DNA from: Thioclava atlantica
GTDB taxonomy: Bacteria; Pseudomonadota; Alphaproteobacteria; Rhodobacterales; Rhodobacteraceae
Reading direction: 5' to 3'
Length of the DNA: 64,000 nucleotides
Assembly: GCF_000737065.1 (NCBI RefSeq)
Contig: NZ_AQRC01000004.1
Location: 124,001 to 188,000, forward strand
Both the position numbers and the translations under genes were made by a program. Numbering within the stretch: the stretch's first letter is position 1; the number at the start of each line of letters is the position of its first letter. The notes below the pieces were generated by a model that saw only the letters and a program-made list of their open reading frames with translations, ran no database searches and was not told the origin of the DNA. This document shows, piece by piece, positions 1-64,000 of the stretch.

Positions 1-81
1 CTGCATTTGCCATAGCCCGAGCGAAATCAGGACCGCGCAGCCCAGGAGGCCGAGGGCGAGCGGAAAGATATAGCGGGTCAT
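1..81 (-). CDS. SURF1 family cytochrome oxidase assembly protein (N-terminus only)
   Basis: Only the first 27 codons are in the window; the rest lies beyond the left edge. The peptide begins MTRYIF, runs through one hydrophobic membrane segment and ends LGLWQMQ, matching the LGxWQ-x-R region after the first membrane helix of SURF1 proteins. SURF1 helps build heme a into subunit I of aa3-type oxidases. It is the last visible member of the cox operon, about 78 bases downstream of ctaE. The call rests on this short motif and the operon context, so it is moderately sure. Confidence 0.65.
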   Translation of the reverse strand, partial: MTRYIFPLALGLLGCAVLISLGLWQMQ

Positions 82-159
82 CGGTCCTCCCAAGCGAACG
101 GCGCGAGAGTCGCCCCCCGCGCCGTCTTGCGCGTTTCCTTGAATCCAGGCCGGGGGCGC

Positions 160-963
160 TTACGCGCTGCCCCAGATATAGATCGACGCGAAGAGGAAGA
201 GCCAGACCACATCGACGAAGTGCCAGTACCAGGCCGCGGCCTCGAAGCCGACATGCTCGTTCTGGGTCATCTGCCCCTTCACGATGCGCAGCAGGCAGAC
301 CAGCAGGAAGATCGTGCCGATGATCACATGCACGCCGTGGAAGCCCGTCGCCATGAAGAAGTTCGCGCCGTAGATATTGCCCGCCAGACCGAAGGCCGCG
401 TGGCTGTATTCATAGGCCTGCAGCACGGTGAAGGAGGCACCGAGGATCACCGTCAGGATCAGCCCCTGCTTGACCGCCTTGCGATCGTTGTCATGCACGA
501 GCGCGTGGTGCGCCCAGGTCAGCGTGACGCCCGACAGCAGCAGGATCACCGTGTTGATGAGCGGCAGGTGCCACGGATCGAAGGTCTGGATGCCCTCGGG
601 GGGCCAGACGCCGTCTACGAGGGGGCTTTCCGGCCCCATCGGATAGAGGGCGTGCTTGAAGAAGCTCCAGAACCAGGCCGAGAAGAACATCACCTCGGAC
701 ATGATGAAAAGGATGAAGCCGTAGCGCAGCCCGATCCGGACGACCGGCGTGTGATCGCCCGTCTCGCCCTCGCGGATCACGTCGGACCACCAGCCGTACA
801 TCGTGTAGAGCACGACCAGCAGGCCCGCGAAGAACACGTAATGCGTCATGTCCTTCATCCAGAGCACGGCTCCGAAAAGCATGATGAAGCCGCCGACCGC
901 CCCGAGGAACGGCCAGATCGAAGGTGGTAGAATGTGGTAGTCGTGGTTCTTCGCGTGCGCCAT
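160..963 (-). CDS. ctaE: Cytochrome c oxidase subunit III
   Basis: A 267-residue polytopic inner-membrane protein of the usual length for subunit III of aa3-type heme-copper oxidases. It shows the N-terminal [12 protein letters not shown] region, repeated hydrophobic helices, [11 protein letters not shown] and a C-terminal [12 protein letters not shown] segment, all characteristic of CoxC/CtaE. Subunit III stabilises the catalytic core during proton-pumping reduction of oxygen. It lies downstream of ctaG with an 18-base gap in the same transcription unit as ctaC, ctaB, the small ORF and ctaG, with surf1 following. The ATG start opens directly onto the conserved N-terminus. Confidence 0.97.
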
Positions 964-981
964 GCGTCTCCCTCCGATGGC

Positions 982-1575
982 TTAGTTGACCGTTCCTGCC
1001 CCACTGTCCGGCGTGGCCGAGGCGTGCTGCTCGGGCAGGTCGGTTTCGTAGAAGGTGTAGCTCAGGGTAATGGAGTGAATCCGCTTCGCATCCGGATCAT
1101 CGACGATCCCCGGATCGACGAAGAAGCTCACCGGCATCTGCACCCGCTCCCCCGGCTGCAGAACCTGCTCGGTGAAGCAGAAACACTGAATCTTGTCGAA
1201 ATAGTACCCCGCCACATCGGGCGAGACATTGTAGCTGGCCGTGCCCGCGACGACATGGTCGGTCGGGTTGTAGGCCTCGTAGAAGGCCAGACCGTTCTGC
1301 CCGATCTTGAGTTTCATCTCGGTCTGGACCGGTTTGAACGTCCACGGCATGCCCGGCGCGACATTGGCGTCGAAACGCACGGTGATCTCGCGGTCGAGGA
1401 TCTTGTCGGGAAGCTGCTCGGCGACATTGGTCGTGCCGCCGTAACCCGTGGTCTTGCAGAACCAGTTGTAGAAGGGCACCGCGGCCCAGGCCCCTGCCCC
1501 CATCACGACGATCACCACGAGCAGCCAGCGCAGCACGCGTGTGTTCGAGCGATCGGTGTCGGGGGTCCGGGTCAT
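982..1575 (-). CDS. ctaG: Cytochrome c oxidase assembly protein CtaG (Cox11), CuB insertion
   Basis: A 197-residue protein with an N-terminal membrane anchor (residues about 14-35) and a periplasmic domain. The CFCF copper-binding motif of Cox11/CtaG is visible in IQCFCFTEQ, followed by the conserved PVSFFVDP segment. The family delivers copper to the CuB site of oxidase subunit I. The start overlaps the stop of the upstream 64-residue ORF by 4 bases (ATGA), which indicates translational coupling. Length and motifs are typical and nothing is missing. Confidence 0.96.
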
Positions 1576-1766
1576 TTCGCGGCCTCCGGCGGAGGCAGCA
1601 TCGAGGTCCGCGGCTGGTGGTCATATGCCTCGATCTTGCCGCCGCGCTCGACCTTCACGATGGTCAGGCCGAAGACGATGGCGACGAAGCCCAGGAGCAC
1701 CACGCCGAGCCCGAGATTGCGCGAGAGGCGCCGCATGTGGAGATCGCTGTCACGGGTGATCGCCAT
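1572..1766 (-). CDS. Small membrane protein of the cox operon (CoxF-like)
   Basis: A 64-residue protein starting [13 protein letters not shown], with a single membrane helix (about residues 18-38) and a short hydrophilic C-terminus ending PPPEAAK. Its position between ctaB and ctaG, 3 bases after ctaB and overlapping ctaG by 4, matches the small CoxF-type ORF found there in Rhodobacterales. The single-helix topology suggests an accessory role in oxidase assembly, but no catalytic residues are visible and the exact function is unknown. It is clearly part of the operon and not a shadow, since both junctions are tight. Confidence 0.75.
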
Positions 1767-1769
1767 GGA

Positions 1770-2702
1770 TTACCACACTCCCAATCCGATATGGCTCAGG
1801 CCCTCTTCGGCCAGCAGGGCCGCGAAATGCGCGAAGAGGTAGATGAGCGAGAAATAGAAGAAGCGCTTTTCGGTGGCGTATTTGTCCGCCTCCGCCTGCG
1901 CCTCGGACCGGCCGTGGATCTCGATCGCCCCCTTGATGAAGAGCGCGTTCATCACGATGGCCGTCGCGAGATAGAGCGGCCCTCCGATCGAGGTGAAGCC
2001 GGTGGCCACCGCGACGGGCGCGAGGATCAGCGTATAGGCGAGGATGTTGCGGCGCGTCTTGGTGCGACCATGCGTCACGGTCAGCATCGGGACTTTCGCC
2101 TCGTGATAGTCCGACTTCATGAACAGCGCGAGCGCCCAGAAATGCGGCGGGGTCCAGAGGAAGATCAGCAGGAACATCGCCACCGATTCGACCGCGATCC
2201 CGCCGGTGGAGACCGCCCATCCGATCATCGGAGGGAAGGCGCCCGCCGCCCCGCCGATCACGATGTTCTGCGGCGTCGCCCGCTTGAGCCACATCGTGTA
2301 GACGACGACGTAGAAGAAGATGGTGAAGGCGAGGAAGAGCCCCGAGAAGATGTTCGTGGCGAGCGCCAGCATCAGGCAGGAGATCCCCGACAGTGCCAGC
2401 CCGAAGCCCAGCGCCTCGCGCTCGGTCACCCGCCCTGCCGGGATCGGGCGCGAGCGGGTCCGGCGCATCACGCGGTCGATATCCGCGTCATACCACATGT
2501 TGAGGGCACCCGAGGCGCCACCCCCAAGGGCAATGAAGAGGATCGCGACGAAGCCGACGAAGGGATGGACCGGAACCGGCGCCACGACGAGCCCGACAAA
2601 GGCCGTGAAGACCACGAGCGACATGACCCTTGGCTTCAGCAGGGCGATGTAATCGCTGAACCGGGCCTCGTTATCCTGCTGGATGTAGCTGATGTCGCTC
2701 AT
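1770..2702 (-). CDS. ctaB: Protoheme IX farnesyltransferase (heme O synthase)
   Basis: A 310-residue integral membrane prenyltransferase of the UbiA superfamily. It has the aspartate-rich NMWYDADIDRVMRRT motif that binds the farnesyl diphosphate-Mg complex, plus LLKPRVM near residue 22, which is typical of CtaB/CyoE. It converts heme B to heme O, the precursor of the heme A used by the oxidase encoded beside it. It follows ctaC by 33 bases on the same strand. Length and motif set are normal for the family. Confidence 0.97.
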   Translation of the reverse strand: MSDISYIQQDNEARFSDYIALLKPRVMSLVVFTAFVGLVVAPVPVHPFVGFVAILFIALGGGASGALNMWYDADIDRVMRRTRSRPIPAGRVTEREALGFGLALSGISCLMLALATNIFSGLFLAFTIFFYVVVYTMWLKRATPQNIVIGGAAGAFPPMIGWAVSTGGIAVESVAMFLLIFLWTPPHFWALALFMKSDYHEAKVPMLTVTHGRTKTRRNILAYTLILAPVAVATGFTSIGGPLYLATAIVMNALFIKGAIEIHGRSEAQAEADKYATEKRFFYFSLIYLFAHFAALLAEEGLSHIGLGVW

Positions 2703-2735
2703 GGAAGCTGCCTTTCAGGTGCCGGTGTCACGCGT

Positions 2736-3623
2736 TCAGTTCTGCGCGACCTTGACCGGCTGCTCGGCATCGACCGAGGCGAAGTCGTTCTTCGCGCGAT
2801 CGAGCCAGTTAGCGTAAACTTCCGGTGAGACAACTTTGACCACGATGGGCATGTAGGCGTGGTTGGTGCCGCACAGCTCCGAACACTGGCCGAAATACAC
2901 ACCTTCTTTATCGGCCTTAAACCACAATTGCGCGATCCGGCCGGGCACGGCGTCCTGCTTCACGGCGAAGGCGGGCACGGTCCAGCTGTGAATCACGTCC
3001 GAGCCGGTGACCTGCACCACGATGGTCTTGCCCACCGGCACCACCATCGCGTTGTCCGCGGCGAGAAGATACTCGTCGGGCGCGTAGCCGTGATCGGCAA
3101 GCTCGTCCTTCGCCAGCATGATCGAATCGAAGCTGACGCCCTCATCGGGATATTCATAGCCCCAGTACCACTGATAGCCCGTCACCTTGACGGTGATGTC
3201 GCCCTCGGGAATTTCCTGCTGGTTCCACAAGGCGGGCAGCGAGAACGCCCCGATCGCCACGAGGATCACGATCGGCACGAAGGTCCAGGTGATCTCGATC
3301 GGCGTGTTATGCGTGAACCGGCGCGGAACGGGGTTCGCGCGGCTGTTGAAGCGCAGGAGCGAGTAGATGATCAGCGCGAAGACGAACACGCAGATCGCCG
3401 CGATGATGATGAGCAGCATGTGGTCGAGCCATTGCTGGTCTTCCGCGAGGCTCGACGAGGCCGGCTGGAAGCCGGTTCCGCCCAGATGCGGCTTGCCGAT
3501 GACCGGCAGCCCCTTGATCATGTCCTGAGCCGAGGCCTGCCCGGCGACGAACGCCGACGTGACAGCCGACGTGACAGCGGCCGCGAATCCGCGGCTGGTG
3601 CTTGCAAAGCGCATTCTTCCCAT
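2736..3623 (-). CDS. ctaC: Cytochrome c oxidase subunit II
   Basis: A 295-residue secreted membrane protein and the first gene of the cox assembly operon. It has a signal peptide (about residues 1-32), two transmembrane helices (about 70-95 and 113-135) and a periplasmic cupredoxin domain. The CuA ligands are visible in [13 protein letters not shown] and in the upstream HSWTVPAF. It receives electrons from cytochrome c through CuA. The start MGRMRFAS gives a normal signal peptide. It is divergent from tldD, so the 158-base gap between them should hold both promoters. Confidence 0.97.
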
Positions 3624-3781
3624 GTCTCCCTTTTGGCGGCTCTCCCTGCCGCCCGACGAAGTTCCGGAACTCCCATACCGGCCCCCCGTTGTGCATCGTC
3701 AGTTTAAAATCATATTAGGAGGGGTTCGCAAGCAAAAGCTTCACCCGATTGTGAGATTTGATGACCGCGCCAGGAGCCAGC

Positions 3782-5209
3782 ATGACCCAGACCGACCGTT
3801 TCGCGCCCTTCGAGGACAAGCTCGATCAGGATCGCGCGCTGACTCTGCTGCGCGATGCGACCGCAGGCGCGGAGGATGGCGAGCTCTTCCTCGAGCAGCG
3901 CCGGTCCGAAGCGCTGGTCTTCGATGACGGGCGGGTGAAGACCGCCTCCTATGACGCGTCCGAGGGATTCGGCCTGCGCGCGGTGAAGGGCGACGTGGCG
4001 GGATATGCCCATTCGACCGAGATCACCGAGGCCGCGCTGAAACGGGCCGTCGACACGGCCCGACTCGCAGTGGGCGATGGTGGCGGTGTGATGGCGCCCC
4101 CGCCCCAGGGCACGAACCGGCACCTTTATACCGACGCCGATCCGGTCTCGGACACGCCCTTCGCCACCAAGATCGACATCCTGCGCAAGATCGACGCCTT
4201 CACCCGCGAACTCGACCGGCGGGTGGTGCAGGTCTCCGCCTCGATGGCGGCCTCGCTGCAAGAGGTGTTCATCCTGCGCCCCGAGGGCGGGCTGGTCAGC
4301 GACATCCGTCCGATGGCGCGTCTCAATATCTCGGTCATCGTCGAGGAGAACGGCCGCCGCGAGTCGGGCGGGCATGGCGGCGGCGGGCGGTTCGGGCTCT
4401 CGGGCCTGATCGATCCGGCCCAATGGAAACCCGTCGCGCACGAGGCGCTGCGCATCGCGCTGGTGAACCTGCGTGCCGAACCCGCACCCGCAGGCGTCAT
4501 GGATGTGGTGCTGGGCCCCGGCTGGCCGGGGGTCCTGCTGCACGAGGCGGTGGGCCACGGGCTCGAGGGCGATTTCAACCGCAAGAAATCCTCGGCCTTC
4601 GCGGGGCTCATGGGCCAGCAGGTCGCCGCCAGGGGCGTGACCGTGCTCGATGACGGCACGATCCCCGACCGGCGCGGCTCGATCTCCATCGACGACGAGG
4701 GCACGCCTTCGGGCAAGAACGTCCTGATCGAGGACGGCGTCCTGGTGGGCTACATGCAGGACCGCCAGAACGCGCGGCTCATGGGCGTCAAACCCACCGG
4801 AAACGGCCGGCGCGAGAGCTATGCCCATGCCCCGATGCCGCGGATGACCAATACCTACATGCTGGGCGGCGATGCCGAGCCGGGCGCGATTCTCGCCGAT
4901 CTCAAGGATGGGATCTACGCGGTGGGCTTCGGCGGCGGCCAGGTCGATATCACCAACGGCAAATTCGTCTTCAACTGCACCGAGGCTTACCGGGTGAAGA
5001 ACGGCGTCTTGGGCGCACCGGTCAGAGGGGCGACCCTGATCGGCGACGGCCCGACGGCGATGCGCCAGATCCGCGCGATCGGCAATGACATGGCGCTCGA
5101 TCCGGGCATCGGCAATTGCGGCAAGGCGGGACAATGGGTGCCTGTGGGCGTGGGCCAGCCGACCTTGATGATCGGCGGGCTGACGGTGGGCGGTTCGGCC
5201 TCGCGCTGA
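3782..5209 (+). CDS. tldD: TldD family metalloprotease
   Basis: A 475-residue protein of the TldD/PmbA (U62/modulator of gyrase) family. The zinc-binding HExxxH motif is visible as HEAVGH at residues 254-259, followed by GLEGDFNRK. TldD acts with TldE/PmbA as a cytoplasmic protease that processes peptides such as microcin precursors; no tldE partner is in this window. An in-frame ATG lies 24 bases upstream, but MTQTDRFAPF is preferred because it begins the conserved N-terminus. It is the first plus-strand gene, divergent from the cox operon. Confidence 0.94.
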   Translation: MTQTDRFAPFEDKLDQDRALTLLRDATAGAEDGELFLEQRRSEALVFDDGRVKTASYDASEGFGLRAVKGDVAGYAHSTEITEAALKRAVDTARLAVGDGGGVMAPPPQGTNRHLYTDADPVSDTPFATKIDILRKIDAFTRELDRRVVQVSASMAASLQEVFILRPEGGLVSDIRPMARLNISVIVEENGRRESGGHGGGGRFGLSGLIDPAQWKPVAHEALRIALVNLRAEPAPAGVMDVVLGPGWPGVLLHEAVGHGLEGDFNRKKSSAFAGLMGQQVAARGVTVLDDGTIPDRRGSISIDDEGTPSGKNVLIEDGVLVGYMQDRQNARLMGVKPTGNGRRESYAHAPMPRMTNTYMLGGDAEPGAILADLKDGIYAVGFGGGQVDITNGKFVFNCTEAYRVKNGVLGAPVRGATLIGDGPTAMRQIRAIGNDMALDPGIGNCGKAGQWVPVGVGQPTLMIGGLTVGGSASR

Positions 5210-5406
5210 ACCGGGGCGATCGATTCGTCATATCCCCGATGCAGGGAGCGCGTTCGGTTCGGAAACGCTTTCGAGGGGCTTTCTGCGGGGTGGCCCCTGC
5301 TGGGAACGCGAAAATCTTCTCCGAAAGCCTCACAGCCCCGACTCTGGTAAGAGTTTATTAACACTAATCGGAGCATAACGGACCTGCGACTGAGGCGGAG
5401 GGCCGG

Positions 5407-6537
5407 ATGAAAACAGATTTGTTTTCTTACCCCACCCCCTTCACCCCACCCACCACGGAAGAAGATGAACTGTCGGTTCTCCGTCTCATTCGCTCGCGCC
5501 GCGTGGGTCCGGCCACCTTTCACCGATTGATGAGGGAACATGGCTCGGCTGCGGCCGCGCTGGAGGCACTTCCCGAAGTGGCCCGCGCCGCCGGGGTGAG
5601 CGATTACGCCCCCTGCCCCGAAGCCGCGGCCAAGGCGGAGCTGAAGGCGGGAAAACATGCCGGGGCGCGGCTGCTCCTGTTCGGCACGCCGGACTACCCC
5701 GCCGCGCTCGCCCAGATCGAGGATGCGCCACCCGTGCTCTGGGCGCTTGGCCGAATCGAATTGCTGACCCGCCCGATGGTTGCGCTCGTGGGCGCGCGCA
5801 ACGCCTCCTCGCTCGGATTGCGCATGGCCCATCGCCTTGCCACCGGGTTGGGCGAGGCGGGGATCTGCGTCGTCTCGGGGCTCGCGCGGGGGATCGACGC
5901 CGCCGCCCATCAGGCCGCGCTCGAGACCGGCACGATCGGCGTCCAGGCGGGCGGGATCGACGTGATCTACCCGCAGGAAAACACCGAGCTGGCGCGCCGG
6001 ATGGCCGAAGAGGGCCTGCGCCTATCGGAGGCCCCGCCCGGCATCCAGCCGCAGGCGCGCCACTTCCCGCAACGCAACCGGATCATCTCGGGCCTCGCAG
6101 CGGGCGTGGTCGTGGTGGAGGCCGCGCTGAAATCGGGAAGCCTGATCACGGCGCGCGACGCGCTCGATCAGGGGCGCGAGGTGATGGCGGTCCCCGGTCA
6201 CCCGATGGACGGGCGCGCGGGCGGGTGCAACCTGCTGATCCGGGACGGGGCCATATTGGTGCGCGGCGCCGAGGATGTCCTGTCGGCCCTGCAGGCAACG
6301 CGCGTTCGGGCCGAGGCCGCAAGCCCGTCCGACCCTGCGCCCCGGAAAGTACCCCGGGACGAGGCCGCGATCACAGCGCGGATCCTCGACCGGCTCGGCC
6401 CCTCGCCCTCCGCCGAGGATCAGCTCATTCGCGACCTCGGGATCGACGCGGCGCTGTTTTCGCGCCTGCTCACCACGCTTGAAATCGACGGGCGGATCGA
6501 GCGGCATCGGGGTGGCCTGATCAGCCGGCCCGCCTGA
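5407..6537 (+). CDS. dprA: DNA-processing protein DprA
   Basis: A 376-residue single-stranded-DNA-binding protein that loads RecA during natural transformation. The Rossmann-like domain shows VGARNAS followed by VVSGLARGIDAAAHQAAL and GGIDVIYPQEN, the family signature. A C-terminal winged-helix-like DML1 domain (about residues 315-376) follows a variable linker. It lies about 90 bases before topA on the same strand, a common arrangement. The ATG at MKTDLFSY gives a normal length. Confidence 0.95.
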   Translation: MKTDLFSYPTPFTPPTTEEDELSVLRLIRSRRVGPATFHRLMREHGSAAAALEALPEVARAAGVSDYAPCPEAAAKAELKAGKHAGARLLLFGTPDYPAALAQIEDAPPVLWALGRIELLTRPMVALVGARNASSLGLRMAHRLATGLGEAGICVVSGLARGIDAAAHQAALETGTIGVQAGGIDVIYPQENTELARRMAEEGLRLSEAPPGIQPQARHFPQRNRIISGLAAGVVVVEAALKSGSLITARDALDQGREVMAVPGHPMDGRAGGCNLLIRDGAILVRGAEDVLSALQATRVRAEAASPSDPAPRKVPRDEAAITARILDRLGPSPSAEDQLIRDLGIDAALFSRLLTTLEIDGRIERHRGGLISRPA

Positions 6538-6638
6538 TCGCGGTCCGGACGGGCCGGGGCGAGCTCCATTGACAATCGCCCCCGAACCCCCACATGTTCC
6601 GCGCCCAGACCCTTCTGAGTTGAATTGTGAGGACCCTT

Positions 6639-9206
6639 ATGGCCGTTGTCGTCGTCGAATCCCCAGCCAAGGCCAAGACGATCAACAAATATCTAGGGTC
6701 CGACTATACGGTTCTTGCCTCCTTCGGCCACGTCCGCGACCTGCCCCCGAAAGACGGCTCGGTCGATCCCGAGCAGGACTTCTCGATGAAATGGGAAGTC
6801 GCGAGCGACTCGAAGAAGCACATCAAGGCGATCACCGACGCGCTCAAGGATGACGACACGCTGATCCTCGCCACCGACCCCGATCGCGAGGGGGAGGCGA
6901 TCTCGTGGCACCTGCAAGAGGCGCTCGAGAAGAAGCTCAAGGGCAAGAACGTCTCCCGCGTCACTTTCAACGCGATTACCAAGACCGCGATCCTCGAGGC
7001 GATGAAACACCCGCGCGAGGTTGATGCGCCGCTGGTCGAGGCCTATCTGGCCCGCCGTGCGCTGGACTACCTCGTGGGGTTCAACCTCTCGCCGGTGCTC
7101 TGGCGCAAGCTCCCCGGGGCGAAATCGGCCGGCCGCGTACAATCGGTCTGCCTGCGGCTGATCGTCGAGCGCGAGATGGAGATCGAGGCGTTCAACGCGC
7201 GCGAATACTGGAGCGTGAAGGTGGTGCTCACCACCCCGCGCGGTCAGGAATTCGAGGCGCGCCTCTCGGTTCTGGGCGGCAAGAAGCTCGAGAAATACGA
7301 CCTCGCGAACGAGACCGCAGCCGAGATGGCGGTGCAGGCGATCTCCTCGCGCGATCTCTCGATTTCCTCGGTCGAAGCGAAACCCGCGTCGCGCAATCCC
7401 TACCCGCCCTTCATGACCTCGACGCTGCAGCAGGAAGCCAGCCGCAAGTTCGGCTTCGGCGCGCGGGCCACGATGTCGGCGGCGCAACGGCTCTACGAGG
7501 CGGGGCACATCACCTATATGCGGACCGACGGCATCGACATGGCCCCCGAGGCGGTGATGTCGGCGCGCGATGCGATCAAGGACAAGTTCGGCGAGCAATA
7601 CCTGCCCAAGTCCCCGCGCATGTACAAGAACAAGGCCAAGAACGCACAGGAAGCGCACGAATGTATCCGCCCCACGGATATGTCGAAATCGCCGGACCGG
7701 CTGAAACTGCCCGATGATCAGTGGAAACTCTACGACCTGATCTGGAAGCGCACGATCGCAAGCCAGATGGAAGCGGCGCGCTTCGAGCGTACAACCGTTC
7801 TCGTGGGCTCGGCCGATGAACAGGTCGAACTGCGCGCGACCGGCTCGGTCGTGACCTTCGACGGCTTCCTCAAGGTCTATGACCAGGGCCGGGACGACGA
7901 CGAGGGCGAGGACAGCAACCGCCTGCCCCAGATCATGGAAGGCGAAGAGGCCAAGAAGGGCCAGATCACCCCCGAGCAGCATTTCACCCAACCGCCGCCC
8001 CGCTATACCGAAGCGACGCTGGTCAAGCGGATGGAAGAGCTCGGCATCGGGCGGCCTTCGACCTATGCCTCGATCGTCACGACGATCCAGGACCGCGGCT
8101 ATGTCCGCAAGGACAAGAACCGGCTGATCCCCGAGGATACAGGGCGGCTGGTGACGGCGTTCCTGAGCAATTACTTCAAGCGCTATGTCGAATACGACTT
8201 CACCGCCGATCTGGAAGACCAGCTCGATGACATCTCGGCGGGCGATCGCGACTATAAGGAAGTGCTCAAACGCTTCTGGCGCGATTTCTCGGCCGCGCTC
8301 GAGGAAACCTCGGAGCTGCGCATCACCGAAGTGCTCGACAAGATCGACGAGGTGCTGGCGCCGCATCTTTACCCGCCGCGCCCGGACGGCTCGGACCCGC
8401 GCATTTGCCCGCTTTGCGGCAACGGCAAGCTGCATCTGAAAACGGCGCGCTCGGGTGGGGCGTTCATCGGCTGCGGCAATTACCCTGAATGCCGCTTCAC
8501 CCGGCCTCTGTCGGCGCCCGATGGCGATGACGAGGTGCAGGCGCTCGATGGCAAGGTGCTGGGCTATGACGAAGGTCAGGCGATCACCCTGCGCGTGGGC
8601 CGCTTCGGGCCCTATGTGCAAAAGGGCGAACCGACCGAGGACCAACCCAAACCCCCGCGCGCCTCGCTGCCCAAGGGCTGGAAACCCGAGGAGATCGATC
8701 TCGAGAAGGCGCTGATGCTGCTGAGCCTGCCGCGCGAAATCGGCCCGCATCCCGATGACGGCGAATTGGTCGAGGCCGGGATCGGCCGCTACGGGCCTTA
8801 CGTGAAACATGGCCGGATCTACGCGAACCTGCCCGAGGTCGACGAGGTCTTCACGATCGGCATGAACCGTGCGGTCGAGGTGATCGCCCAGAAGGCCGCC
8901 AAGGGCGGTCGCGGGGCCGCCGCGAAGCCGATCAAGGAGCTTGGCGAGCATCCCGATGGCGGGCCGATCCAGGTCATGCCCGGCCGTTACGGACCCTATG
9001 TGAAATGGGGCAAGATCAATGCGACCCTGCCCAAGGAACTCGAACCCGAAGCGGTGACGCTCGAGGACGCGCTGCCGCTGATCGAGGCGAAGGCCTCGAA
9101 GAAGGGCGGCACGAAGAAGAAAGCCGCAGCAAAGAAACCCGCCGCCAAGAAGAGCACGGCCAAAAAGCCGGCGGCGAAAAAGACGGCGAAGAAAACCGAG
9201 GAGTGA
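6639..9206 (+). CDS. topA: DNA topoisomerase I (type IA)
   Basis: An 855-residue type IA topoisomerase that relaxes negative supercoils. The TOPRIM domain opens with VVESPAKAKTI and carries DPDREGEA; the catalytic tyrosine is Y293 in ITYMRTDG. A four-cysteine zinc ribbon (CPLCGNG...CGNYPEC) is followed by three short modules built on R-Y/F-GPYV (RFGPYVQKG, RYGPYVKHG, RYGPYVKWG). The C-terminus is a lysine/alanine/proline-rich tail of about 40 residues with repeated KKPAAKK-type units, like histone H1 tails. A GTG 12 bases upstream is in frame, but the ATG gives the canonical MAVVVVESPAKAK start. Confidence 0.97.
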   Translation: MAVVVVESPAKAKTINKYLGSDYTVLASFGHVRDLPPKDGSVDPEQDFSMKWEVASDSKKHIKAITDALKDDDTLILATDPDREGEAISWHLQEALEKKLKGKNVSRVTFNAITKTAILEAMKHPREVDAPLVEAYLARRALDYLVGFNLSPVLWRKLPGAKSAGRVQSVCLRLIVEREMEIEAFNAREYWSVKVVLTTPRGQEFEARLSVLGGKKLEKYDLANETAAEMAVQAISSRDLSISSVEAKPASRNPYPPFMTSTLQQEASRKFGFGARATMSAAQRLYEAGHITYMRTDGIDMAPEAVMSARDAIKDKFGEQYLPKSPRMYKNKAKNAQEAHECIRPTDMSKSPDRLKLPDDQWKLYDLIWKRTIASQMEAARFERTTVLVGSADEQVELRATGSVVTFDGFLKVYDQGRDDDEGEDSNRLPQIMEGEEAKKGQITPEQHFTQPPPRYTEATLVKRMEELGIGRPSTYASIVTTIQDRGYVRKDKNRLIPEDTGRLVTAFLSNYFKRYVEYDFTADLEDQLDDISAGDRDYKEVLKRFWRDFSAALEETSELRITEVLDKIDEVLAPHLYPPRPDGSDPRICPLCGNGKLHLKTARSGGAFIGCGNYPECRFTRPLSAPDGDDEVQALDGKVLGYDEGQAITLRVGRFGPYVQKGEPTEDQPKPPRASLPKGWKPEEIDLEKALMLLSLPREIGPHPDDGELVEAGIGRYGPYVKHGRIYANLPEVDEVFTIGMNRAVEVIAQKAAKGGRGAAAKPIKELGEHPDGGPIQVMPGRYGPYVKWGKINATLPKELEPEAVTLEDALPLIEAKASKKGGTKKKAAAKKPAAKKSTAKKPAAKKTAKKTEE

Positions 9207-9259
9207 GGGCCGCGGCTCTCCTCCTCTCCACTGCGGTTCAAAACCATTCCTTCGAAAAC

Positions 9260-9294
9260 GGCCACGCCGCCGGGAGAAACCCGGCGGCGTGGCC
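9260..9294 (+). terminator. Perfect 15-bp hairpin downstream of topA
   Basis: The two arms (9260-9274 and 9280-9294) are exact reverse complements around an AGAAA loop and are extremely GC-rich. The hairpin sits about 55 bases after the topA stop. No T-run follows, so it may be a weak intrinsic terminator, a 3'-end-stabilising stem, or both. Confidence 0.6.
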
Positions 9295-9411
9295 TTCAGG
9301 GCGCGTGTCGCCACAGGAAACCATGGGCCGATTCGACTTTCGCCGCACTGCGGCAATTGACTCCCCCCTCCCCCCTTGTCATTTTCACGCGCAGTCAAGC
9401 GGAGGACATCC

Positions 9412-10113
9412 ATGAACAAGATCTACGGCTCTGCGAAGGAGGCCCTCGACGGGCTGCTCTTCGACGGAATGCTGATCGCTGCCGGCGGCTTCGGCCTGTG
9501 CGGCATTCCCGAACTCCTGATCGATGCGATCGTCGAAAGCGGCGCGAAGGACCTCACCGTGGCGTCGAACAATGCCGGTGTTGACGGGTTCGGCCTGGGC
9601 AAGCTGCTCGACACGCGCCAGATCAAGAAGATGATGAGCTCCTATGTCGGCGAGAATGCCGAATTCATGCGCCAGTACCTCTCGGGCGAGTTGGAACTCG
9701 AATTCAACCCGCAGGGCACGCTGGCCGAGCGCATGCGCGCCGCGGGCCACGGCATCCCTGGCTTCTACACCAAGACCGGCTACGGCACGCAGATCGCCGA
9801 GGGCAAGGAAGTTAAGGTGTTCAACGGCGAGCATTACATCCTCGAAGAGGGGATCTTCGCGGATGTCTCGATCGTGAAAGCCTGGAAAGCCGACGAGACC
9901 GGCAACGCGATTTTCCGCAAGACCGCGCGCAACTTCAATCCGCCGGCCGCGATGTGCGGCAAGGTCTGCGTGATGGAAGTCGAGGAAATCGTGCCGACCG
10001 GCTCGCTCGATCCCGACGGCATCCACCTGCCCGGCATCTATGTGCACCGCCTGATCCAGGGCGAGCACGAGAAACGCATCGAACAGCGCACCGTGCGCAA
10101 GCGGGAGGGTTAA
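9412..10113 (+). CDS. scoA: 3-oxoacid CoA-transferase subunit A
   Basis: A 233-residue alpha subunit of a class I CoA-transferase (succinyl-CoA:3-ketoacid type), which activates acetoacetate for ketone-body and polyhydroxybutyrate metabolism. It shows [10 protein letters not shown] near residue 25 and the [15 protein letters not shown] region that contacts CoA. The start MNKIYGSA is fixed by a GGAGG at 9401-9405. The stop is 2 bases before scoB, so the subunits are co-translated. The substrate is assigned by family resemblance; another short 3-oxoacid is possible. Confidence 0.94.
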
Positions 10114-10115
10114 TC

Positions 10116-10745
10116 ATGGCTTGGGACCGCAACCAGATGGCGGCGCGCGCCGCGCAGGAACTCGAAGACGGCACCTATGTGAACCTCGGGATCGGCATCC
10201 CGACGCTCGTGCCGAACTTCATCCCCGAGGGCGTGCATGTCACGCTGCAATCGGAGAACGGCATGCTCGGCATGGGCCCCTTCCCCTATGAGGGCGAAGA
10301 AGACCCCGACCTGATCAATGCCGGCAAGCAGACCATCACCGAACTGCCCAACACGGTCTATTTCGACAGCTCGATGAGCTTCGGCATGATCCGGGGCGGC
10401 AAGATCGCTATGGCGATCCTCGGCGCGATGGAAGTGGCGGAGAACGGCGATCTCGCGAACTGGATGATCCCGGGCAAGCTCGTGAAGGGCATGGGCGGCG
10501 CGATGGACCTCGTGGCCGGCGTGAAACGCGTGGTGGTGGTGATGGATCACACCAACAAGCATGGCGAGAGCAAGCTGCTCAAAGCCTGCACGCTGCCGCT
10601 GACCGGGACCGGCGTGGTGAACCGCATCATCACCAATCTCGGCGTGCTCGACGTGGTCGAGGGCGGATTGAAGATCGTCGAAATGGCGGACGGGGTGAGC
10701 GAAGAGGAACTTCGTTCCGCGACAGAGGCGACGATCGTCAACTGA
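10116..10745 (+). CDS. scoB: 3-oxoacid CoA-transferase subunit B
   Basis: A 209-residue beta subunit of the class I CoA-transferase. The [10 protein letters not shown] motif contains the glutamate that forms the enzyme-CoA thioester, and [15 protein letters not shown] near the N-terminus is typical. It pairs with the alpha subunit immediately upstream and is followed by a strong terminator. The ATG of [13 protein letters not shown] is 3 bases after the scoA stop and downstream of a GGAGGG. Confidence 0.95.
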
Positions 10746-10768
10746 CCCGTGCACGGATACCCGATGAG

Positions 10769-10794
10769 AGGGCGGCCTTCGGGTCGCCCTTTTT
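10769..10794 (+). terminator. Rho-independent terminator after scoAB
   Basis: AGGGCGGCC and GGTCGCCCT form a 9-bp stem (one G-T pair) with a TTCG tetraloop, followed directly by a T-run. The T-run touches the stop codon of the convergent lytic transglycosylase gene. Confidence 0.88.
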
Positions 10795-11651
10795 CATCCG
10801 TTCACCCGGAAGACACAGCCATCGGTCATCAGCTGCGGCGGCGTCAGGCAGAGCCCGCGCGCGACAGCCCAGGCGGCGAGAACCTTGGGAACATAGTCGC
10901 GCGTCTCGGCGAAAGGCGGCACGCCGTCATTGCGCTTCACCGCGTTTTCACCTGCGTTATAGGCGGCGATCACCATCAGAGGATCGCGGTCGAATTCCTT
11001 CATGAGCCAGTCGAGATAGGTCACGCCCCCGGAGATATTCTGCGCCGGGTCCTTGCTGTCCTCCACGTCGAACCGGTCCGCCGTCGCGGGGATGAGCTGC
11101 ATCAGCCCCACCGCGCCGGCATGGCTCACCGCGTCGTGGCGACCGCCCGATTCCACTGCGATCATCGCCAGCACCAATGCCGGCGATACCTCGGTCCCGA
11201 TCGTCGCCTTGAGGATCGCGCGCCCATGCTGTTGCGCAATCGCCGCAAGATCGGCCAGGCGCGGTGCCTTCACGCGGCTTCCCGACGGCCCGCTGCTGAG
11301 CGCCGAGAGCGCCAGATCGAGCCGGCCCGGGCGATCCTCGAGCCGGGGCGAGACCTTCTGCCAATACCACGCATAGCGGGCGAGAGCGGCTTTCCCGGTG
11401 TCGTCCGCACCATCCGTATCCGGCGCGGTGCGAGTCACCGGCGTCCACGGATCCTTCGCCATCGCGGCCAGCGCGCGCTTCTGTTCTTCGGGATCGATCT
11501 GGATGGTGATGAACCGTTTGGTGCCCGGCGGGGGTGGCTTCACGGTCTTGGGGCTGTAGGAAGGCTCGGCGGACAGGGCCGATTCCGCATAAGCGGGCAC
11601 GGCCATCGCGACCGCAAACAGAGTTAAAATCACCGCTCGTATCGCGCCCAT
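10794..11651 (-). CDS. Periplasmic lytic transglycosylase (SLT domain)
   Basis: A 285-residue exported protein with a signal peptide ending near AVPAYA (residue 22). It has a proline-rich linker and a C-terminal SLT/goose-lysozyme-like domain (about residues 150-270). The catalytic glutamate is in MIAVESGG, followed by AGAVGLMQLIPATA and ISGGVTYL, the classical Slt motifs. It cleaves the peptidoglycan MurNAc-GlcNAc bond with 1,6-anhydro product formation. It is convergent with scoB and divergent from the Tad locus. A role in making room for the pilus is possible but not shown. Confidence 0.85.
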   Translation of the reverse strand: MGAIRAVILTLFAVAMAVPAYAESALSAEPSYSPKTVKPPPPGTKRFITIQIDPEEQKRALAAMAKDPWTPVTRTAPDTDGADDTGKAALARYAWYWQKVSPRLEDRPGRLDLALSALSSGPSGSRVKAPRLADLAAIAQQHGRAILKATIGTEVSPALVLAMIAVESGGRHDAVSHAGAVGLMQLIPATADRFDVEDSKDPAQNISGGVTYLDWLMKEFDRDPLMVIAAYNAGENAVKRNDGVPPFAETRDYVPKVLAAWAVARGLCLTPPQLMTDGCVFRVNG

Positions 11652-12007
11652 TAGCGCATCCTGCCCGATTCCGCCCGTTCGGCGTGAATTATCCTTTCCG
11701 AAACTTATCCACGAATCTCGCTCGAAACTCCAGAAAATCTGGCCGATTCTCTCCCGCGATTCGCCTTAAAGTTGTACGATTTCAGGCCGCTCACCTTATG
11801 GATCACACGCCATAAACCGCTATTATTGTTACTTATCAGTGTCTTATTTGATTTTTTTGCACAATGCTAATTTTCGCGAAATCGCCGCGCATGTGCCTAA
11901 ATCGCGCCACGATCCGCCCGCTTCATAAGGCCATACCGCGAAACGGAGCACGGCATGGGAAGCCAACCGGACCCGCGGGGCAGAGAACCGAACCCTAGGA
12001 GAGAACC
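11652..12007. promoter_or_regulatory. Divergent intergenic region before the Tad locus (356 bp)
   Basis: No convincing ORF. The stretch around 11800-11870 is strikingly AT-rich compared with the flanks (runs such as TTATTGTTACTTATC and TTTGATTTTTTTGC), as expected for promoter DNA. It must hold the promoters for the transglycosylase (minus) and for flp1 (plus). A Shine-Dalgarno-like TAGGAGAG precedes the flp1 ATG. No specific regulator site could be recognised. Confidence 0.5.
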
Positions 12008-12205
12008 ATGATGAAATTCTTCAAGCTCAAGAAGTTCCACGACGAAGAAGACGGCGCCGTGACCGTCGACTGGGTTGTGCTGACCGCGGCCGTCGTCGGC
12101 CTGGGCGCCGCCGCGCTCGCTCTGGTCCGTACGAACACGCAATCGCTCGTGAGCAAGATCGGCACCTATCTGGGCAGCGCCAGCGTCGAGTCGACCTTCA
12201 AATAA
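12008..12205 (+). CDS. Flp/Fap-type pilin 1
   Basis: A 65-residue type IVb prepilin. A short charged leader (MMKFFKLKKFHDEEDG) is followed by AVTVDWVVLTAAVV and a hydrophobic helix, the layout of Flp major pilins. Processing is expected at the G-A bond (residue 16/17). The residue at mature position 5 is aspartate (AVTVD) instead of the usual glutamate. Exported through the TadA/B/C platform and cut by the prepilin peptidase encoded at 22360. It is followed by a terminator, so it can be expressed alone. Confidence 0.88.
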   Translation: MMKFFKLKKFHDEEDGAVTVDWVVLTAAVVGLGAAALALVRTNTQSLVSKIGTYLGSASVESTFK

Positions 12206-12262
12206 ACAGAAAATCTCACGCAGACGCCAGGTGAAAGCCGAACCGTCGCGTGATCGTATCTG

Positions 12263-12290
12263 GAAGCCGCGCATAAGGCGCGGCTTCTTC
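12263..12290 (+). terminator. Intrinsic terminator after flp1
   Basis: GAAGCCGCGC (12263-12272) and GCGCGGCTTC (12278-12287) form a perfect 10-bp stem around ATAAG, then TTCGTTTT. Placed between the first pilin and the rest of the locus, it would give high pilin mRNA relative to machinery mRNA. Confidence 0.8.
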
Positions 12291-12417
12291 GTTTTCGAAA
12301 GACAACCCGAAAATTCAGCGGAATATTCCTCGGAACCGCCCTATTTTGGCCATCGCTCTCAGGCTCACCTAGGGTAAGAATTTTCTCCAACGGACGCAGC
12401 ACTCAAGAGGCGAAGTC

Positions 12418-12636
12418 ATGAAAAGCATCATCCTGAATCGTCTTCGTGGTCTTTCCGAAGAAGAAGACGGCGCGGTCACGGTCGACTGGGTCGTACTCAC
12501 CGCCGCGATCGTCTCCCTCGGCATGCTCGTGGGCGGCGTGATCTGGACGCAGACAGGCGGAGTCTCCAAAAAGGTGGCGGACTACATCGGGAGCCAAACT
12601 GTCACGACGGGCTTCGGCAGCGGATCGTCCGACTAA
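12418..12636 (+). CDS. Flp/Fap-type pilin 2
   Basis: A 72-residue second type IVb prepilin with leader MKSIILNRLRGLSEEEDG followed by AVTVDWVVLTAAIV. It shares the leader glycine and the D5 residue with pilin 1 but differs strongly after the hydrophobic helix (ending TTGFGSGSSD). It may be a minor pilin or an alternative major subunit. It is preceded by its own 212-base gap containing the pilin 1 terminator and is followed by cpaB. Confidence 0.85.
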   Translation: MKSIILNRLRGLSEEEDGAVTVDWVVLTAAIVSLGMLVGGVIWTQTGGVSKKVADYIGSQTVTTGFGSGSSD

Positions 12637-12743
12637 GGCTCTCCCCCAGGCCCGACCCACGCCATGAATTCGCCCTTTTTTGGTGAAATAAAACGACCAT
12701 AAGCCCGTTATTGTCTCCAAAATGACAACGGAAGGAAAGAACG

Positions 12744-13613
12744 ATGCGCCTGATGTTCGCCCTGTTTCTCGTCGCCGGGATCGGTCTGGCGGTGCTCGCG
12801 GTGATGATGGCGCAGGGACAGATTGCGCAGTTCCAGGCTGAACGCGATCACCTGATCGCCATGCAGAAGAACGCGCCGCGCCTCGTTGACGTTGTGGTCG
12901 TGAAGAAACCGCTGAAATATGGAGAGCGTTTCACCGCGGAGGACCTCGCCGTCGTCAAGATGCAGGCGGATGCGCGCCCGGACGGCGCCTTCTCCCGCAT
13001 CACCGCGAAGGCGGGGACGCCCGAAGCCAAGGAGGCCGTCTTCCTCGAAGGGACGAATCGCCCGCGCGCCTCGTTGCGCTCGCTCGAGCCGAAAGAAATG
13101 CTGCTCGCCTCGCGCGTCACTGCCCCCGGCATGGATGCCGGCATCCTTGCGAGCCTTCAGCCCAACCGGCGCGCCTTCACGATTCAGGTCGATGTCACCT
13201 CGGGCGTCTCGGGCTTCCTGCGACCGGGTGATCTCGTGGATGTCTACTGGTCGGGAACGATCAACAATGAACCCGTCACGAAATTGATCCAGTCGAACCT
13301 GAAACTCATTGCGATCGACCAGAACACGGATCCGGATCGCCCCGAGACGACGCAGATCGCGCGCACCGTCACGACCGAGGTCTCCCCCGAACAGGTTGCG
13401 GCATTGACCCTGGCACAGAACACCGGCCGCCTGACGCTTTCCCTGGTGGGGATGCACGATACCGCGCAATCGGGCGCGGTCGAGATTGACCGGGATCAGC
13501 TCCTGGGCATCAAGCGGGAAGAGGTGAAGAAGGTCGAGAAAGAGAAGGTCTGCACGATCAAGACCCGCAAAGGCACCGAAATCGTCGAGACGCCCATCCC
13601 CTGCACGAACTGA
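12744..13613 (+). CDS. cpaB: Tad pilus assembly protein CpaB/RcpC
   Basis: A 289-residue protein with an N-terminal membrane helix (about residues 3-24), an SAF-like beta-clip domain (VVVVKKPLKYGERFTAEDL, about 45-110) and an RcpC-type domain with PGDLVDVYW. The family works with the Tad secretin in the periplasm. The C-terminus carries two cysteines (CTIKTRKGTE...IPCTN). Normal position after the pilins, followed by a short GC hairpin. Confidence 0.9.
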   Translation: MRLMFALFLVAGIGLAVLAVMMAQGQIAQFQAERDHLIAMQKNAPRLVDVVVVKKPLKYGERFTAEDLAVVKMQADARPDGAFSRITAKAGTPEAKEAVFLEGTNRPRASLRSLEPKEMLLASRVTAPGMDAGILASLQPNRRAFTIQVDVTSGVSGFLRPGDLVDVYWSGTINNEPVTKLIQSNLKLIAIDQNTDPDRPETTQIARTVTTEVSPEQVAALTLAQNTGRLTLSLVGMHDTAQSGAVEIDRDQLLGIKREEVKKVEKEKVCTIKTRKGTEIVETPIPCTN

Positions 13614-13642
13614 GGGAAGTTGCGACTTATCAACACCTTGCG

Positions 13643-13663
13643 CGGCCCCGAAAGGGGCCGTTT
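13643..13663 (+). terminator. Short GC hairpin after cpaB
   Basis: CGGCCCC-GAAA-GGGGCCG forms a perfect 7-bp stem with a GNRA-type tetraloop, followed by only three Ts. A weak terminator or attenuator separating the pilin/cpaB unit from the secretin gene. Confidence 0.5.
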
Positions 13664-13824
13664 CGCGTCTGTGGCACCTTGCCCACATCAAGAAATCGTC
13701 CCAATGCATTGATTATTGAAATAAATCCGCACTTGCTGCATGATTTCACGCAAGAAAATCAAGAAGCGGCACGCGCTGCCGTCGAGCTCGGGCAAGGTGG
13801 CGTGATCGGAGAGGCAGGGTCACA

Positions 13825-15219
13825 ATGAAATTCAGTACGGTATTCAAGGCCTGCCTTCTCGGCATGGCACTCGGCGTTGCGGCGATGGGACCGTCCCAGG
13901 CCGAGACGCTCAGGATCATGTCGGGCAGCGCGCAACAGCCGCTGCGCGTACCGATGAACCGGGCCGTCGTGGTCGAAAGCGACACGCCCTTCACGGAACT
14001 CTCGATCGCGAATCCCGGAATCGCGGATATCCAGACGCTCTCGGACCGGACGATCTACGTCCTCGGCAAACTGCCGGGGCGCACCACGCTGACGATCCTC
14101 GGAGGCGACGGAAAGCTCATTTCGAATGTCGACGTGCAGGTGACCCCGGACGTCGCCGAATTCAAGGAGCGCCTCCAGCAGATCCTGCCCGGCGAGCACA
14201 TCGACGTGCGCACGGCCAATGACGGGATCGTGCTGTCGGGGACGGTGTCCTCGGCGCAGAAACTCGATCGGGCGCTCGATCTGGCGAAACGCTATGCCCC
14301 CGACAAGGTCTCCAACCTGATGACCGTCGCTGGCACGCAACAGGTGATGCTGAAGGTGCGTTTCGCCGAGATGCAGCGCTCGGTCTCCAAAAGCCTGAGC
14401 GCGGCGATCGGCGCGTCGGTCGGCCCGCGCGGCGGCTTCCAGATGGGTATCGGCAATGGCGGCGTCAGTTCCACGCCGGTGACGGACGCCACCGGCGATT
14501 CGGGCTTCGGCCTGTCGCTCGTGCGCGGCACGCTCGAACTCAATGTCCTCCTGCAGGCGCTCGAATCCAAAGGTGTCGTGCGGACGCTGGCCGAGCCGAA
14601 CCTGACCGCGCTCTCGGGCCAGACCGCGGACTTCCTCGCCGGCGGCGAATACCCGGTTCCGGTCTATGACGGCAACAACGTGGCCGTTCAGTACAAGCCC
14701 TTCGGCGTCGAGATGTCGTTCACCCCGCGCGTCATCGACGGGGACGTGATCAACCTCGAGCTCTCCGCGGCCGTCTCCTCGATCGACACCAGCGTCGATA
14801 CGAGCACGACCCAGAACGGCTTCTCGCCGCGTGCCTTCAAGCGGCGTTCGACTTCGACCACGGTCGAGATGCGAGACGGTGAAAGCTTCGCGATCGCGGG
14901 GCTGCTGCAGGACGACTTCAACGATCTCAACAGTCAGGTCCCGTGGCTCGGCGACGTGCCGGTGCTCGGCGCGCTCTTCCGTTCGACCGAGTATCAGCGC
15001 AAGCAATCCGAGCTGGTGATCATCGTCACGCCGCACCTGGTTTCCCCGGTCCGCGGCGAGGCCCTGACCCTGCCCACCGACCGGATGAAACTGCCGACCG
15101 AATCGGATCTCTTCCTCTACGGGAAGACCGCAGGGTCGATCGCCAAGCCCAGAACGGGCCCCGCCGCGGAGGTCGCCAAGCAGGACTTCTCCGGCTCCTA
15201 CGGCTATGTGATGGAGTGA
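13825..15219 (+). CDS. cpaC: Tad pilus outer-membrane secretin CpaC/RcpA
   Basis: A 464-residue exported protein with a signal peptide ending near SQAETL, an N-terminal BON/STN-like pilus domain (about 25-110), a further periplasmic domain and a C-terminal secretin domain. The secretin signature is seen in VPWLGDVPVLGALFRS and LVIIVTPHLVSP. It forms the outer-membrane channel for the Flp pilus. It is 3 bases before the OmpA-like lipoprotein gene, so the two are co-transcribed. Confidence 0.94.
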   Translation: MKFSTVFKACLLGMALGVAAMGPSQAETLRIMSGSAQQPLRVPMNRAVVVESDTPFTELSIANPGIADIQTLSDRTIYVLGKLPGRTTLTILGGDGKLISNVDVQVTPDVAEFKERLQQILPGEHIDVRTANDGIVLSGTVSSAQKLDRALDLAKRYAPDKVSNLMTVAGTQQVMLKVRFAEMQRSVSKSLSAAIGASVGPRGGFQMGIGNGGVSSTPVTDATGDSGFGLSLVRGTLELNVLLQALESKGVVRTLAEPNLTALSGQTADFLAGGEYPVPVYDGNNVAVQYKPFGVEMSFTPRVIDGDVINLELSAAVSSIDTSVDTSTTQNGFSPRAFKRRSTSTTVEMRDGESFAIAGLLQDDFNDLNSQVPWLGDVPVLGALFRSTEYQRKQSELVIIVTPHLVSPVRGEALTLPTDRMKLPTESDLFLYGKTAGSIAKPRTGPAAEVAKQDFSGSYGYVME

Positions 15220-15222
15220 GCG

Positions 15223-15888
15223 ATGATGACTCGGGCGATCAACATGCGGACCCTTGCGATTCTCCTGAGCGCGGGGCTGGCCGTCGCTGGCTGTACGGAG
15301 AGCCAACGCATCCTGAATTCCGAGGCTGGCTCCGATGTCGACGCAACGGCGAATTTCGGGGCCTCCATTGCGCATAATCAAGCGGTGATGACGGGCGACC
15401 AGAGCTTCGTGATCAACATGACGCGGAAGTTCGCGGCCGACGTTCCCAACACGGTGCATTTCGCGTTCAACTCGTCGGTGCTCGACGCACAGGCCCAGCA
15501 ACGGCTCCTGCGTCAGGCCGACTGGATCAAGCAGTTCCCCGAAGTGCGGTTCCGGGTCTACGGTCACACCGATCTCGTCGGCTCGAACGCCTATAACAAG
15601 GCGCTTGGCCTGCGCCGGGCACAAGTTGTGGTGAATTTCCTCGTCGCGCAGGGTATTTCGCGGTCCCGGCTCGAGGCGGTTGTTTCCTATGGAGAAACAC
15701 AGCCGCTGGTCTACACACAAGCCCCGAACGAGCAGAACCGCCGCACCGTGACCGAGGTTTCGGGGATGATCCGTGGCGGTCGCGCGATCCCCCTCGACGG
15801 CAAATACGCAGCCGTAATCTACCGTGAATACGTGGCTTCCGCGGTCCCGACCCCCACTTCGAAGCAGGTTCAGGCACCGGGCGGCTGA
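15223..15888 (+). CDS. OmpA-like lipoprotein of the Tad locus
   Basis: A 221-residue lipoprotein. The signal peptide ends in the lipobox LAVAGC (an internal start at 15244 is possible). A C-terminal OmpA-like peptidoglycan-binding domain spans about residues 75-185, with the motif GHTDLVGSNAYNKALGLRRA. It lies exactly where cpaD (RcpB), a small periplasmic/outer-membrane component, is found in other tad operons. It probably anchors the secretin complex to peptidoglycan. It is followed by a strong terminator. Confidence 0.85.
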   Translation: MMTRAINMRTLAILLSAGLAVAGCTESQRILNSEAGSDVDATANFGASIAHNQAVMTGDQSFVINMTRKFAADVPNTVHFAFNSSVLDAQAQQRLLRQADWIKQFPEVRFRVYGHTDLVGSNAYNKALGLRRAQVVVNFLVAQGISRSRLEAVVSYGETQPLVYTQAPNEQNRRTVTEVSGMIRGGRAIPLDGKYAAVIYREYVASAVPTPTSKQVQAPGG

Positions 15889-15934
15889 GCCCTTTCACGC
15901 GGGTTTCGGCCCACTCGGACATGACGATTTCCGG

Positions 15935-15969
15935 AAGGCGGGCTTGGTCAACAAAGCCCGCCTTATTTT
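15935..15969 (+). terminator. Strong intrinsic terminator inside the Tad locus
   Basis: AAGGCGGGCTT (15935-15945) and AAGCCCGCCTT (15954-15964) are perfect 11-bp arms with an 8-base loop, followed by ATTTT. It separates the secretin/OmpA unit from tadZ and onward. Confidence 0.88.
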
Positions 15970-16147
15970 CGCTATCGTTGCCCAAAACCCCACAATTGAA
16001 ACAGTGTGGCCGCAATCTCGCCCAGATTCCCTCACAGATTGATCCTCGGCAGAAAGCGCACGGCTACCGAGTCGTGCCGGCCCGCATCGCAGACTGGGTG
16101 GTGGCAATTCCCGGCGATCGTGGGTCCGTCAGAAAGGGACATAGTCT

Positions 16148-17419
16148 ATGAGTGCAGCAGCGATCATGAACCCGGAGCCGGCGCCTATCCAAGCGTGCAC
16201 GGTATCGCGCGACGTCTCGAACTTCGATCTCCTGATCGAGGACATGGAAGCCGAACTTGGTGAAAGCTGGGGTGACCTGACTTTCGACGAGGCGGTGATC
16301 TTCCTCGACCAGCCCGATGCGAAAAGCCTCGAATTCATCGCCCTCGCCGTCGATGGCGAGGATGAAGGCGAACTCGACAAGATCTCGAACATCATCACCG
16401 AAGCGAAAGAGCGCGGCATCCGCGTCATCGTGATCGCCGAGGAAGTGAGCCCGATCGCTCTGCACCAGCTTCTGCGCAAGGGCGCGGACGATTTCGTCCC
16501 CTACCCGCTTCCCGAAGGCGCGCTGCATGACGCGATCGAGCGCCTCGGCCAGGCCGCCGACCTGCCCAACCTTCCGCCGCGGGTCCAATCCCCGAGCTTC
16601 TCGACCACGGGCGGTCGCGACGGTGTTGTCCTGCCGGTGCACGGGCTTTCCGGCGGCGTGGGCGCGACCACCTTCGCGGTCAATCTCGCATGGGAGATGG
16701 CGACGATCCATGACGGCAAGAAGAAACGGAAGAAAGACGGCCGGGAATCGCCCCGCGTCTGCCTGCTCGATCTCGATCTGCAATTCGGATCGACGGCGAC
16801 CTATCTCGATCTTCCCCGCCGTGAAATGATCTATGAGCTTCTCAGCGACACCGAGCACATGGACAGCGAATCGTTCCGCCAGGCGCTGCTGAACTTCAAC
16901 GACAAGCTCGACGTGCTCACTGCTCCGGCCGACATGCTCCCGCTCGATCTGGTCACCGGCGAAGATATCGAGCGGCTGATCGACATGGCACGCTCGCATT
17001 TCGATTTCGTCGTGATCGACATGCCTTCGACCGTCGTGAGCTGGACCGAAACGGTCCTCAGCAAGGCGCATCTCTATTTCGCTCTGATCGAGATGGACAT
17101 GCGCTCGGCACAGAACGTGCTGCGGATGGCCCGCGTTCTCAAGACCGAGGGGCTCCCGACCGAGAAGCTGCGCTACGTGCTCAATCGCGCGCCGAAATTC
17201 ACCGATCTGAACGGGAAAGCCCGCGTGAAACGCCTCGCTGAAAGCCTCGACATCTCGATCGAGCTGATGATGTCGGATGGCGGCAAGCAGATCACGCAGG
17301 CCAACGATCACGGCCTTCCGCTGGCCCTCACCGCGCCGAAGGTGCCGCTGCGCAAGGAAATCCTGAAGCTTGCGGGCTCTCTCGTCGAACTGAGCGAAGC
17401 CGCCGAAGCCGCCGGCTGA
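16148..17419 (+). CDS. tadZ: Tad pilus assembly ATPase TadZ/CpaE
   Basis: A 423-residue MinD/ParA-superfamily protein. An N-terminal atypical receiver-like domain (about residues 20-135) precedes the ATPase domain. The P-loop reads HGLSGGVGATTFAVN, a deviant Walker A in which the usual lysine after GG-VG is alanine, as often seen in TadZ/CpaE. It localises the Tad machinery, frequently to a pole. It heads the tadZABCD transcription unit behind its own promoter region (259-base gap), and an AAAGGGA Shine-Dalgarno precedes the ATG. Confidence 0.92.
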   Translation: MSAAAIMNPEPAPIQACTVSRDVSNFDLLIEDMEAELGESWGDLTFDEAVIFLDQPDAKSLEFIALAVDGEDEGELDKISNIITEAKERGIRVIVIAEEVSPIALHQLLRKGADDFVPYPLPEGALHDAIERLGQAADLPNLPPRVQSPSFSTTGGRDGVVLPVHGLSGGVGATTFAVNLAWEMATIHDGKKKRKKDGRESPRVCLLDLDLQFGSTATYLDLPRREMIYELLSDTEHMDSESFRQALLNFNDKLDVLTAPADMLPLDLVTGEDIERLIDMARSHFDFVVIDMPSTVVSWTETVLSKAHLYFALIEMDMRSAQNVLRMARVLKTEGLPTEKLRYVLNRAPKFTDLNGKARVKRLAESLDISIELMMSDGGKQITQANDHGLPLALTAPKVPLRKEILKLAGSLVELSEAAEAAG

Positions 17420-17438
17420 AGCGAAAGGGTCCTCCTCG

Positions 17439-18893
17439 ATGTTCTCGCGCTACAAGAAGCAGACGCCGACCAAGGCGAAAGAGGCCGTGGGCGATGCCAA
17501 GATGCCCGCCGCGGCCGCCCCCGCGCCCGTCGCCGACGCCCCCCCCAAGACGGTGATCCACCGCAAGCTCGCACCCTCCAAGGCCGCTCCGGACCTGGTC
17601 GCCGCCGACAAGGAGAAGAAGCGCAAGCAGCGGATGCAGGAGTTGAAGGTCGAGCTGCACAAACGGCTGCTCGAGAACCTCAACCTCGCCGCGCTCGAAC
17701 ACGCTTCGGAAAAGGATCTCAAGTCCGAGATCGCCGACATCACCTCCGAAGCCATGACCGAGATGTCGGTGGCGCTCAATGCGCAAGACCGTCAGGCGCT
17801 TCACCAGGAGCTTTATGACGAGGTGATGGGGCTGGGCCCGCTCGAGCCTCTCCTGAAGGACGAGGCGGTCAACGATATCCTCGTCAACGGCCCGCAGCAG
17901 ATCTTCGTCGAACGCGACGGCAAGCTCGAACTGAGCGATATCACCTTCAAGGACGAGCAGCACCTTCTGCGGATCATCGACAAGATCGTCTCCGCCGTGG
18001 GCCGCCGCGTCGACGAATCGACGCCCTATGTGGATGCGCGCCTCGCCGACGGGTCGCGCTTCAACGCGATGGTCCCGCCGATCGCGGTGGACGGCTCGCT
18101 CGTCTCGATCCGGAAATTCAAGAAGGACAAGCTCGCGATCGACGATCTCGTCCGCTTCGGTGCCTTCACCGAGGAAATGGCCGCCTATCTCCAGGCCGCC
18201 GTCGCCACCCGTCTCAACATCATCGTGTCGGGCGGCACCGGCTCGGGCAAGACGACCACGCTCAATGCCCTGTCCTCCTTCATCGACAATTCCGAGCGCA
18301 TCCTGACCATCGAGGACACTGCGGAACTCCAGCTCCAGCAGACCCATGTCGGCCGGATGGAAAGCCGCCCGCCCAACGTGGAGGGCAAGGGCGCGGTCAC
18401 CCAGCGCGACTGTCTGCGCAACGCGCTGCGGATGCGCCCCGACCGCATCATCGTCGGCGAGACGCGCGGCGAGGAAGTCATCGACATGCTGCAGGCCATG
18501 AACACGGGCCATGACGGGTCGATGACCACGATCCACGCGAACTCGGCGCGCGATGGCGTGGCCCGTCTGGAGAACATGATCTCGATGGCCGGGATCGAAA
18601 TGCCGATGAAGGCGATGCGTTCGCAGATCGCCTCGGCCGTCAACCTGATCGTGCAGGCCTCGCGTCTGCAGGACGGCTCGCGCCGCATGGTCTCGATCAC
18701 CGAGATCACCGGCATGGAAGGCGACGTGATCTCGATGCAGGAAGTGTTCCGCTACGAGCGTCTCGGCCTTGCCCCCGATGGCAAGATCATCGGCCGGTTC
18801 ACCGCCACAGGCGTGCGCTCGCACTATTCCGACCGGTTCCGGCAATGGGGCTATGACCTGCCGGCCTCGATCTACGAACCCGTGCAAGACTAA
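17439..18893 (+). CDS. tadA: Tad pilus secretion ATPase TadA/CpaF
   Basis: A 484-residue GspE/PilT-superfamily hexameric ATPase that powers Flp pilus extension and probably retraction. It has an alanine/proline/lysine-rich N-terminus (about 1-55), then the conserved CpaF domain with Walker [11 protein letters not shown], the Asp/Glu box, Walker [15 protein letters not shown] and the His box [10 protein letters not shown]. It is 19 bases after tadZ and 11 before tadB. The N-terminal extension is of low complexity. Confidence 0.96.
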
Positions 18894-18904
18894 GGAGCGC
18901 GGCC

Positions 18905-19864
18905 ATGGCGACCCCCGTCATCTACCTTCTCATCTTCGTCGCGGTGCTGCTGCTCGTCGAGGGGCTCTATCTTCTTGTCTTCGGCAAGTCGATCTCGCTG
19001 AACAAGCGCGTCAACCGCCGCCTCGAGATGCTCAATCGCGGCGACCGGCGCGAAGAGGTGCTCGAGCGGCTGCGCAAGGAGGCCAGCCAGCATACCAATG
19101 CGCGGACGATCCCATTCTATTCCCTCTTCGCCTCGAAAGCGCAGAAGGCCAATATCGCCTTCTCGCCGATCGCGCTGATCGGGATCATGGCGATGGGGTC
19201 CTTCTTCGCCTTCGTCGCCCTCTCGCTCACCTCCGAGGCCGGGATCTATATCCGGCTCATCCTTTCGGTCGGCATGGGCGTGGGCGGCGTCTATTTCTGG
19301 GTCAACTCGAAGGCCAAGAAACGCATGGGGCTGATGGAAGAACAGCTTCCCGACGCGGTCGAACTCATGGTCCGCAGCCTGCGCGTGGGCCACCCCTTCG
19401 CCTCGGCGATCCAGGCGGTGGCACGCGAGATCCCCGACCCGCTCGGCACCGAATTCGGCATCATCGCGGATGAGGCAGCCTACGGGCGCAACATCGCCGA
19501 GGCGCTCTCGGAAATGGCCGAACGCCTCGACATGCAGGACTTGCGCTTCCTCGCGGTCGCCGTGTCGATCCAGCAGACCTCGGGCGGCAACCTCGCCGAG
19601 GTCCTGGACGGCCTCTCCAAGGTGATCCGCTCGCGGTTCCGGCTGTTCCGCCGTGTGCGCGCGATCACCGCGGAACCGCGCTGGTCGGGCGTCTTCCTGT
19701 CCGCATTCCCGGTGGCGATCCTGGTGATCATCCAGGTCGTATCGCCGCATTATTATGACGACGTGAAAGGGACCTCTTCCTTCATCCCGATGGCGATCGT
19801 CGTCTTCGCCCTTCTCGGCGCGAACGTGATCTTCATGAAGATCATGACCACGATCAAGGTTTGA
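18905..19864 (+). CDS. tadB: Tad pilus inner-membrane platform protein TadB
   Basis: A 319-residue GspF-family membrane protein with one N-terminal helix, two helices around residues 85-140 and helices near the C-terminus. The T2SSF signature is visible in LPDAVELMVRSLRVGHPFASA and QTSGGNLAEVLDGLSKVIR. Together with TadC it forms the membrane platform turned by TadA. Tight spacing to tadA and tadC (10-11 bases). Confidence 0.94.
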   Translation: MATPVIYLLIFVAVLLLVEGLYLLVFGKSISLNKRVNRRLEMLNRGDRREEVLERLRKEASQHTNARTIPFYSLFASKAQKANIAFSPIALIGIMAMGSFFAFVALSLTSEAGIYIRLILSVGMGVGGVYFWVNSKAKKRMGLMEEQLPDAVELMVRSLRVGHPFASAIQAVAREIPDPLGTEFGIIADEAAYGRNIAEALSEMAERLDMQDLRFLAVAVSIQQTSGGNLAEVLDGLSKVIRSRFRLFRRVRAITAEPRWSGVFLSAFPVAILVIIQVVSPHYYDDVKGTSSFIPMAIVVFALLGANVIFMKIMTTIKV

Positions 19865-19874
19865 GGAGGCATCG

Positions 19875-20882
19875 ATGACTCTCGCCACCATCACCACGAT
19901 GCTGACCGACGCGCTCGGCCCGATGGGTCCGACCATCGCCCTGGCCGCCCTCGGCGGGCTGCTCGTGCTCGCCGCCCTGCCCTCGCTGCTGAAAAAACGC
20001 GAAGATCCGCTCGACCGGCTCAAGGCGAACGCCGCGCGTGCGAACGAACGCGACGGAAAGGATGGCAGAGCCGCCGAAAAGAACCGGCAGAAGCTGCGAG
20101 ATCAGGGATCGGACAAGCTCGAGAAATACGCGTCCTTCCTCGAACCGAAAAGCGCCGAGGAGATGTCGGAATCCCGCAAATGGCTGCAAAGCGCGGGCTA
20201 TCGGGGCGCCAATGCGGTGCGGACCTTCCACGCCGTGCAATTCGCGATGGGTCTGGGCCTGCTCTCGATCGGGGCTCTCTATGTCGTCATCATCGACACC
20301 ACGAGCGCCCAGAACCTGGACACGATCGGCACCGTCATGGCCACGCTGATCCCCGGCGCCATCGGGTATTACGCGCCGAAATACTGGGTGAACAAGCGCG
20401 TGAAGGCGCGTGTCGACGAGATCCAGAACGGTTTCCCCGATGCGCTCGACATGTTGCTCGTCTGTGTCGAGGCGGGGCAGTCTCTCGATCAGGGGATCAT
20501 CCGCGTCTCTCGCGAGCTGCATTCCTCCTACCCCGCCCTCTCCGAGGAATTCGCGATGGTCTCGCACGAGATCAAGGCGGGCCTCGAAAAGGCGGACGTG
20601 CTGCGCCGCTTCGGCGAACGCTCCGGCGTGGCGGATGTGGCGAGCTTCGTGACGGTGATGATCCAGTCGCAGCAATTCGGCACCTCGATCGCCGAGGCGC
20701 TGCGCCTCTATGCCGCCGACATGCGCGACAAGCGGATCATGCGCGCCGAAGAGGCCGCCAACAAGATCCCGACGAAAATGACGCTGGGCACGATGATGTT
20801 CACCGTCCCCCCGCTTCTCATCATCCTTGTCGGCCCCTCGATCCATGATATGCTCGAGAACTTCAAGAATATGGGCATGTAG
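19875..20882 (+). CDS. tadC: Tad pilus inner-membrane platform protein TadC
   Basis: A 335-residue GspF-family membrane protein, partner of TadB. FPDALDMLLVCVEAGQSLDQG and QSQQFGTSIAEALRLYA are the T2SSF core motifs. A charged cytoplasmic stretch (about residues 40-100) follows the first helix. The stop is 4 bases before the following TPR lipoprotein ATG. Confidence 0.94.
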   Translation: MTLATITTMLTDALGPMGPTIALAALGGLLVLAALPSLLKKREDPLDRLKANAARANERDGKDGRAAEKNRQKLRDQGSDKLEKYASFLEPKSAEEMSESRKWLQSAGYRGANAVRTFHAVQFAMGLGLLSIGALYVVIIDTTSAQNLDTIGTVMATLIPGAIGYYAPKYWVNKRVKARVDEIQNGFPDALDMLLVCVEAGQSLDQGIIRVSRELHSSYPALSEEFAMVSHEIKAGLEKADVLRRFGERSGVADVASFVTVMIQSQQFGTSIAEALRLYAADMRDKRIMRAEEAANKIPTKMTLGTMMFTVPPLLIILVGPSIHDMLENFKNMGM

Positions 20883-20886
20883 GCTG

Positions 20887-21456
20887 ATGTTTCGACCGCA
20901 TCGCGGCCACGCCCCGGCCGTATTGCTGATCCTCGCGCTGGCCGCCTGTTCCCCGGGCGGCCTTTCGGCCGAACGCGACGGCCTCTACCCCCCCGGCACG
21001 GATCCGAACGCCACGGCGGTCGACGGCCTGACCGTCGGGCACCGGCTGATGGCGGCGGGCGAATACGAGCTAGCGCTCGAGGCCTATTACCGGGCGGCCG
21101 CCGAACACGGGGCCACCGCTGAGGTGCTGTCCGGGATCGGGTCGGCGGATCTCAAGCTCGGACGCCTCAATCAAGCGGAAATGATCCTGCGGCGGGCCAC
21201 CGAAGTGGACGAGACCTTCGTGCCCGCCTGGAACAATCTGGGCGTCGTGCTGATGGAACGGGGCAAGTATCCCGAGGCCTCGCGGGTCTTCCAGACCGCC
21301 TTCGCCCTCGACAGTGGCCAATCGGACGCGATCCGGCAAAACCTGCGCCTGGCGCTCGCAAAACTCAAGAAACCCGACTACTCTCCCCCCCAGGACAGTC
21401 AGTTCAAGCTCGTCAGGAAAGGGGTCGGCGACTACCTTTTGCTGACGAAGCATTGA
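20887..21456 (+). CDS. tadD: Tad-locus TPR lipoprotein (TadD-like)
   Basis: A 189-residue predicted lipoprotein with lipobox LALAAC near residue 22. It has about three tetratricopeptide repeats (GEYELALEAYYRAAAEHG, LGRLNQAEMILRRATEVD, RGKYPEASRVFQTAFALD). TadD-type proteins act as pilotins or assembly scaffolds for the secretin. The chosen start is the ATG right after the tadC stop, which gives the signal peptide; an in-frame upstream ATG overlapping tadC is less likely. Confidence 0.87.
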   Translation: MFRPHRGHAPAVLLILALAACSPGGLSAERDGLYPPGTDPNATAVDGLTVGHRLMAAGEYELALEAYYRAAAEHGATAEVLSGIGSADLKLGRLNQAEMILRRATEVDETFVPAWNNLGVVLMERGKYPEASRVFQTAFALDSGQSDAIRQNLRLALAKLKKPDYSPPQDSQFKLVRKGVGDYLLLTKH

Positions 21457-21481
21457 GGCTCGAGCAAAAGGACGCACAAAC

Positions 21482-22354
21482 ATGCGCCACCCGATCTTCC
21501 TTGTCGCCCTTGCGGGCTGCGCGGTCGCACTCTCCGGCTGCATGGGCAACGGCAACGACGCCGAAGTCGCCCGCGCGATGAAGAGCGTCAATGCCATCGA
21601 CGCGACGAACCTTTCCGACATCATGCTGACGGTGGCCGACCCGAATGAGGCCGTCACCTATTTTCAGCGTACCGCGAAGGAACATCCCGACCGGATCGAC
21701 ATCCGCCGCGGCCTCGCGAAATCGCTGATCCGGGCGGACAAACCGGCGCAGTCCGCGAAGGTCTGGCAAGAGGTGATCGCGATGCCGGGCGCGACCCCCG
21801 ACGATCAACTGGGCCTCGCCGACGCGCAGCTCCGCTCGAACGACTGGGCAGGCGCGAAGAAGACGCTCGCCACGATCCCGCCCACCTATGAGACATTCGA
21901 CCGCTACCGGCTCGAGGCGATGGTCGCCGATAGCGAAAAGCAGTGGAAGAAAGCCGACAGCTTCTACGAGACCGCGGCCGGCATGACCACGAAACCCGCG
22001 GCGATCTACAACAACTGGGGCTTCTCGAAGCTCACCCGGGGCGATCCCGCCGGGGCCGAGAAGCTGTTCAAGGAGGCGTTGACCTACGCGCCCACGCGCT
22101 TCACCTTCAAGAACAATCTCGTGCTCGCGCGCGCAAGCCAGGGCAAGTACGACCTGCCGGTGATCCAGATGACGCAGACCGAGCGTGCGCAACTGCTCTA
22201 CACTGCGGGGCTCGCGGCGATCAAACGCGGTGACGTGACGATCGGGAAATCGTTGCTTCAGGACGCGATCGACACCAACCCCCAGTATTTCGCCGAGGCC
22301 GACCGGGCTCTCAAGGCGCTCGACTCGACGCCTTCGGCGGCGGTGAAAGGCTGA
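21482..22354 (+). CDS. Second Tad-locus TPR lipoprotein
   Basis: A 290-residue predicted lipoprotein with lipobox ALSGC (residue 20) and several TPR-like helix pairs (for example PDRIDIRRGLAKSLIRADKPA and GDPAGAEKLFKEALTYAP). It follows the first TPR lipoprotein by 25 bases and precedes the prepilin peptidase by 5. Probably another periplasmic scaffold of the pilus. Having two TPR lipoproteins in tandem is common in Rhodobacterales tad loci. Confidence 0.85.
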   Translation: MRHPIFLVALAGCAVALSGCMGNGNDAEVARAMKSVNAIDATNLSDIMLTVADPNEAVTYFQRTAKEHPDRIDIRRGLAKSLIRADKPAQSAKVWQEVIAMPGATPDDQLGLADAQLRSNDWAGAKKTLATIPPTYETFDRYRLEAMVADSEKQWKKADSFYETAAGMTTKPAAIYNNWGFSKLTRGDPAGAEKLFKEALTYAPTRFTFKNNLVLARASQGKYDLPVIQMTQTERAQLLYTAGLAAIKRGDVTIGKSLLQDAIDTNPQYFAEADRALKALDSTPSAAVKG

Positions 22355-22359
22355 GGCCA

Positions 22360-22860
22360 GTGCTCGGCCTTTCGCCTCAAGCCTCTGCCCTCGTCTTTCT
22401 CGTGCTGATCACGCCGATCTGCGGCTGGGTCGTCTTCACCGATCTGAAATTCATGAAGATCCGGAACAAGGCGGTGCTTGCGCTCCTTGGGGTCTTCGCA
22501 GTTGCGGGTCCGTTTCTGCTGCCGCTCGATACCTATGCCTGGCGCTGGAGCCATGCTCTGGTGGTCTTCGCGATCGGGTTCGTCCTCAACCAGATCGCCC
22601 ATTTCGGCGCCGGGGACGCGAAATTCGCCGCGGCCGCCGCGCCCTTCTTCTCGCATGCGCCGCTCGATATCGAACTCGCGATCCTTCTTCTCTGCGTCCT
22701 TCTTCTCGCCGCCTTCACCGCACACCGGATCTTGCGCGCGGTGCCCGGCATTGTCGCGATGGCGCCCGATTGGGTGAGCTGGAAGCGCAAGGATTTCCCG
22801 TTCGGCCTCGCGCTCGTCGGCACGCTCTGGGGTTATCTGCTGATCGTCGCGCTCGCCTGA
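22360..22860 (+). CDS. cpaA: Prepilin peptidase TadV/CpaA
   Basis: A 166-residue polytopic aspartyl protease of the A24 family. The first catalytic aspartate is in FTDLKFMKIRN and the second in the FGAGDAKF (GxGD) motif. It cuts the leader of the two Flp pilins after glycine. The start is a GTG preceded by GAGG, 5 bases after the upstream stop. The last 28 bases overlap the 3' end of the convergent GT-C-like gene. Confidence 0.92.
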   Translation: MLGLSPQASALVFLVLITPICGWVVFTDLKFMKIRNKAVLALLGVFAVAGPFLLPLDTYAWRWSHALVVFAIGFVLNQIAHFGAGDAKFAAAAAPFFSHAPLDIELAILLLCVLLLAAFTAHRILRAVPGIVAMAPDWVSWKRKDFPFGLALVGTLWGYLLIVALA

Positions 22861-24563
22861 GCCGTCGGCGCGTCAGAGCCTCCGCGCGGCGCGGTCAGAC
22901 CGAAGAGAATGAACGCCTGATTGCGCATCACCTGATCGAGTTTCCACCCCCGCCCGAGCGCCGTGTTGACGAGCACGTTGCGTGACTGAAGGATGTTCGG
23001 ACAGAGCGGCACCAGGAGGTAATCGGCATTCTCCATTCCCGGGGTGCCGGAATAGTACCACGGCGCGGCCCCCTCGACCGGCGGGAAATCCCCGTACATC
23101 CAGAGCGCTGAATACAGATCCGCGGTCACGATGCGCTTGCCCGCATAGCCCGCCTGCATCAGATCATCCGCAGCCTTCTCGAACCACGCGTTGAAACCAC
23201 CCTGGCTTTCGCATCCCGGGAGTTTCTCGCCATTGATCTCGATCGGCTTCTCGAGAGGCTCGCCCTCGCTGCCGGTCGCCCTGCTCGGGTCTTCATAGCG
23301 ATCGGCGAAGGTTTCGTAAGGCTCGCCGGGGTCGTCCCAACCTTGCGTGACGACCACCTTGTAGGCACGCGGTGCGGCGACCAGAACGTCGCTTCCCCGA
23401 GGCCCCATTCTGGGAAGCAGCGGCACCTGCTCCGTCGCGTGGTCGGCAAAGAGCCGCAACGGGCTCCACGCCATGTTGAGCACCGAGGGGAGGATAAAGG
23501 CCAGAGCGGCAACGCCGTTCACCAGAAGAAGCTGCCGCAGGGGCCAGCCGAAGCGGTTGGCGAGGCCTTCTTCCGGGCGCAGGAGGAACGCGAACAGGCC
23601 CAGCAGCATCAGCCATTGGGGATCGTTGCCGTAATTCTGATAGGTCACATAGAAGAAGGAGGGGGCAAGCAGCAACAGAGCCAGACCTTCGGTCAGCCGG
23701 CCGGCCTGGCGCAGGAAGATCACCGTCGCCATCAGCACCCACGACCCGCCCAGGTAGGCGGGCGCTCCAACGATTCCCGCAAGCGGAAGCCCCGGCGCCG
23801 CCCGCGTGACGGATTGCGCCACGTCGATCAGGTCGCGGAGATAGGCAACCCAGTAGCCCGTGCCGAGCAAGGCGGTGGTCACGGCCAGAACCGCCAGACC
23901 GCTGAGCGTCGCCGCGAGGATCATCACCTTTCCGCGGCGTGCGATCAGGATGAGCAGGACCGGGGGAAAGAACGCCACCGCATAGGTCGCCTTGAGAAGT
24001 GCGAGCGCCGCGAAGGACAGCCCGATCAGCGCGCCGTCGAGCCAAGGGCGCGCATGGCCCTTCGGTTCGAGCATCGCAAGGGGGAGCGCGATGAAACTCA
24101 GCGCCCAGGCCCAACGGTTATAGGACATCGACAGCGAAATCGCCGCGTTGGAGGTGCCATGCACGAGCGCGAGGATCTCGATCAGCACCAGCGCCGCATA
24201 GGCCCACGCCGTCCAGCCGGCGAAACGGGAGGTCGCGACCCGCAGGATCGGCAGGAAAAGCAGAACGGCAAGCGTCGCCTGTGCCGCGGCGAAGGCCATC
24301 CCGAACCCGAGACCCGCCTTGACGAAAACCGCGATCGGAAGCACCGAAAGGATCCCGAGCGGGGTCATGAAATCCAGATGCGGAAGGAGCCCCTTTTCGG
24401 CGATGCGGAACACCATATCCGCGAGCTGGAGCGCATCGCCCTCATGCTTGCCGAGGATCAGGGCGCCCTTGAGGAAGGGGAGAACGCCCAGCACGACCGA
24501 AAGCACGGCCATTGCGACAGCCAGACGGACCGGATTTGTACCGGTTTCTCGACAATCCTGCAT
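22833..24563 (-). CDS. Polytopic GT-C-like membrane protein, possible glycosyltransferase
   Basis: A 576-residue protein with roughly ten transmembrane helices in the first 400 residues and a soluble C-terminal domain (about 400-576). After the first helix it has the acidic motif GKHEGDAL followed by PHLDFMTPLGIL, the layout of GT-C glycosyltransferases that use lipid-linked sugar donors (ArnT/GT39-like). The family assignment is by topology and this motif only. It is convergent with cpaA and divergent from the AAA ATPase, so it may glycosylate pilin or surface glycans. The start MQDCRETGTNPV gives a natural first helix; an upstream extension would run into the AAA ATPase gene. Confidence 0.6.
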   Translation of the reverse strand: MQDCRETGTNPVRLAVAMAVLSVVLGVLPFLKGALILGKHEGDALQLADMVFRIAEKGLLPHLDFMTPLGILSVLPIAVFVKAGLGFGMAFAAAQATLAVLLFLPILRVATSRFAGWTAWAYAALVLIEILALVHGTSNAAISLSMSYNRWAWALSFIALPLAMLEPKGHARPWLDGALIGLSFAALALLKATYAVAFFPPVLLILIARRGKVMILAATLSGLAVLAVTTALLGTGYWVAYLRDLIDVAQSVTRAAPGLPLAGIVGAPAYLGGSWVLMATVIFLRQAGRLTEGLALLLLAPSFFYVTYQNYGNDPQWLMLLGLFAFLLRPEEGLANRFGWPLRQLLLVNGVAALAFILPSVLNMAWSPLRLFADHATEQVPLLPRMGPRGSDVLVAAPRAYKVVVTQGWDDPGEPYETFADRYEDPSRATGSEGEPLEKPIEINGEKLPGCESQGGFNAWFEKAADDLMQAGYAGKRIVTADLYSALWMYGDFPPVEGAAPWYYSGTPGMENADYLLVPLCPNILQSRNVLVNTALGRGWKLDQVMRNQAFILFGLTAPRGGSDAPTAQASATISR

Positions 24564-24611
24564 CAATGCCCCTTCGTTTCGCGGTTTTTCCACCTTTTGG
24601 CCACAATAGCC

Positions 24612-24624
24612 CTGCAAATTGCAG
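24612..24624. promoter_or_regulatory. 13-bp perfect palindrome in the divergent promoter region
   Basis: CTGCAAATTGCAG has two 6-bp arms around a central A and lies in the 169-base gap between the GT-C-like gene (minus) and the AAA ATPase gene (plus). Its symmetry and place suggest an operator for a dimeric regulator, but none is identified. Confidence 0.35.
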
Positions 24625-24732
24625 CTTGGAAATGGTTTTGGACACCAATTGCGACGATGCGATGGCGTCACGAAGGAAAACCATGAACGACGGCATGACC
24701 TGCGATCAGGGGCGGGAAAGGGGAACGAGAAG

Positions 24733-26043
24733 ATGAACATGATGGCCGCGAATGTCATCGCACCGAACCAGCCGCGCACGCTGGAGGATACCGGGCTGAA
24801 CCCGGTGATGATGCGGGATCTGCTGCTCAAGACGATGTTTCGCAGCAATACCGATACGGCCTCGGCCCTGTCGAAGCTGCTCTGCCTGCCGATCACGCTC
24901 ACCCAGGATCTGATCGACATGTGCCGCAAGCAGGGGCTCGTCGAGGCGATGGGCACGCTGCACGCCAATTCGGGCGGCGAGATGGGCTTCCAGCTTTCCG
25001 ATACCGGCAAGGCCCGTGCGCTCGATGCGCTCGGCCAGTCGGAGTATTTCGGCGCGATGCCCGTTCCCCTGACGATGTATCGCGAGCAGGTCAAGCGTCA
25101 GTCGATCCGCAACATCCAGCTCTCCCGCCAGCAGCTTCTGGGTGCGATGGGCCACCTGGTTCTCCCGCCGACCCTGATCGACCAGCTCGGACCGGCGGTC
25201 TCCTCGGGCCGCTCGATCCTGATGTACGGCCCGCCCGGCAACGGGAAATCCTCGATCTCGAACGGCATCCGCGACGCGATCGGCGACAATATCTATATCC
25301 CGCGCGCGGTCGAATATGCGGGCCAGGTGATCACCGTCTTCGATCCGATCGTGCACACGCCCGCCCCGCTGCCCGAAGAAGATCCGATGGCGCTGCGCAA
25401 GCGCGGCGTCCAGTTCGACAACCGCTACGTCTATTGCGAGCGCCCCACCGTCATCACCGGTGGTGAGCTCTCTCTCGACATGCTCGATCTGAAATACAAC
25501 GCGACCGCGCGCACCTATACCGCGCCCCTCCAGCTCAAGTCATCGGGCGGCGTCTTCATCGTCGACGACCTCGGCCGCCAGGCCGAACCGCCGCAGAAAC
25601 TCGTGAACCGCTGGATCGTCCCGCTCGAGGAAAACCGCGATATCCTCTCGCTGCAATCGGGCGAGAAATTCGAGGTTCCCTTCGATACGCTGGTGATCTT
25701 CTCGACCAACTTCCACCCCAACGAGATCTTCGACAAGGCGGCGCTGCGCCGGATCTTCTTCAAGATCAAGATCGACGGGCCGGACCAGGCGGGCTTCCTC
25801 AAGATTTTCCAGATGGTCGCGAAGAAGCGCAACATTCCGCTCGACGAGAAGGCGCTGCTGCACCTGCTCAAGGTCAAGTACCCCACGATCGACAATATCT
25901 ACGCGAACTACCAGCCGATCTTCCTGATCGACCAGATCATCTCGATCTGCGAGTTCGAGGGCATCCCCTACCAGATGACGCCCGAGCTGATCGACCGTGC
26001 CTGGTCCAACATGTTCGTGCGCGAGGAAACCATCGTTCACTGA
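24733..26043 (+). CDS. AAA-family ATPase beside the Tad locus
   Basis: A 436-residue protein. The N-terminal part (about 1-150) resembles a small helix-turn-helix-like domain (LCLPITLTQDLIDMCRKQGLVE) and the AAA domain follows. Walker A is YGPPGNGKSSISN and Walker B is GVFIVDDLGRQ; sensor and arginine-containing segments (FSTNFHPNEIF, KAALRRIFFKI) are seen. The substrate is unknown; a chaperone- or regulator-type role is likely. The ATG chosen follows an AGAAG purine stretch. It lies downstream of the Tad genes, divergent from the GT-C-like gene and followed by a terminator. Confidence 0.82.
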   Translation: MNMMAANVIAPNQPRTLEDTGLNPVMMRDLLLKTMFRSNTDTASALSKLLCLPITLTQDLIDMCRKQGLVEAMGTLHANSGGEMGFQLSDTGKARALDALGQSEYFGAMPVPLTMYREQVKRQSIRNIQLSRQQLLGAMGHLVLPPTLIDQLGPAVSSGRSILMYGPPGNGKSSISNGIRDAIGDNIYIPRAVEYAGQVITVFDPIVHTPAPLPEEDPMALRKRGVQFDNRYVYCERPTVITGGELSLDMLDLKYNATARTYTAPLQLKSSGGVFIVDDLGRQAEPPQKLVNRWIVPLEENRDILSLQSGEKFEVPFDTLVIFSTNFHPNEIFDKAALRRIFFKIKIDGPDQAGFLKIFQMVAKKRNIPLDEKALLHLLKVKYPTIDNIYANYQPIFLIDQIISICEFEGIPYQMTPELIDRAWSNMFVREETIVH

Positions 26044-26067
26044 GCCCGCTCCCCGGCCCCGATGCGA

Positions 26068-26100
26068 AACGCCGTCCCCGGATCGGAGGACGGCGTTTTC
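26068..26100. terminator. Bidirectional hairpin between AAA ATPase and folD
   Basis: AACGCCGTCC (26068-26077) and GGACGGCGTT (26088-26097) form a perfect 10-bp stem, followed by TTTTC on the plus strand. It can end transcription from the AAA ATPase and possibly from the convergent folD. Confidence 0.78.
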
Positions 26101-26121
26101 CGTTTCGGCAATTGCCTGGGA

Positions 26122-27024
26122 TCAGGCGGTCAGCCCTTCCGGCTCCGGCAGGTTGTTCGCACGGCAGCAGGCAGTGACGGTGTTTGCCAGCAGGCAGGCG
26201 ATGGTCATCGGCCCGACCCCGCCCGGAACCGGGGTGATCGCCCCTGCGACCTGCGCGGCGCTTGCAAACTCCACATCACCCACGAGGCGGGTCTTGCCCT
26301 CCCCCTTCTCGGGAGCAGGAACCCGGTTGATACCGACATCGATCACCGTCGCGCCGGGCTTCACCCAGTCGCCCGGAATCATCTCCGGGCGCCCCACGGC
26401 GGCGACGAGGATATCGGCAGTGCGGCAGACCGCGGCCAGATCCTTCGTCCGGCTATGGGCGATGGTCACGGTGCAGCTGTCGCGCAAAAGGAGCTGGGCC
26501 ATCGGCTTTCCGACGATGTTCGAGCGTCCCACGACCACGGCATTGAGCCCCGAGAGGCTTCCCAGATGATCGCGCAGCATCATCAGGCAACCCAGCGGCG
26601 TGCAGGGCACCATCGCCTTCTGCCCGGTCCCCAGAAGCCCGACATTGAGAATGTGGAACCCGTCCACGTCCTTCGCCGGATCGATCGCGTTGATCACCTT
26701 CTCGTCGTCGATATGCCCGGGTAGCGGCAATTGCACGAGAATGCCATGCACTGCCGGATCGGCATTGAGCCGCTCGACCAACGCCAGAAGATCGGCCTCG
26801 CTCGTCTCGGCGGGCAGGCGGTGCTCGTAGGAATTCATCCCCGTCTCGAGCGTCTGCTTGCCCTTGTTGCGCACATAGACCTCGGAGGCCGGATCATCGC
26901 CGACCAGCACCACGGCGAGACCCGGCGTGATCGCGTGCACTTCCTTGAGGCGGCTCACATGGCCCGCAACTTTCTCGCGCACTTCGGCCGCGAAGGCCTT
27001 GCCGTCGATGATCTTCGCGCTCAT
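26122..27024 (-). CDS. folD: Methylenetetrahydrofolate dehydrogenase/cyclohydrolase FolD
   Basis: A 300-residue bifunctional one-carbon enzyme that interconverts 5,10-methylene-, methenyl- and 10-formyl-THF with NADP. It shows [21 protein letters not shown] (the catalytic K is in the Y-x3-K motif), [22 protein letters not shown] and [18 protein letters not shown]. The start MSAKIIDGK overlaps the chorismate mutase stop by 4 bases. With fhs upstream it completes a formate-to-methylene-THF route. Confidence 0.96.
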
Positions 27025-27329
27025 GCCTGATCCCCCTTGCCCAGAACCTTCTCTTCTTCGGCGATGAAATATTCGATCATCTCGTGCCAAAGCCGCTCGG
27101 CGAGCGCGGGGTCGAGCCCCGTCTCGACCGCCATCTGCTTCACATGCGACTTAACCGCCTCGACCCGGTCGGGCAGACGCGCAGCCAGACCGTCGCGTTG
27201 CTTGATCTGCGCCACCCGCGACACGATCTTCGCGCGATCCGCGAGGCGCGCGATCAGCTCGGCGTCGAGAGCGTCGATCATCTCGCGCGCCTGCGCGAGG
27301 GTCTCGATACGGGAGGCGTCAACCATCAC
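27021..27329 (-). CDS. Chorismate mutase, AroQ type
   Basis: A 102-residue all-helical AroQ-class chorismate mutase. It has the conserved pattern [26 protein letters not shown] near the N-terminus and a catalytic-type RVEAVKSHV...[14 protein letters not shown] toward the C-terminus. It rearranges chorismate to prephenate for phenylalanine and tyrosine. It is translationally coupled to folD (4-base overlap) and lies 67 bases after fhs, an unusual place for an aromatic-pathway enzyme. No signal peptide, so it is cytoplasmic. Confidence 0.88.
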
Positions 27330-27396
27330 TCGCTCCGTTCTGCTGGATTCCCGCCCCCTATCGCACCTCGCCGGGCAAGGCTCAAGCCCGCTCGGG

Positions 27397-29064
27397 TCAG
27401 AACAGCCCCTCGATCCGCCCTTCGTTATCGAGGCCGATCTTCTCGGCGGCAGGATGGCGCGGCAGACCGGGCATCGTCATGATCTCGCCGCAGATCGCGA
27501 CCACGAAACCCGCCCCCGCCGCAAGCCGAACTTCCCGGATCGGCAGGGCGTGCCCCGTGGGCGCCCCGATGAGTGTCGGGTCCGAGCTGAAGGAATACTG
27601 CGTCTTGGCCATGCAGACCGGCAGGTCGCGATAGCCCGCGGTCTCCCACTCGCGGAGCTGGTCGAGCACCTTGCGATCCGCGATCACCTCGCCTGCGTGA
27701 TAGATGGTCCTCGCGATCGTTTCGATCTTCTCGAAAAGGCCCATCTCGTCGGGATAAAGCGGAGCGAACTCGGAGGGCGCCTCGGTCAGCTCGGCGACCT
27801 TCCGCGCCAGGGCTTCCGCCCCTGCCCCGCCATCGGCCCAATGGGTGCACAGCACCGCCTCGACCCCCTGCGCCTCGGCGGCGGCGCGGATCGCGTCGAT
27901 CTCGTCCTCGGTATCGGTGGTGAAATGGTTGATCGCGACGACCACCGGCACGCCGAAGCGCCGGGTATTGGCGATGTGGCGCGCGAGATTGGCGCAGCCC
28001 GCATCAACGGCCGCCACATTCTCCTCGGCCAGATCCGCCTTCGCCACGCCGCCATTCATCTTCAGCGCCCGCACCGTGGCCACGATCACCGCCGCATCGG
28101 GCTTGAGCCCGGCCTTGCGGCATTTGATGTCGAAGAACTTCTCCGCCCCCAGATCCGCGCCGAAGCCGGCCTCGGTCACCACGTAATCGGCGAGCTTGAG
28201 CGCGGTCTGCGTCGCGATGACAGAATTGCAGCCATGCGCGATATTGGCGAAAGGACCGCCATGGACGAAGGCCGGGGTGGCCTCGAGGCTCTGCACGAGA
28301 TTAGGCTGCAGCGCATCCTTCAAAAGCACCACCATCGCGCCCTGCGCCCCGATATCGGCGCAGGTGATCGGCGAGCGGTCGCGCCGATAGGCGACGACCA
28401 TCCGGCCCAGACGCTCCTCCAGCTCCTCGAGATCGCGGCTCAGGCACAAACAGGCCATGACCTCGGACGCCACGGTGATGTCGAAGCCGGTCTGGCGCGG
28501 GAAACCGTTCGACACGCCACCCAGCGAGACCACAATATCGCGCAGCGCCCGGTCGTTCATGTCCACGACCCGCCGCCAGACCACGCGGCGCTCGTCGATC
28601 CCGAGGTCGTTGCCCCAGTAGAGGTGGTTGTCGATCATCGCCGCGAGCAGGTTATGCGCCGCCCCGATCGCATGGAAATCGCCGGTGAAATGCAGGTTCA
28701 TCGACTCCATCGGAACGATCTGCGCGCGCCCGCCGCCCGCGGCCCCGCCCTTCATCCCGAAATTCGGCCCGAGCGAGGCCTCGCGGATGCAGATCGCCGC
28801 GCGCTTGCCGATCCGCTGCAATCCGTCGCCAAGCCCCACCGTGGTCGTGGTCTTGCCTTCGCCCGCCGGCGTGGGCGAAATCGCGGTGACGAGGATGAGC
28901 TTGCCGTTCTCGCGGCCCTCGAGCGCGGAAATGAACGCCGCGTCGATCTTGGCCTTGTCCCGGCCGTAGGGGATCAGGGCCACTTCGGGCAGGTCCAGCT
29001 TCGCGGCGATCTCGGGCATGGTCCGCAGCGTCGCTGCGCGGGCGATTTCGATATCCGTGGTCAT
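27397..29064 (-). CDS. fhs: Formate-tetrahydrofolate ligase
   Basis: A 555-residue enzyme of the usual length that makes 10-formyl-THF from formate, THF and ATP. The P-loop [14 protein letters not shown] and the [18 protein letters not shown] region are diagnostic. It heads the operon fhs-chorismate mutase-folD. The start MTTDIEIAR is chosen because it matches the family N-terminus and is preceded by GAGGAG; a longer upstream ORF has no family similarity. Confidence 0.97.
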
Positions 29065-29147
29065 CTCGCTCCTCCTCGGGATGCGAAGGTAACGATCTGG
29101 GAGCGAAGGGAAAGACGGGAAACGACGGACAGGCGGGCCAAATCGTC

Positions 29148-29741
29148 TCAGCCGCGCACGTCGTCGATCAAGTCCCACGGGCGCTGATCGGGAATATGCA
29201 GCCGCAAGGTGTCGCCGATGACGAGCCGCCCGGGACGCTCAACCCACGCGCTGACCCCGCGCCGCCCCTGAGCCGCGGGCTTGTAGCGTTTGCCCTTCTC
29301 GGGGTGATGTTGCTCGATCACTTTGCCCGGCAGCACGCAGGGCCGGTTCTCCATATCGACGATGAGCGTGAGCCCGGTCTCGTTCTGCAGCCGCGCCGAG
29401 GGCGGCAGATGCGTCAGGTCGGGCAGCCCGCGCAGCACGATCGACGCGCCGACCCAAGCCGGGTCGATCTCGGGGATGCCCATCGCGAAGGCGGTCTCGG
29501 CGAGTTCCTCGGCGGAGAGGATAGTCAACTGCCGGACATTGGCGATCTCGGTCCCCTTGGGATGCTGGTCGGTGACGCGCGAGCAGGAGGGGCGCGTGCG
29601 CCCCGCATGCCGCTCGCCCACCGGGCCGTCAAAGGTGAAATCCAGCTCCTCCACAGGCGTCGAGGACAGCCCGCCTTGAGCCGGGACATGGCCAAGCCAG
29701 ACGACTTCGCCCTGGTAATGCGTCGGTTTCAGCGCGGCCAT
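29148..29741 (-). CDS. MOSC domain protein
   Basis: A 197-residue protein with a MOSC (molybdenum cofactor sulfurase C-terminal) domain covering most of its length. A potential sulfur-carrying cysteine is seen in [10 protein letters not shown] (around residue 133). Such domains handle Moco sulfuration or Moco-dependent detoxification of N-hydroxylated compounds. The start overlaps the methyltransferase stop by one base (TGATG coupling). The exact substrate is unknown. Confidence 0.8.
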
Positions 29742-30566
29742 CAGCCCCCCAGAGCCAGCACGAGAAAGAGCCGGCGGAACGGGAACAGCACCCTTCCGTC
29801 GGCCTGCACAGGATAGACCTTTTCGAGCGCGGTTTCATAGCGGGCGATGAAGACTTGCGCCTCGGTGTCACCCAAGTGCTGCAGGAACGGCCGCATCGCG
29901 GTCGATTCCGTGAAGCGGCGCACCGGATGCGCCTCGGGCGTGGGCGCGAGTTGCTGGAGATATTCCGTGCTCCAGATGTCGATCCGACCGAGCGGCGCGA
30001 GCATCCGAGCGTAATCCACCGCTGGCGCCACGGGCGGTTCCCAGCCGGTGAAATCGAAACGGTCGGGGAACATCTCCTGCGCCAGTTCGCGCAGGATGCG
30101 ATGCGACGGCGCGCCATGTTGCGCAGGCATCTGTACCGCCAGAACGCCACCCTCGCGCAGGGAACGCCCCAGACGCGGCAAGAGCGCGGCGTGATCGGGA
30201 AGCCAGTGCAAGGCGGCGTTGGAAAAGATCATCGCCGGCGGCTTGTTGGGCTCCCATGCGGCGATGTCGGCAAGGTCGCAGCGGTGATAGGCCCCGGTCG
30301 CCGCGGCGCGCTTGAGCATCGCCTCGGAATTGTCGACGCCCACGATCTTGCGCTTCGGGTAGCGGTGATTGAGCGCCTCGGCCACGGCGCCATTGCCGCA
30401 GCCGAGGTCGATGATCTTGCCGCGCTCGGGCAGTTCCGGGATGCGCGCGAGCAGATCGAGCGCGGGACGCAGCCTCAGGTCGCGGAAGCGCCCATAGGCA
30501 TCGGGATCCCAGTCACTTCCGAGGGGCGTGTCTGTACCGGCTTCACTCACCTGTCCGGCCACCTGA

Positions 30567-32480
<1,914 letters not shown>

Positions 32481-32561
32481 GGGATATCCTCCAATCGTCT
32501 TGGGCGGCTGACCTCGGTCCGCCGCCTCGTTCCTGTGAAAATAGGCATTACGCGCTCGGGT

Positions 32562-33782
32562 TCAACGTCCAAATAGCCACGCCGTGAAAGCGCCGTGGCG
32601 AATCTGCGCTTTCCAGCCGGCCCCGTGCCCCGCGATCGGCGCCGCAACGAGCGCATCGCCCCGCCAGAGAGCCGGAGAGGCCAGGAGCGAGGCGCGCGGC
32701 AGGCCCGTCTCGCGCCATGCGGGGCATTGGCGCAACCCCTCGGCACCGAGCGCCGCGATCTCGAGCCCCTCCGCATCCGGGCCCTCGAGTCGCCAGCGGT
32801 CCCAGGGCTCGCTCGCGGCCACTCGCAGGCGGGCGACCGCGCTTGCCTCGCGCGCCAGGCGCAGCGCGTCGCCTTTCAGGGTAATCCGGCAACCGTGCAA
32901 GGTTCGGTCGGGTCGAGAACGCCAATCCTCGAGGAAGGCTTCCACCTTGGCCGCGCGTGGCGCGTAATCCGCCCCCGAGATCCACCGCAGCGCCGCCACG
33001 ATCAGCCGTCGCTGCAGTTCCGGATCCGCCTCCGCGAAACCTGCGGCGTCGATCACGAGATCGCCCGAGACCTCGCGAACATGCGCCGCCACGAGCCTGG
33101 CGAGCATCCGGGCAAGCGCTGCATCCGCGGCGCGCAGATTGGCGATCACCCCGCCGAGGCTGTCAGGTGTCACGCCCAGCGGTGCGAGCGCCTGCAGGGC
33201 CTGCCGCGCCTTCACCCGGTCGAAACGGAGATCGCGGTTCGTCGGGTCCTCGACCCATGCCACGCCCTCGGTCTCGAGAAGCGCCCGCAAGGCCTGCCGG
33301 GTCTGACCCAGGAAGGGACGATGCCAGCGGATGCCTTCCGCCTCGAAGCGCGGGCGCATGCCGCAAAGCCCCTCGAGCCCCGCCTCGCGCCCGAGCCGCA
33401 TCAGGAAGGTTTCTGCCTGATCGTCCCCCGTGTGACCGAGCGCGACATCCTCGATCCCCTGTTCGCGCGCCCAGGCCCCGATGAGGCGCAGCCGGGCGCG
33501 CCGGGCGGCATCCATCAGATTGCCCTTGGCCTCGCCGCCCTCCCATTTCAGGATCGCATGGGGAATGCCCCGCGCGGCGCAGAACCGACCGACAAAGGCG
33601 GCCTCCTCGGCGGCCTCCGGACGCAGACCGTGATCGACCGTCACCGCCGCGACCTCGTGATGGCGCGCGAGCAGGACCAGCGTCGCCATCGAATCCGAGC
33701 CGCCGGAAACGGCGACCCCGACACGCCGGGGCGCATCGGGGCCAAATGCAGTTCTCGCGATCTCGTCGAGCGTCACTGACAT
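32562..33782 (-). CDS. tilS: tRNA(Ile)-lysidine synthase
   Basis: A 406-residue N-type ATP pyrophosphatase. The P-loop VAVSGGSDSMATLVLL is near residue 22, and the DDQAETFLMRL motif is present. It makes lysidine at the C34 wobble position of tRNA-Ile2(CAU), so the tRNA reads AUA. The start MSVTLDEIAR overlaps the cpoB 3' end by 10 bases. The C-terminal TilS domain is recognisable by length but more diverged. Confidence 0.95.
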   Translation of the reverse strand: MSVTLDEIARTAFGPDAPRRVGVAVSGGSDSMATLVLLARHHEVAAVTVDHGLRPEAAEEAAFVGRFCAARGIPHAILKWEGGEAKGNLMDAARRARLRLIGAWAREQGIEDVALGHTGDDQAETFLMRLGREAGLEGLCGMRPRFEAEGIRWHRPFLGQTRQALRALLETEGVAWVEDPTNRDLRFDRVKARQALQALAPLGVTPDSLGGVIANLRAADAALARMLARLVAAHVREVSGDLVIDAAGFAEADPELQRRLIVAALRWISGADYAPRAAKVEAFLEDWRSRPDRTLHGCRITLKGDALRLAREASAVARLRVAASEPWDRWRLEGPDAEGLEIAALGAEGLRQCPAWRETGLPRASLLASPALWRGDALVAAPIAGHGAGWKAQIRHGAFTAWLFGR

Positions 33783-34609
33783 CCCAGCGACTGACGCGCC
33801 GTCTGGGCTTCCATCGCGGCAGAGGAGCCGGGGAAGCGCGTGCCCACCTGCCCCAGCGTGGTGCAGGCCTCGTTGGTCTGTCCAAGCTCGCCAAGCGCCT
33901 TGCCGAGATTGAGCAGATTGTCGCCCGCGCGCTTGCCCTTGGGATCGGAGGAGAACCCGTCGAGCCACGCCCGCGCGGCGCCCGCCGTATCCCCCTGCTT
34001 CTTCAGGGCCTGCCCGCGATAGAACATCGCATCACCCATGAGCGGCGAGCCGGGATAGGTTTCCTTGAAGGTCTTCAGCAGATCCGCGGCCGAGGCGAAG
34101 TCGCCTTGCTCGAACGCTTTCTTGCCGGCTTCGAAATCCGCCTTCTCGTTCACCGCGAGGTCCGGGCCGGGGCTGGAATCGGGCGCGGGCGCGGTGACCG
34201 ACGGGGTCGCGCCCGCCGCATCGCCGCCACCCAGAGGTTTGGTCTTGCCGAGCGTGGAGATGTCGCAGCCATCTTCCATCTCGCAGACCCGGTATTCCAG
34301 ATCGCCGATCCGGTTCGTGCCGTCGGCGACGACCCGGTTGATCCGGTTTTCCAGCTCCTCGACGCGGTCGGTCAGATGGCTGAGCGCCAGCTCCATCGAG
34401 TCCATCCGCTCCAGCGCCGAAGACCCGCCCGCCTGTTGCAGGCCGGCTGCTCCCGATGCCTTGAGCTGCTGACGCAGCCCGTCGATATTGGTCTGAAGCT
34501 GGCCGAGCTCACCCTTGATATCGGCCAACGTCTGGGCGCGGTCCGCATCCTGCGCCAGCACGGGGGCGGCGGCCAGAACCGCCGCACTCAGCAACAGAGC
34601 CCGCAACAT
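33773..34609 (-). CDS. cpoB: Tol-Pal accessory protein CpoB (YbgF)
   Basis: A 278-residue exported protein with a signal peptide ending VLAQDAD. It has an N-terminal coiled-coil region (LADIKGELGQLQTNIDGLRQ and LTDRVEELENRINRVV) and a C-terminal TPR domain (AGKKAFEQGDFASAADLLKTF, SPLMGDAMFYRGQALKKQGD). CpoB couples Tol-Pal to peptidoglycan synthesis at division. It sits directly after pal (6-base gap) as in most tol clusters. Confidence 0.93.
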   Translation of the reverse strand: MLRALLLSAAVLAAAPVLAQDADRAQTLADIKGELGQLQTNIDGLRQQLKASGAAGLQQAGGSSALERMDSMELALSHLTDRVEELENRINRVVADGTNRIGDLEYRVCEMEDGCDISTLGKTKPLGGGDAAGATPSVTAPAPDSSPGPDLAVNEKADFEAGKKAFEQGDFASAADLLKTFKETYPGSPLMGDAMFYRGQALKKQGDTAGAARAWLDGFSSDPKGKRAGDNLLNLGKALGELGQTNEACTTLGQVGTRFPGSSAAMEAQTARQSLGCQ

Positions 34610-34615
34610 GTCCGG

Positions 34616-35143
34616 TCAGCTCCCCATCGCCGATTGCGAGATCACGGTGACCGCGCGACGGTTCTGCGAGTAGCACTCCTCGGTCGAGCACAGCGCGAGC
34701 GGACGCTCCTTGCCATAGGAGACGGTGCGCAGACGGTTGCCCGCGACGCCCTGGCTGATCAGGAACTCCTGCACGGCCGAAGCGCGGCGCGCACCGAGCG
34801 CGAGGTTGTATTCGCGGGTGCCCTGTTCGTCGGCATGGCCTTCGATGATTGCGGTGTAGCCCGGGTGGCCCACGAGCCACGAAGCCTGCTGGGTCAGGAT
34901 CCCGCGCGCCTGATCGGTCAGCGTCGACTGGTCGACGGTGAAGTGCACCATGTCACCGATGGTCTGCTTGAAATAGGCCGGCGAGTTCGGATCGCTGATG
35001 CTGCCCTGGGTGATGCCGCCCGCACCGCCCGGACCAAGCGCGCCGCCCGGCCCCACCGCGCCCGAGCCGTACTTGTCGGGGTTCGAACAGGCCGCAAGGC
35101 CGAGGATCGAGAGGGCCAGAGTGGCCTTAACTGCAAATTTCAT
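34616..35143 (-). CDS. pal: Peptidoglycan-associated lipoprotein Pal
   Basis: A 175-residue outer-membrane lipoprotein. The signal peptide ends at lipobox LGLAAC, then comes a glycine-rich linker (about 35-58). A C-terminal OmpA-like domain follows with the motif GHADEQGTREYNLALGARRA, which binds meso-diaminopimelate. It works with TolB and the TolQRA motor. It is 72 bases after tolB. Confidence 0.96.
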   Translation of the reverse strand: MKFAVKATLALSILGLAACSNPDKYGSGAVGPGGALGPGGAGGITQGSISDPNSPAYFKQTIGDMVHFTVDQSTLTDQARGILTQQASWLVGHPGYTAIIEGHADEQGTREYNLALGARRASAVQEFLISQGVAGNRLRTVSYGKERPLALCSTEECYSQNRRAVTVISQSAMGS

Positions 35144-35215
35144 GGGTTTCGCCTTTTTGAACTGCCCGTTTATGGGACGAATTTAACAGGTTCCGTGGCA
35201 CTTGTCATTCCGCCC

Positions 35216-36538
35216 TCACGGCAGAAGCGGCGACCAGGCCGGATCCGAGGCGGGCCCCGGCGTGGGAGTTTTCTTCAGGTTGCGCCCCGAGATGTCGACC
35301 GAATAGAGCGCGGCCTCGCCCTGCGCGCCGGGGGTCTCGCGGGTGAACATGATGACGCGCCCGTTGGGCGACCAGGTCGGCCCCTCGTCGAGGAAGGACG
35401 AGGTCAGCAGCCGCTCTTCCGAACCATCGGTGCGCATCACCCCGATATGGAAGCGCCCCTGGTTCTGCTTGGTGAAGGCGATCATGTCGCCACGCGGCGA
35501 CCAGACCGGCGTCGAATAGCGCCCGTCGCCAAAGCTGATCCGCGTCGCATCGCCGCCCGCGACCGGCATGATGTAGAGCTGCTGCGTCCCCGAGCGGTCG
35601 CTCTCGAATACGATCCGCGAGCCGTCGGGCGAGAAGGAAGGCGAGGTTTCGATCGAGGGCGAGGTGGTGAGCCGCTGGGTCTGCCCCGAGGCCACATCCA
35701 TCATCCACAGGTCGGTATTGCCGTTCTGCTCCATCGAATAGACGATCTTCGACCCGTCCGGCGAGAAGCGCGGCGCGAAGGTCATGGTGCCGGGCACTTC
35801 CGGCAGGAGCCGCGCGCTCGCGGTCGCCACGTCGAGCATCTTGATGCGCGGGAAGCCGGTCTCGAAGGTGGTGTAGAGCACCTTCGTCCCGTCGCGCGAG
35901 AAACGCGGTGCGAGCACGATCGTCGAGGCATCGGTCAGGTAGGTGACGTTCGCGCCGTCGTAATCCATCACGGCGAGCCGCTTCTGACGGTTGCCCTTCG
36001 GGCCACTCTCGGAGACGAACACGACGCGGCTGTCGAAATAGGGCCCCTCGCCGGTGATGCGCGAATAGACGACATCGGCGACCTTGTGCGCGAGCCGGCG
36101 CCAGCTTGCCGGGGAGGCCGCGAGCTGCTGCCCGTCGCCCATCTGCTGTCCCGAGAAGACGTCGAAGAGGCGGAACTTCACCGCGACCTTGCCGCCCTGC
36201 ATCGAGACCGCGCCCACGATCAGCGCCTGCGCGTTGATCGCCTGCCAGTCGGAATATTTCACCGAGGTATCGAAGGCTGAGATGTTCTGGATATAGGCGG
36301 ATTTCGGGATCTCGCGGAACAGCCCCGTGCCGGTGAGGTCGTTCGAGACGACCTGCGTGAGCTGCGAGGCCATATCGGCCGCATCCGGCGTCTCGGGGAT
36401 GAACCCCGCGATCGCGAAGGGCAGAGGCTCGATCACACCATCGGTGATCGTGATATGCAGCGGTTCCTGATCCTGTGCGAAGGCCGCGACCGGCCCGATC
36501 AGCAGCGCCGCCAACATGGTCAGAACGAAACGCATCAT
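35216..36538 (-). CDS. tolB: Tol-Pal periplasmic beta-propeller TolB
   Basis: A 440-residue periplasmic protein with a signal peptide (about residues 1-21), an N-terminal TolB_N domain (about 25-160) and a WD40-like six-bladed propeller. The repeated blade motif SPDGSKIVY / [16 protein letters not shown] is obvious. TolB binds Pal and is part of the trans-envelope Tol system. Length is usual. Confidence 0.96.
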
Positions 36539-36638
36539 GTCACACTCCCTTTCCGGGCCTTGCCCGGTTTGTAACGCGTAAATGCCCGTTTGCGCATCAC
36601 AACCCCATGACAGCGCGCGGATAATTGCCGATGAGGAC

Positions 36639-37907
36639 TCATTTCATCCTCATTTTTTCGGGATTGAAATCGATCTCGATGGTTTTCCAGCGGCCGTATT
36701 TGTCGGCCGGCAGGGGGAAGCCGTCAGCGCCGCAGCGCACGATCGCGCGCTTGCCCGCCTCGAAGGCCTGCTTGACGGCATCTCCCGAACCGCCCGACGA
36801 GCCGACCAGCTTGATCGAGCTGATGATCGGGTGTCCGTCCGGCTGCATATCGACCGAGACCGTGACCGTGGTGCGCAGCGCGTCCGAGCTCAGCGCGCCC
36901 ACGTTCCAGCACTGTTTCACATCGACGATCAGCGCATCCTTCTCGCCCGCGGTGATGGGCGGGCCGACCGGGGCGCTGCCCGTGCCGCCCGAACCCTCGC
37001 CGCCCAGAGCCGCCGCGAGCGCGTCGTTCACCGCCGCCTGACGCTCCTGCGTCTTGGGCTGGCTCTTCGCGGTTTCGGTCTTGTCCGGCGTCTCCGGTTT
37101 CGCAGGGGTCTCGGGCTTCGCGGGAGCCTCGGGTTTTGCAGGCGTGTCAGGCTTTGCCGCGAGCTCGGGCTTCGGCGGCGCGGGCGGCTTGGGCTTGTTC
37201 GCGGGCCGGGGCGAGCTCAGCGGTGCGGAGCTTTCCTGCTTGTCCACGGTCTTCGTCGCCTCGGTCACGATCTCCGTCGTGGCCTCGGGCGGCGCGGTGG
37301 CTTCCTTGGGCTTCTCGACGACCTTGTCGGGCGCGGCTTCGGGTTTCGGCGCCTCCTGCGGCTGCGCGGTCGGCGAGGTTTTCGCCTCCGGCGGCGGCTC
37401 GGGGGCGGGCGTCGGCGCCACGCGCGGCGCGGCCTTCGGCTTGGGGGCCGGCGCGATGTCGGGCGTGACCGTCGGCGAGGGTTCCTCGACCGGCGGCTGG
37501 ATCTGCGCGGGCGCCTCGGCCACGTCGGCCGGCGGCTCGGGCGGTGCCTTGAGCGCGCTCACATCGGGCTGGGCATCGGGTTTCGGCGTCGGTTCGGGAA
37601 GCGCCTGCGGCTTCGGCTCGGGCTTCGCCTTCGGCTCGGGGGCGGGCTTGGGCGGAGGCGCGGCGTCCTTGGGCGGCTCGACCGGTGCCACGGGCGCGGT
37701 GGGCTCGGGTTTCGGCTGCGGCGCATCCTTCGGCGCAGAGGCCATCAGCGCGTTGAAATCCTTCTCGGACATCACCGCGACCTGACTGATGACGACAGGC
37801 TCGTTGGGCTTTGGATGGAACCATTGTCCACCCGTGACGACCCACAGGATCACCCCCACATGGAGCGCCGCCGATAGGCCATACCCAATCTTGTCCGCCC
37901 GGTTCAT
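36639..37907 (-). CDS. tolA: TolA-like trans-periplasmic protein
   Basis: A 422-residue protein with one N-terminal membrane helix (about residues 8-25), a long low-complexity proline/alanine/lysine/glutamate-rich middle (about 55-300; repeated [17 protein letters not shown]-type units) and a C-terminal TonB/TolA-like domain (about 310-422, [18 protein letters not shown]). Its place between tolR and tolB defines it as TolA. The middle is proline-rich rather than the alanine-rich helix of enterobacterial TolA. The low-complexity middle may vary in length between strains. Confidence 0.9.
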
Positions 37908-37926
37908 AGGATCGTGCCCTCCGGGC

Positions 37927-38403
37927 TCAGTTCCCTGCCGGAGCCGTCAGCTGCGGCCCCCCGGTATCGGTGACCAGAGTGATGTTCGAGAACCCGGCGC
38001 TGTTGAGAGCGCCCATCACCTCCACCACGCTCGAATAGGAGATCTTGCCATCCGCGCGCAGGAAGATCTTGTCGCTCTTGCGCTCCTTCGAGATCGCCTG
38101 AAGGCGCGAGACCAGTTCTCCCTCCGGAACTTCCGAATTCATCAGCGAAATCTTCCCATCCGCCTGGATCGAGACCGTCAGCGGCGTCTCCTGCTCGGTC
38201 GGCACCGCCTTGGCCGCGGTCTTGGGCAACTCGAGCGGGACGCCCACCGTCATCATCGGCGCCGCGACCATGAAGATCACCAGCAGCACGAGCATCACGT
38301 CCACCATCGGCGTGACGTTGATCTCGCTCATCGCGGCATGGCGCGACCCGCCGCGCCGGCGCCGCGAGCCTCCCGATCCGCGTTTGACAACCCCTGCGCC
38401 CAT
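37927..38403 (-). CDS. tolR: Tol-Pal protein TolR (ExbD family)
   Basis: A 158-residue protein. One membrane helix (about residues 30-52) carries the conserved aspartate in NVTPMVDVMLVLL, and the periplasmic domain ends VTDTGGPQLTAPAGN. The N-terminus MGAGVVKRGSGGSRRRRG is strongly basic. The start lies 1 base after the tolQ stop. It forms the proton channel with TolQ. Confidence 0.95.
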   Translation of the reverse strand: MGAGVVKRGSGGSRRRRGGSRHAAMSEINVTPMVDVMLVLLVIFMVAAPMMTVGVPLELPKTAAKAVPTEQETPLTVSIQADGKISLMNSEVPEGELVSRLQAISKERKSDKIFLRADGKISYSSVVEVMGALNSAGFSNITLVTDTGGPQLTAPAGN

Positions 38404-38404
38404 G

Positions 38405-39100
38405 TCAGCCGTCCAACTGCCGCGACAGGATCGTCGAGAACTCGTCGGCGAAGGCTTCGTAGCCCGCCGCGATCCGGTCGGCATCGGCCGAGAGCTTGTT
38501 GTAGAAGATCACCGCCGGGATCGCGGCGAGAAGACCGAGCGCGGTGGCGACGAGCGCCTCCGAGATGCCGGGCGCCACGACCGCGAGCGAGGTGTTCTGC
38601 GAGATCGCGATCTCCTCGAAGGCGACCTTGATCCCCCATACCGTGCCGAACAGGCCCACGAAGGGCGAGATCGAGCCCACGGTCGCCAGGAAGGTCAGCC
38701 CATAATTGAGCCCCTCGGTCGCCTTCTGGATCGCAACATCCATCGAGCGCTCGATCCGGGCCTGCGCACCTGCGATCAGCTCGCCATCCTGACGGTGCGA
38801 ACGCCGCCATTCGAGCATGCCCGCCGCGAAGATCTGCTGGCTGGCCCCCTCGGGCGTCGGGCCGATCTGGTCGAAGAGCTCGTCGAGCGGCTCCCCCGAC
38901 CAGAAGGCGCGATCGAACCGTTCGGCCTCGGCGCGGGCGGCGCGATAGGCGATGAACTTGCGAATGATGATCGCCCAGGACCAGAAGCTGGCCAGGACGA
39001 GAATGATCATCACGAGTTTGACGGTAAGCGAGGCACGCAAGAAAAGCGCCAGCAGAGAGAAATCGATCTCCTGCGCCATCGCAAGGGAAGAATGGTCCAT
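38405..39100 (-). CDS. tolQ: Tol-Pal protein TolQ (ExbB/MotA family)
   Basis: A 231-residue inner-membrane protein with three helices (about 15-38, 130-155 and 170-195). The family region FLATVGSISPFVGLFGTVWGI and APGISEALVATALGL is clear. It starts the tolQ-tolR-tolA-tolB-pal-cpoB run. Upstream is a 117-base gap to ybgC. Confidence 0.95.
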   Translation of the reverse strand: MDHSSLAMAQEIDFSLLALFLRASLTVKLVMIILVLASFWSWAIIIRKFIAYRAARAEAERFDRAFWSGEPLDELFDQIGPTPEGASQQIFAAGMLEWRRSHRQDGELIAGAQARIERSMDVAIQKATEGLNYGLTFLATVGSISPFVGLFGTVWGIKVAFEEIAISQNTSLAVVAPGISEALVATALGLLAAIPAVIFYNKLSADADRIAAGYEAFADEFSTILSRQLDG

Positions 39101-39217
39101 GGGTACTGCTCGCCGTTTGGGGCCACGTTCTCGAGGCTCTGATTACACGCGATTCTAACCGAGCGGTAAGAGGAACACCATAACAACAATGTCACCCGGC
39201 AGCGTGGAACCGGCGAT

Positions 39218-39667
39218 TCAATGCAGTTTCGGTGCGAGTTTCGCCCGGATGTCGGCGGGAAGCCGCTGAGGCCCACCCGCCTCGTTCAGACAGACGATGG
39301 TCACCGTGGCCGAAAACAGCGTCTCGCCGTCGCGCATCACCGCCTGTTCCATCACGATCCGCGCCCCCGTCTCGGCCGCGAGCTCGGTGGTGACGGTCAG
39401 CTCATCGTCGAATTTCGCGGGCCGAAGGTAATCCGCCTCGACCCGGCGCACCGCGAAGACGATCCCGTGATCGGCCTTCAGAGCGACCTGATCGACCCCG
39501 AGGGCGCGGATGAATTCCGAGCGCCCGCGTTCGATGAATTTCAGGTAGTTGGCATAATAGACGATCCCCGCGAGATCGGTGTCCTCGTAATAGACTCGGA
39601 TCGGGAATTCATGCCGGCCCCGCAGCGCCGGCGATGCCGCTTTGCGCCCCTTGTCCTCGACTGCCAT
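39218..39667 (-). CDS. ybgC: Tol-Pal system-associated acyl-CoA thioesterase YbgC
   Basis: A 149-residue hot-dog-fold thioesterase. The YbgC signature YYEDTDLAGIVYYANYLKF contains the catalytic aspartate, followed by ERGRSEF. It hydrolyses short/medium acyl-CoA and is usually the first gene of the tol operon. The N-terminus MAVEDKGRKA carries a positive stretch before the domain. It lies 42 bases after the glycosyltransferase gene. Confidence 0.94.
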   Translation of the reverse strand: MAVEDKGRKAASPALRGRHEFPIRVYYEDTDLAGIVYYANYLKFIERGRSEFIRALGVDQVALKADHGIVFAVRRVEADYLRPAKFDDELTVTTELAAETGARIVMEQAVMRDGETLFSATVTIVCLNEAGGPQRLPADIRAKLAPKLH

Positions 39668-39709
39668 CCTGCTCGCTCCTTTCGAAAACCGCTCGCCGCC
39701 TGCGTCGGC

Positions 39710-40771
39710 TCAACGCGTCCCGGAACCGATCTGGGCACGGTAGATCTCGATCAGTTTGCGTGCCTCGTCGCGAATGTCGAAATGCGTCTCGACATGGCCG
39801 CGCGCCGCTGCGCCGAATTCCGAAAGCCGCGCCGGGTCCGATAGCAGCCCGGCCACCGCCGCGCGCAACGCCTCGGCCGATCCGGGCTCGACGACGAACC
39901 CGGTCCGCCCTTCCGCGATCAGTTCGCGAAAGGCACCGACATCGGAGGCGACGACGGGCACGCCGCAGGCCATCGCCTCGAGCGGGGTCAGGCCGAACCC
40001 CTCCCACCGCTGCGGTGCGACATAGACGTCAAGCACGCGGTACCAGTCGGGCATCTCCCAGACCGGCACCTCCTCGAGAAACCGGATCCGTCCCTCGAGC
40101 CCTTCCGCCGCCACCTTGCGCTTGAGCCCTTCGAGAAATCCCTCGTCCTTCTGGGTCGCCCGGCCGATCACGATCGCGGTGAGCCCCTCGAAGGCCCGGC
40201 ACAGTTCGATCGCGCTCTCGACGAAGAGATCGGTGCCCTTCTGCGCGCGGATCCGCCCGAAACAGCCGATCAGCGCCCCCTCGACCGGCAAGCCCAGCCT
40301 GGAGCGGATATCCGCACGATCGCTCGGCGGCGAGAACTGCTCGTTGTCGATCCCGTGATAGATGACGTCGGAGGGCCGCTCGAGATAGGCCGCGGTCTTC
40401 TCCGAGGTGGAGATCACCGCATCCATCTTCGCGATGAGCGTGCGCGTGAAGCCGGTATGATGACGCTGCGAGGCGGAGGTGAAGACGAGCTTGAGCCGCT
40501 TGCGCAGCACGTCGCGCAGCAAGAGCCCCACGACCATCTCGACATTGCGCCGCGCATGCCAGACCCGCCAGCCCGAGGGTCCGCTGCGGCGCATGGTCAG
40601 GAGCGACCAGAAAGACACTTGCGGGATATGCTCGGGCAGGCTCGGCGCGACCGCCGCGACCGCGATCGACTGCGCCTGGATCGGCACCAGCCGGACGACG
40701 GTCGCGGTTACGCCCGACAGACGCCGCTTCAGGTTCGGGACGAGCACGTCGATCTTCTCAACTGAAACCAT
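39710..40771 (-). CDS. GT4-family glycosyltransferase (GT-B fold)
   Basis: A 353-residue protein with a GT-B fold. The C-terminal nucleotide-sugar site shows GCFGRIRAQKGTDLFVESA, VPVWEMPDWYRVLDVYVAPQRWEGFGLTPLEAMACGVPVV (the E-x7-E motif is EGFGLTPLE) and the N-terminal region HTGFTRTLIAKMDAVISTS. Acts most likely on an envelope lipopolysaccharide or capsule. No sugar specificity can be read. The ATG at MVSVEKIDVLVPN is preferred over an in-frame upstream ATG for its similarity to the domain start. Confidence 0.87.
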   Translation of the reverse strand: MVSVEKIDVLVPNLKRRLSGVTATVVRLVPIQAQSIAVAAVAPSLPEHIPQVSFWSLLTMRRSGPSGWRVWHARRNVEMVVGLLLRDVLRKRLKLVFTSASQRHHTGFTRTLIAKMDAVISTSEKTAAYLERPSDVIYHGIDNEQFSPPSDRADIRSRLGLPVEGALIGCFGRIRAQKGTDLFVESAIELCRAFEGLTAIVIGRATQKDEGFLEGLKRKVAAEGLEGRIRFLEEVPVWEMPDWYRVLDVYVAPQRWEGFGLTPLEAMACGVPVVASDVGAFRELIAEGRTGFVVEPGSAEALRAAVAGLLSDPARLSEFGAAARGHVETHFDIRDEARKLIEIYRAQIGSGTR

Positions 40772-40904
40772 CAGGCCCTCAAATCCGCACCGGTGCAGCC
40801 GCGGCGCTTGCCCGGAACCTCCGGCCAATCCGCCATCTCCTGTTGCCATCATTCACCGCGACAGGCAATCGCCCGGCCGCTTGCCCGGCGCGGAGCCGCC
40901 CGTC

Positions 40905-41621
40905 TCAGGCCTGCTCGCCCTCATCGAGATCGGCTTCCCCGACCTCCCGGCTCAGATCGCGCACCGCCTGCGCGGCTTCCTCCTGGCGCAGCCCCGCCCG
41001 TGCCGCGAGCCGCAACGCATGGCTCGGCTCCTTCGCGACCGCGGGCATGACCGGATCGTATCCCGCCGCGATCACCGCCGCGATCTCGGGACGCAGGACC
41101 GTCACCCCGCGCGCCAGCGCCAGCGGCGATTGCTTGGCGAAAGCCGTATCCGACCAGAGCAGGATCATCTGCACCGCCTGGCTGAGCGCGATCACCTCGG
41201 CCGGCACCTCGTCGAGCCCCGCATCCATCCGCACGAAGCTAAAGCAGGCCCGGATCGCGCCCGCCTCGTCGAAACGGAACACCCGGTACTGGTTCGCGCC
41301 CTGGTCGTCGAGCCGGGCCACGAGATCCTGCAGCCCGTCGATCAGGTGATCGAGATTGGGAACCTCTAGAAGCTCCTGCCAGTCGCGGAAGAAGAAGATC
41401 ATCAGATTGGCGCCCAGTTCGGGATCGGTGTCGGACATCTTGTGCCCCGCTAGCGCGACCACCGCCTCGACCGCACCTTTCACCGTCGCGAGCGTCGCCG
41501 CCTCGACCCCGAAGACGACCGGCACGATCGGCCGCCCCCAGCGCGCGAAGAGATACTCGCCCGAGGCCCGGGTGAAGAGCGCCTCCACCATGTCATTCGT
41601 GATCTGCGCCGTCTCCACCAT
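40905..41621 (-). CDS. Conserved protein of unknown function
   Basis: A 238-residue acidic cytoplasmic protein without signal peptide or membrane helix. It has a well-packed alpha/beta pattern (VPVVFGVEAATLATVKGAVEAVV; MIFFFRDWQELL) and ends in an acidic tail EVGEADLDEGEQA. No catalytic motif is recognised. It seems a real gene: good codon bias and no interruption. It stands alone, 133 bases upstream of the glycosyltransferase gene on the same strand. Function unknown. Confidence 0.7.
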   Translation of the reverse strand: MVETAQITNDMVEALFTRASGEYLFARWGRPIVPVVFGVEAATLATVKGAVEAVVALAGHKMSDTDPELGANLMIFFFRDWQELLEVPNLDHLIDGLQDLVARLDDQGANQYRVFRFDEAGAIRACFSFVRMDAGLDEVPAEVIALSQAVQMILLWSDTAFAKQSPLALARGVTVLRPEIAAVIAAGYDPVMPAVAKEPSHALRLAARAGLRQEEAAQAVRDLSREVGEADLDEGEQA

Positions 41622-41698
41622 GCAGCCTCCCTCGCTTGCGCGGCTCCAACCTAGGGGATCGCGGCCAGGGGCGAAAGGGGCCCTCTCCGAAGAGAAAC

Positions 41699-41759
41699 GG
41701 GGTGAGGTGCCATCAGCGCCTCACCCCGAGCAAAAAGCCGGGCACCTCTGCCTCACCCC
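41699..41759. repeat. Overlapping inverted repeats between 40905 gene and receptor-only luxR
   Basis: GGGGTGAGG at 41699-41707 is the reverse complement of CCTCACCCC at both 41719-41727 and 41751-41759, and GAGGTGCC (41704-41711) is the reverse complement of GGCACCTC (41741-41748). Two mutually exclusive hairpins can therefore form. Probably the terminator region of the minus-strand luxR-type gene, perhaps more. Confidence 0.5.
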
Positions 41760-41807
41760 AGCCCAAGGTCGGGGCTGCGATCACTTCGGTTATTGCCTCC
41801 CGAGGAG

Positions 41808-42290
41808 TCAGCCACCGCGAAGCGAGAGGTTCAGCTCCCGCAGCGGGGCCAATTCTTTCTCGGACATCAGCGCGACGCCGTTCGTCATTTCATGCAGCTC
41901 TTCGATGAGCGCGCGCGCCTCTTCGGTTTCGGCCCGTCCGATCTCCTTGGAAGGATGCGCGAAAAAGCCGAAGGACCGCGATTCCTTGCCGATGGAGATC
42001 ACCTTTCCGTATCGCAGCCCGAACTCTGCGGCTTGGCCGAGCACGTTGCTTTCGTCTTGATCCGCGAGGTCAGACCAGTCGCAAATTCCGGTATGCGCGA
42101 TGGCCCACTGGACCGCCGGATCGACGAAAACAAGGCCGTTTTCGCTATAGTAATCGACCCATGACTGTGGATAGGTCTGATAAAGCAGTGTAGGGTTGGC
42201 AAAGCGTATGTGCAGTCCCAAAGCGAATTTCCAGTCCGAGATCTCACTCAGACGTTGCAAGCCCTGGCGCATTGTGTGCACGTTGATCAT
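41808..42290 (-). CDS. LuxR-type autoinducer-binding domain protein lacking DNA-binding domain
   Basis: A 160-residue protein that matches only the N-terminal autoinducer-binding domain of LuxR. The conserved pocket residues appear in order: W and Y in QSWVDYYSE, D in VDPAV, W in CDWSDL, and G in LRYGKVI. It ends LRELNLSLRGG, right where a full LuxR would continue into the helix-turn-helix, and no HTH remnant was found in the sequence after the stop. The start MINVHTMRQG is chosen from the AAGGG 8 bases upstream; longer alternatives lack this. Divergent from a full LuxR. Confidence 0.8.
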   Translation of the reverse strand: MINVHTMRQGLQRLSEISDWKFALGLHIRFANPTLLYQTYPQSWVDYYSENGLVFVDPAVQWAIAHTGICDWSDLADQDESNVLGQAAEFGLRYGKVISIGKESRSFGFFAHPSKEIGRAETEEARALIEELHEMTNGVALMSEKELAPLRELNLSLRGG

Positions 42291-42400
42291 GCAAAAACCC
42301 TTGAATTCATTTGAAGATGACTCTTTGAAGAAGTCCCGTAGAAAAAGACCTGATCTCGTCGAGCCGCTCATCCGTAAAGACTACGGCCCACTCGGTCACA

Positions 42401-43021
42401 ATGGAAGCGCCGAACGGTATGAACCTTAGTGATTTTCAAAGTCTTTTCGCCGAACTCGCACCTGCAGGCTGTTACGTCGCCTTGCGGGTCGGCTTTTACG
42501 CGCCGGAAGCCGAGTTGAACCTGTTCCCGGCCGAGTGGATCGACCACTATACTCTTTCCGGACATGCGCTGGCCGATCCCCTCTTGCGGTGGTGTCAGGA
42601 AAATGCGGGCTACGCACGCTGGCGGGACATCGACGGATTGGCCGCCACCCGCGTCATGCGCGACTATCAGTCTTTTGGCTATACATTCGGGAGCGTCGTG
42701 TCGATCCGTGGGACGCTTTCGATGCCCAAGCGGAGCCTGGGGATCTTCGCGCGCTCTGACCGGGACCTGCTGGATTCCGAGATGGAGGAAATCCAGAAGA
42801 GCCTCTCGCGCATCCATGCCTACGAACCCAAGGCGCTGACGGATGCGCAACTGGAAGCACTTCAACTCTATTCCAGGGGCTATCTCCAGAAAGAGATTGC
42901 CTACAAATTGCAGATCTCCGTCGGTGCGGTCAAAGCGCGGCTCCGGGGCGGTGCGGACCGCCTCGAGGCCAGGACGCTGAGGGAAGCCGCCCACATTGCC
43001 GCAAGCCGAGGGCTTCTCTGA
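42401..43021 (+). CDS. LuxR-family transcriptional regulator 1 (autoinducer binding)
   Basis: A 206-residue LuxR regulator. N-terminal autoinducer-binding domain: W and Y in AEWIDHYT, D in LADPLL, W in YARWRDI. C-terminal HTH (about 145-206): LTDAQLEALQLYSRGYLQKEIAYKLQ retains the conserved E, L and G of LuxR, but the recognition part GAVKARLRGGADRLEART departs from the consensus (R where a histidine is common). It could therefore read another DNA site. The ATG at 42419 is an alternative start. Divergent from the receptor-only gene. Confidence 0.85.
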   Translation: MEAPNGMNLSDFQSLFAELAPAGCYVALRVGFYAPEAELNLFPAEWIDHYTLSGHALADPLLRWCQENAGYARWRDIDGLAATRVMRDYQSFGYTFGSVVSIRGTLSMPKRSLGIFARSDRDLLDSEMEEIQKSLSRIHAYEPKALTDAQLEALQLYSRGYLQKEIAYKLQISVGAVKARLRGGADRLEARTLREAAHIAASRGLL

Positions 43022-43147
43022 CGCGTCGCGTTAGGATACCCCTTGAACTTGTGATAGACATCGGATGGGAGATTGCGCATGGCAATCTGCAAATCCTTTT
43101 TGGTGGACGAACGAGTTGGACCTCGTCCATTTGGGCAGGACGCGTGA

Positions 43148-43849
43148 ATGGATATCATCGACCTGGGCTCTGTGCCGTCGAGTTCGGAGAACTACGTTTG
43201 CTACATTGAACAAATGTGCGACACTCTGGGCCTCGATTTCGGCTCCTACGCGTCTGTAAACCCCGTGACGGGGGCAGTCGTCGGGTACGCCAACTACCCG
43301 GACCCGTGGAAAACCCACTACATGACTCGCAATTTGCATCGGGTGGATCCCACCCTGCAAAAAGCAAGCTTGAGCATCGCACCAGTGGATTGGCAGCGGT
43401 TCGAAAGGGACCAGAAATTCAAGTCGGTATTCTTTGCGGCGGAGGATTTCGGGATCACGGCTCAGGGTTTGACGGTCCCAATTCGCGGCCCCTATGGCGA
43501 TCGTGGCTTGCTCTCGGTGACGCGGAACTGCTCGCAAGAGGAATGGGAAAAGCTCAAGCGCCATATTATGGGCAATCTTCAGACCGCGGCTGTCCATCTG
43601 CACGACTCGATTATGCGTTCGACCGGTCTCATTGGCGCCTTGGGATATCCGGCACTCTCGTCCCGGGAAAAAGAGATTTTGCAGTGGACCGCGGCGGGAA
43701 AACTTCAGCAGGAAATCGGCGATATATTGTCGATTTCGTATCGCACTGTCGAAATCCATTTGCGATCAGCACGATACAAACTTGGCGCAGTCACCACCGT
43801 CCAAGCGGTAGGCCGAGCCATCGGAATGGGGCTGATCCACCCGAGTTGA
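43148..43849 (+). CDS. LuxR-family transcriptional regulator 2 (autoinducer binding)
   Basis: A 233-residue LuxR regulator with full architecture. The binding domain has W in DPWKTHYM, Y, D in VDPTLQKA and W in VDWQRFERD. The C-terminal HTH is canonical: LSSREKEILQWTAAGKLQQEIGDIL, then ISYRTVEIHLRSARYKLGA and VQAVGRAIGMGLI. Likely the main AHL receptor of this locus, given its position before luxI. It is 126 bases after regulator 1 and on the same strand. Confidence 0.9.
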   Translation: MDIIDLGSVPSSSENYVCYIEQMCDTLGLDFGSYASVNPVTGAVVGYANYPDPWKTHYMTRNLHRVDPTLQKASLSIAPVDWQRFERDQKFKSVFFAAEDFGITAQGLTVPIRGPYGDRGLLSVTRNCSQEEWEKLKRHIMGNLQTAAVHLHDSIMRSTGLIGALGYPALSSREKEILQWTAAGKLQQEIGDILSISYRTVEIHLRSARYKLGAVTTVQAVGRAIGMGLIHPS

Positions 43850-44315
43850 GCGCACGCAATGTGAGCGTTTCTGCCACTCAAGGTTGCAACCAATTCGATG
43901 GGTTTAACGGCGTGAATCCGGAATTGTTTTACATCCGAAACTGCGGGGAATTGCGCTGACCTCGCGCATTCATGCAGCACCAAGGGCGCGAAAAACATCA
44001 CGCGCGAGATTAAGAAACTGGCCCGTTGATTTCGGACTGACGGCGAAAATCGACGCCCTTTGTGCCGCTTTCGCCTTTCCGCGCGCTTCCAAAAACTGAG
44101 CCTCCCTGCCATTCGTTTGGCACACGCTCGTACGATGATTTTCGGTCGAAAAAAGCAGACGCCCGAATAACATTTACACGCAATGGTTGTGTTCCGCCAA
44201 GCTTTCCAAATCCATCAGGCCCGCCCCCAAGCAAGCACTTAGGGATTTCCCTTATTTCCAGCTCCCGGCATCGAGAATTATAAATCTTAACCATAACGCA
44301 ATCGGGGCTATCACA
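43850..44315 (+). promoter_or_regulatory. luxI promoter region (466 bp)
   Basis: No ORF of note. The region is more AT-rich than the surrounding genome. A 12-base dyad AGGGA-TT-TCCCT lies at 44241-44252, about 64 bases before the luxI ATG, where a lux-box-like operator would be expected, but its sequence is not a classical lux box. It probably carries the quorum-regulated luxI promoter. Confidence 0.4.
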
Positions 44316-44957
44316 ATGATCATCATCGTCGACTCTCTCAATGCTCACGAATATCCGGACCTTCTCAAACAGATGCACGAGCTCAGAGCGCGGGTCTTCA
44401 GCGGAAGGCTCGGCTGGGACGTCAAGGTTGTCGATGGCATGGAACGCGATGCTTTCGACGAGTTGGATCCTGCCCACGTCATCAGCATCGATGACGAAGG
44501 CCGCGTTGTCGGCTGCATGAGGCTTCTGCAGACCACCGGTCCTCACATGCTCTCCGACGTCTTTTCCTGCCTTCTCGATGGGGAGCCCCCCATTCGCAGC
44601 CCGCTGGTCTGGGAAGCTACCCGCTTCTGCGTCGACACCAATGTGCTCGTCCGTGGGGCGGCGCGGAACTCGATCTCCTACGTCACGAGCGAAGTGATGA
44701 TCGGCGCGTTTGAATACGGCATGGCCGCGGGCATCACGGATGCTGTCGCCGTCATCGACCCTGTCATGAACCGCGTGATGAAACGCTCGGGCAACGCGCC
44801 TTATGGCTACCTCGGTTCGCCCCATCCCATGGGCAAGGTCACGGCGCTCGCCGCTCTCATGGATTGTTCGGAAAAACGCATCGCTCAGATCCGCGAGTTT
44901 TCGGGCATCCATCACGACGTCTTCAGCGTTACCGCTCTGGAGGAAACCAGGCCATGA
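44316..44957 (+). CDS. luxI: Acyl-homoserine-lactone synthase LuxI
   Basis: A 213-residue autoinducer synthase. Invariant residues are present in order: R and F in RARVFSGRLGW (with W), E and D in GMERDAFDELD, R in GCMRLL, F in DVFSC, E and R in WEATRFCVD. It makes an N-acyl-homoserine lactone from SAM and acyl-ACP; chain length cannot be read. Located after two luxR genes, followed by the coupled small ORF. The upstream ORF extension to 44187 lacks homology. Confidence 0.95.
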   Translation: MIIIVDSLNAHEYPDLLKQMHELRARVFSGRLGWDVKVVDGMERDAFDELDPAHVISIDDEGRVVGCMRLLQTTGPHMLSDVFSCLLDGEPPIRSPLVWEATRFCVDTNVLVRGAARNSISYVTSEVMIGAFEYGMAAGITDAVAVIDPVMNRVMKRSGNAPYGYLGSPHPMGKVTALAALMDCSEKRIAQIREFSGIHHDVFSVTALEETRP

Positions 44958-45250
44958 CAGTCTACTCCAAATTCCCGAAACCCTATGCAGCGGCGGAGCG
45001 TATAGACGCCTCCAGCGAGCTCGCGTCACATCAATGGATCGTTCGTATCCTCGCTGAGATCGTCGAATATTCCGAGGCTCATCGCCTGGATGCAGTGGCG
45101 GATCCCCTGATCGCCGCTATCGAGGAAATCGCGCCCGCGCTGGCGAGCGGCAAGGTCGCGGATGAACCTGCAGTGTCCGATGGCGGAAGCCGCGGCGCAC
45201 GGGAGCCTGCAGAGGTTATCCGTTTCCCCAAAAAGAACTTGCGCGGATGA
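44954..45250 (+). CDS. Small protein translationally coupled to luxI
   Basis: A 98-residue protein beginning MTVYSKFPKPY; its ATG overlaps the luxI stop (ATGA). It is predicted mainly helical in the first 68 residues (HQWIVRILAEIVEYSEAHRLD), with a low-complexity basic tail ending IRFPKKNLRG. No membrane segment or known domain. The coupling makes a role in quorum-sensing output or synthase control likely, but the function is unknown. Confidence 0.75.
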   Translation: MTVYSKFPKPYAAAERIDASSELASHQWIVRILAEIVEYSEAHRLDAVADPLIAAIEEIAPALASGKVADEPAVSDGGSRGAREPAEVIRFPKKNLRG

Positions 45251-45903
45251 ACCAGCAGCCCCCCGGGCCGAGCGCAACCTGACAAACCATTCGCGCCCAC
45301 CCTCGAGGCCTGTGCAGACTCTCGAATACCGAAATTGCTGCTCGCCGCGCCAATCCTGCGACCGCCCCCCCTGCGATCCTGCATACCGATGCGCAGCGCG
45401 CGATTGCCGCTCGTGCGGTACGCTTCGATGAACTTGGGCAGCCTGCCACGTCGCGGCACCTCGCGATTGTTCGTGCAATGAGGCGCTGAAAACCGCCTCC
45501 GTCTTCCCCTCCATCTGGCGACAACCGCGACGGATCGCGCCCCCTCCACGTGATATTTGCGCATCTGTCTCAACCCCGAGGCATGGCGCCTCCATCTCCA
45601 GCACCGGAAAGAAGGCAGAATGACCAACCTGCCAAGTTCGGTCTGGCGTTTTCTTGTGATATCCGACCTGCCGACGATGCTCGTGGCGCGAGGCCAATAA
45701 CGACCGGTCTCGGGGCCGAGCCCCGGTGATCTGCGCTTGCCGCCTTCGCGGGTCACGCCTATAAGGGCGGCATGTTCTGGCTGGCCCACTCCCCGCGAAT
45801 TATTTGCCCGGCGCTCTGACGCGTCAGGGTAGCCGGGATATTGAGCCCACGCCTTAGGCGCGCTCCGTCGCGCGCCCACCCTTTCCCCGAGGACGACATA
45901 TCC
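45251..45903. other. 653-bp gap before ileS without a recognised gene
   Basis: Long open frames exist on the minus strand but show no recognisable domain and read like GC-rich chance frames or a decayed gene. Two small structures are notable: a perfect 12-bp palindrome CTGACGCGTCAG (45816-45827) and a 7-bp hairpin GGCGCGC-TCCGTC-GCGCGCC (45857-45876) right before the ileS ATG. The ileS promoter and leader must lie here. Confidence 0.5.
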
Positions 45904-48891
45904 ATGAGTTCCGACCAGACCACCGAGACGAGCGCCCCCGATTATCGCGGCACCGTCTTCCTGCCCAAGACCGAATTCCCGATGCGTGCGGGCCTGCCCG
46001 CCCGCGAGCCCGAATGGCTCGCGCGTTGGGAGAAAATCGGCATCTACGACCGGCTGCGCGAGAAGGCCGCGCGCGAGGGCAACCGCGCGCCCTTCACGCT
46101 GCATGACGGCCCGCCCTATGCCAATGGCCATCTCCATATCGGTCACGCGCTCAACAAGATCCTGAAGGATTTCATCACCCGTTCGCAGCAGATGATGGGG
46201 CGCGATGCGCGCTATGTGCCGGGCTGGGATTGCCACGGGCTTCCGATCGAATGGAAGATCGAGGAACAGTATCGCGCCAAGGGCCTCGACAAGGACGAGG
46301 TGGACGTGGTGGCCTTCCGCCGCGAATGCCGCGCCTTCGCCGACAAATGGGTCGATATCCAGCGCGAGGAGTTCCAGCGCCTCGGCGTCTACGGCAACTG
46401 GGCCGATCCCTACCTGACGATGAACTATCATGCCGAGGCGGTGATCGCCGAGGAATTCATGAAGTTCCTGATGAACGGCACCCTCTATCAGGGCTCGAAG
46501 CCGGTGATGTGGTCGCCTGTCGAGAAGACCGCGCTGGCCGAGGCCGAGGTCGAGTATCACGACCATACCAGCCACACGATCTGGGTGCGCTTCCGGGTAC
46601 GCCGCGGCGGCAACGCCCCGATGCCCACCGAAGACCCGGTGGAATATGACGATGCGGATCAGGCGCTGCTGGCCGATCAGCTTCATCAGGCGGCGGTGGT
46701 GATCTGGACCACCACCCCCTGGACGATCCCGCAAAACCGCGCGGTCTCGTTCCACCCGTCGATCGCCTACGGCCTCTATCGCGTCGACGCGGTCGAGGAG
46801 AAATCGACCGCGACCGAGGGCGAGCTTCTGCTGATGGCCGATGCGCTCGCGCAGTCGGTGATGGATCAGGCCAAGGTCTCCGGCTTCACCCGCACCCGCG
46901 ATGTCGGCGCGACGGAACTGGAAGGGCTCACGCTCGCCCATCCCTATGCCGGGGTCGAGGGCGCGAATGGCGAATGGGATTTCGACGTCCCCTGCCTGCC
47001 GGGCGATCACGTCACCGACGAGGCCGGGACGGGCTTTGTCCATACCGCCCCTTCGCATGGCGACGACGACTACCAGATGGGCCTCAAGTTCGGCCTGCCG
47101 ATGACCTATAATGTCGAGCCCGACGGGACCTACCGCAAGGACCTGCCGCTGTTCGGCGGCGAGGCGATCATCGAGGCCGATGGCAAGGACGGCCCGGCCA
47201 ACGTATCGAACATCAAGCAACTGGCCTGGGCCGGAGCGCTGCTGGCGAAGGGCAAGATCAAGCACTCCTACCCGCATAGCTGGCGCTCCAAAGCCCCGCT
47301 GATCTATCGCAACACGCCGCAATGGTTCGCCGCGATCGACCACAAGCTGGACGATGGCATGGGCGAGTATGGCGACACGATCCGCGCCCGCGCGCTGACC
47401 TCGATCGAAGAGCTGGTGACCTTCACGCCTGAGAAGGGCAAGAACCGCCTGCATTCGATGATCGAGAACCGCCCGGACTGGGTGCTCAGCCGCCAGCGCG
47501 CCTGGGGCGTGCCGCTGACCTGCTTCGTCAAGAAAGGCGCCAAGCCCACCGACGACGATTTCCTGCTGCGCAATGCCGAGGTGAACGCCCGCATCTCCGC
47601 GGCCTTCGAAACCGAGGGCGCGGATGTCTGGTATCAGGACGGCTTCAAGGAAAAGGTTCTGAGCGGGCTGGTGAACCCCGACGATTACGAGCAGGTCTTC
47701 GACGTGCTCGACGTCTGGTTCGACAGCGGCTCCACCCATGCCTTCGTGCTGCGTGACCGCGCGGACGGGACCGAGGACGGCATCGCCGATGTCTATCTCG
47801 AAGGGACCGACCAGCATCGCGGCTGGTTCCATTCCTCGCTGCTGCAGGCCTGCGCCACGAAGGGCCGCGCGCCCTATCGCAACGTGGTGACCCACGGGTT
47901 CACGCTCGACGAGAAGGGCATGAAGATGTCCAAATCGCTCGGCAACACGATCGTGCCCGAGGAAGTCATCAAGCAATACGGCGCGGATATCCTGCGTCTC
48001 TGGGTCGCGCAGACCGACTTCACCGAGGACCAGCGCATCGGCCCGGAGATCCTGAAAGGGGTCGCCGACAGCTATCGCCGGCTGCGCAACACGCTGCGCT
48101 TCATGCTGGGCAATCTCGACGGGTTCTCGGAAGCCGAGCGTGTCGCGCCCGCCGAGATGCCGGAGCTGGAGCGTTGGGTGCTGCATCGTCTCGCGCAGCT
48201 CGATACCGAGGTCCGCAAGGGCTATGACGCCTTCGACTTCCAGGGCGTGTTCCAGCAGCTCTTCAACTTCTGCACGGTGGACCTGTCGGCGTTCTATTTC
48301 GATATCCGCAAGGATGTTCTTTATTGCGACGCCGAGGACAGCCTGCGCCGCCGGGCGGCACGCACGGTTCTCGACCTGCTGTTCCACCGCCTGACGACCT
48401 GGCTCGCGCCGATCCTCGTCTTCACGATGGAAGACGTGTGGCTGTCGCGCTTCCCGGGTGATGACGCATCCGTGCATCTCGAGGACATCCCCGAGACCCC
48501 GGCCGATTGGGCCGATGCCGAGCTCGCGGCGAAATGGGATGGCATCCGCCGCGCCCGCCGCGTGGTCACCGCCGCGCTGGAAGTGCAGCGGACGGCGAAG
48601 GTGATCGGTGCCTCGCTCGAGGCCGCGCCCGTGGTGCATGTCGAGGAAGCAGAGCTTCTGGCCGCGCTCAAATCCGTGGCCTTCGAGGATGTCTGCATCA
48701 CCTCGGATATCTCGCTGACCGCCGATCCGGCCCCGCAGGAGGCGTTCCGCCTTCCCGAACTGCCGGGCATCGCGGTGGTCTTCGAAAAGGCCGATGGCGA
48801 GAAATGCGAACGCTGCTGGAAGATCCTGCCCGATGTCGGCAACCACGCCCATCCCGGCACCTGCAAGCGCTGCGATGCGGCGCTCGATTGA
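45904..48891 (+). CDS. ileS: Isoleucyl-tRNA synthetase
   Basis: A 995-residue class I aminoacyl-tRNA synthetase, slightly longer than the roughly 940-residue E. coli enzyme. The HIGH motif is GHLHIGHAL and KMSKS appears as KGMKMSKSLGN. An editing (CP1) domain and a C-terminal zinc site (CERCWKILPDVGNHAHPGTCKRC) are present. It charges tRNA-Ile and edits valine. The start MSSDQTTETSAP is chosen for the GAGGA upstream. Confidence 0.97.
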   Translation: MSSDQTTETSAPDYRGTVFLPKTEFPMRAGLPAREPEWLARWEKIGIYDRLREKAAREGNRAPFTLHDGPPYANGHLHIGHALNKILKDFITRSQQMMGRDARYVPGWDCHGLPIEWKIEEQYRAKGLDKDEVDVVAFRRECRAFADKWVDIQREEFQRLGVYGNWADPYLTMNYHAEAVIAEEFMKFLMNGTLYQGSKPVMWSPVEKTALAEAEVEYHDHTSHTIWVRFRVRRGGNAPMPTEDPVEYDDADQALLADQLHQAAVVIWTTTPWTIPQNRAVSFHPSIAYGLYRVDAVEEKSTATEGELLLMADALAQSVMDQAKVSGFTRTRDVGATELEGLTLAHPYAGVEGANGEWDFDVPCLPGDHVTDEAGTGFVHTAPSHGDDDYQMGLKFGLPMTYNVEPDGTYRKDLPLFGGEAIIEADGKDGPANVSNIKQLAWAGALLAKGKIKHSYPHSWRSKAPLIYRNTPQWFAAIDHKLDDGMGEYGDTIRARALTSIEELVTFTPEKGKNRLHSMIENRPDWVLSRQRAWGVPLTCFVKKGAKPTDDDFLLRNAEVNARISAAFETEGADVWYQDGFKEKVLSGLVNPDDYEQVFDVLDVWFDSGSTHAFVLRDRADGTEDGIADVYLEGTDQHRGWFHSSLLQACATKGRAPYRNVVTHGFTLDEKGMKMSKSLGNTIVPEEVIKQYGADILRLWVAQTDFTEDQRIGPEILKGVADSYRRLRNTLRFMLGNLDGFSEAERVAPAEMPELERWVLHRLAQLDTEVRKGYDAFDFQGVFQQLFNFCTVDLSAFYFDIRKDVLYCDAEDSLRRRAARTVLDLLFHRLTTWLAPILVFTMEDVWLSRFPGDDASVHLEDIPETPADWADAELAAKWDGIRRARRVVTAALEVQRTAKVIGASLEAAPVVHVEEAELLAALKSVAFEDVCITSDISLTADPAPQEAFRLPELPGIAVVFEKADGEKCERCWKILPDVGNHAHPGTCKRCDAALD

Positions 48892-48916
48892 GGGCAGCGC
48901 CACGGCAAGAGACAGA

Positions 48917-48946
48917 AAGGGCACCCGATCGGGTGCCCTTTTCATT
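48917..48946 (+). terminator. Intrinsic terminator after ileS
   Basis: AAGGGCACCC-GATC-GGGTGCCCTT is a perfect 10-bp stem (48917-48940), followed by TTCATTT. A strong terminator; a short Ts-only tail. Confidence 0.88.
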
Positions 48947-49044
48947 TGCCGAAGAAATGAGCCGAGCTCGCCGCACTAGCCGAAATGCACCTGCCTGAGA
49001 CCCGTCGCATCACCTCGCCCCGCGAGTGCGCCGCGCCGGGGCTG

Positions 49045-49479
49045 TCACTCCGGATCGTCCCTGTCCCGCAACCAGCGTTGCAGCGTGCGCTCTTCGATCT
49101 GGGCCTGTTCACGCCGGGCCAGGTCCGCAGCTTTCTTCGCGCGTGCCTGCTCGAGAAGCTTGTCGTAGGTTTTCGCGTCCTGGAACAGCGCCCGCATCCT
49201 GTCCTCGAGCGGCTGGCGACGCTGGTTCAAGGCGCCGATCTCGGTGTCGAGCCACGACACGGTCTCGCGCACCGCCTCCCGGAACCCGGCCGCATAGGGT
49301 GCGGTCTCGAGGGAGGTGACATGAAGCTCGTCGCGCGCGCGTGCCACCAGCGTGTCGCGTTCACCTTCAAGCCGCGCGACCTGCGCATTCAGGGTCGCGA
49401 GTTCGGCGGCCTGCTCTTCGAGCTCGCGCCGACGCAGCCGCCCGATCACGTCCAGCGCAGCGATCCGGTCCCGCGCCAT
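49045..49479 (-). CDS. FliJ-like coiled-coil protein (flagellar)
   Basis: A 144-residue, highly charged protein made almost entirely of helix: RRRELEEQAAELATLNAQVARLEGERD and LEQARAKKAADLARREQAQIEERTLQRW. This is the shape of FliJ, the flagellar export chaperone/ATPase stalk, but sequence identity cannot be shown by eye. It follows motA by 7 bases on the same strand. The start MARDRIAALD is chosen since longer frames have no coding signal. Confidence 0.55.
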   Translation of the reverse strand: MARDRIAALDVIGRLRRRELEEQAAELATLNAQVARLEGERDTLVARARDELHVTSLETAPYAAGFREAVRETVSWLDTEIGALNQRRQPLEDRMRALFQDAKTYDKLLEQARAKKAADLARREQAQIEERTLQRWLRDRDDPE

Positions 49480-49486
49480 GAGCCGC

Positions 49487-50356
49487 TCACGCCGCCTGCG
49501 GCAATTCTTTCTGCGCTTGTTCGACGGCGTAGAAATCGGGCTGATGGACGCTCGGGATGCTGCCGCGGCCGATCTCGACGCAGATATTCGGCGGATGATC
49601 ACTCACCAGCGCCACGAACACATCGCGGATCACCGAATAGAAGGCGGAGTCTTCCTCTTCGATCTGACGCAGGCGGCCGGACATCGGCTGAACGAAGCAA
49701 TAGGCGAGAAACACGCCCAGGAAGGTTCCGACAAGCGCGCCGCCGATCATGCCGCCCAGGATTTCCGGTGGCTGGTCGATCGCGCCCATCGTCTTGATCA
49801 CTCCGAGGACCGCCGCGATGATGCCGATCGCCGGCAGCGCATCGGAGACGGTCTGGAGCGCCGAGGCGGGCGCCATGACCTCGCGGTGATGCTTCTTGAG
49901 CTTGCGGTTGATCACGTCCTCGGTCTGATACTTGTCATCGAAATTCATCGCCAGCATGCGGAAACTGTCGGTCACCAGCTGGATCGCGAAATGGTCCTTC
50001 AGGATCCGCGGATAGCGGCTGAAGATCTCGCTCTCGGCGGGGGCCTCGATATGCGAGTCGAGCGCGATGATCCCCTTGTTGCGATAGAGCCGCGAAAGCT
50101 CGAACAGCAGGTTGAGCAGATCTGTGTAATCCGAGGTCTTCCATTTGCTGCCCTTGAGCACCTTCAGAAGCCCCCGGCCCGATTGCCGGATCATTCCGAA
50201 GGAGTTCGCGATGAGGAATGAGCCCAGGGCAGCACCGCCGATCATCATCCCCTCGAAAGGCAAGGCGTGAAGCAGAACCTCCATGTTCCCCCCGGAGAGG
50301 AGGAAACCGCCGAAAACAAGGCCCACTACGGCCAAAAAGCCAAGAATGATCGTCAT
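49487..50356 (-). CDS. motA: Flagellar motor stator protein MotA
   Basis: A 289-residue MotA with four membrane helices (about 3-22, 33-50, 170-192, 200-222). The conserved motif DALPAIGIIAAVLGVIKTMG and the cytoplasmic loop with charged residues (NRKLKKHHREV) that contact FliG are seen. It uses the proton or sodium motive force together with MotB; no motB gene lies in this window. Followed by the FliJ-like gene. Confidence 0.95.
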   Translation of the reverse strand: MTIILGFLAVVGLVFGGFLLSGGNMEVLLHALPFEGMMIGGAALGSFLIANSFGMIRQSGRGLLKVLKGSKWKTSDYTDLLNLLFELSRLYRNKGIIALDSHIEAPAESEIFSRYPRILKDHFAIQLVTDSFRMLAMNFDDKYQTEDVINRKLKKHHREVMAPASALQTVSDALPAIGIIAAVLGVIKTMGAIDQPPEILGGMIGGALVGTFLGVFLAYCFVQPMSGRLRQIEEEDSAFYSVIRDVFVALVSDHPPNICVEIGRGSIPSVHQPDFYAVEQAQKELPQAA

Positions 50357-50590
50357 TAATCTTTGTCCGCGTGTTTCGCGCCCTGCGGTCCTTCGACCGG
50401 CGGCCGCCGTTCCTCACATATCCCGAACAAATCTCCGGCCATGCTTGGATCAAGTCAAGTATAAATAGTTAACGCGTGGATTAAAGTAAGCATTACCACC
50501 AGAAAACAGGACAAAACCAAGGAAACTTGACCGCAATAACAAGAATAGATAGGCTCGTCGCAACAACGCATCTTGCATTCAGGGCATCCT

Positions 50591-51736
50591 ATGAACGCCA
50601 GCGCGGAAGCCATAGCCTTTCTGCTCGAGGAGCAGGACCTGCGCCACCTGTTCCAGCAGTGGCCGCCGCAGATGCGCCTCGCCGTCGGGCTCGACCCGGC
50701 AGGCGGATGTGCGATGCTGGTCTTTCACGCGACTGAGGCCGACCGCATCCTGCCCCGGCTCGCACGCTGCATGGAGTGGCGGGCCGATGAGTTCGCCGTC
50801 ATCCCGAAGATCGAGGGATACCACACCCGGCGGATGCTGTTTTCCGACGAGCAGAAGATCCTGTCCCTCGTTCACGAGACCGAAAACCTCCCCGAGGTCG
50901 CGCGCGACTATGCGATCAATTATGCCTACGCCGCCGATGAGGGGCTCGACCCTGAATCGCTGACCGACGCCAGGTCGGCGTCGGTCTCGCCCGAGGCGCG
51001 CGAGGTCGAGCGCCTCCTGTCGGAGCTGCACCCGCCCCAGGCCGCGCCGCCAAATCCGCATCACGCAAGTCTGGCCGTGCCGCCTGTCTCGCGGGTCCGG
51101 GAGGAGCCGGCGCGGATCGGCGGCGAGGACGGTGGGCCACCGGGCTTTCGACGGCTGAACGACACCCACCGGGCCGAGGCCCTCATGGCGTCCTGCGAGT
51201 TGGCACTCGTAGCTGGCGAGACCGTGCGGATCAGCATCGAGGAGGCAGGCACGGACGCGCAAAGCTACTCGATCAACGACATCTATTTCCGCGATGACCT
51301 TCGCAGCTTCGCCATTCCGGTGGCGGAACTGGCCCGACAGGGCGCGACGGCCCTCCCCGGTCAGATCCTGGCATCGGGGGAGTATTTCCCCGCCTCGCTT
51401 CTCGCGGCGTTGCGCCGGGCGCCGCTCTCGGCGCGATTGACCGCGCTCGACCATTTCATCTTCATCGCGCCCGAAGCCGCCAAGGTCCGCGCCACGCCTC
51501 TCTCCGCCCCGCCCCGAGAGACCCGCGGCAAACTATCCGCAGGGCGCACCGGCGCGAAGCCCCAGCTTCGCACGATGCTGGGCGGCGCCGCGCTGCTCGT
51601 TCTCTCGGCTCTGGCGCTTCAGCTCGGCCTCACCCCTGCGCTCAGCCACGGCGAGGCGCGCAAGGTTTCCCTCGATACGATCCGGGAATCCGTCTTCCAA
51701 TCGCTCGCGGAGCAACAGACCGGCAAGGAGCGCTGA
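50591..51736 (+). CDS. Unknown membrane-anchored protein in flagellar region
   Basis: A 381-residue protein. It has a globular N-terminal part (about 1-130), a proline-rich linker (about 135-165), a second domain (about 180-300) and a membrane helix near residue 335-355 (GGAALLVLSALALQLGLTP), then a short tail. No known domain is recognised. It is the first gene of a three-gene operon (3 bases to the next). Position opposite motA suggests a flagellar or surface-glycan task, but function is unknown. Start ATG MNASAEAIAF. Confidence 0.65.
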   Translation: MNASAEAIAFLLEEQDLRHLFQQWPPQMRLAVGLDPAGGCAMLVFHATEADRILPRLARCMEWRADEFAVIPKIEGYHTRRMLFSDEQKILSLVHETENLPEVARDYAINYAYAADEGLDPESLTDARSASVSPEAREVERLLSELHPPQAAPPNPHHASLAVPPVSRVREEPARIGGEDGGPPGFRRLNDTHRAEALMASCELALVAGETVRISIEEAGTDAQSYSINDIYFRDDLRSFAIPVAELARQGATALPGQILASGEYFPASLLAALRRAPLSARLTALDHFIFIAPEAAKVRATPLSAPPRETRGKLSAGRTGAKPQLRTMLGGAALLVLSALALQLGLTPALSHGEARKVSLDTIRESVFQSLAEQQTGKER

Positions 51737-51739
51737 GAC

Positions 51740-53086
51740 ATGGATTGCGCCATCATCACCCCGATCGGCCCCGGCCACCGCGACCTGTTCGAGGAAAGCT
51801 GCGCGCCTTCCGTCGAGACCGCGATCGCCTTCTCCAAGGGGTCCTTCGACCGGATCCATCACTATGCGATGGATGACACCCAAGGGCTTCATGGCCGCTC
51901 GGCGCGCCGCAATGCCGCGATCCGGCAGGCGCAGGAGGCGGGCGTGGAATGGATCTTCTTCCTCGATGCGGACGATGTGATGACACCCAACGCGTTCGAA
52001 GCCTTCGGACGGCGGCTCACCGAAGAGCCGAAGCTCGACGCGCTCTGGGGCTTGATCTGCGAATTCGATGCGGCTGGCGAGCCGCAACTTCGCGACAGCC
52101 AACCCGCAGAGATCTCGACCTATGCGGAGTTCCTCGCCACGCCGCCCTTCTTCGCCATCCAGATCGGGGGCTTCGTCCGCACCTCGCTGGTGTCGCGCTT
52201 CGGCTTCGACGAACAGATGGACACGGGAGAGGACTACAAGCTCTATCTGCAACTCTGGCAGACGGGGACTTGTGCGAAACGCCCCGAGATCTTCTTCGTC
52301 AATCGCCGCGACCGGCATTCTTCCGGCCCGCGCTCCGCGACCGGGGCGGACTGGTCGAGGCAGGTTGAAAGGATGTGGGCCGAGGCGGTGGAACGAAATC
52401 CGGTCTGGGCCCGGCTCGAGCACCAAGGCGTGCCGGCGAAGATGCAGATCACCAATCCGCTCGACATCATCCAGAACACCCATCTTCAGGGACGGTTCTT
52501 CGAGGACAGCTCGCTCGAGAAATTGCGCGGTCTGATCGGGGTGGAGGCGCCGCATATCGTCGAGGTGGGCGCGAATATCGGCAATCACGTCGTCTGGTAC
52601 GCCCAGCATCTGAACCCCGCGCGCATCTATCCGGTGGAGCCCAATCCCGAGGCGCTCGCGATCCTGGAAGGCAACATCGCCGCGAACGGGATCGAGGCGC
52701 TGATCGACCGACGCGGCATGGGGTACGGCGCCGGGCGCGAGGCAGGTAGTTTCCGCGCCGAGACCACGCAGGAGAACAACCTCGGCGCGACGACGCTGAT
52801 CGCCGATGACGCGGGCGACCTGAAGGTCGTGCCGCTCGACGCGCTCATGGCCGACGCCCGGGCCGATTTTCTCAAGATCGACGCCGAGGGGATGGAGCTT
52901 GACGTGCTCGCGGGTGCGGAGGCGCTGATCGCGCGCGACCGGCCCCTGATCTGGGTCGAGACACGGCGCGACAACCTCCTCGCCTTCGCGCAGGAGTGGT
53001 GCCGCGGGCATGACTACGTGCTGATCGACAGCGTGTTCTACGTCCATTCGATCGACTACTTCGCCATTCCGAGGGAACGCGCATGA
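51740..53086 (+). CDS. GT2-like glycosyltransferase fused to FkbM methyltransferase
   Basis: A 448-residue two-domain protein. The N-terminal part (about 1-230) is GT-A-like with an LDADDVM acidic motif at residues 75-81, expected to bind a nucleotide-sugar/metal. The C-terminal part (about 255-445) is an FkbM-type SAM methyltransferase: VEVGANIGNHVVWYA (from residue 274), VEPNPEALAILEGN and FLKIDAEGMELDVLAGA. It could transfer a sugar and then O-methylate it. Its start follows the previous stop by 3 bases; its stop overlaps the next start (ATGA). Confidence 0.82.
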   Translation: MDCAIITPIGPGHRDLFEESCAPSVETAIAFSKGSFDRIHHYAMDDTQGLHGRSARRNAAIRQAQEAGVEWIFFLDADDVMTPNAFEAFGRRLTEEPKLDALWGLICEFDAAGEPQLRDSQPAEISTYAEFLATPPFFAIQIGGFVRTSLVSRFGFDEQMDTGEDYKLYLQLWQTGTCAKRPEIFFVNRRDRHSSGPRSATGADWSRQVERMWAEAVERNPVWARLEHQGVPAKMQITNPLDIIQNTHLQGRFFEDSSLEKLRGLIGVEAPHIVEVGANIGNHVVWYAQHLNPARIYPVEPNPEALAILEGNIAANGIEALIDRRGMGYGAGREAGSFRAETTQENNLGATTLIADDAGDLKVVPLDALMADARADFLKIDAEGMELDVLAGAEALIARDRPLIWVETRRDNLLAFAQEWCRGHDYVLIDSVFYVHSIDYFAIPRERA

Positions 53087-54954
53087 CCCAGACCACCCTC
53101 TCCCGCAAAGACCGGCGTGCCCGCGCCGCCCGGGCGGTGAAGCATTACGGGATCTCCGACGGGGCGGCGGCCCTGACGATGCACGGGGCCTACGAGGCGC
53201 TGGCCGCAGCCGATGGCCTGCAAGCCGCGCGACTGGCGCATGAGGTGAGCCAGACCCACCCCTCCAATCGTCACCCCTGGATCGTGCTCGGGACCGTGGC
53301 CCTCGATCGCCGCGAGGCCGCGGCAGGGGCGCAATTCTTCGAGCGCGCGCTCCTGATCGCGCCCGCCGATCCGGTGGCCCTGGCGGGACTGGGCAAGGCG
53401 CGGGTTCTGCAAGCCGATATCTTCGGGGCGGTCGATCTCTTCGCGCGTGCGATCGAGCATGGCAGCGAAGACGTCGCGATGGCCCGCCTCTACGCCGATC
53501 TGATGGGACGGCTCGATCGCTCGACCACCGCCGGCCAAGGTCTGCGCAAGATGGCCGAGCGCATGAAGACAGCCGAGCTCTGGCTTATCACCGCCGAGGC
53601 ATTTGCACGCGGCGAAAGCAACGCCGAGGCCGCGCCCGCCTATGAGCAAGCCGCGCGCCTCGCGCCCACGCCGATCCCTCATCGGATCGGCCTGCTCAAG
53701 GCGAAACTCTTCCGACAGGACTATGCGGGCGTGATTGCCGGCGCCGATGCGCTCTTGCCTGATACGGAAGAAGAAAGTGGGCATCGCGATGAAATCGTCA
53801 CGCTGCGCATGGCCGCGCTGCGGGCGCATGGCGACCCGAAGGGCGCCCTCGACGCGCTTTCGCACCGCTTCCGCGACCCGGTCTACTATCAGCGCGCCCT
53901 TGGGTTTGCCGCCCAGTGCCACCTCGATCGCAACGAGCTGCATGAGGCCGGCATCGCCTTTCGCCAGGCGCTTCATGTCCTCGACGGGGCGGGTCCCTGG
54001 GTTCAGCGCGCCTATGGAACCTTCCTGATGGGACAGGGCGATTTCGTGTCGGGCGCATCTCATTACGCAGGCCGCCAACCCGACGCCAACCGCCGCCGCA
54101 TCCCTTACGAGAATTCCGCGCCCGAACGTCTCGCCACGCGCCAGCGCCTCTTTCTGGTGGACGAACAGGGGATCGGCGATCAGCTCGCCCTGTTGCCGAT
54201 CATCGAACGCGCGCCCCTGCCTGCCGGAGCTCGGATCACCTTTGTCGGCGATCCGCGGTTGAAGCCCTTGCTCGAGCGAAGCCGGCTTGAGGTCGAGTTC
54301 GCCGAGACGGCCGAGTTCGAGACCGGAACCCTGAGGGTCGCGCCCGAAGAGATGATCTTCGTGGGTGACTTGGCACGCTATCTCAGCGTCGAGGCCCTCG
54401 CGGATCACCCGTTGGGCGCCTACCTGCGCCCGGACACTCACCGCGTCGATGCGATCCGTGCCCGGTATCGCGCGAGGGCGCAGGGCGGGCCGGTCGTGGG
54501 TATCGCCTGGCACAGCAGCGACCCGATCACCGGCGCGCACCGCTCGATCGCGCTCGAGACCCTGCTGGCGGCGCTGCCCGCCGGGATGCTCGCGGTGAAC
54601 CTGCAATACGGGGCCCGCGGCGCGGAGCTCGCCGAGGCCGCCCGCACCCGCCCCGATCTGACGCTTTTCGACGACCCCGAGATCGATCAGCTTGCCGATC
54701 TCGACGGCTTTGCCGCGCAGATCATGGCGCTCGACCGGGTGGTGAGCATCGACAACACAACGGCCCATATCTGCGGTGCCTTGGCGCATCCCGACGCCCA
54801 TGTGCTGATCCCGAAAGGCGCGGCTTGCATGTGGTATTGGGGGCGCGAGGGATGCCCTGATCGCTGGTACGGCAATCTCACGCTTCACCGTCAGACGCAT
54901 CCTGGCGACTGGAGCGTTCCCCTGTCTGAGATCGCCGCGCTGTCACCGCGCTGA
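53083..54954 (+). CDS. TPR protein with C-terminal GT9-like domain
   Basis: A 623-residue protein. The N-terminal half contains TPR-like helix pairs (residues about 30-330; for example EAAAGAQFFERALLIAPADP). The C-terminal half resembles GT-B glycosyltransferases of the heptosyltransferase/TPR-GT kind: VGIAWHSSDP, then LYGARGAEL-like segment and VVSIDNTTAHICGALAHP. Such proteins glycosylate serine/threonine, including flagellin, in other bacteria. Coupled to the GT2-FkbM gene by a 4-base overlap and convergent with fliI (4-base gap). Confidence 0.78.
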   Translation: MTQTTLSRKDRRARAARAVKHYGISDGAAALTMHGAYEALAAADGLQAARLAHEVSQTHPSNRHPWIVLGTVALDRREAAAGAQFFERALLIAPADPVALAGLGKARVLQADIFGAVDLFARAIEHGSEDVAMARLYADLMGRLDRSTTAGQGLRKMAERMKTAELWLITAEAFARGESNAEAAPAYEQAARLAPTPIPHRIGLLKAKLFRQDYAGVIAGADALLPDTEEESGHRDEIVTLRMAALRAHGDPKGALDALSHRFRDPVYYQRALGFAAQCHLDRNELHEAGIAFRQALHVLDGAGPWVQRAYGTFLMGQGDFVSGASHYAGRQPDANRRRIPYENSAPERLATRQRLFLVDEQGIGDQLALLPIIERAPLPAGARITFVGDPRLKPLLERSRLEVEFAETAEFETGTLRVAPEEMIFVGDLARYLSVEALADHPLGAYLRPDTHRVDAIRARYRARAQGGPVVGIAWHSSDPITGAHRSIALETLLAALPAGMLAVNLQYGARGAELAEAARTRPDLTLFDDPEIDQLADLDGFAAQIMALDRVVSIDNTTAHICGALAHPDAHVLIPKGAACMWYWGREGCPDRWYGNLTLHRQTHPGDWSVPLSEIAALSPR

Positions 54955-54958
54955 GAGG

Positions 54959-56329
54959 TCAGGCGCCTTCGCTTTCGGCCTCTTCGGGGAGGGGCACGTC
55001 GAACCCTGCCTCCAGAAGCAACCTGTAGGTCTCGGCGAAAGCCCGCATCGATCCGAGCCGCTCCGATTTGCGTTGTGACAGGAAGACCGTCGCGCTCTGG
55101 TGAAACCGGATCGCCGCATCGGTATCGGGATCGGCGCCGGGGCGATAGGCCCCCACCCGGATCAGATCCTCCATATCGGCATATTTCCCGAGCGCACGAC
55201 GGGCCGCCTGCATGATGCGATACTCCGCTTCGGTGTGACAGTCGGGCAGCATCCGCGAGATGCTCTTTTGCACGTTCACCGCGGGGTAGCGGTCCTGTTC
55301 GGCGATGTGCCGGTCCAGCACGATATGCCCGTCCACGATCCCGCGCACGGTATCGGCGATCGGCTCGTTCATGTCGTCGCCATCCACCAGCACCGTGTAG
55401 AGCCCGGTGATGTCGCCGCTCCCTTCGACCCCGGGGCCGGCCCGCTCGAGAAGATGCGGGAGTTCCGCGAAGACCGTCGGCGGGTAGCCTCGCGTGGTCG
55501 GGGGCTCCCCCCCGGAGAGGCCGATCTCGCGCTGCGCCATCGCAAAGCGCGTCACCGAGTCGATCAGGAGCAGCACCTGCTTGCCCTCATCGCGGAAATG
55601 CTCGGCCACCGCCGTGGCCGTCCAGGCGGCCTGGCGGCGCAGCAGGGGCGGCTCGTCCCCGGTCGCCACGACGACGACCGCGCGCGCCATCCCCTCCGGA
55701 CCCAGATCGTTCTGGATGAAGTCCTGCACCTCGCGGCCGCGTTCGCCCACCAGTCCGATCACGATCACATCCGTATCGGTGTTGCGTGCGAGCATCGCCA
55801 TCAGCGTGGATTTCCCGACGCCCGATCCCGCGAAGACCCCCATGCGCTGGCCGCGGCAGATCGGGGTGAAAATGTCGAATACCTTGATCTGCGTCTCGAG
55901 CTTCGCCCCGACCCGCTTGCGATCGAAGGCGCGCGGCGGCGAGGCCTTCAGATCGCGCGCATGTTCGCCCGGTGTCCAGGACGTGCCGCTGCGGACAGGT
56001 CGGCCGAGCGCATCCACGACCTGGCCGATCCAGCTCTCGTCGGGATGGATGAGATCGCCATGCTGATCGAGCTCCACCCGGTCGCCCACCGACACGCCGT
56101 CCCAGCTTCCGAACGGCAGAACGCGGGTCCCCGCCTCGCCCAGTCCCACTGCCTCGGCAAGCACCGGACCACGCCGGCCGTGAACGATGCAGCGCTGCCC
56201 GATCCCCATGGCGCGCTCGAGGCCGGCGACGGTCAGCGACAGGCCGGTCACCGAGCGGACATATCCGACAATTCTTGCCCCGTCGGCCTCGTCGACCGCG
56301 CAATTCAAGGAAGAAAAAATCGTGTTCAC
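54959..56329 (-). CDS. fliI: Flagellar export ATPase FliI
   Basis: A 456-residue ATPase of the F1-beta-like FliI/SctN family. Walker A GVFAGSGVGKSTLMAML, Walker B VLLLIDSVTRFAMAQREIG, and the typical VDGHIVLDRHIAEQDRYPAV segment. It energises export of flagellar axial proteins. The GTG start VNTIFSSLNC is chosen; a TTG 18 bases upstream is an alternative. Divergent from flgB across about 65 bases. Confidence 0.94.
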   Translation of the reverse strand: MNTIFSSLNCAVDEADGARIVGYVRSVTGLSLTVAGLERAMGIGQRCIVHGRRGPVLAEAVGLGEAGTRVLPFGSWDGVSVGDRVELDQHGDLIHPDESWIGQVVDALGRPVRSGTSWTPGEHARDLKASPPRAFDRKRVGAKLETQIKVFDIFTPICRGQRMGVFAGSGVGKSTLMAMLARNTDTDVIVIGLVGERGREVQDFIQNDLGPEGMARAVVVVATGDEPPLLRRQAAWTATAVAEHFRDEGKQVLLLIDSVTRFAMAQREIGLSGGEPPTTRGYPPTVFAELPHLLERAGPGVEGSGDITGLYTVLVDGDDMNEPIADTVRGIVDGHIVLDRHIAEQDRYPAVNVQKSISRMLPDCHTEAEYRIMQAARRALGKYADMEDLIRVGAYRPGADPDTDAAIRFHQSATVFLSQRKSERLGSMRAFAETYRLLLEAGFDVPLPEEAESEGA

Positions 56330-56394
56330 AAGGATAAAGCCTATCAATCCATACTCACTACGCTATACTATCCATGAAAACGGAGCGATCCAAC

Positions 56395-56769
56395 GTGAAA
56401 CTTGATACGATATCCTTTTTTAATCTCGCCTCGGATCGGATGCAGTGGCTGGCGGCGCGCCAGAAGGTTCTGGCCGAGAATATCGCCAATGCCGACACGC
56501 CGAATTACCGCGCGCGCGACGTGACCGACTTCGAGAGCTTTCTCGAGAAGAGCAACTCCGGAACCCGCGCAGCGGGCGGAGCGCAACAGGAGGTCACCGT
56601 CGAAACGGTCCGCGCCGGCGGCGCTTGGGACAGCAGTCTCGACGGCAATGACGTGACGCTCGAACAGCAATCCGTGATGGCGAGCGAGAACGCCGAGCAA
56701 TACCGGCTGGCGACGAACCTCTATCGCAAGGCCTACCAACTGCTCAATGCCGCCAGCGGCAAGGAATAA
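56395..56769 (+). CDS. flgB: Flagellar basal-body rod protein FlgB
   Basis: A 124-residue rod protein. The conserved N-terminal LAENIANADTPNYRARDV motif (flagellar rod family) and the C-terminal YRLATNLYRKAYQLLNAASGK helix are present. Start: the GTG at 56395 has GGAG 9 bases upstream, whereas the in-frame ATG at 56374 has none, so the GTG is preferred. First gene of the flgB-flgC-fliE-fliQ operon. Confidence 0.92.
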   Translation: MKLDTISFFNLASDRMQWLAARQKVLAENIANADTPNYRARDVTDFESFLEKSNSGTRAAGGAQQEVTVETVRAGGAWDSSLDGNDVTLEQQSVMASENAEQYRLATNLYRKAYQLLNAASGKE

Positions 56770-56786
56770 CGCGAGGAAAACCCATC

Positions 56787-57197
56787 ATGGACCCTCTGAA
56801 ATCAATCGGTGAAATCGCCGCAAGCGGGCTCAGGGCGCAAGGCGAACGGCTGAAGGTCGTCTCCGAGAACGTCGCGAATGCGGATTCGACCGGGTCGACG
56901 CCGGGCGCCGACCCGTATCGCCGCAAGACCATCTCCTTTGGCGAGATGGTCGATGACGCGACGGGCGCCACGATGGTCGACGTCGCCGAGATCGGGCGCG
57001 ACACCTCCGATTTCGTGCTGAAATACGACCCGTCCCATCCGGCCGCGAATGCCGAGGGCTTCGTGAAGATGCCCAATGTCAATCCGATCATCGAGATGAG
57101 CAACATGCGCGAAGCCGCGCGCAGCTACGAGGCCAACCTCAACATGCTCGAAACCGGCCGCCAGATGCGGCGCGAGATGATCGATCTCCTGAAATAG
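56787..57197 (+). CDS. flgC: Flagellar basal-body rod protein FlgC
   Basis: A 136-residue rod protein. It has the N-terminal signature SENVANADSTGSTPGADPYRR (ANxxT-type) and a C-terminal helix MREAARSYEANLNMLETGRQM. It assembles above FlgB in the proximal rod. 17 bases after flgB and 7 before fliE. Confidence 0.95.
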   Translation: MDPLKSIGEIAASGLRAQGERLKVVSENVANADSTGSTPGADPYRRKTISFGEMVDDATGATMVDVAEIGRDTSDFVLKYDPSHPAANAEGFVKMPNVNPIIEMSNMREAARSYEANLNMLETGRQMRREMIDLLK

Positions 57198-57204
57198 GTG
57201 AAGC

Positions 57205-57522
57205 ATGAGCGATCCAGTTCTCTCCAATGCGGCGATCCGCGGTGCCTATGGCGCGGCCCGAAACCTGAGCGGCGCCCCCGCCGCGCATGAAAGCGAGAAA
57301 GCCGGGCAGAGCTTCGGCGACATGCTCAAGAGCGCCGCCGAAGAGGCGGTGCAGACCATGCGCAGCGCCGATTCGACCGCGCAGGCCGGTCTGGTGGGCA
57401 AGGCCAGCACGCAGCAGGTCGTCGAGGCGACAATGGCGATGGAATCCACAGTCAAGGTCACCGTGGCTATGCGCGACAAGCTGGTCGAAGCCTATCAGGA
57501 AATCATGCGGATGCCGATCTGA
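57205..57522 (+). CDS. fliE: Flagellar hook-basal body protein FliE
   Basis: A 105-residue protein. The C-terminal helix VVEATMAMESTVKVTVAMRDKLVEAYQEIMRMPI is typical of FliE, which joins the MS ring to the rod. The N-terminus has a low-complexity AHESEKAGQSFGDMLKSA stretch. Stop 16 bases before fliQ. Confidence 0.92.
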   Translation: MSDPVLSNAAIRGAYGAARNLSGAPAAHESEKAGQSFGDMLKSAAEEAVQTMRSADSTAQAGLVGKASTQQVVEATMAMESTVKVTVAMRDKLVEAYQEIMRMPI

Positions 57523-57538
57523 GCCGGGCGGGAGCGAC

Positions 57539-57808
57539 ATGGAAGAAGCCGATGTCTACGCGATCATGTCGGACACGATCTGGACGGTCCTGCTGGGGGC
57601 CGGCCCGATCCTGGCGCTCGCGCTCATCGTGGGGCTCGGCATCGCCATCTTCCAGGCGCTGACCCAGGTGCAAGAGATGACGCTCACCTTCGTCCCGAAG
57701 ATCGTCGCGATCTTCGTGGGCCTCGTGCTTGCCCTGCCCTTCATCTACGCGACGCTTTCCCATCTGTCGCAAACCGTCTTCGATCTCATCATGAACGGAC
57801 CCGTGTGA
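57539..57808 (+). CDS. fliQ: Flagellar export-gate protein FliQ
   Basis: An 89-residue inner-membrane protein with two helices (about 15-40 and 54-78). FQALTQVQEMTLTFVPKIVAI is the diagnostic FliQ motif. It forms the FliPQR gate; fliR lies about 3 kb downstream and no fliP is in view. The stop overlaps the next start by one base (TGATG). Confidence 0.94.
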   Translation: MEEADVYAIMSDTIWTVLLGAGPILALALIVGLGIAIFQALTQVQEMTLTFVPKIVAIFVGLVLALPFIYATLSHLSQTVFDLIMNGPV

Positions 57809-58602
57809 TGGCGCAGCCGCGGTGGTTCCGGCGCCTCGCGGCTCTGGTGCTCTCGGGCATCATCGCCGCCGGACCGGCGCGGGCCGAGGGCTGGGCGGGC
57901 TTCTACACGTCCAGCCGTCCGAGCGTCTCCGAGGAGGCCATCGCCATCGACAATGACCAGCGGTGCCTGCGCGAGATCTTCGCCGCTCAGGAACGCTATG
58001 GAATTCCCGACAACCTCCTGCTCGCGATCGGGCTTCAGGAGGCCGGCTTGCGCAACGAGGGTCGGCTGACGGTCTGGCCCTGGAGCGTCAATGCCGCAGG
58101 CGAGGGGCGGGTCTTCGACAGCCGCGAGGCCGCCCTTGCCTGGGTGCATCAGAAACAGGCCGAGGGCGTCTCCTCGATCGATACGGGCTGCATGCAGGTG
58201 AACCGCAAATGGCATCCGGATGCCTTCGACTCGCTCGCCCAGTCCTTCGATCCGGCGGCGAATGTGGATTATGCCGCGCGGTTTCTCGTCGATTTGCACC
58301 GGCGGACCGGGGACTGGTGGCTCGCGGCCGGGTCCTATCATTCCTTCACGCCCGACGCGCGCGAGACCTATCTGAACACGCTCAAACGCAATCTCGCGGT
58401 GGCGCAGAAGCGCAGCGCCTATTTCATCCAGCTCGCGGGCGCGGCGGTTGCACACGAGCCGAACACCCTGCCGCAAGCCGACGGAAGGAAAGTCCCTGTG
58501 TTCTGGTCGGCTGCGATGACCGAAGACCAGGACATGCGGCTCTCGATCTATTCGACCAACGATCTGCAGCCCGTGCTTCCCGAATTCACGCGAACGAATT
58601 GA
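57808..58602 (+). CDS. Flagellar-associated lytic transglycosylase (SltF-like)
   Basis: A 264-residue exported protein with a signal peptide ending AGPARA (residue about 26). The SLT-like domain carries the catalytic glutamate in LAIGLQEAGLR and the late DTGCMQVNRKWHP and ARFLVDLHRRTGDWW motifs. It fits SltF of Rhodobacter, which opens peptidoglycan for the rod. It lies between fliQ and flhA. The ATG, one base into the fliQ stop, is taken; a GTG just before is possible. Confidence 0.85.
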   Translation: MAQPRWFRRLAALVLSGIIAAGPARAEGWAGFYTSSRPSVSEEAIAIDNDQRCLREIFAAQERYGIPDNLLLAIGLQEAGLRNEGRLTVWPWSVNAAGEGRVFDSREAALAWVHQKQAEGVSSIDTGCMQVNRKWHPDAFDSLAQSFDPAANVDYAARFLVDLHRRTGDWWLAAGSYHSFTPDARETYLNTLKRNLAVAQKRSAYFIQLAGAAVAHEPNTLPQADGRKVPVFWSAAMTEDQDMRLSIYSTNDLQPVLPEFTRTN

Positions 58603-58609
58603 GCGACAG

Positions 58610-60700
58610 ATGAACCCAGACCAGACCAGCATCGGCAGCACCCTCGCGGGGTTCGGCTTCAGGAACCGGGATGTCGGCTTCGCGATCGGCGTCACGCTGA
58701 TCCTTGGAATGCTCTTCGTCCCGCTGCCGCCGATCATCCTGGATTTCGGCCTCGCGATCTCGCTCTCGCTCTCGGTGCTGATCCTCATGGTGGCGCTCTG
58801 GATTCCGAAGCCCCTCGAATTCAACTCCTTCCCCACTCTCCTGCTCGTCGTGACGATGCTGCGGCTGTCGCTCAACATTTCCTCGACCCGGCTCATTCTC
58901 AGCAACGGCCATACCGGGACCGATGCGGCGGGCGGCGTCATCGAGGGCTTCTCGCGCTTCATCGTCGGCGGGGATTTCGTGATCGGCATCGTCATCTTCG
59001 CGATCCTCGTCGTGATCAATTTCGTCGTCATCACGAAGGGCTCGACCCGGATCGCCGAGGTCTCCGCGCGGTTCTCGCTCGACGCGATGCCCGGCAAGCA
59101 GATGGCGATCGACGCCGATCTCGGCGCGGGGCTGATCGACGAGGTGGAAGCCAAGCGCCGCCGAAAGGAGCTCGAAGACGAAAGCGGCTTCTTCGGCGCG
59201 ATGGACGGAGCATCGAAATTCGTGCGCGGCGACGCGGTGGCCGGCATCATCATCACGCTGATCAACGTGGTGGGCGGCATTCTGATCGGCGTCGTCCAGC
59301 ATGGGCTGAGCGTCAGCCAGGCCGCGGGCAACTATACCGTGCTGACGATCGGCGACGGGCTCGTGACCCAGATCCCCGCGCTCGTGGTCTCGCTGGCCGC
59401 GGGCCTGATCGTCACGAAGGGTGGCACGGAGGGCGCGGCCAACGAGGCGGTGCTCGGGCAGCTCAGCAACTTCCCCAAGGCCCTCTACATGGCGGCGGTC
59501 CTCCTTTTCGGGATCGGCCTGCTGCCCGGCTTCCCCATCGTGGTTTTCGTCGCGCTTGCCGGATTGCTCGCAGGCCTCGGCTGGGTGATGCAGGACCAAG
59601 CCGCGACCCGCGCCAGCGCCGAGGCTGCAGCCCAGGCGAAGGAAGCCCAGTCCGAGGAAACGGCGGCCGAGAGCGCGCAACAGCAACTCAAGCTCGACGA
59701 GTTGCGCCTCAGCCTCGGGGCGGGACTGGTGCCGCTGATCGCAAGCATGGATGCGGCCCTGCCCGGCAAGGTGAAAAGCCTGCGCAACCTGTTCATGAAG
59801 GATTACGGCTTCGTCCTGCCCTCGGTGCGCATCAAGGACGACCCGATGCTGCCGACCAACACCTATTCGATTCTGGTGCAGGGCGTCGAAGCGGCGCGGG
59901 GCGAACTTCGTCCCAACTTGGTGATGGTCATCGACCCGGCCGGCGATCAGGTGAAGCTTCCCGGAGAGCGGATCAAGGAGCCCACATTCGGCCTGAGCGC
60001 GGTCTGGATCGACCCCTCGCGCGCCTCCGAGGCCGAACAGCAGGGCCATACCGTCGTCGACCCCGAGAGCGTGATCACCACCCATCTCACCGAGATCATC
60101 AAGGAGCACATGTCCGAACTGCTCACCTATGGGGCGGTGAAGAAACTCCTCGCCGAGCTCGACCGGGATTACCAGAAACTCGCGAGCGACATTTCCAACC
60201 CCGCCCCCGAGATCCTGCTCCAGCAAGTCCTGCAATCGCTTCTGGCCGAGCGCATCTCGATCCGCAATCTGCCCCTGATCATCGAGGCCGTCGCCGAGGC
60301 TGCCCCCTCGAGCACGAACCCCGCGGTGATCACCGAGCGGGTCCGGGCGCGCCTTGCCAACCAGATCTGCCGCGCGCTCGCGGACGGCTCCGGTTTCGTG
60401 CCGGTGCTCACCATGTCGGGGGCCTGGGAGCACGAATTCGCCGAGGCCGTGAAGATCAACGGGAAGGAACGGACCTTCCTGATGTCGCCGCAGCGCGTTC
60501 AGGAATTCGTCCTCGAAGCGCGGCAGGAAATTCAACGCCACGCCGCGCGCGACGAATGGCCCGCGCTCATGGTCGCGCCCGAAGTGCGCGGCTATGTTCG
60601 CTCGATGCTCGAGCGGGTGAGCCCGATGACGCAGGTGATCTCGCATAACGAGGTGCATCGGAAGGCCGCCATGAAGACGGTCGGGACGATCGGGGCCTGA
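58610..60700 (+). CDS. flhA: Flagellar export-gate protein FlhA
   Basis: A 696-residue protein with about eight N-terminal membrane helices and a large cytoplasmic C-terminal domain (about 360-696). The signature RIAEVSARFSLDAMPGKQMAIDADLGAG (FHIPEP region) is present. It binds FliI-associated substrates and chaperones. 7 bases after the transglycosylase gene and 3 before fliR. Confidence 0.97.
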   Translation: MNPDQTSIGSTLAGFGFRNRDVGFAIGVTLILGMLFVPLPPIILDFGLAISLSLSVLILMVALWIPKPLEFNSFPTLLLVVTMLRLSLNISSTRLILSNGHTGTDAAGGVIEGFSRFIVGGDFVIGIVIFAILVVINFVVITKGSTRIAEVSARFSLDAMPGKQMAIDADLGAGLIDEVEAKRRRKELEDESGFFGAMDGASKFVRGDAVAGIIITLINVVGGILIGVVQHGLSVSQAAGNYTVLTIGDGLVTQIPALVVSLAAGLIVTKGGTEGAANEAVLGQLSNFPKALYMAAVLLFGIGLLPGFPIVVFVALAGLLAGLGWVMQDQAATRASAEAAAQAKEAQSEETAAESAQQQLKLDELRLSLGAGLVPLIASMDAALPGKVKSLRNLFMKDYGFVLPSVRIKDDPMLPTNTYSILVQGVEAARGELRPNLVMVIDPAGDQVKLPGERIKEPTFGLSAVWIDPSRASEAEQQGHTVVDPESVITTHLTEIIKEHMSELLTYGAVKKLLAELDRDYQKLASDISNPAPEILLQQVLQSLLAERISIRNLPLIIEAVAEAAPSSTNPAVITERVRARLANQICRALADGSGFVPVLTMSGAWEHEFAEAVKINGKERTFLMSPQRVQEFVLEARQEIQRHAARDEWPALMVAPEVRGYVRSMLERVSPMTQVISHNEVHRKAAMKTVGTIGA

Positions 60701-60703
60701 CCC

Positions 60704-61465
60704 ATGGGCGAGCTCGGCGCATTTCTCGACGGCCAGCTTTTCGGCTACCTCATCGTCTTCGCCCGGCTGGGCAGCGCGCTGATGTTCATGCCCGGCTTCG
60801 GGGAGATGCAGGTGCCGACACGAACGCGCCTCGCCATCGCGCTGGTCTTCAGCCTCGCGCTCTATCCCGCGACCCCGGTGGCCCCGATCCAGCCCGACAA
60901 TCTCGTGACCTTCGCCATCCTCCTCGGCCTCGAGGTTACCACGGGCCTGTGGATCGGGCTGACCGCGCGGGTCCTGCTCAGCGCCCTGCAATTCGCAGGT
61001 CATCAGGCCGGACAGGTCTCCGGGCTCGCAAATGCCTTCGCCCCCAGCCTCGGCTCTTTCGAGGGCTCCACCATGGTCGCGAGTTTCCTCCTCCTTTCGG
61101 GCGTCACCCTGATCTTCGTCACGAACACGCATCACGTCATCATCCGGGCGCTGCTCTATTCCTACGAGGTCTTCCCGCCGGATACGCTTCTGCTCGGCGA
61201 CATGGCCCGACAGATCGTCAAGGCCGCCTCGGCAAGCCTTTACATCGGTGCGGCCATCGCGGCGCCCTTCTTCGTCATGGGCATCATCCTCAATCTCGGG
61301 ATGGGGCTTGCAAACCGGATGATGCCCGCGCTTCCGGTCTTCTTCGTGGCGGCCCCCACGCTCATCGCGGCGGGCCTCCTGATCCTGGCGGTCGCAACCC
61401 CGAGCATGCTGCACGTCTTCCTGGGCCAGTTTACCGGCTGGCTCGGGAGTTTCGTCATTCCATAA
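60704..61465 (+). CDS. fliR: Flagellar export-gate protein FliR
   Basis: A 253-residue polytopic membrane protein with about six helices. FARLGSALMFMPGFGEMQVPTRTRLAIAL and QFAGHQAGQVSGLANAFAPSLG are typical of FliR. Part of the FliPQR gate. Starts 3 bases after flhA; flhB follows in 10 bases. Confidence 0.95.
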   Translation: MGELGAFLDGQLFGYLIVFARLGSALMFMPGFGEMQVPTRTRLAIALVFSLALYPATPVAPIQPDNLVTFAILLGLEVTTGLWIGLTARVLLSALQFAGHQAGQVSGLANAFAPSLGSFEGSTMVASFLLLSGVTLIFVTNTHHVIIRALLYSYEVFPPDTLLLGDMARQIVKAASASLYIGAAIAAPFFVMGIILNLGMGLANRMMPALPVFFVAAPTLIAAGLLILAVATPSMLHVFLGQFTGWLGSFVIP

Positions 61466-61475
61466 GGAGCCGGGT

Positions 61476-62609
61476 GTGGCCGAAGGCGACGAACAGGACA
61501 AATCCTCCAAGACCGAAGAGCCGACAGACAAGCGGCTGAAATCGGCACGCGAGAAGGGCGACGTTCCCGCCTCGCGCGAGACCGGCAACATGATGTCGGT
61601 CTTTTCCCTGCTGGTCATCGTGGTCTTCGTTCTCCCGCTCGTGGCGGGCCAGGCCGTCACTTCGCTCGGTCAGATCTTTTCCGGGGCGGGGCAGGTCGAG
61701 ATCGGTCAGGGCGGAGCGGGATTGCGCGATATCGGCGGCATCCTGGGCAACCTGATCCGCGAGATCGTGGTCTGGGCCGCCCCGATCTTCGGGGTGATGA
61801 TCCTCGCCGCGCTGTTCGGGGTTCTGATCCAGGGCGAAACCGTGGTCGCCTCCGAGCGCCTGACGCCGAAGCTCTCGAAACTCTCGCCGCTCGCGGGTCT
61901 CAAGCGGATGTTCTCGCCCTCAGCTCTCGTCGAATTCGCGAAAAGCATCGCGAAGGTTCTCGTCATCGGCGTGCTGGCACTCTGGGTGGCGAAACGCGCC
62001 GTCACCGGCATCTGGCAAGGCGAGAATTTCCTGCCCGAGCAGATACCGGTTTACGCGGCGCATTGGGCCGGGTGGCTGCTGGGCGCGGCGATGATCTTCC
62101 TCGTGCCCGTCACCATCGGCGACATCATCTGGAAGCGGTTCGAGTGGCGCCGGAAACTGCGCATGTCGCTCAAGGAGATCCGCGACGAGATGAAGGATTC
62201 CGAGGGCGATCCGCAGATCAAGAGCCGCAGGGCCGAGATCGCGCGCCGTCGGGCGCGCCAGCGCATGGCGCAAGCGGTCCCGACCGCCAGCGTTGTCGTG
62301 ACGAACCCGACGCATTTCGCCGTGGCGCTCAAATACGAACAGGGCAGCGACGCCGCGCCGGTCTGCGTCGCGAAAGGGGCCGATGCGGTGGCGGCGCGGA
62401 TCCGCAAGATCGCGCGCGACAACGAGGTGCCCATCGTCGAGAACAAGCCGCTCGCCCGCACGCTTCACGCCACCATCGAGGTGGATGACATGGTGCCGAT
62501 CGAGCACTGGCAGGCCGTCGCGGAAATCATCGGCTATGTCATGGACCTGCGCCGCAATATTCGCCGCGCGCCGCCGAAGGGCTCCGTGCTGCGGGTCGAT
62601 GAGGAGTGA
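61476..62609 (+). CDS. flhB: Flagellar export-switch protein FlhB
   Basis: A 377-residue membrane protein with four helices and a cytoplasmic autocleaved domain. The NPTH cleavage site is visible in VVVTNPTHFAVALKY. It switches export from rod/hook to filament substrates. The GTG start with AAGGAG 6 bases upstream is taken. Followed by a small convergent gap. Confidence 0.97.
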   Translation: MAEGDEQDKSSKTEEPTDKRLKSAREKGDVPASRETGNMMSVFSLLVIVVFVLPLVAGQAVTSLGQIFSGAGQVEIGQGGAGLRDIGGILGNLIREIVVWAAPIFGVMILAALFGVLIQGETVVASERLTPKLSKLSPLAGLKRMFSPSALVEFAKSIAKVLVIGVLALWVAKRAVTGIWQGENFLPEQIPVYAAHWAGWLLGAAMIFLVPVTIGDIIWKRFEWRRKLRMSLKEIRDEMKDSEGDPQIKSRRAEIARRRARQRMAQAVPTASVVVTNPTHFAVALKYEQGSDAAPVCVAKGADAVAARIRKIARDNEVPIVENKPLARTLHATIEVDDMVPIEHWQAVAEIIGYVMDLRRNIRRAPPKGSVLRVDEE

Positions 62610-62667
62610 CGGGCCGGGGGTGACCGCGCGGTTCTCCCCCTCGCGACAAGAGAGAAGCTCCCGCGGC

Positions 62668-62688
62668 CGGGCGTGGCTCAGACGCCCG
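62668..62688. terminator. Weak hairpin between flhB and the MotE-like gene
   Basis: CGGGCGT (62668-62674) and ACGCCCG (62682-62688) form a 7-bp stem with a GGCTCAG loop in the convergent gap. No T-run on either side, so it is at best a weak terminator. Confidence 0.35.
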
Positions 62689-62694
62689 CGCGGT

Positions 62695-63333
62695 TCAGTT
62701 CAGCTTCACGTTGACCAGCTTCTGGTCGCCGGGCAGCTTCGAGCGCTCGAGGATGATCTTTGAGACCGCGCGTGCGCGCACCGGGTTCATCTCGGCCATG
62801 ATCGGCGCGACCTCGCGCTCCTTCATCGTCGCCAGCACCATGACCGTCACCTCGATGTCGAGATCGTTCATGATCGCCGCCGCCGCCGCCGGTTTCATGT
62901 TCTTGTAGATGGACACCAGTCGATCCACGTCCTCGGTATGGGATTTCTCCACCTTGTCGAGAAGCGTGGTGACCTTGTCCTTCAGCTCGGTCAGATGCTT
63001 CGACTGGGTGTCGAGCCCCTGCTTGGCGAGTTCGATCTCGGCGCTGCGGGCGTCGAGTTTCTTCTTCTGATCCGCGAGGAGATCACGCTCCTGCCGCACC
63101 GACATCAACAGCTCTTCTGGTGTCGGGCTGCAGGCCCCCGGGGCGGTGGAAAGCTTGCCAGTCGATGCCAGCGCCGCGGTGGCGCTTTCCTTTTCGGCGC
63201 CGCTTGCGAGAGCGGCCGGCAGCAGCGAATCCGGAAACGGGATCATGCCCGACGGAAGGCTGGTCACGAGCTTGGCGCCCCCCGACAGCAGCAGCGCACC
63301 GACCAGAACTTGCAGACTGCGGCTCTTCACCAT
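62695..63333 (-). CDS. MotE-like flagellar motility protein
   Basis: A 212-residue protein with an N-terminal membrane or signal segment (about 6-25), a long coiled-coil (about 85-145; KKKLDARSAEIELAKQGLD) and a C-terminal MgtE-N-like domain (about 145-205; YKNMKPAAAAAIMNDLDIEV). This is the layout of MotE, the periplasmic chaperone for MotC in Sinorhizobium. The start overlaps the DUF6468-like stop by 7 bases. Confidence 0.75.
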   Translation of the reverse strand: MVKSRSLQVLVGALLLSGGAKLVTSLPSGMIPFPDSLLPAALASGAEKESATAALASTGKLSTAPGACSPTPEELLMSVRQERDLLADQKKKLDARSAEIELAKQGLDTQSKHLTELKDKVTTLLDKVEKSHTEDVDRLVSIYKNMKPAAAAAIMNDLDIEVTVMVLATMKEREVAPIMAEMNPVRARAVSKIILERSKLPGDQKLVNVKLN

Positions 63334-63707
63334 TGCCCCTGCGCCTCCCGCCGCACCCGCGTCTGATCGAAGAAGCTTTTCACCAGCTCGGCCTTGCCGG
63401 TGACCCGGGTCAGACCCATCGGCGATTTCGGCCCCGAGCGACGCGAATTGAAGGTCAGGGTCGGCGCCGCTCCTTGCGAGGGTGCCGGATCGGGCGAGGG
63501 CGCTTCGCGGCTTGCGGCCACCGCGTCCTTCATCCGGTCGACGGATTCCTGCGACTTGTCCACGGCGGCGGAAAAGGCGGTGACGAGCGGCTCCATCTCC
63601 TCGAGAACGAGCATGAGCTTCTTGACCCGCCGCGTGATCAGCACGCCATAGGCCATCAGCCCGCCAAGGGACACGAGAATAATCGCGTTAATCAGCATCG
63701 ACGTCAT
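63327..63707 (-). CDS. Flagellar-linked DUF6468-like protein
   Basis: A 126-residue protein with one N-terminal membrane helix (about 4-24), a short coiled region (MLVLEEMEPLVTAFSAAVDKSQESVDRMKDAV), a low-complexity proline/alanine linker and a conserved C-terminal KAELVKSFFDQTRVRREAQGQW. It matches the family placed between fliM and motE in alphaproteobacteria; the domain number is from memory and unverified. Overlaps fliM by 20 bases and the MotE-like gene by 7. Confidence 0.7.
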   Translation of the reverse strand: MTSMLINAIILVSLGGLMAYGVLITRRVKKLMLVLEEMEPLVTAFSAAVDKSQESVDRMKDAVAASREAPSPDPAPSQGAAPTLTFNSRRSGPKSPMGLTRVTGKAELVKSFFDQTRVRREAQGQW

Positions 63708-64000
63708 TGCTCCACTCGTCCTTTCCCATGAGGTTCGCCGTCACGCGCAGCGCCACCGATCCGTTTTGCTTCTTGCCCATCTCTCCCTCGAGAACCGGGC
63801 TCCCGGCACAGAGCACGAGCACGGGATGGGTATCGTCGATCCGGAGATCGAACGTATCCCCGACTTTCCATTCCAGGATCTCGCGCATCGGCAACACGAC
63901 CTCGTGCAGCTGTGCGGTGAGAACCACCGAAGAGCCCTCGATTTTCTGCGTCAGTTGCGCGCGCCAGGAATTGTCCGCACCGAGCCGCTCGCCAAAGAAG
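63688..64000 (-). CDS. fliM: Flagellar motor switch protein FliM (C-terminal part)
   Basis: The visible peptide starts beyond the right edge and ends at 63688. It shows the C-terminal SpoA/SWIRM-like domain: AQLHEVVLPMREILEWKVGDTFDL, VLEGEMGKKQNGSVALRV. This is the FliN-like domain of FliM, which is part of the C ring. About 104 residues are in the window. Followed by the DUF6468-like and MotE-like genes in one operon. Confidence 0.82.
   Translation of the reverse strand, partial: FFGERLGADNSWRAQLTQKIEGSSVVLTAQLHEVVLPMREILEWKVGDTFDLRIDDTHPVLVLCAGSPVLEGEMGKKQNGSVALRVTANLMGKDEWSNDVDAD

Follow-up and report, generated by a model that had tools for sequence, protein, structure and literature searches.

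We found that the minus-strand gene at positions 41808-42290 of the window (the 64,000-nucleotide stretch of Thioclava atlantica DNA analysed here) is most likely a conserved and functional orthologue of cerN, encoding a LuxR-type protein without the DNA-binding HTH that probably acts on the divergently encoded full-length LuxR protein CerM in an AHL-dependent manner. Proteins of this kind are already known from Cereibacter sphaeroides, whose CerN is HTH-less and encoded together with cerM upstream of cerR-cerI (passages of Hernandez-Valle et al. 2024, PMC11655674), and the Thioclava gene most likely represents a further orthologue. The order of the window locus, with cerN divergent from cerM-cerR-cerI, matches that of Cereibacter and comprises the following features:

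41808 to 42290, minus strand: cerN orthologue, HTH-less LuxR-type AHL-binding protein of 160 aa (PF03472 alone; pocket WYDPWG; 51% identity to Cereibacter-type CerN; AF2 fold)
42291 to 42400, no strand: 110-bp intergenic region from which cerN and cerM diverge (from coordinates)
42401 to 43021, plus strand: cerM orthologue, full-length LuxR, likely partner (PF03472 39.9 bits; GerE 23.2 bits, just below the 23.5 cut-off)
43148 to 43849, plus strand: cerR orthologue, full-length LuxR (PF03472 102.9 bits, GerE 54.5 bits; 69% identity to Cereibacter-type CerR)
44316 to 44957, plus strand: cerI orthologue, AHL synthase (PF00765 237.5 bits; 75% identity to Cereibacter-type CerI over 202 aa)
44954 to 45250, plus strand: small ORF (98 aa), its ATG overlapping the stop codon of cerI (tblastn matches after cerI in relatives)

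The cerN reading frame runs from an ATG start to a TGA stop. Another in-frame ATG further upstream, at 42371, would give an alternative product of 187 aa, and we favour the start at 42290 because homologue alignments begin there and an AAGGG motif lies 7 nt upstream of it. Pfam assigns the product the Autoind_bind domain (PF03472, 58.9 bits against a cut-off of 23) and no GerE, in agreement with the initial annotation's reading of a receptor lacking its HTH; with GerE missing, the protein falls outside the LuxR solos, in which autoinducer-binding and HTH domains are both present. The six pocket residues W44, Y48, D57, P58, W72 and G95 are all kept, also as first annotated, and presumably occupy TraR columns W57, Y61, D70, P71, W85 and G113 (by TraR numbering and the common WYDPWG pattern). 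The AF2 model (pLDDT 93.6) has LuxR-type ligand-binding domains as its top solved-structure matches, the best being 5l09 from Yersinia enterocolitica (Z 15.4 over 141 residues), with the C-terminal tail barely included in these matches. The two LuxR neighbours do begin at 42401 and 43148, as previously placed; the cerM start is possibly at 42419 (AF2 residues 1-5 have pLDDT <50), and the AF2 model of CerM contains four HTH helices.

Next, we examined the missing HTH. Behind the window cerN stop, tblastn with three HTH queries returned nothing at E<=1 and searching all three forward frames by profile gave a top score of just -1.4 bits, bearing out the earlier statement that no remnant lies past the stop. 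The companion statement, that the protein stops where the HTH should begin, is right about the absent domain but appears to misplace the boundary, as window CerN seems to end within the former HTH rather than ahead of it: in the AF2 model, the last predicted helix (residues 144-158) occupies the place of the first GerE helix in full-length relatives, and in alignments GerE helix 1 of the full-length GtaR-like proteins falls on the CerN tail. In a shuffle test of the 39 out of 53 CerN rows of our tree set that have a tail (the remaining 14 stop earlier), 33 rows were matched by <=50 of 1000 shuffles, with the window tail weaker at 95 of 1000.

Our analysis of relatives revealed HTH-less CerN proteins in many Rhodobacteraceae genera, with lengths in two zones, ~154-166 aa (including the window protein) or ~139-143 aa. 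One is shorter, a 128-aa Thioclava pacifica protein (L067) encoded close to a contig end and retained in the set, and a few (e.g., L135 and L128) are the ends of much longer open frames, for which the start was assumed. Among the 17 genes inspected, the stop codon was TGA, TAG or TAA and the sequence after it had no recognisable conservation, so that relatives keep the HTH-less form, as had been proposed as a check, but not the same stop. A profile search of 57 non-identical stretches behind such stops detected a clear HTH only in L131 (116 bits); the runner-up, L057, scored 7.2 bits, compared with a maximum of 7.1 in 1710 shuffled stretches. A weak CerR-type tblastn match behind cerN in L061 (E=0.006) scored 3.3 bits by profile, which 19 out of 1000 shuffles of the same stretch also attained, and among 57 stretches is at chance level. 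The L131 case (L131:3932-4585) is a gtaR interrupted by an in-frame stop, behind which the HTH can still be read, a genuine truncation and thus a contrast case; in L096, undetermined bases lie within the ORF, and the HTH end is present in frame. The 78 "short" ORFs recovered from relative loci are redundant and include L131 fragments.

We quote selection as pN/pS, since synonymous sites were mostly saturated. The medians were 0.28 (cerN) and 0.29 (cerM) from 7 sequences each, and 0.15 for both cerR and cerI from 6 each; cerN is under purifying selection. Window cerN therefore shows neither sign by which we would call a pseudogene, an HTH remnant past the stop or relaxed selection. Had a nonsense mutation recently deprived a decaying luxR of its HTH, the case that the initial annotation had named as its own refutation, close relatives would have an intact HTH at the cerN locus, and none was found among the relatives fetched. 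The tail that still aligns with GerE helix 1 suggests that an HTH was probably once present, but with relatives equally HTH-less, differing stop codons, nothing comparable to L131 behind the window stop, and continued selection, we give recent decay almost no credence.

The assignment to cerN relies on sequence and gene order together. Compared with a Cereibacter sphaeroides-type locus (L141), the window proteins share 51% (CerN, over 158 aa), 45% (CerM), 69% (CerR) and 75% (CerI) identity; L141 CerM shares F57 with C. sphaeroides CerM, and the Pfam scores of L141 and C. johrii are within 3 bits of those in Table 2 of PMC11655674. In a tree of ligand-binding domains, which was built on few columns, window CerN falls inside a 20-row clade holding all 14 type-A CerN (SH-aLRT 95), and the CerM clade has 49 rows (SH-aLRT 100). 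The tree set comprised the window, L059-L133 and 18 other loci, with identical rows included once and L131 and L096 left out. GtaR-like proteins of the GtaR/GtaI (LuxR1/LuxI1) system are full-length and related to CerN as well as to CerM; unlike CerN, GtaR retains its HTH, and the LuxI adjoining it belongs to a separate group (the name GtaR was assigned from similarity and gene order, without a named reference).

To follow the pair across genomes, we combined several scans. A single-protein scan of genome contigs with the window protein gave no relatives. An alignment scan of named genomes yielded 75 loci, Rhodobacterales or just Alphaproteobacteria by title, which by hand count consisted of 41 with CerN and CerM, 32 of full-length gtaR type and 2 that were dropped (L096 and L131). 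The 41 CerN-CerM loci divided, again by hand count, into 12 of type A (with cerR and cerI), 24 of type B (with another luxI but lacking cerR) and 5 in which the pair stands by itself, with type-A loci occurring under names such as Thioclava, Loktanella, Sulfitobacter, Pseudorhodobacter, Cereibacter, Luteovulum and Albidovulum, among others. Of the tree set's 53 CerN rows, 50 have CerM in the same fetched locus, and 14 have CerR there.

In a family sample of 150 genomes, one per genus, we identified 34 divergent cerN-cerM pairs in 31 genomes. In every one of the 30 pairs fetched for this sample, an HTH-less CerN lies next to a CerM that has its HTH; the remaining four pairs are those of G000 (two), G018 and G021:C33 (one each). 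Within the fetched stretch, luxI is nearby in 30 of the 34 and cerR in four, with no cerR in the other 30. A 35th case (L164:1703-3884) has cerM-luxI-cerN in a co-directional arrangement, the trio staying together despite the altered order. In a quick tree (29, 14 and 18 rows), the type-B LuxI form a group separate from CerI and GtaI, with supports of 61, 100 and 96, respectively. A class sample of 192 genomes returned the genome of the window as the sole match at E<=1e-12, a result that is uninformative beyond the family, as >=2 other family members in it were also without a match. These counts raise CerN/CerM from a finding in one species to a gene pair conserved in 31 of 150 sampled genera, and suggest that many Rhodobacteraceae read AHL through a receptor unable to contact DNA. 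Some CerM-like genes have no CerN beside them (e.g., L166 and L167), and solo cerN copies with no cerM nearby (L044, L048, L051 and L054) occur in four Thioclava genomes in which a pair is present as well.

Among the papers listed by our literature searches, judged by title and start of abstract, only PMC11655674 and its correction deal with the CerN-CerM pair or with a truncated Thioclava LuxR; in the passages of that article, synteny is reported for gtaR alone, in a comparison limited to Ruegeria KLH11, D. shibae and R. capsulatus. The terms CerN and CerM also appear, once each, in a biofilm paper on P. aeruginosa, and passages of PMC3824088 make no mention of an HTH-less LuxR. The survey PMC4338825 remarks, in the passages drawn on here, that proteins with the autoinducer-binding domain only are often encoded near full-length LuxR genes and may sequester ligand or bind LuxR, a general remark that defines no family, orientation or partner such as CerN has.

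For C. sphaeroides, passages of PMC11655674 report that CerN was pulled down with CerM solely in the presence of AHL, that CerN plus AHL weakens CerM binding to DNA (by EMSA and an E. coli reporter), that CerN lifts an indirect repression of ctrA by CerM, and that genetic epistasis supports this CerN-CerM model. The same passages state that AHL by itself somewhat weakened the CerM-DNA complex in vitro and that a cerI cerN double mutant swims slightly, so that the C. sphaeroides model is itself not clean. Orthology, locus order, the HTH-less form, purifying selection, an intact pocket and fold, and linkage to cerM are established for the window gene. The window locus thus resembles CerN/CerM in having an HTH-less AHL-binding protein with a WYDPWG pocket beside a full-length LuxR, adjoining cerR-cerI in the same order; it differs from C. 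sphaeroides in that window CerM has W57 (F there) and the published CerM site is missing from the window, and the interaction is predicted by analogy.

On this analogy we consider it probable that the Thioclava CerN is an AHL-binding protein that joins the CerM encoded divergently at 42401 and removes it from DNA. Without AHL, CerM alone would occupy its DNA; as AHL, presumably from the linked CerI, accumulates, it would be bound by CerN, and AHL-loaded CerN would then pair with CerM and strip it from DNA, switching the CerM targets. For the window species, we infer this mechanism, the AHL bound and the genes controlled by carrying them over from C. sphaeroides. Given the orthology to Cereibacter CerN in sequence and gene order, the best-supported mechanism is a LuxR with only a ligand-binding domain that works through a full-length partner, which upholds the earlier comparison with TrlR in part; a TrlR-type recent copy of its target does not fit. 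In Agrobacterium, TrlR is 88% identical to TraR, whose DNA binding requires AHL (passages of PMC11655674), and window CerN resembles TrlR in being a LuxR-type ligand-binding domain that lacks an HTH and is expected to need a full-length partner for its action. Unlike TrlR, it belongs to an old family and shares just 25% identity with CerM, a value at which heterodimer formation is unreadable from sequence.

The partner is another point on which we depart from the initial annotation, which proposed inactive heterodimers or AHL sequestration and named the LuxRs at 42401 and 43148 for a two-hybrid check. The target is most likely the divergent 42401 product, CerM, rather than the luxI-linked LuxR at 43148 (CerR), and the predicted output is AHL-dependent relief from a regulator that binds DNA without AHL, rather than damping of an AHL-dependent activator. 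We think it unlikely that CerN lowers AHL production as a dominant negative of CerR in the manner of TrlR: TrlR offers a precedent (passages of PMC11655674 and PMC13043044) and cerN is linked to cerR-cerI in type-A loci (the above-mentioned 14 of 53 CerN rows), but 30 of the 34 divergent pairs in the family sample lack cerR within the fetched stretch, and four Thioclava genomes (G006, G010, G013 and G015, each also with an extra solo cerN) have a type-A cerN-cerM pair without an adjacent cerR and without a CerI-type synthase. In C. sphaeroides, moreover, the CerN phenotype depends on CerM, and AHL synthesis requires neither protein (passages of PMC11655674). An absent effect on luxI, which had been named as a refutation of the first reading, would therefore be compatible with CerN relieving CerM.

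Somewhat more doubtful still is that CerN is chiefly a CerM stabiliser or positive co-regulator, with antagonism not its sole role. CerM protein is markedly lower without CerN in C. sphaeroides, and in the same source (passages of PMC11655674) CerN plus AHL lowers CerM DNA binding by EMSA and lacZ reporter, which argues against this reading. Long co-inheritance of the two genes would fit it, with pair distances correlating at 0.87 over 49 pairs (maximum of 1000 permutations 0.14), a value in which co-evolution is not separable from shared inheritance and which species history alone could yield. That CerN buffers the signal as a free AHL sink without any partner is very improbable in our view: the pocket kept in 53 of 53 tree rows and the solo copies in Thioclava would suit a sink, but those genomes also have a pair, cerM lies in the same locus for nearly all tree rows, and the cerN-cerM linkage outlasts the rearrangement in L164.

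We also compared the pockets of both proteins, using the list of AHL-pocket residues in passages of PMC11655674. All six residues are kept in 53/53 CerN and 39/49 CerM of the tree set (changed in 0 and 10), and in 29/31 CerN and 26/31 CerM of a second set (changed in 2 and 5), which repeats 7 CerN and 6 CerM of the first; as the rows are kin, these events are not independent. By these residue counts the CerN pocket is more strictly conserved than that of CerM. The W57F change in CerM, which the authors of PMC11655674 suggest (in the passages used) may matter for regulation, occurs only in four Cereibacter-type loci (C. johrii, C. ovatus, L. azotoformans and L141), and is unable to account for the whole CerM family as CerM of C. 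changlensis and of the window retain W57. With W57 in its CerM, the window species may have both CerN and CerM binding AHL. The stricter CerN pocket would fit a more tentative idea, to which we give somewhat less than even chances, that CerN/CerM is a split quorum-sensing receptor and a common circuit design of Rhodobacteraceae, with CerN as signal sensor and CerM as the DNA-binding subunit active without AHL. If so, the type-B cassette, with cerN divergent from cerM-luxI' and no cerR, would be a complete circuit without a conventional AHL-activated LuxR alongside. Natural variants bearing on which partner senses include the W57 of window CerM, cassettes without cerR and pairs without a CerI-type synthase.

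Finally, we searched the window for regulatory elements and its genome for related genes. The intergenic region between cerN and cerM is poorly conserved outside the start regions, and scans for inverted repeats, promoters and terminators, and an intergenic footprint gave no convincing operator or promoter. The published CerM site TNT(N5)AAGACA(N2)T has 0 matches in the window at <=1 mismatch, with 2.4 expected by chance; such sites are degenerate, and targets may be elsewhere. The small ORF after cerI gives nothing above cut-off in Pfam or NCBIfam; of the 17 type-A loci searched with tblastn, 9 contain a match, though some are duplicates from a single organism. The genome of the window encodes eight proteins with an autoinducer-binding domain, including a second short one at C3:53543-53959, and three LuxI; it carries one type-A cassette, one gtaR-gtaI-like pair and one type-B cassette (L039, G000:C3:51000-57000, at 1089-2963) that contains cerN', cerM' and a distinct luxI and lacks cerR.
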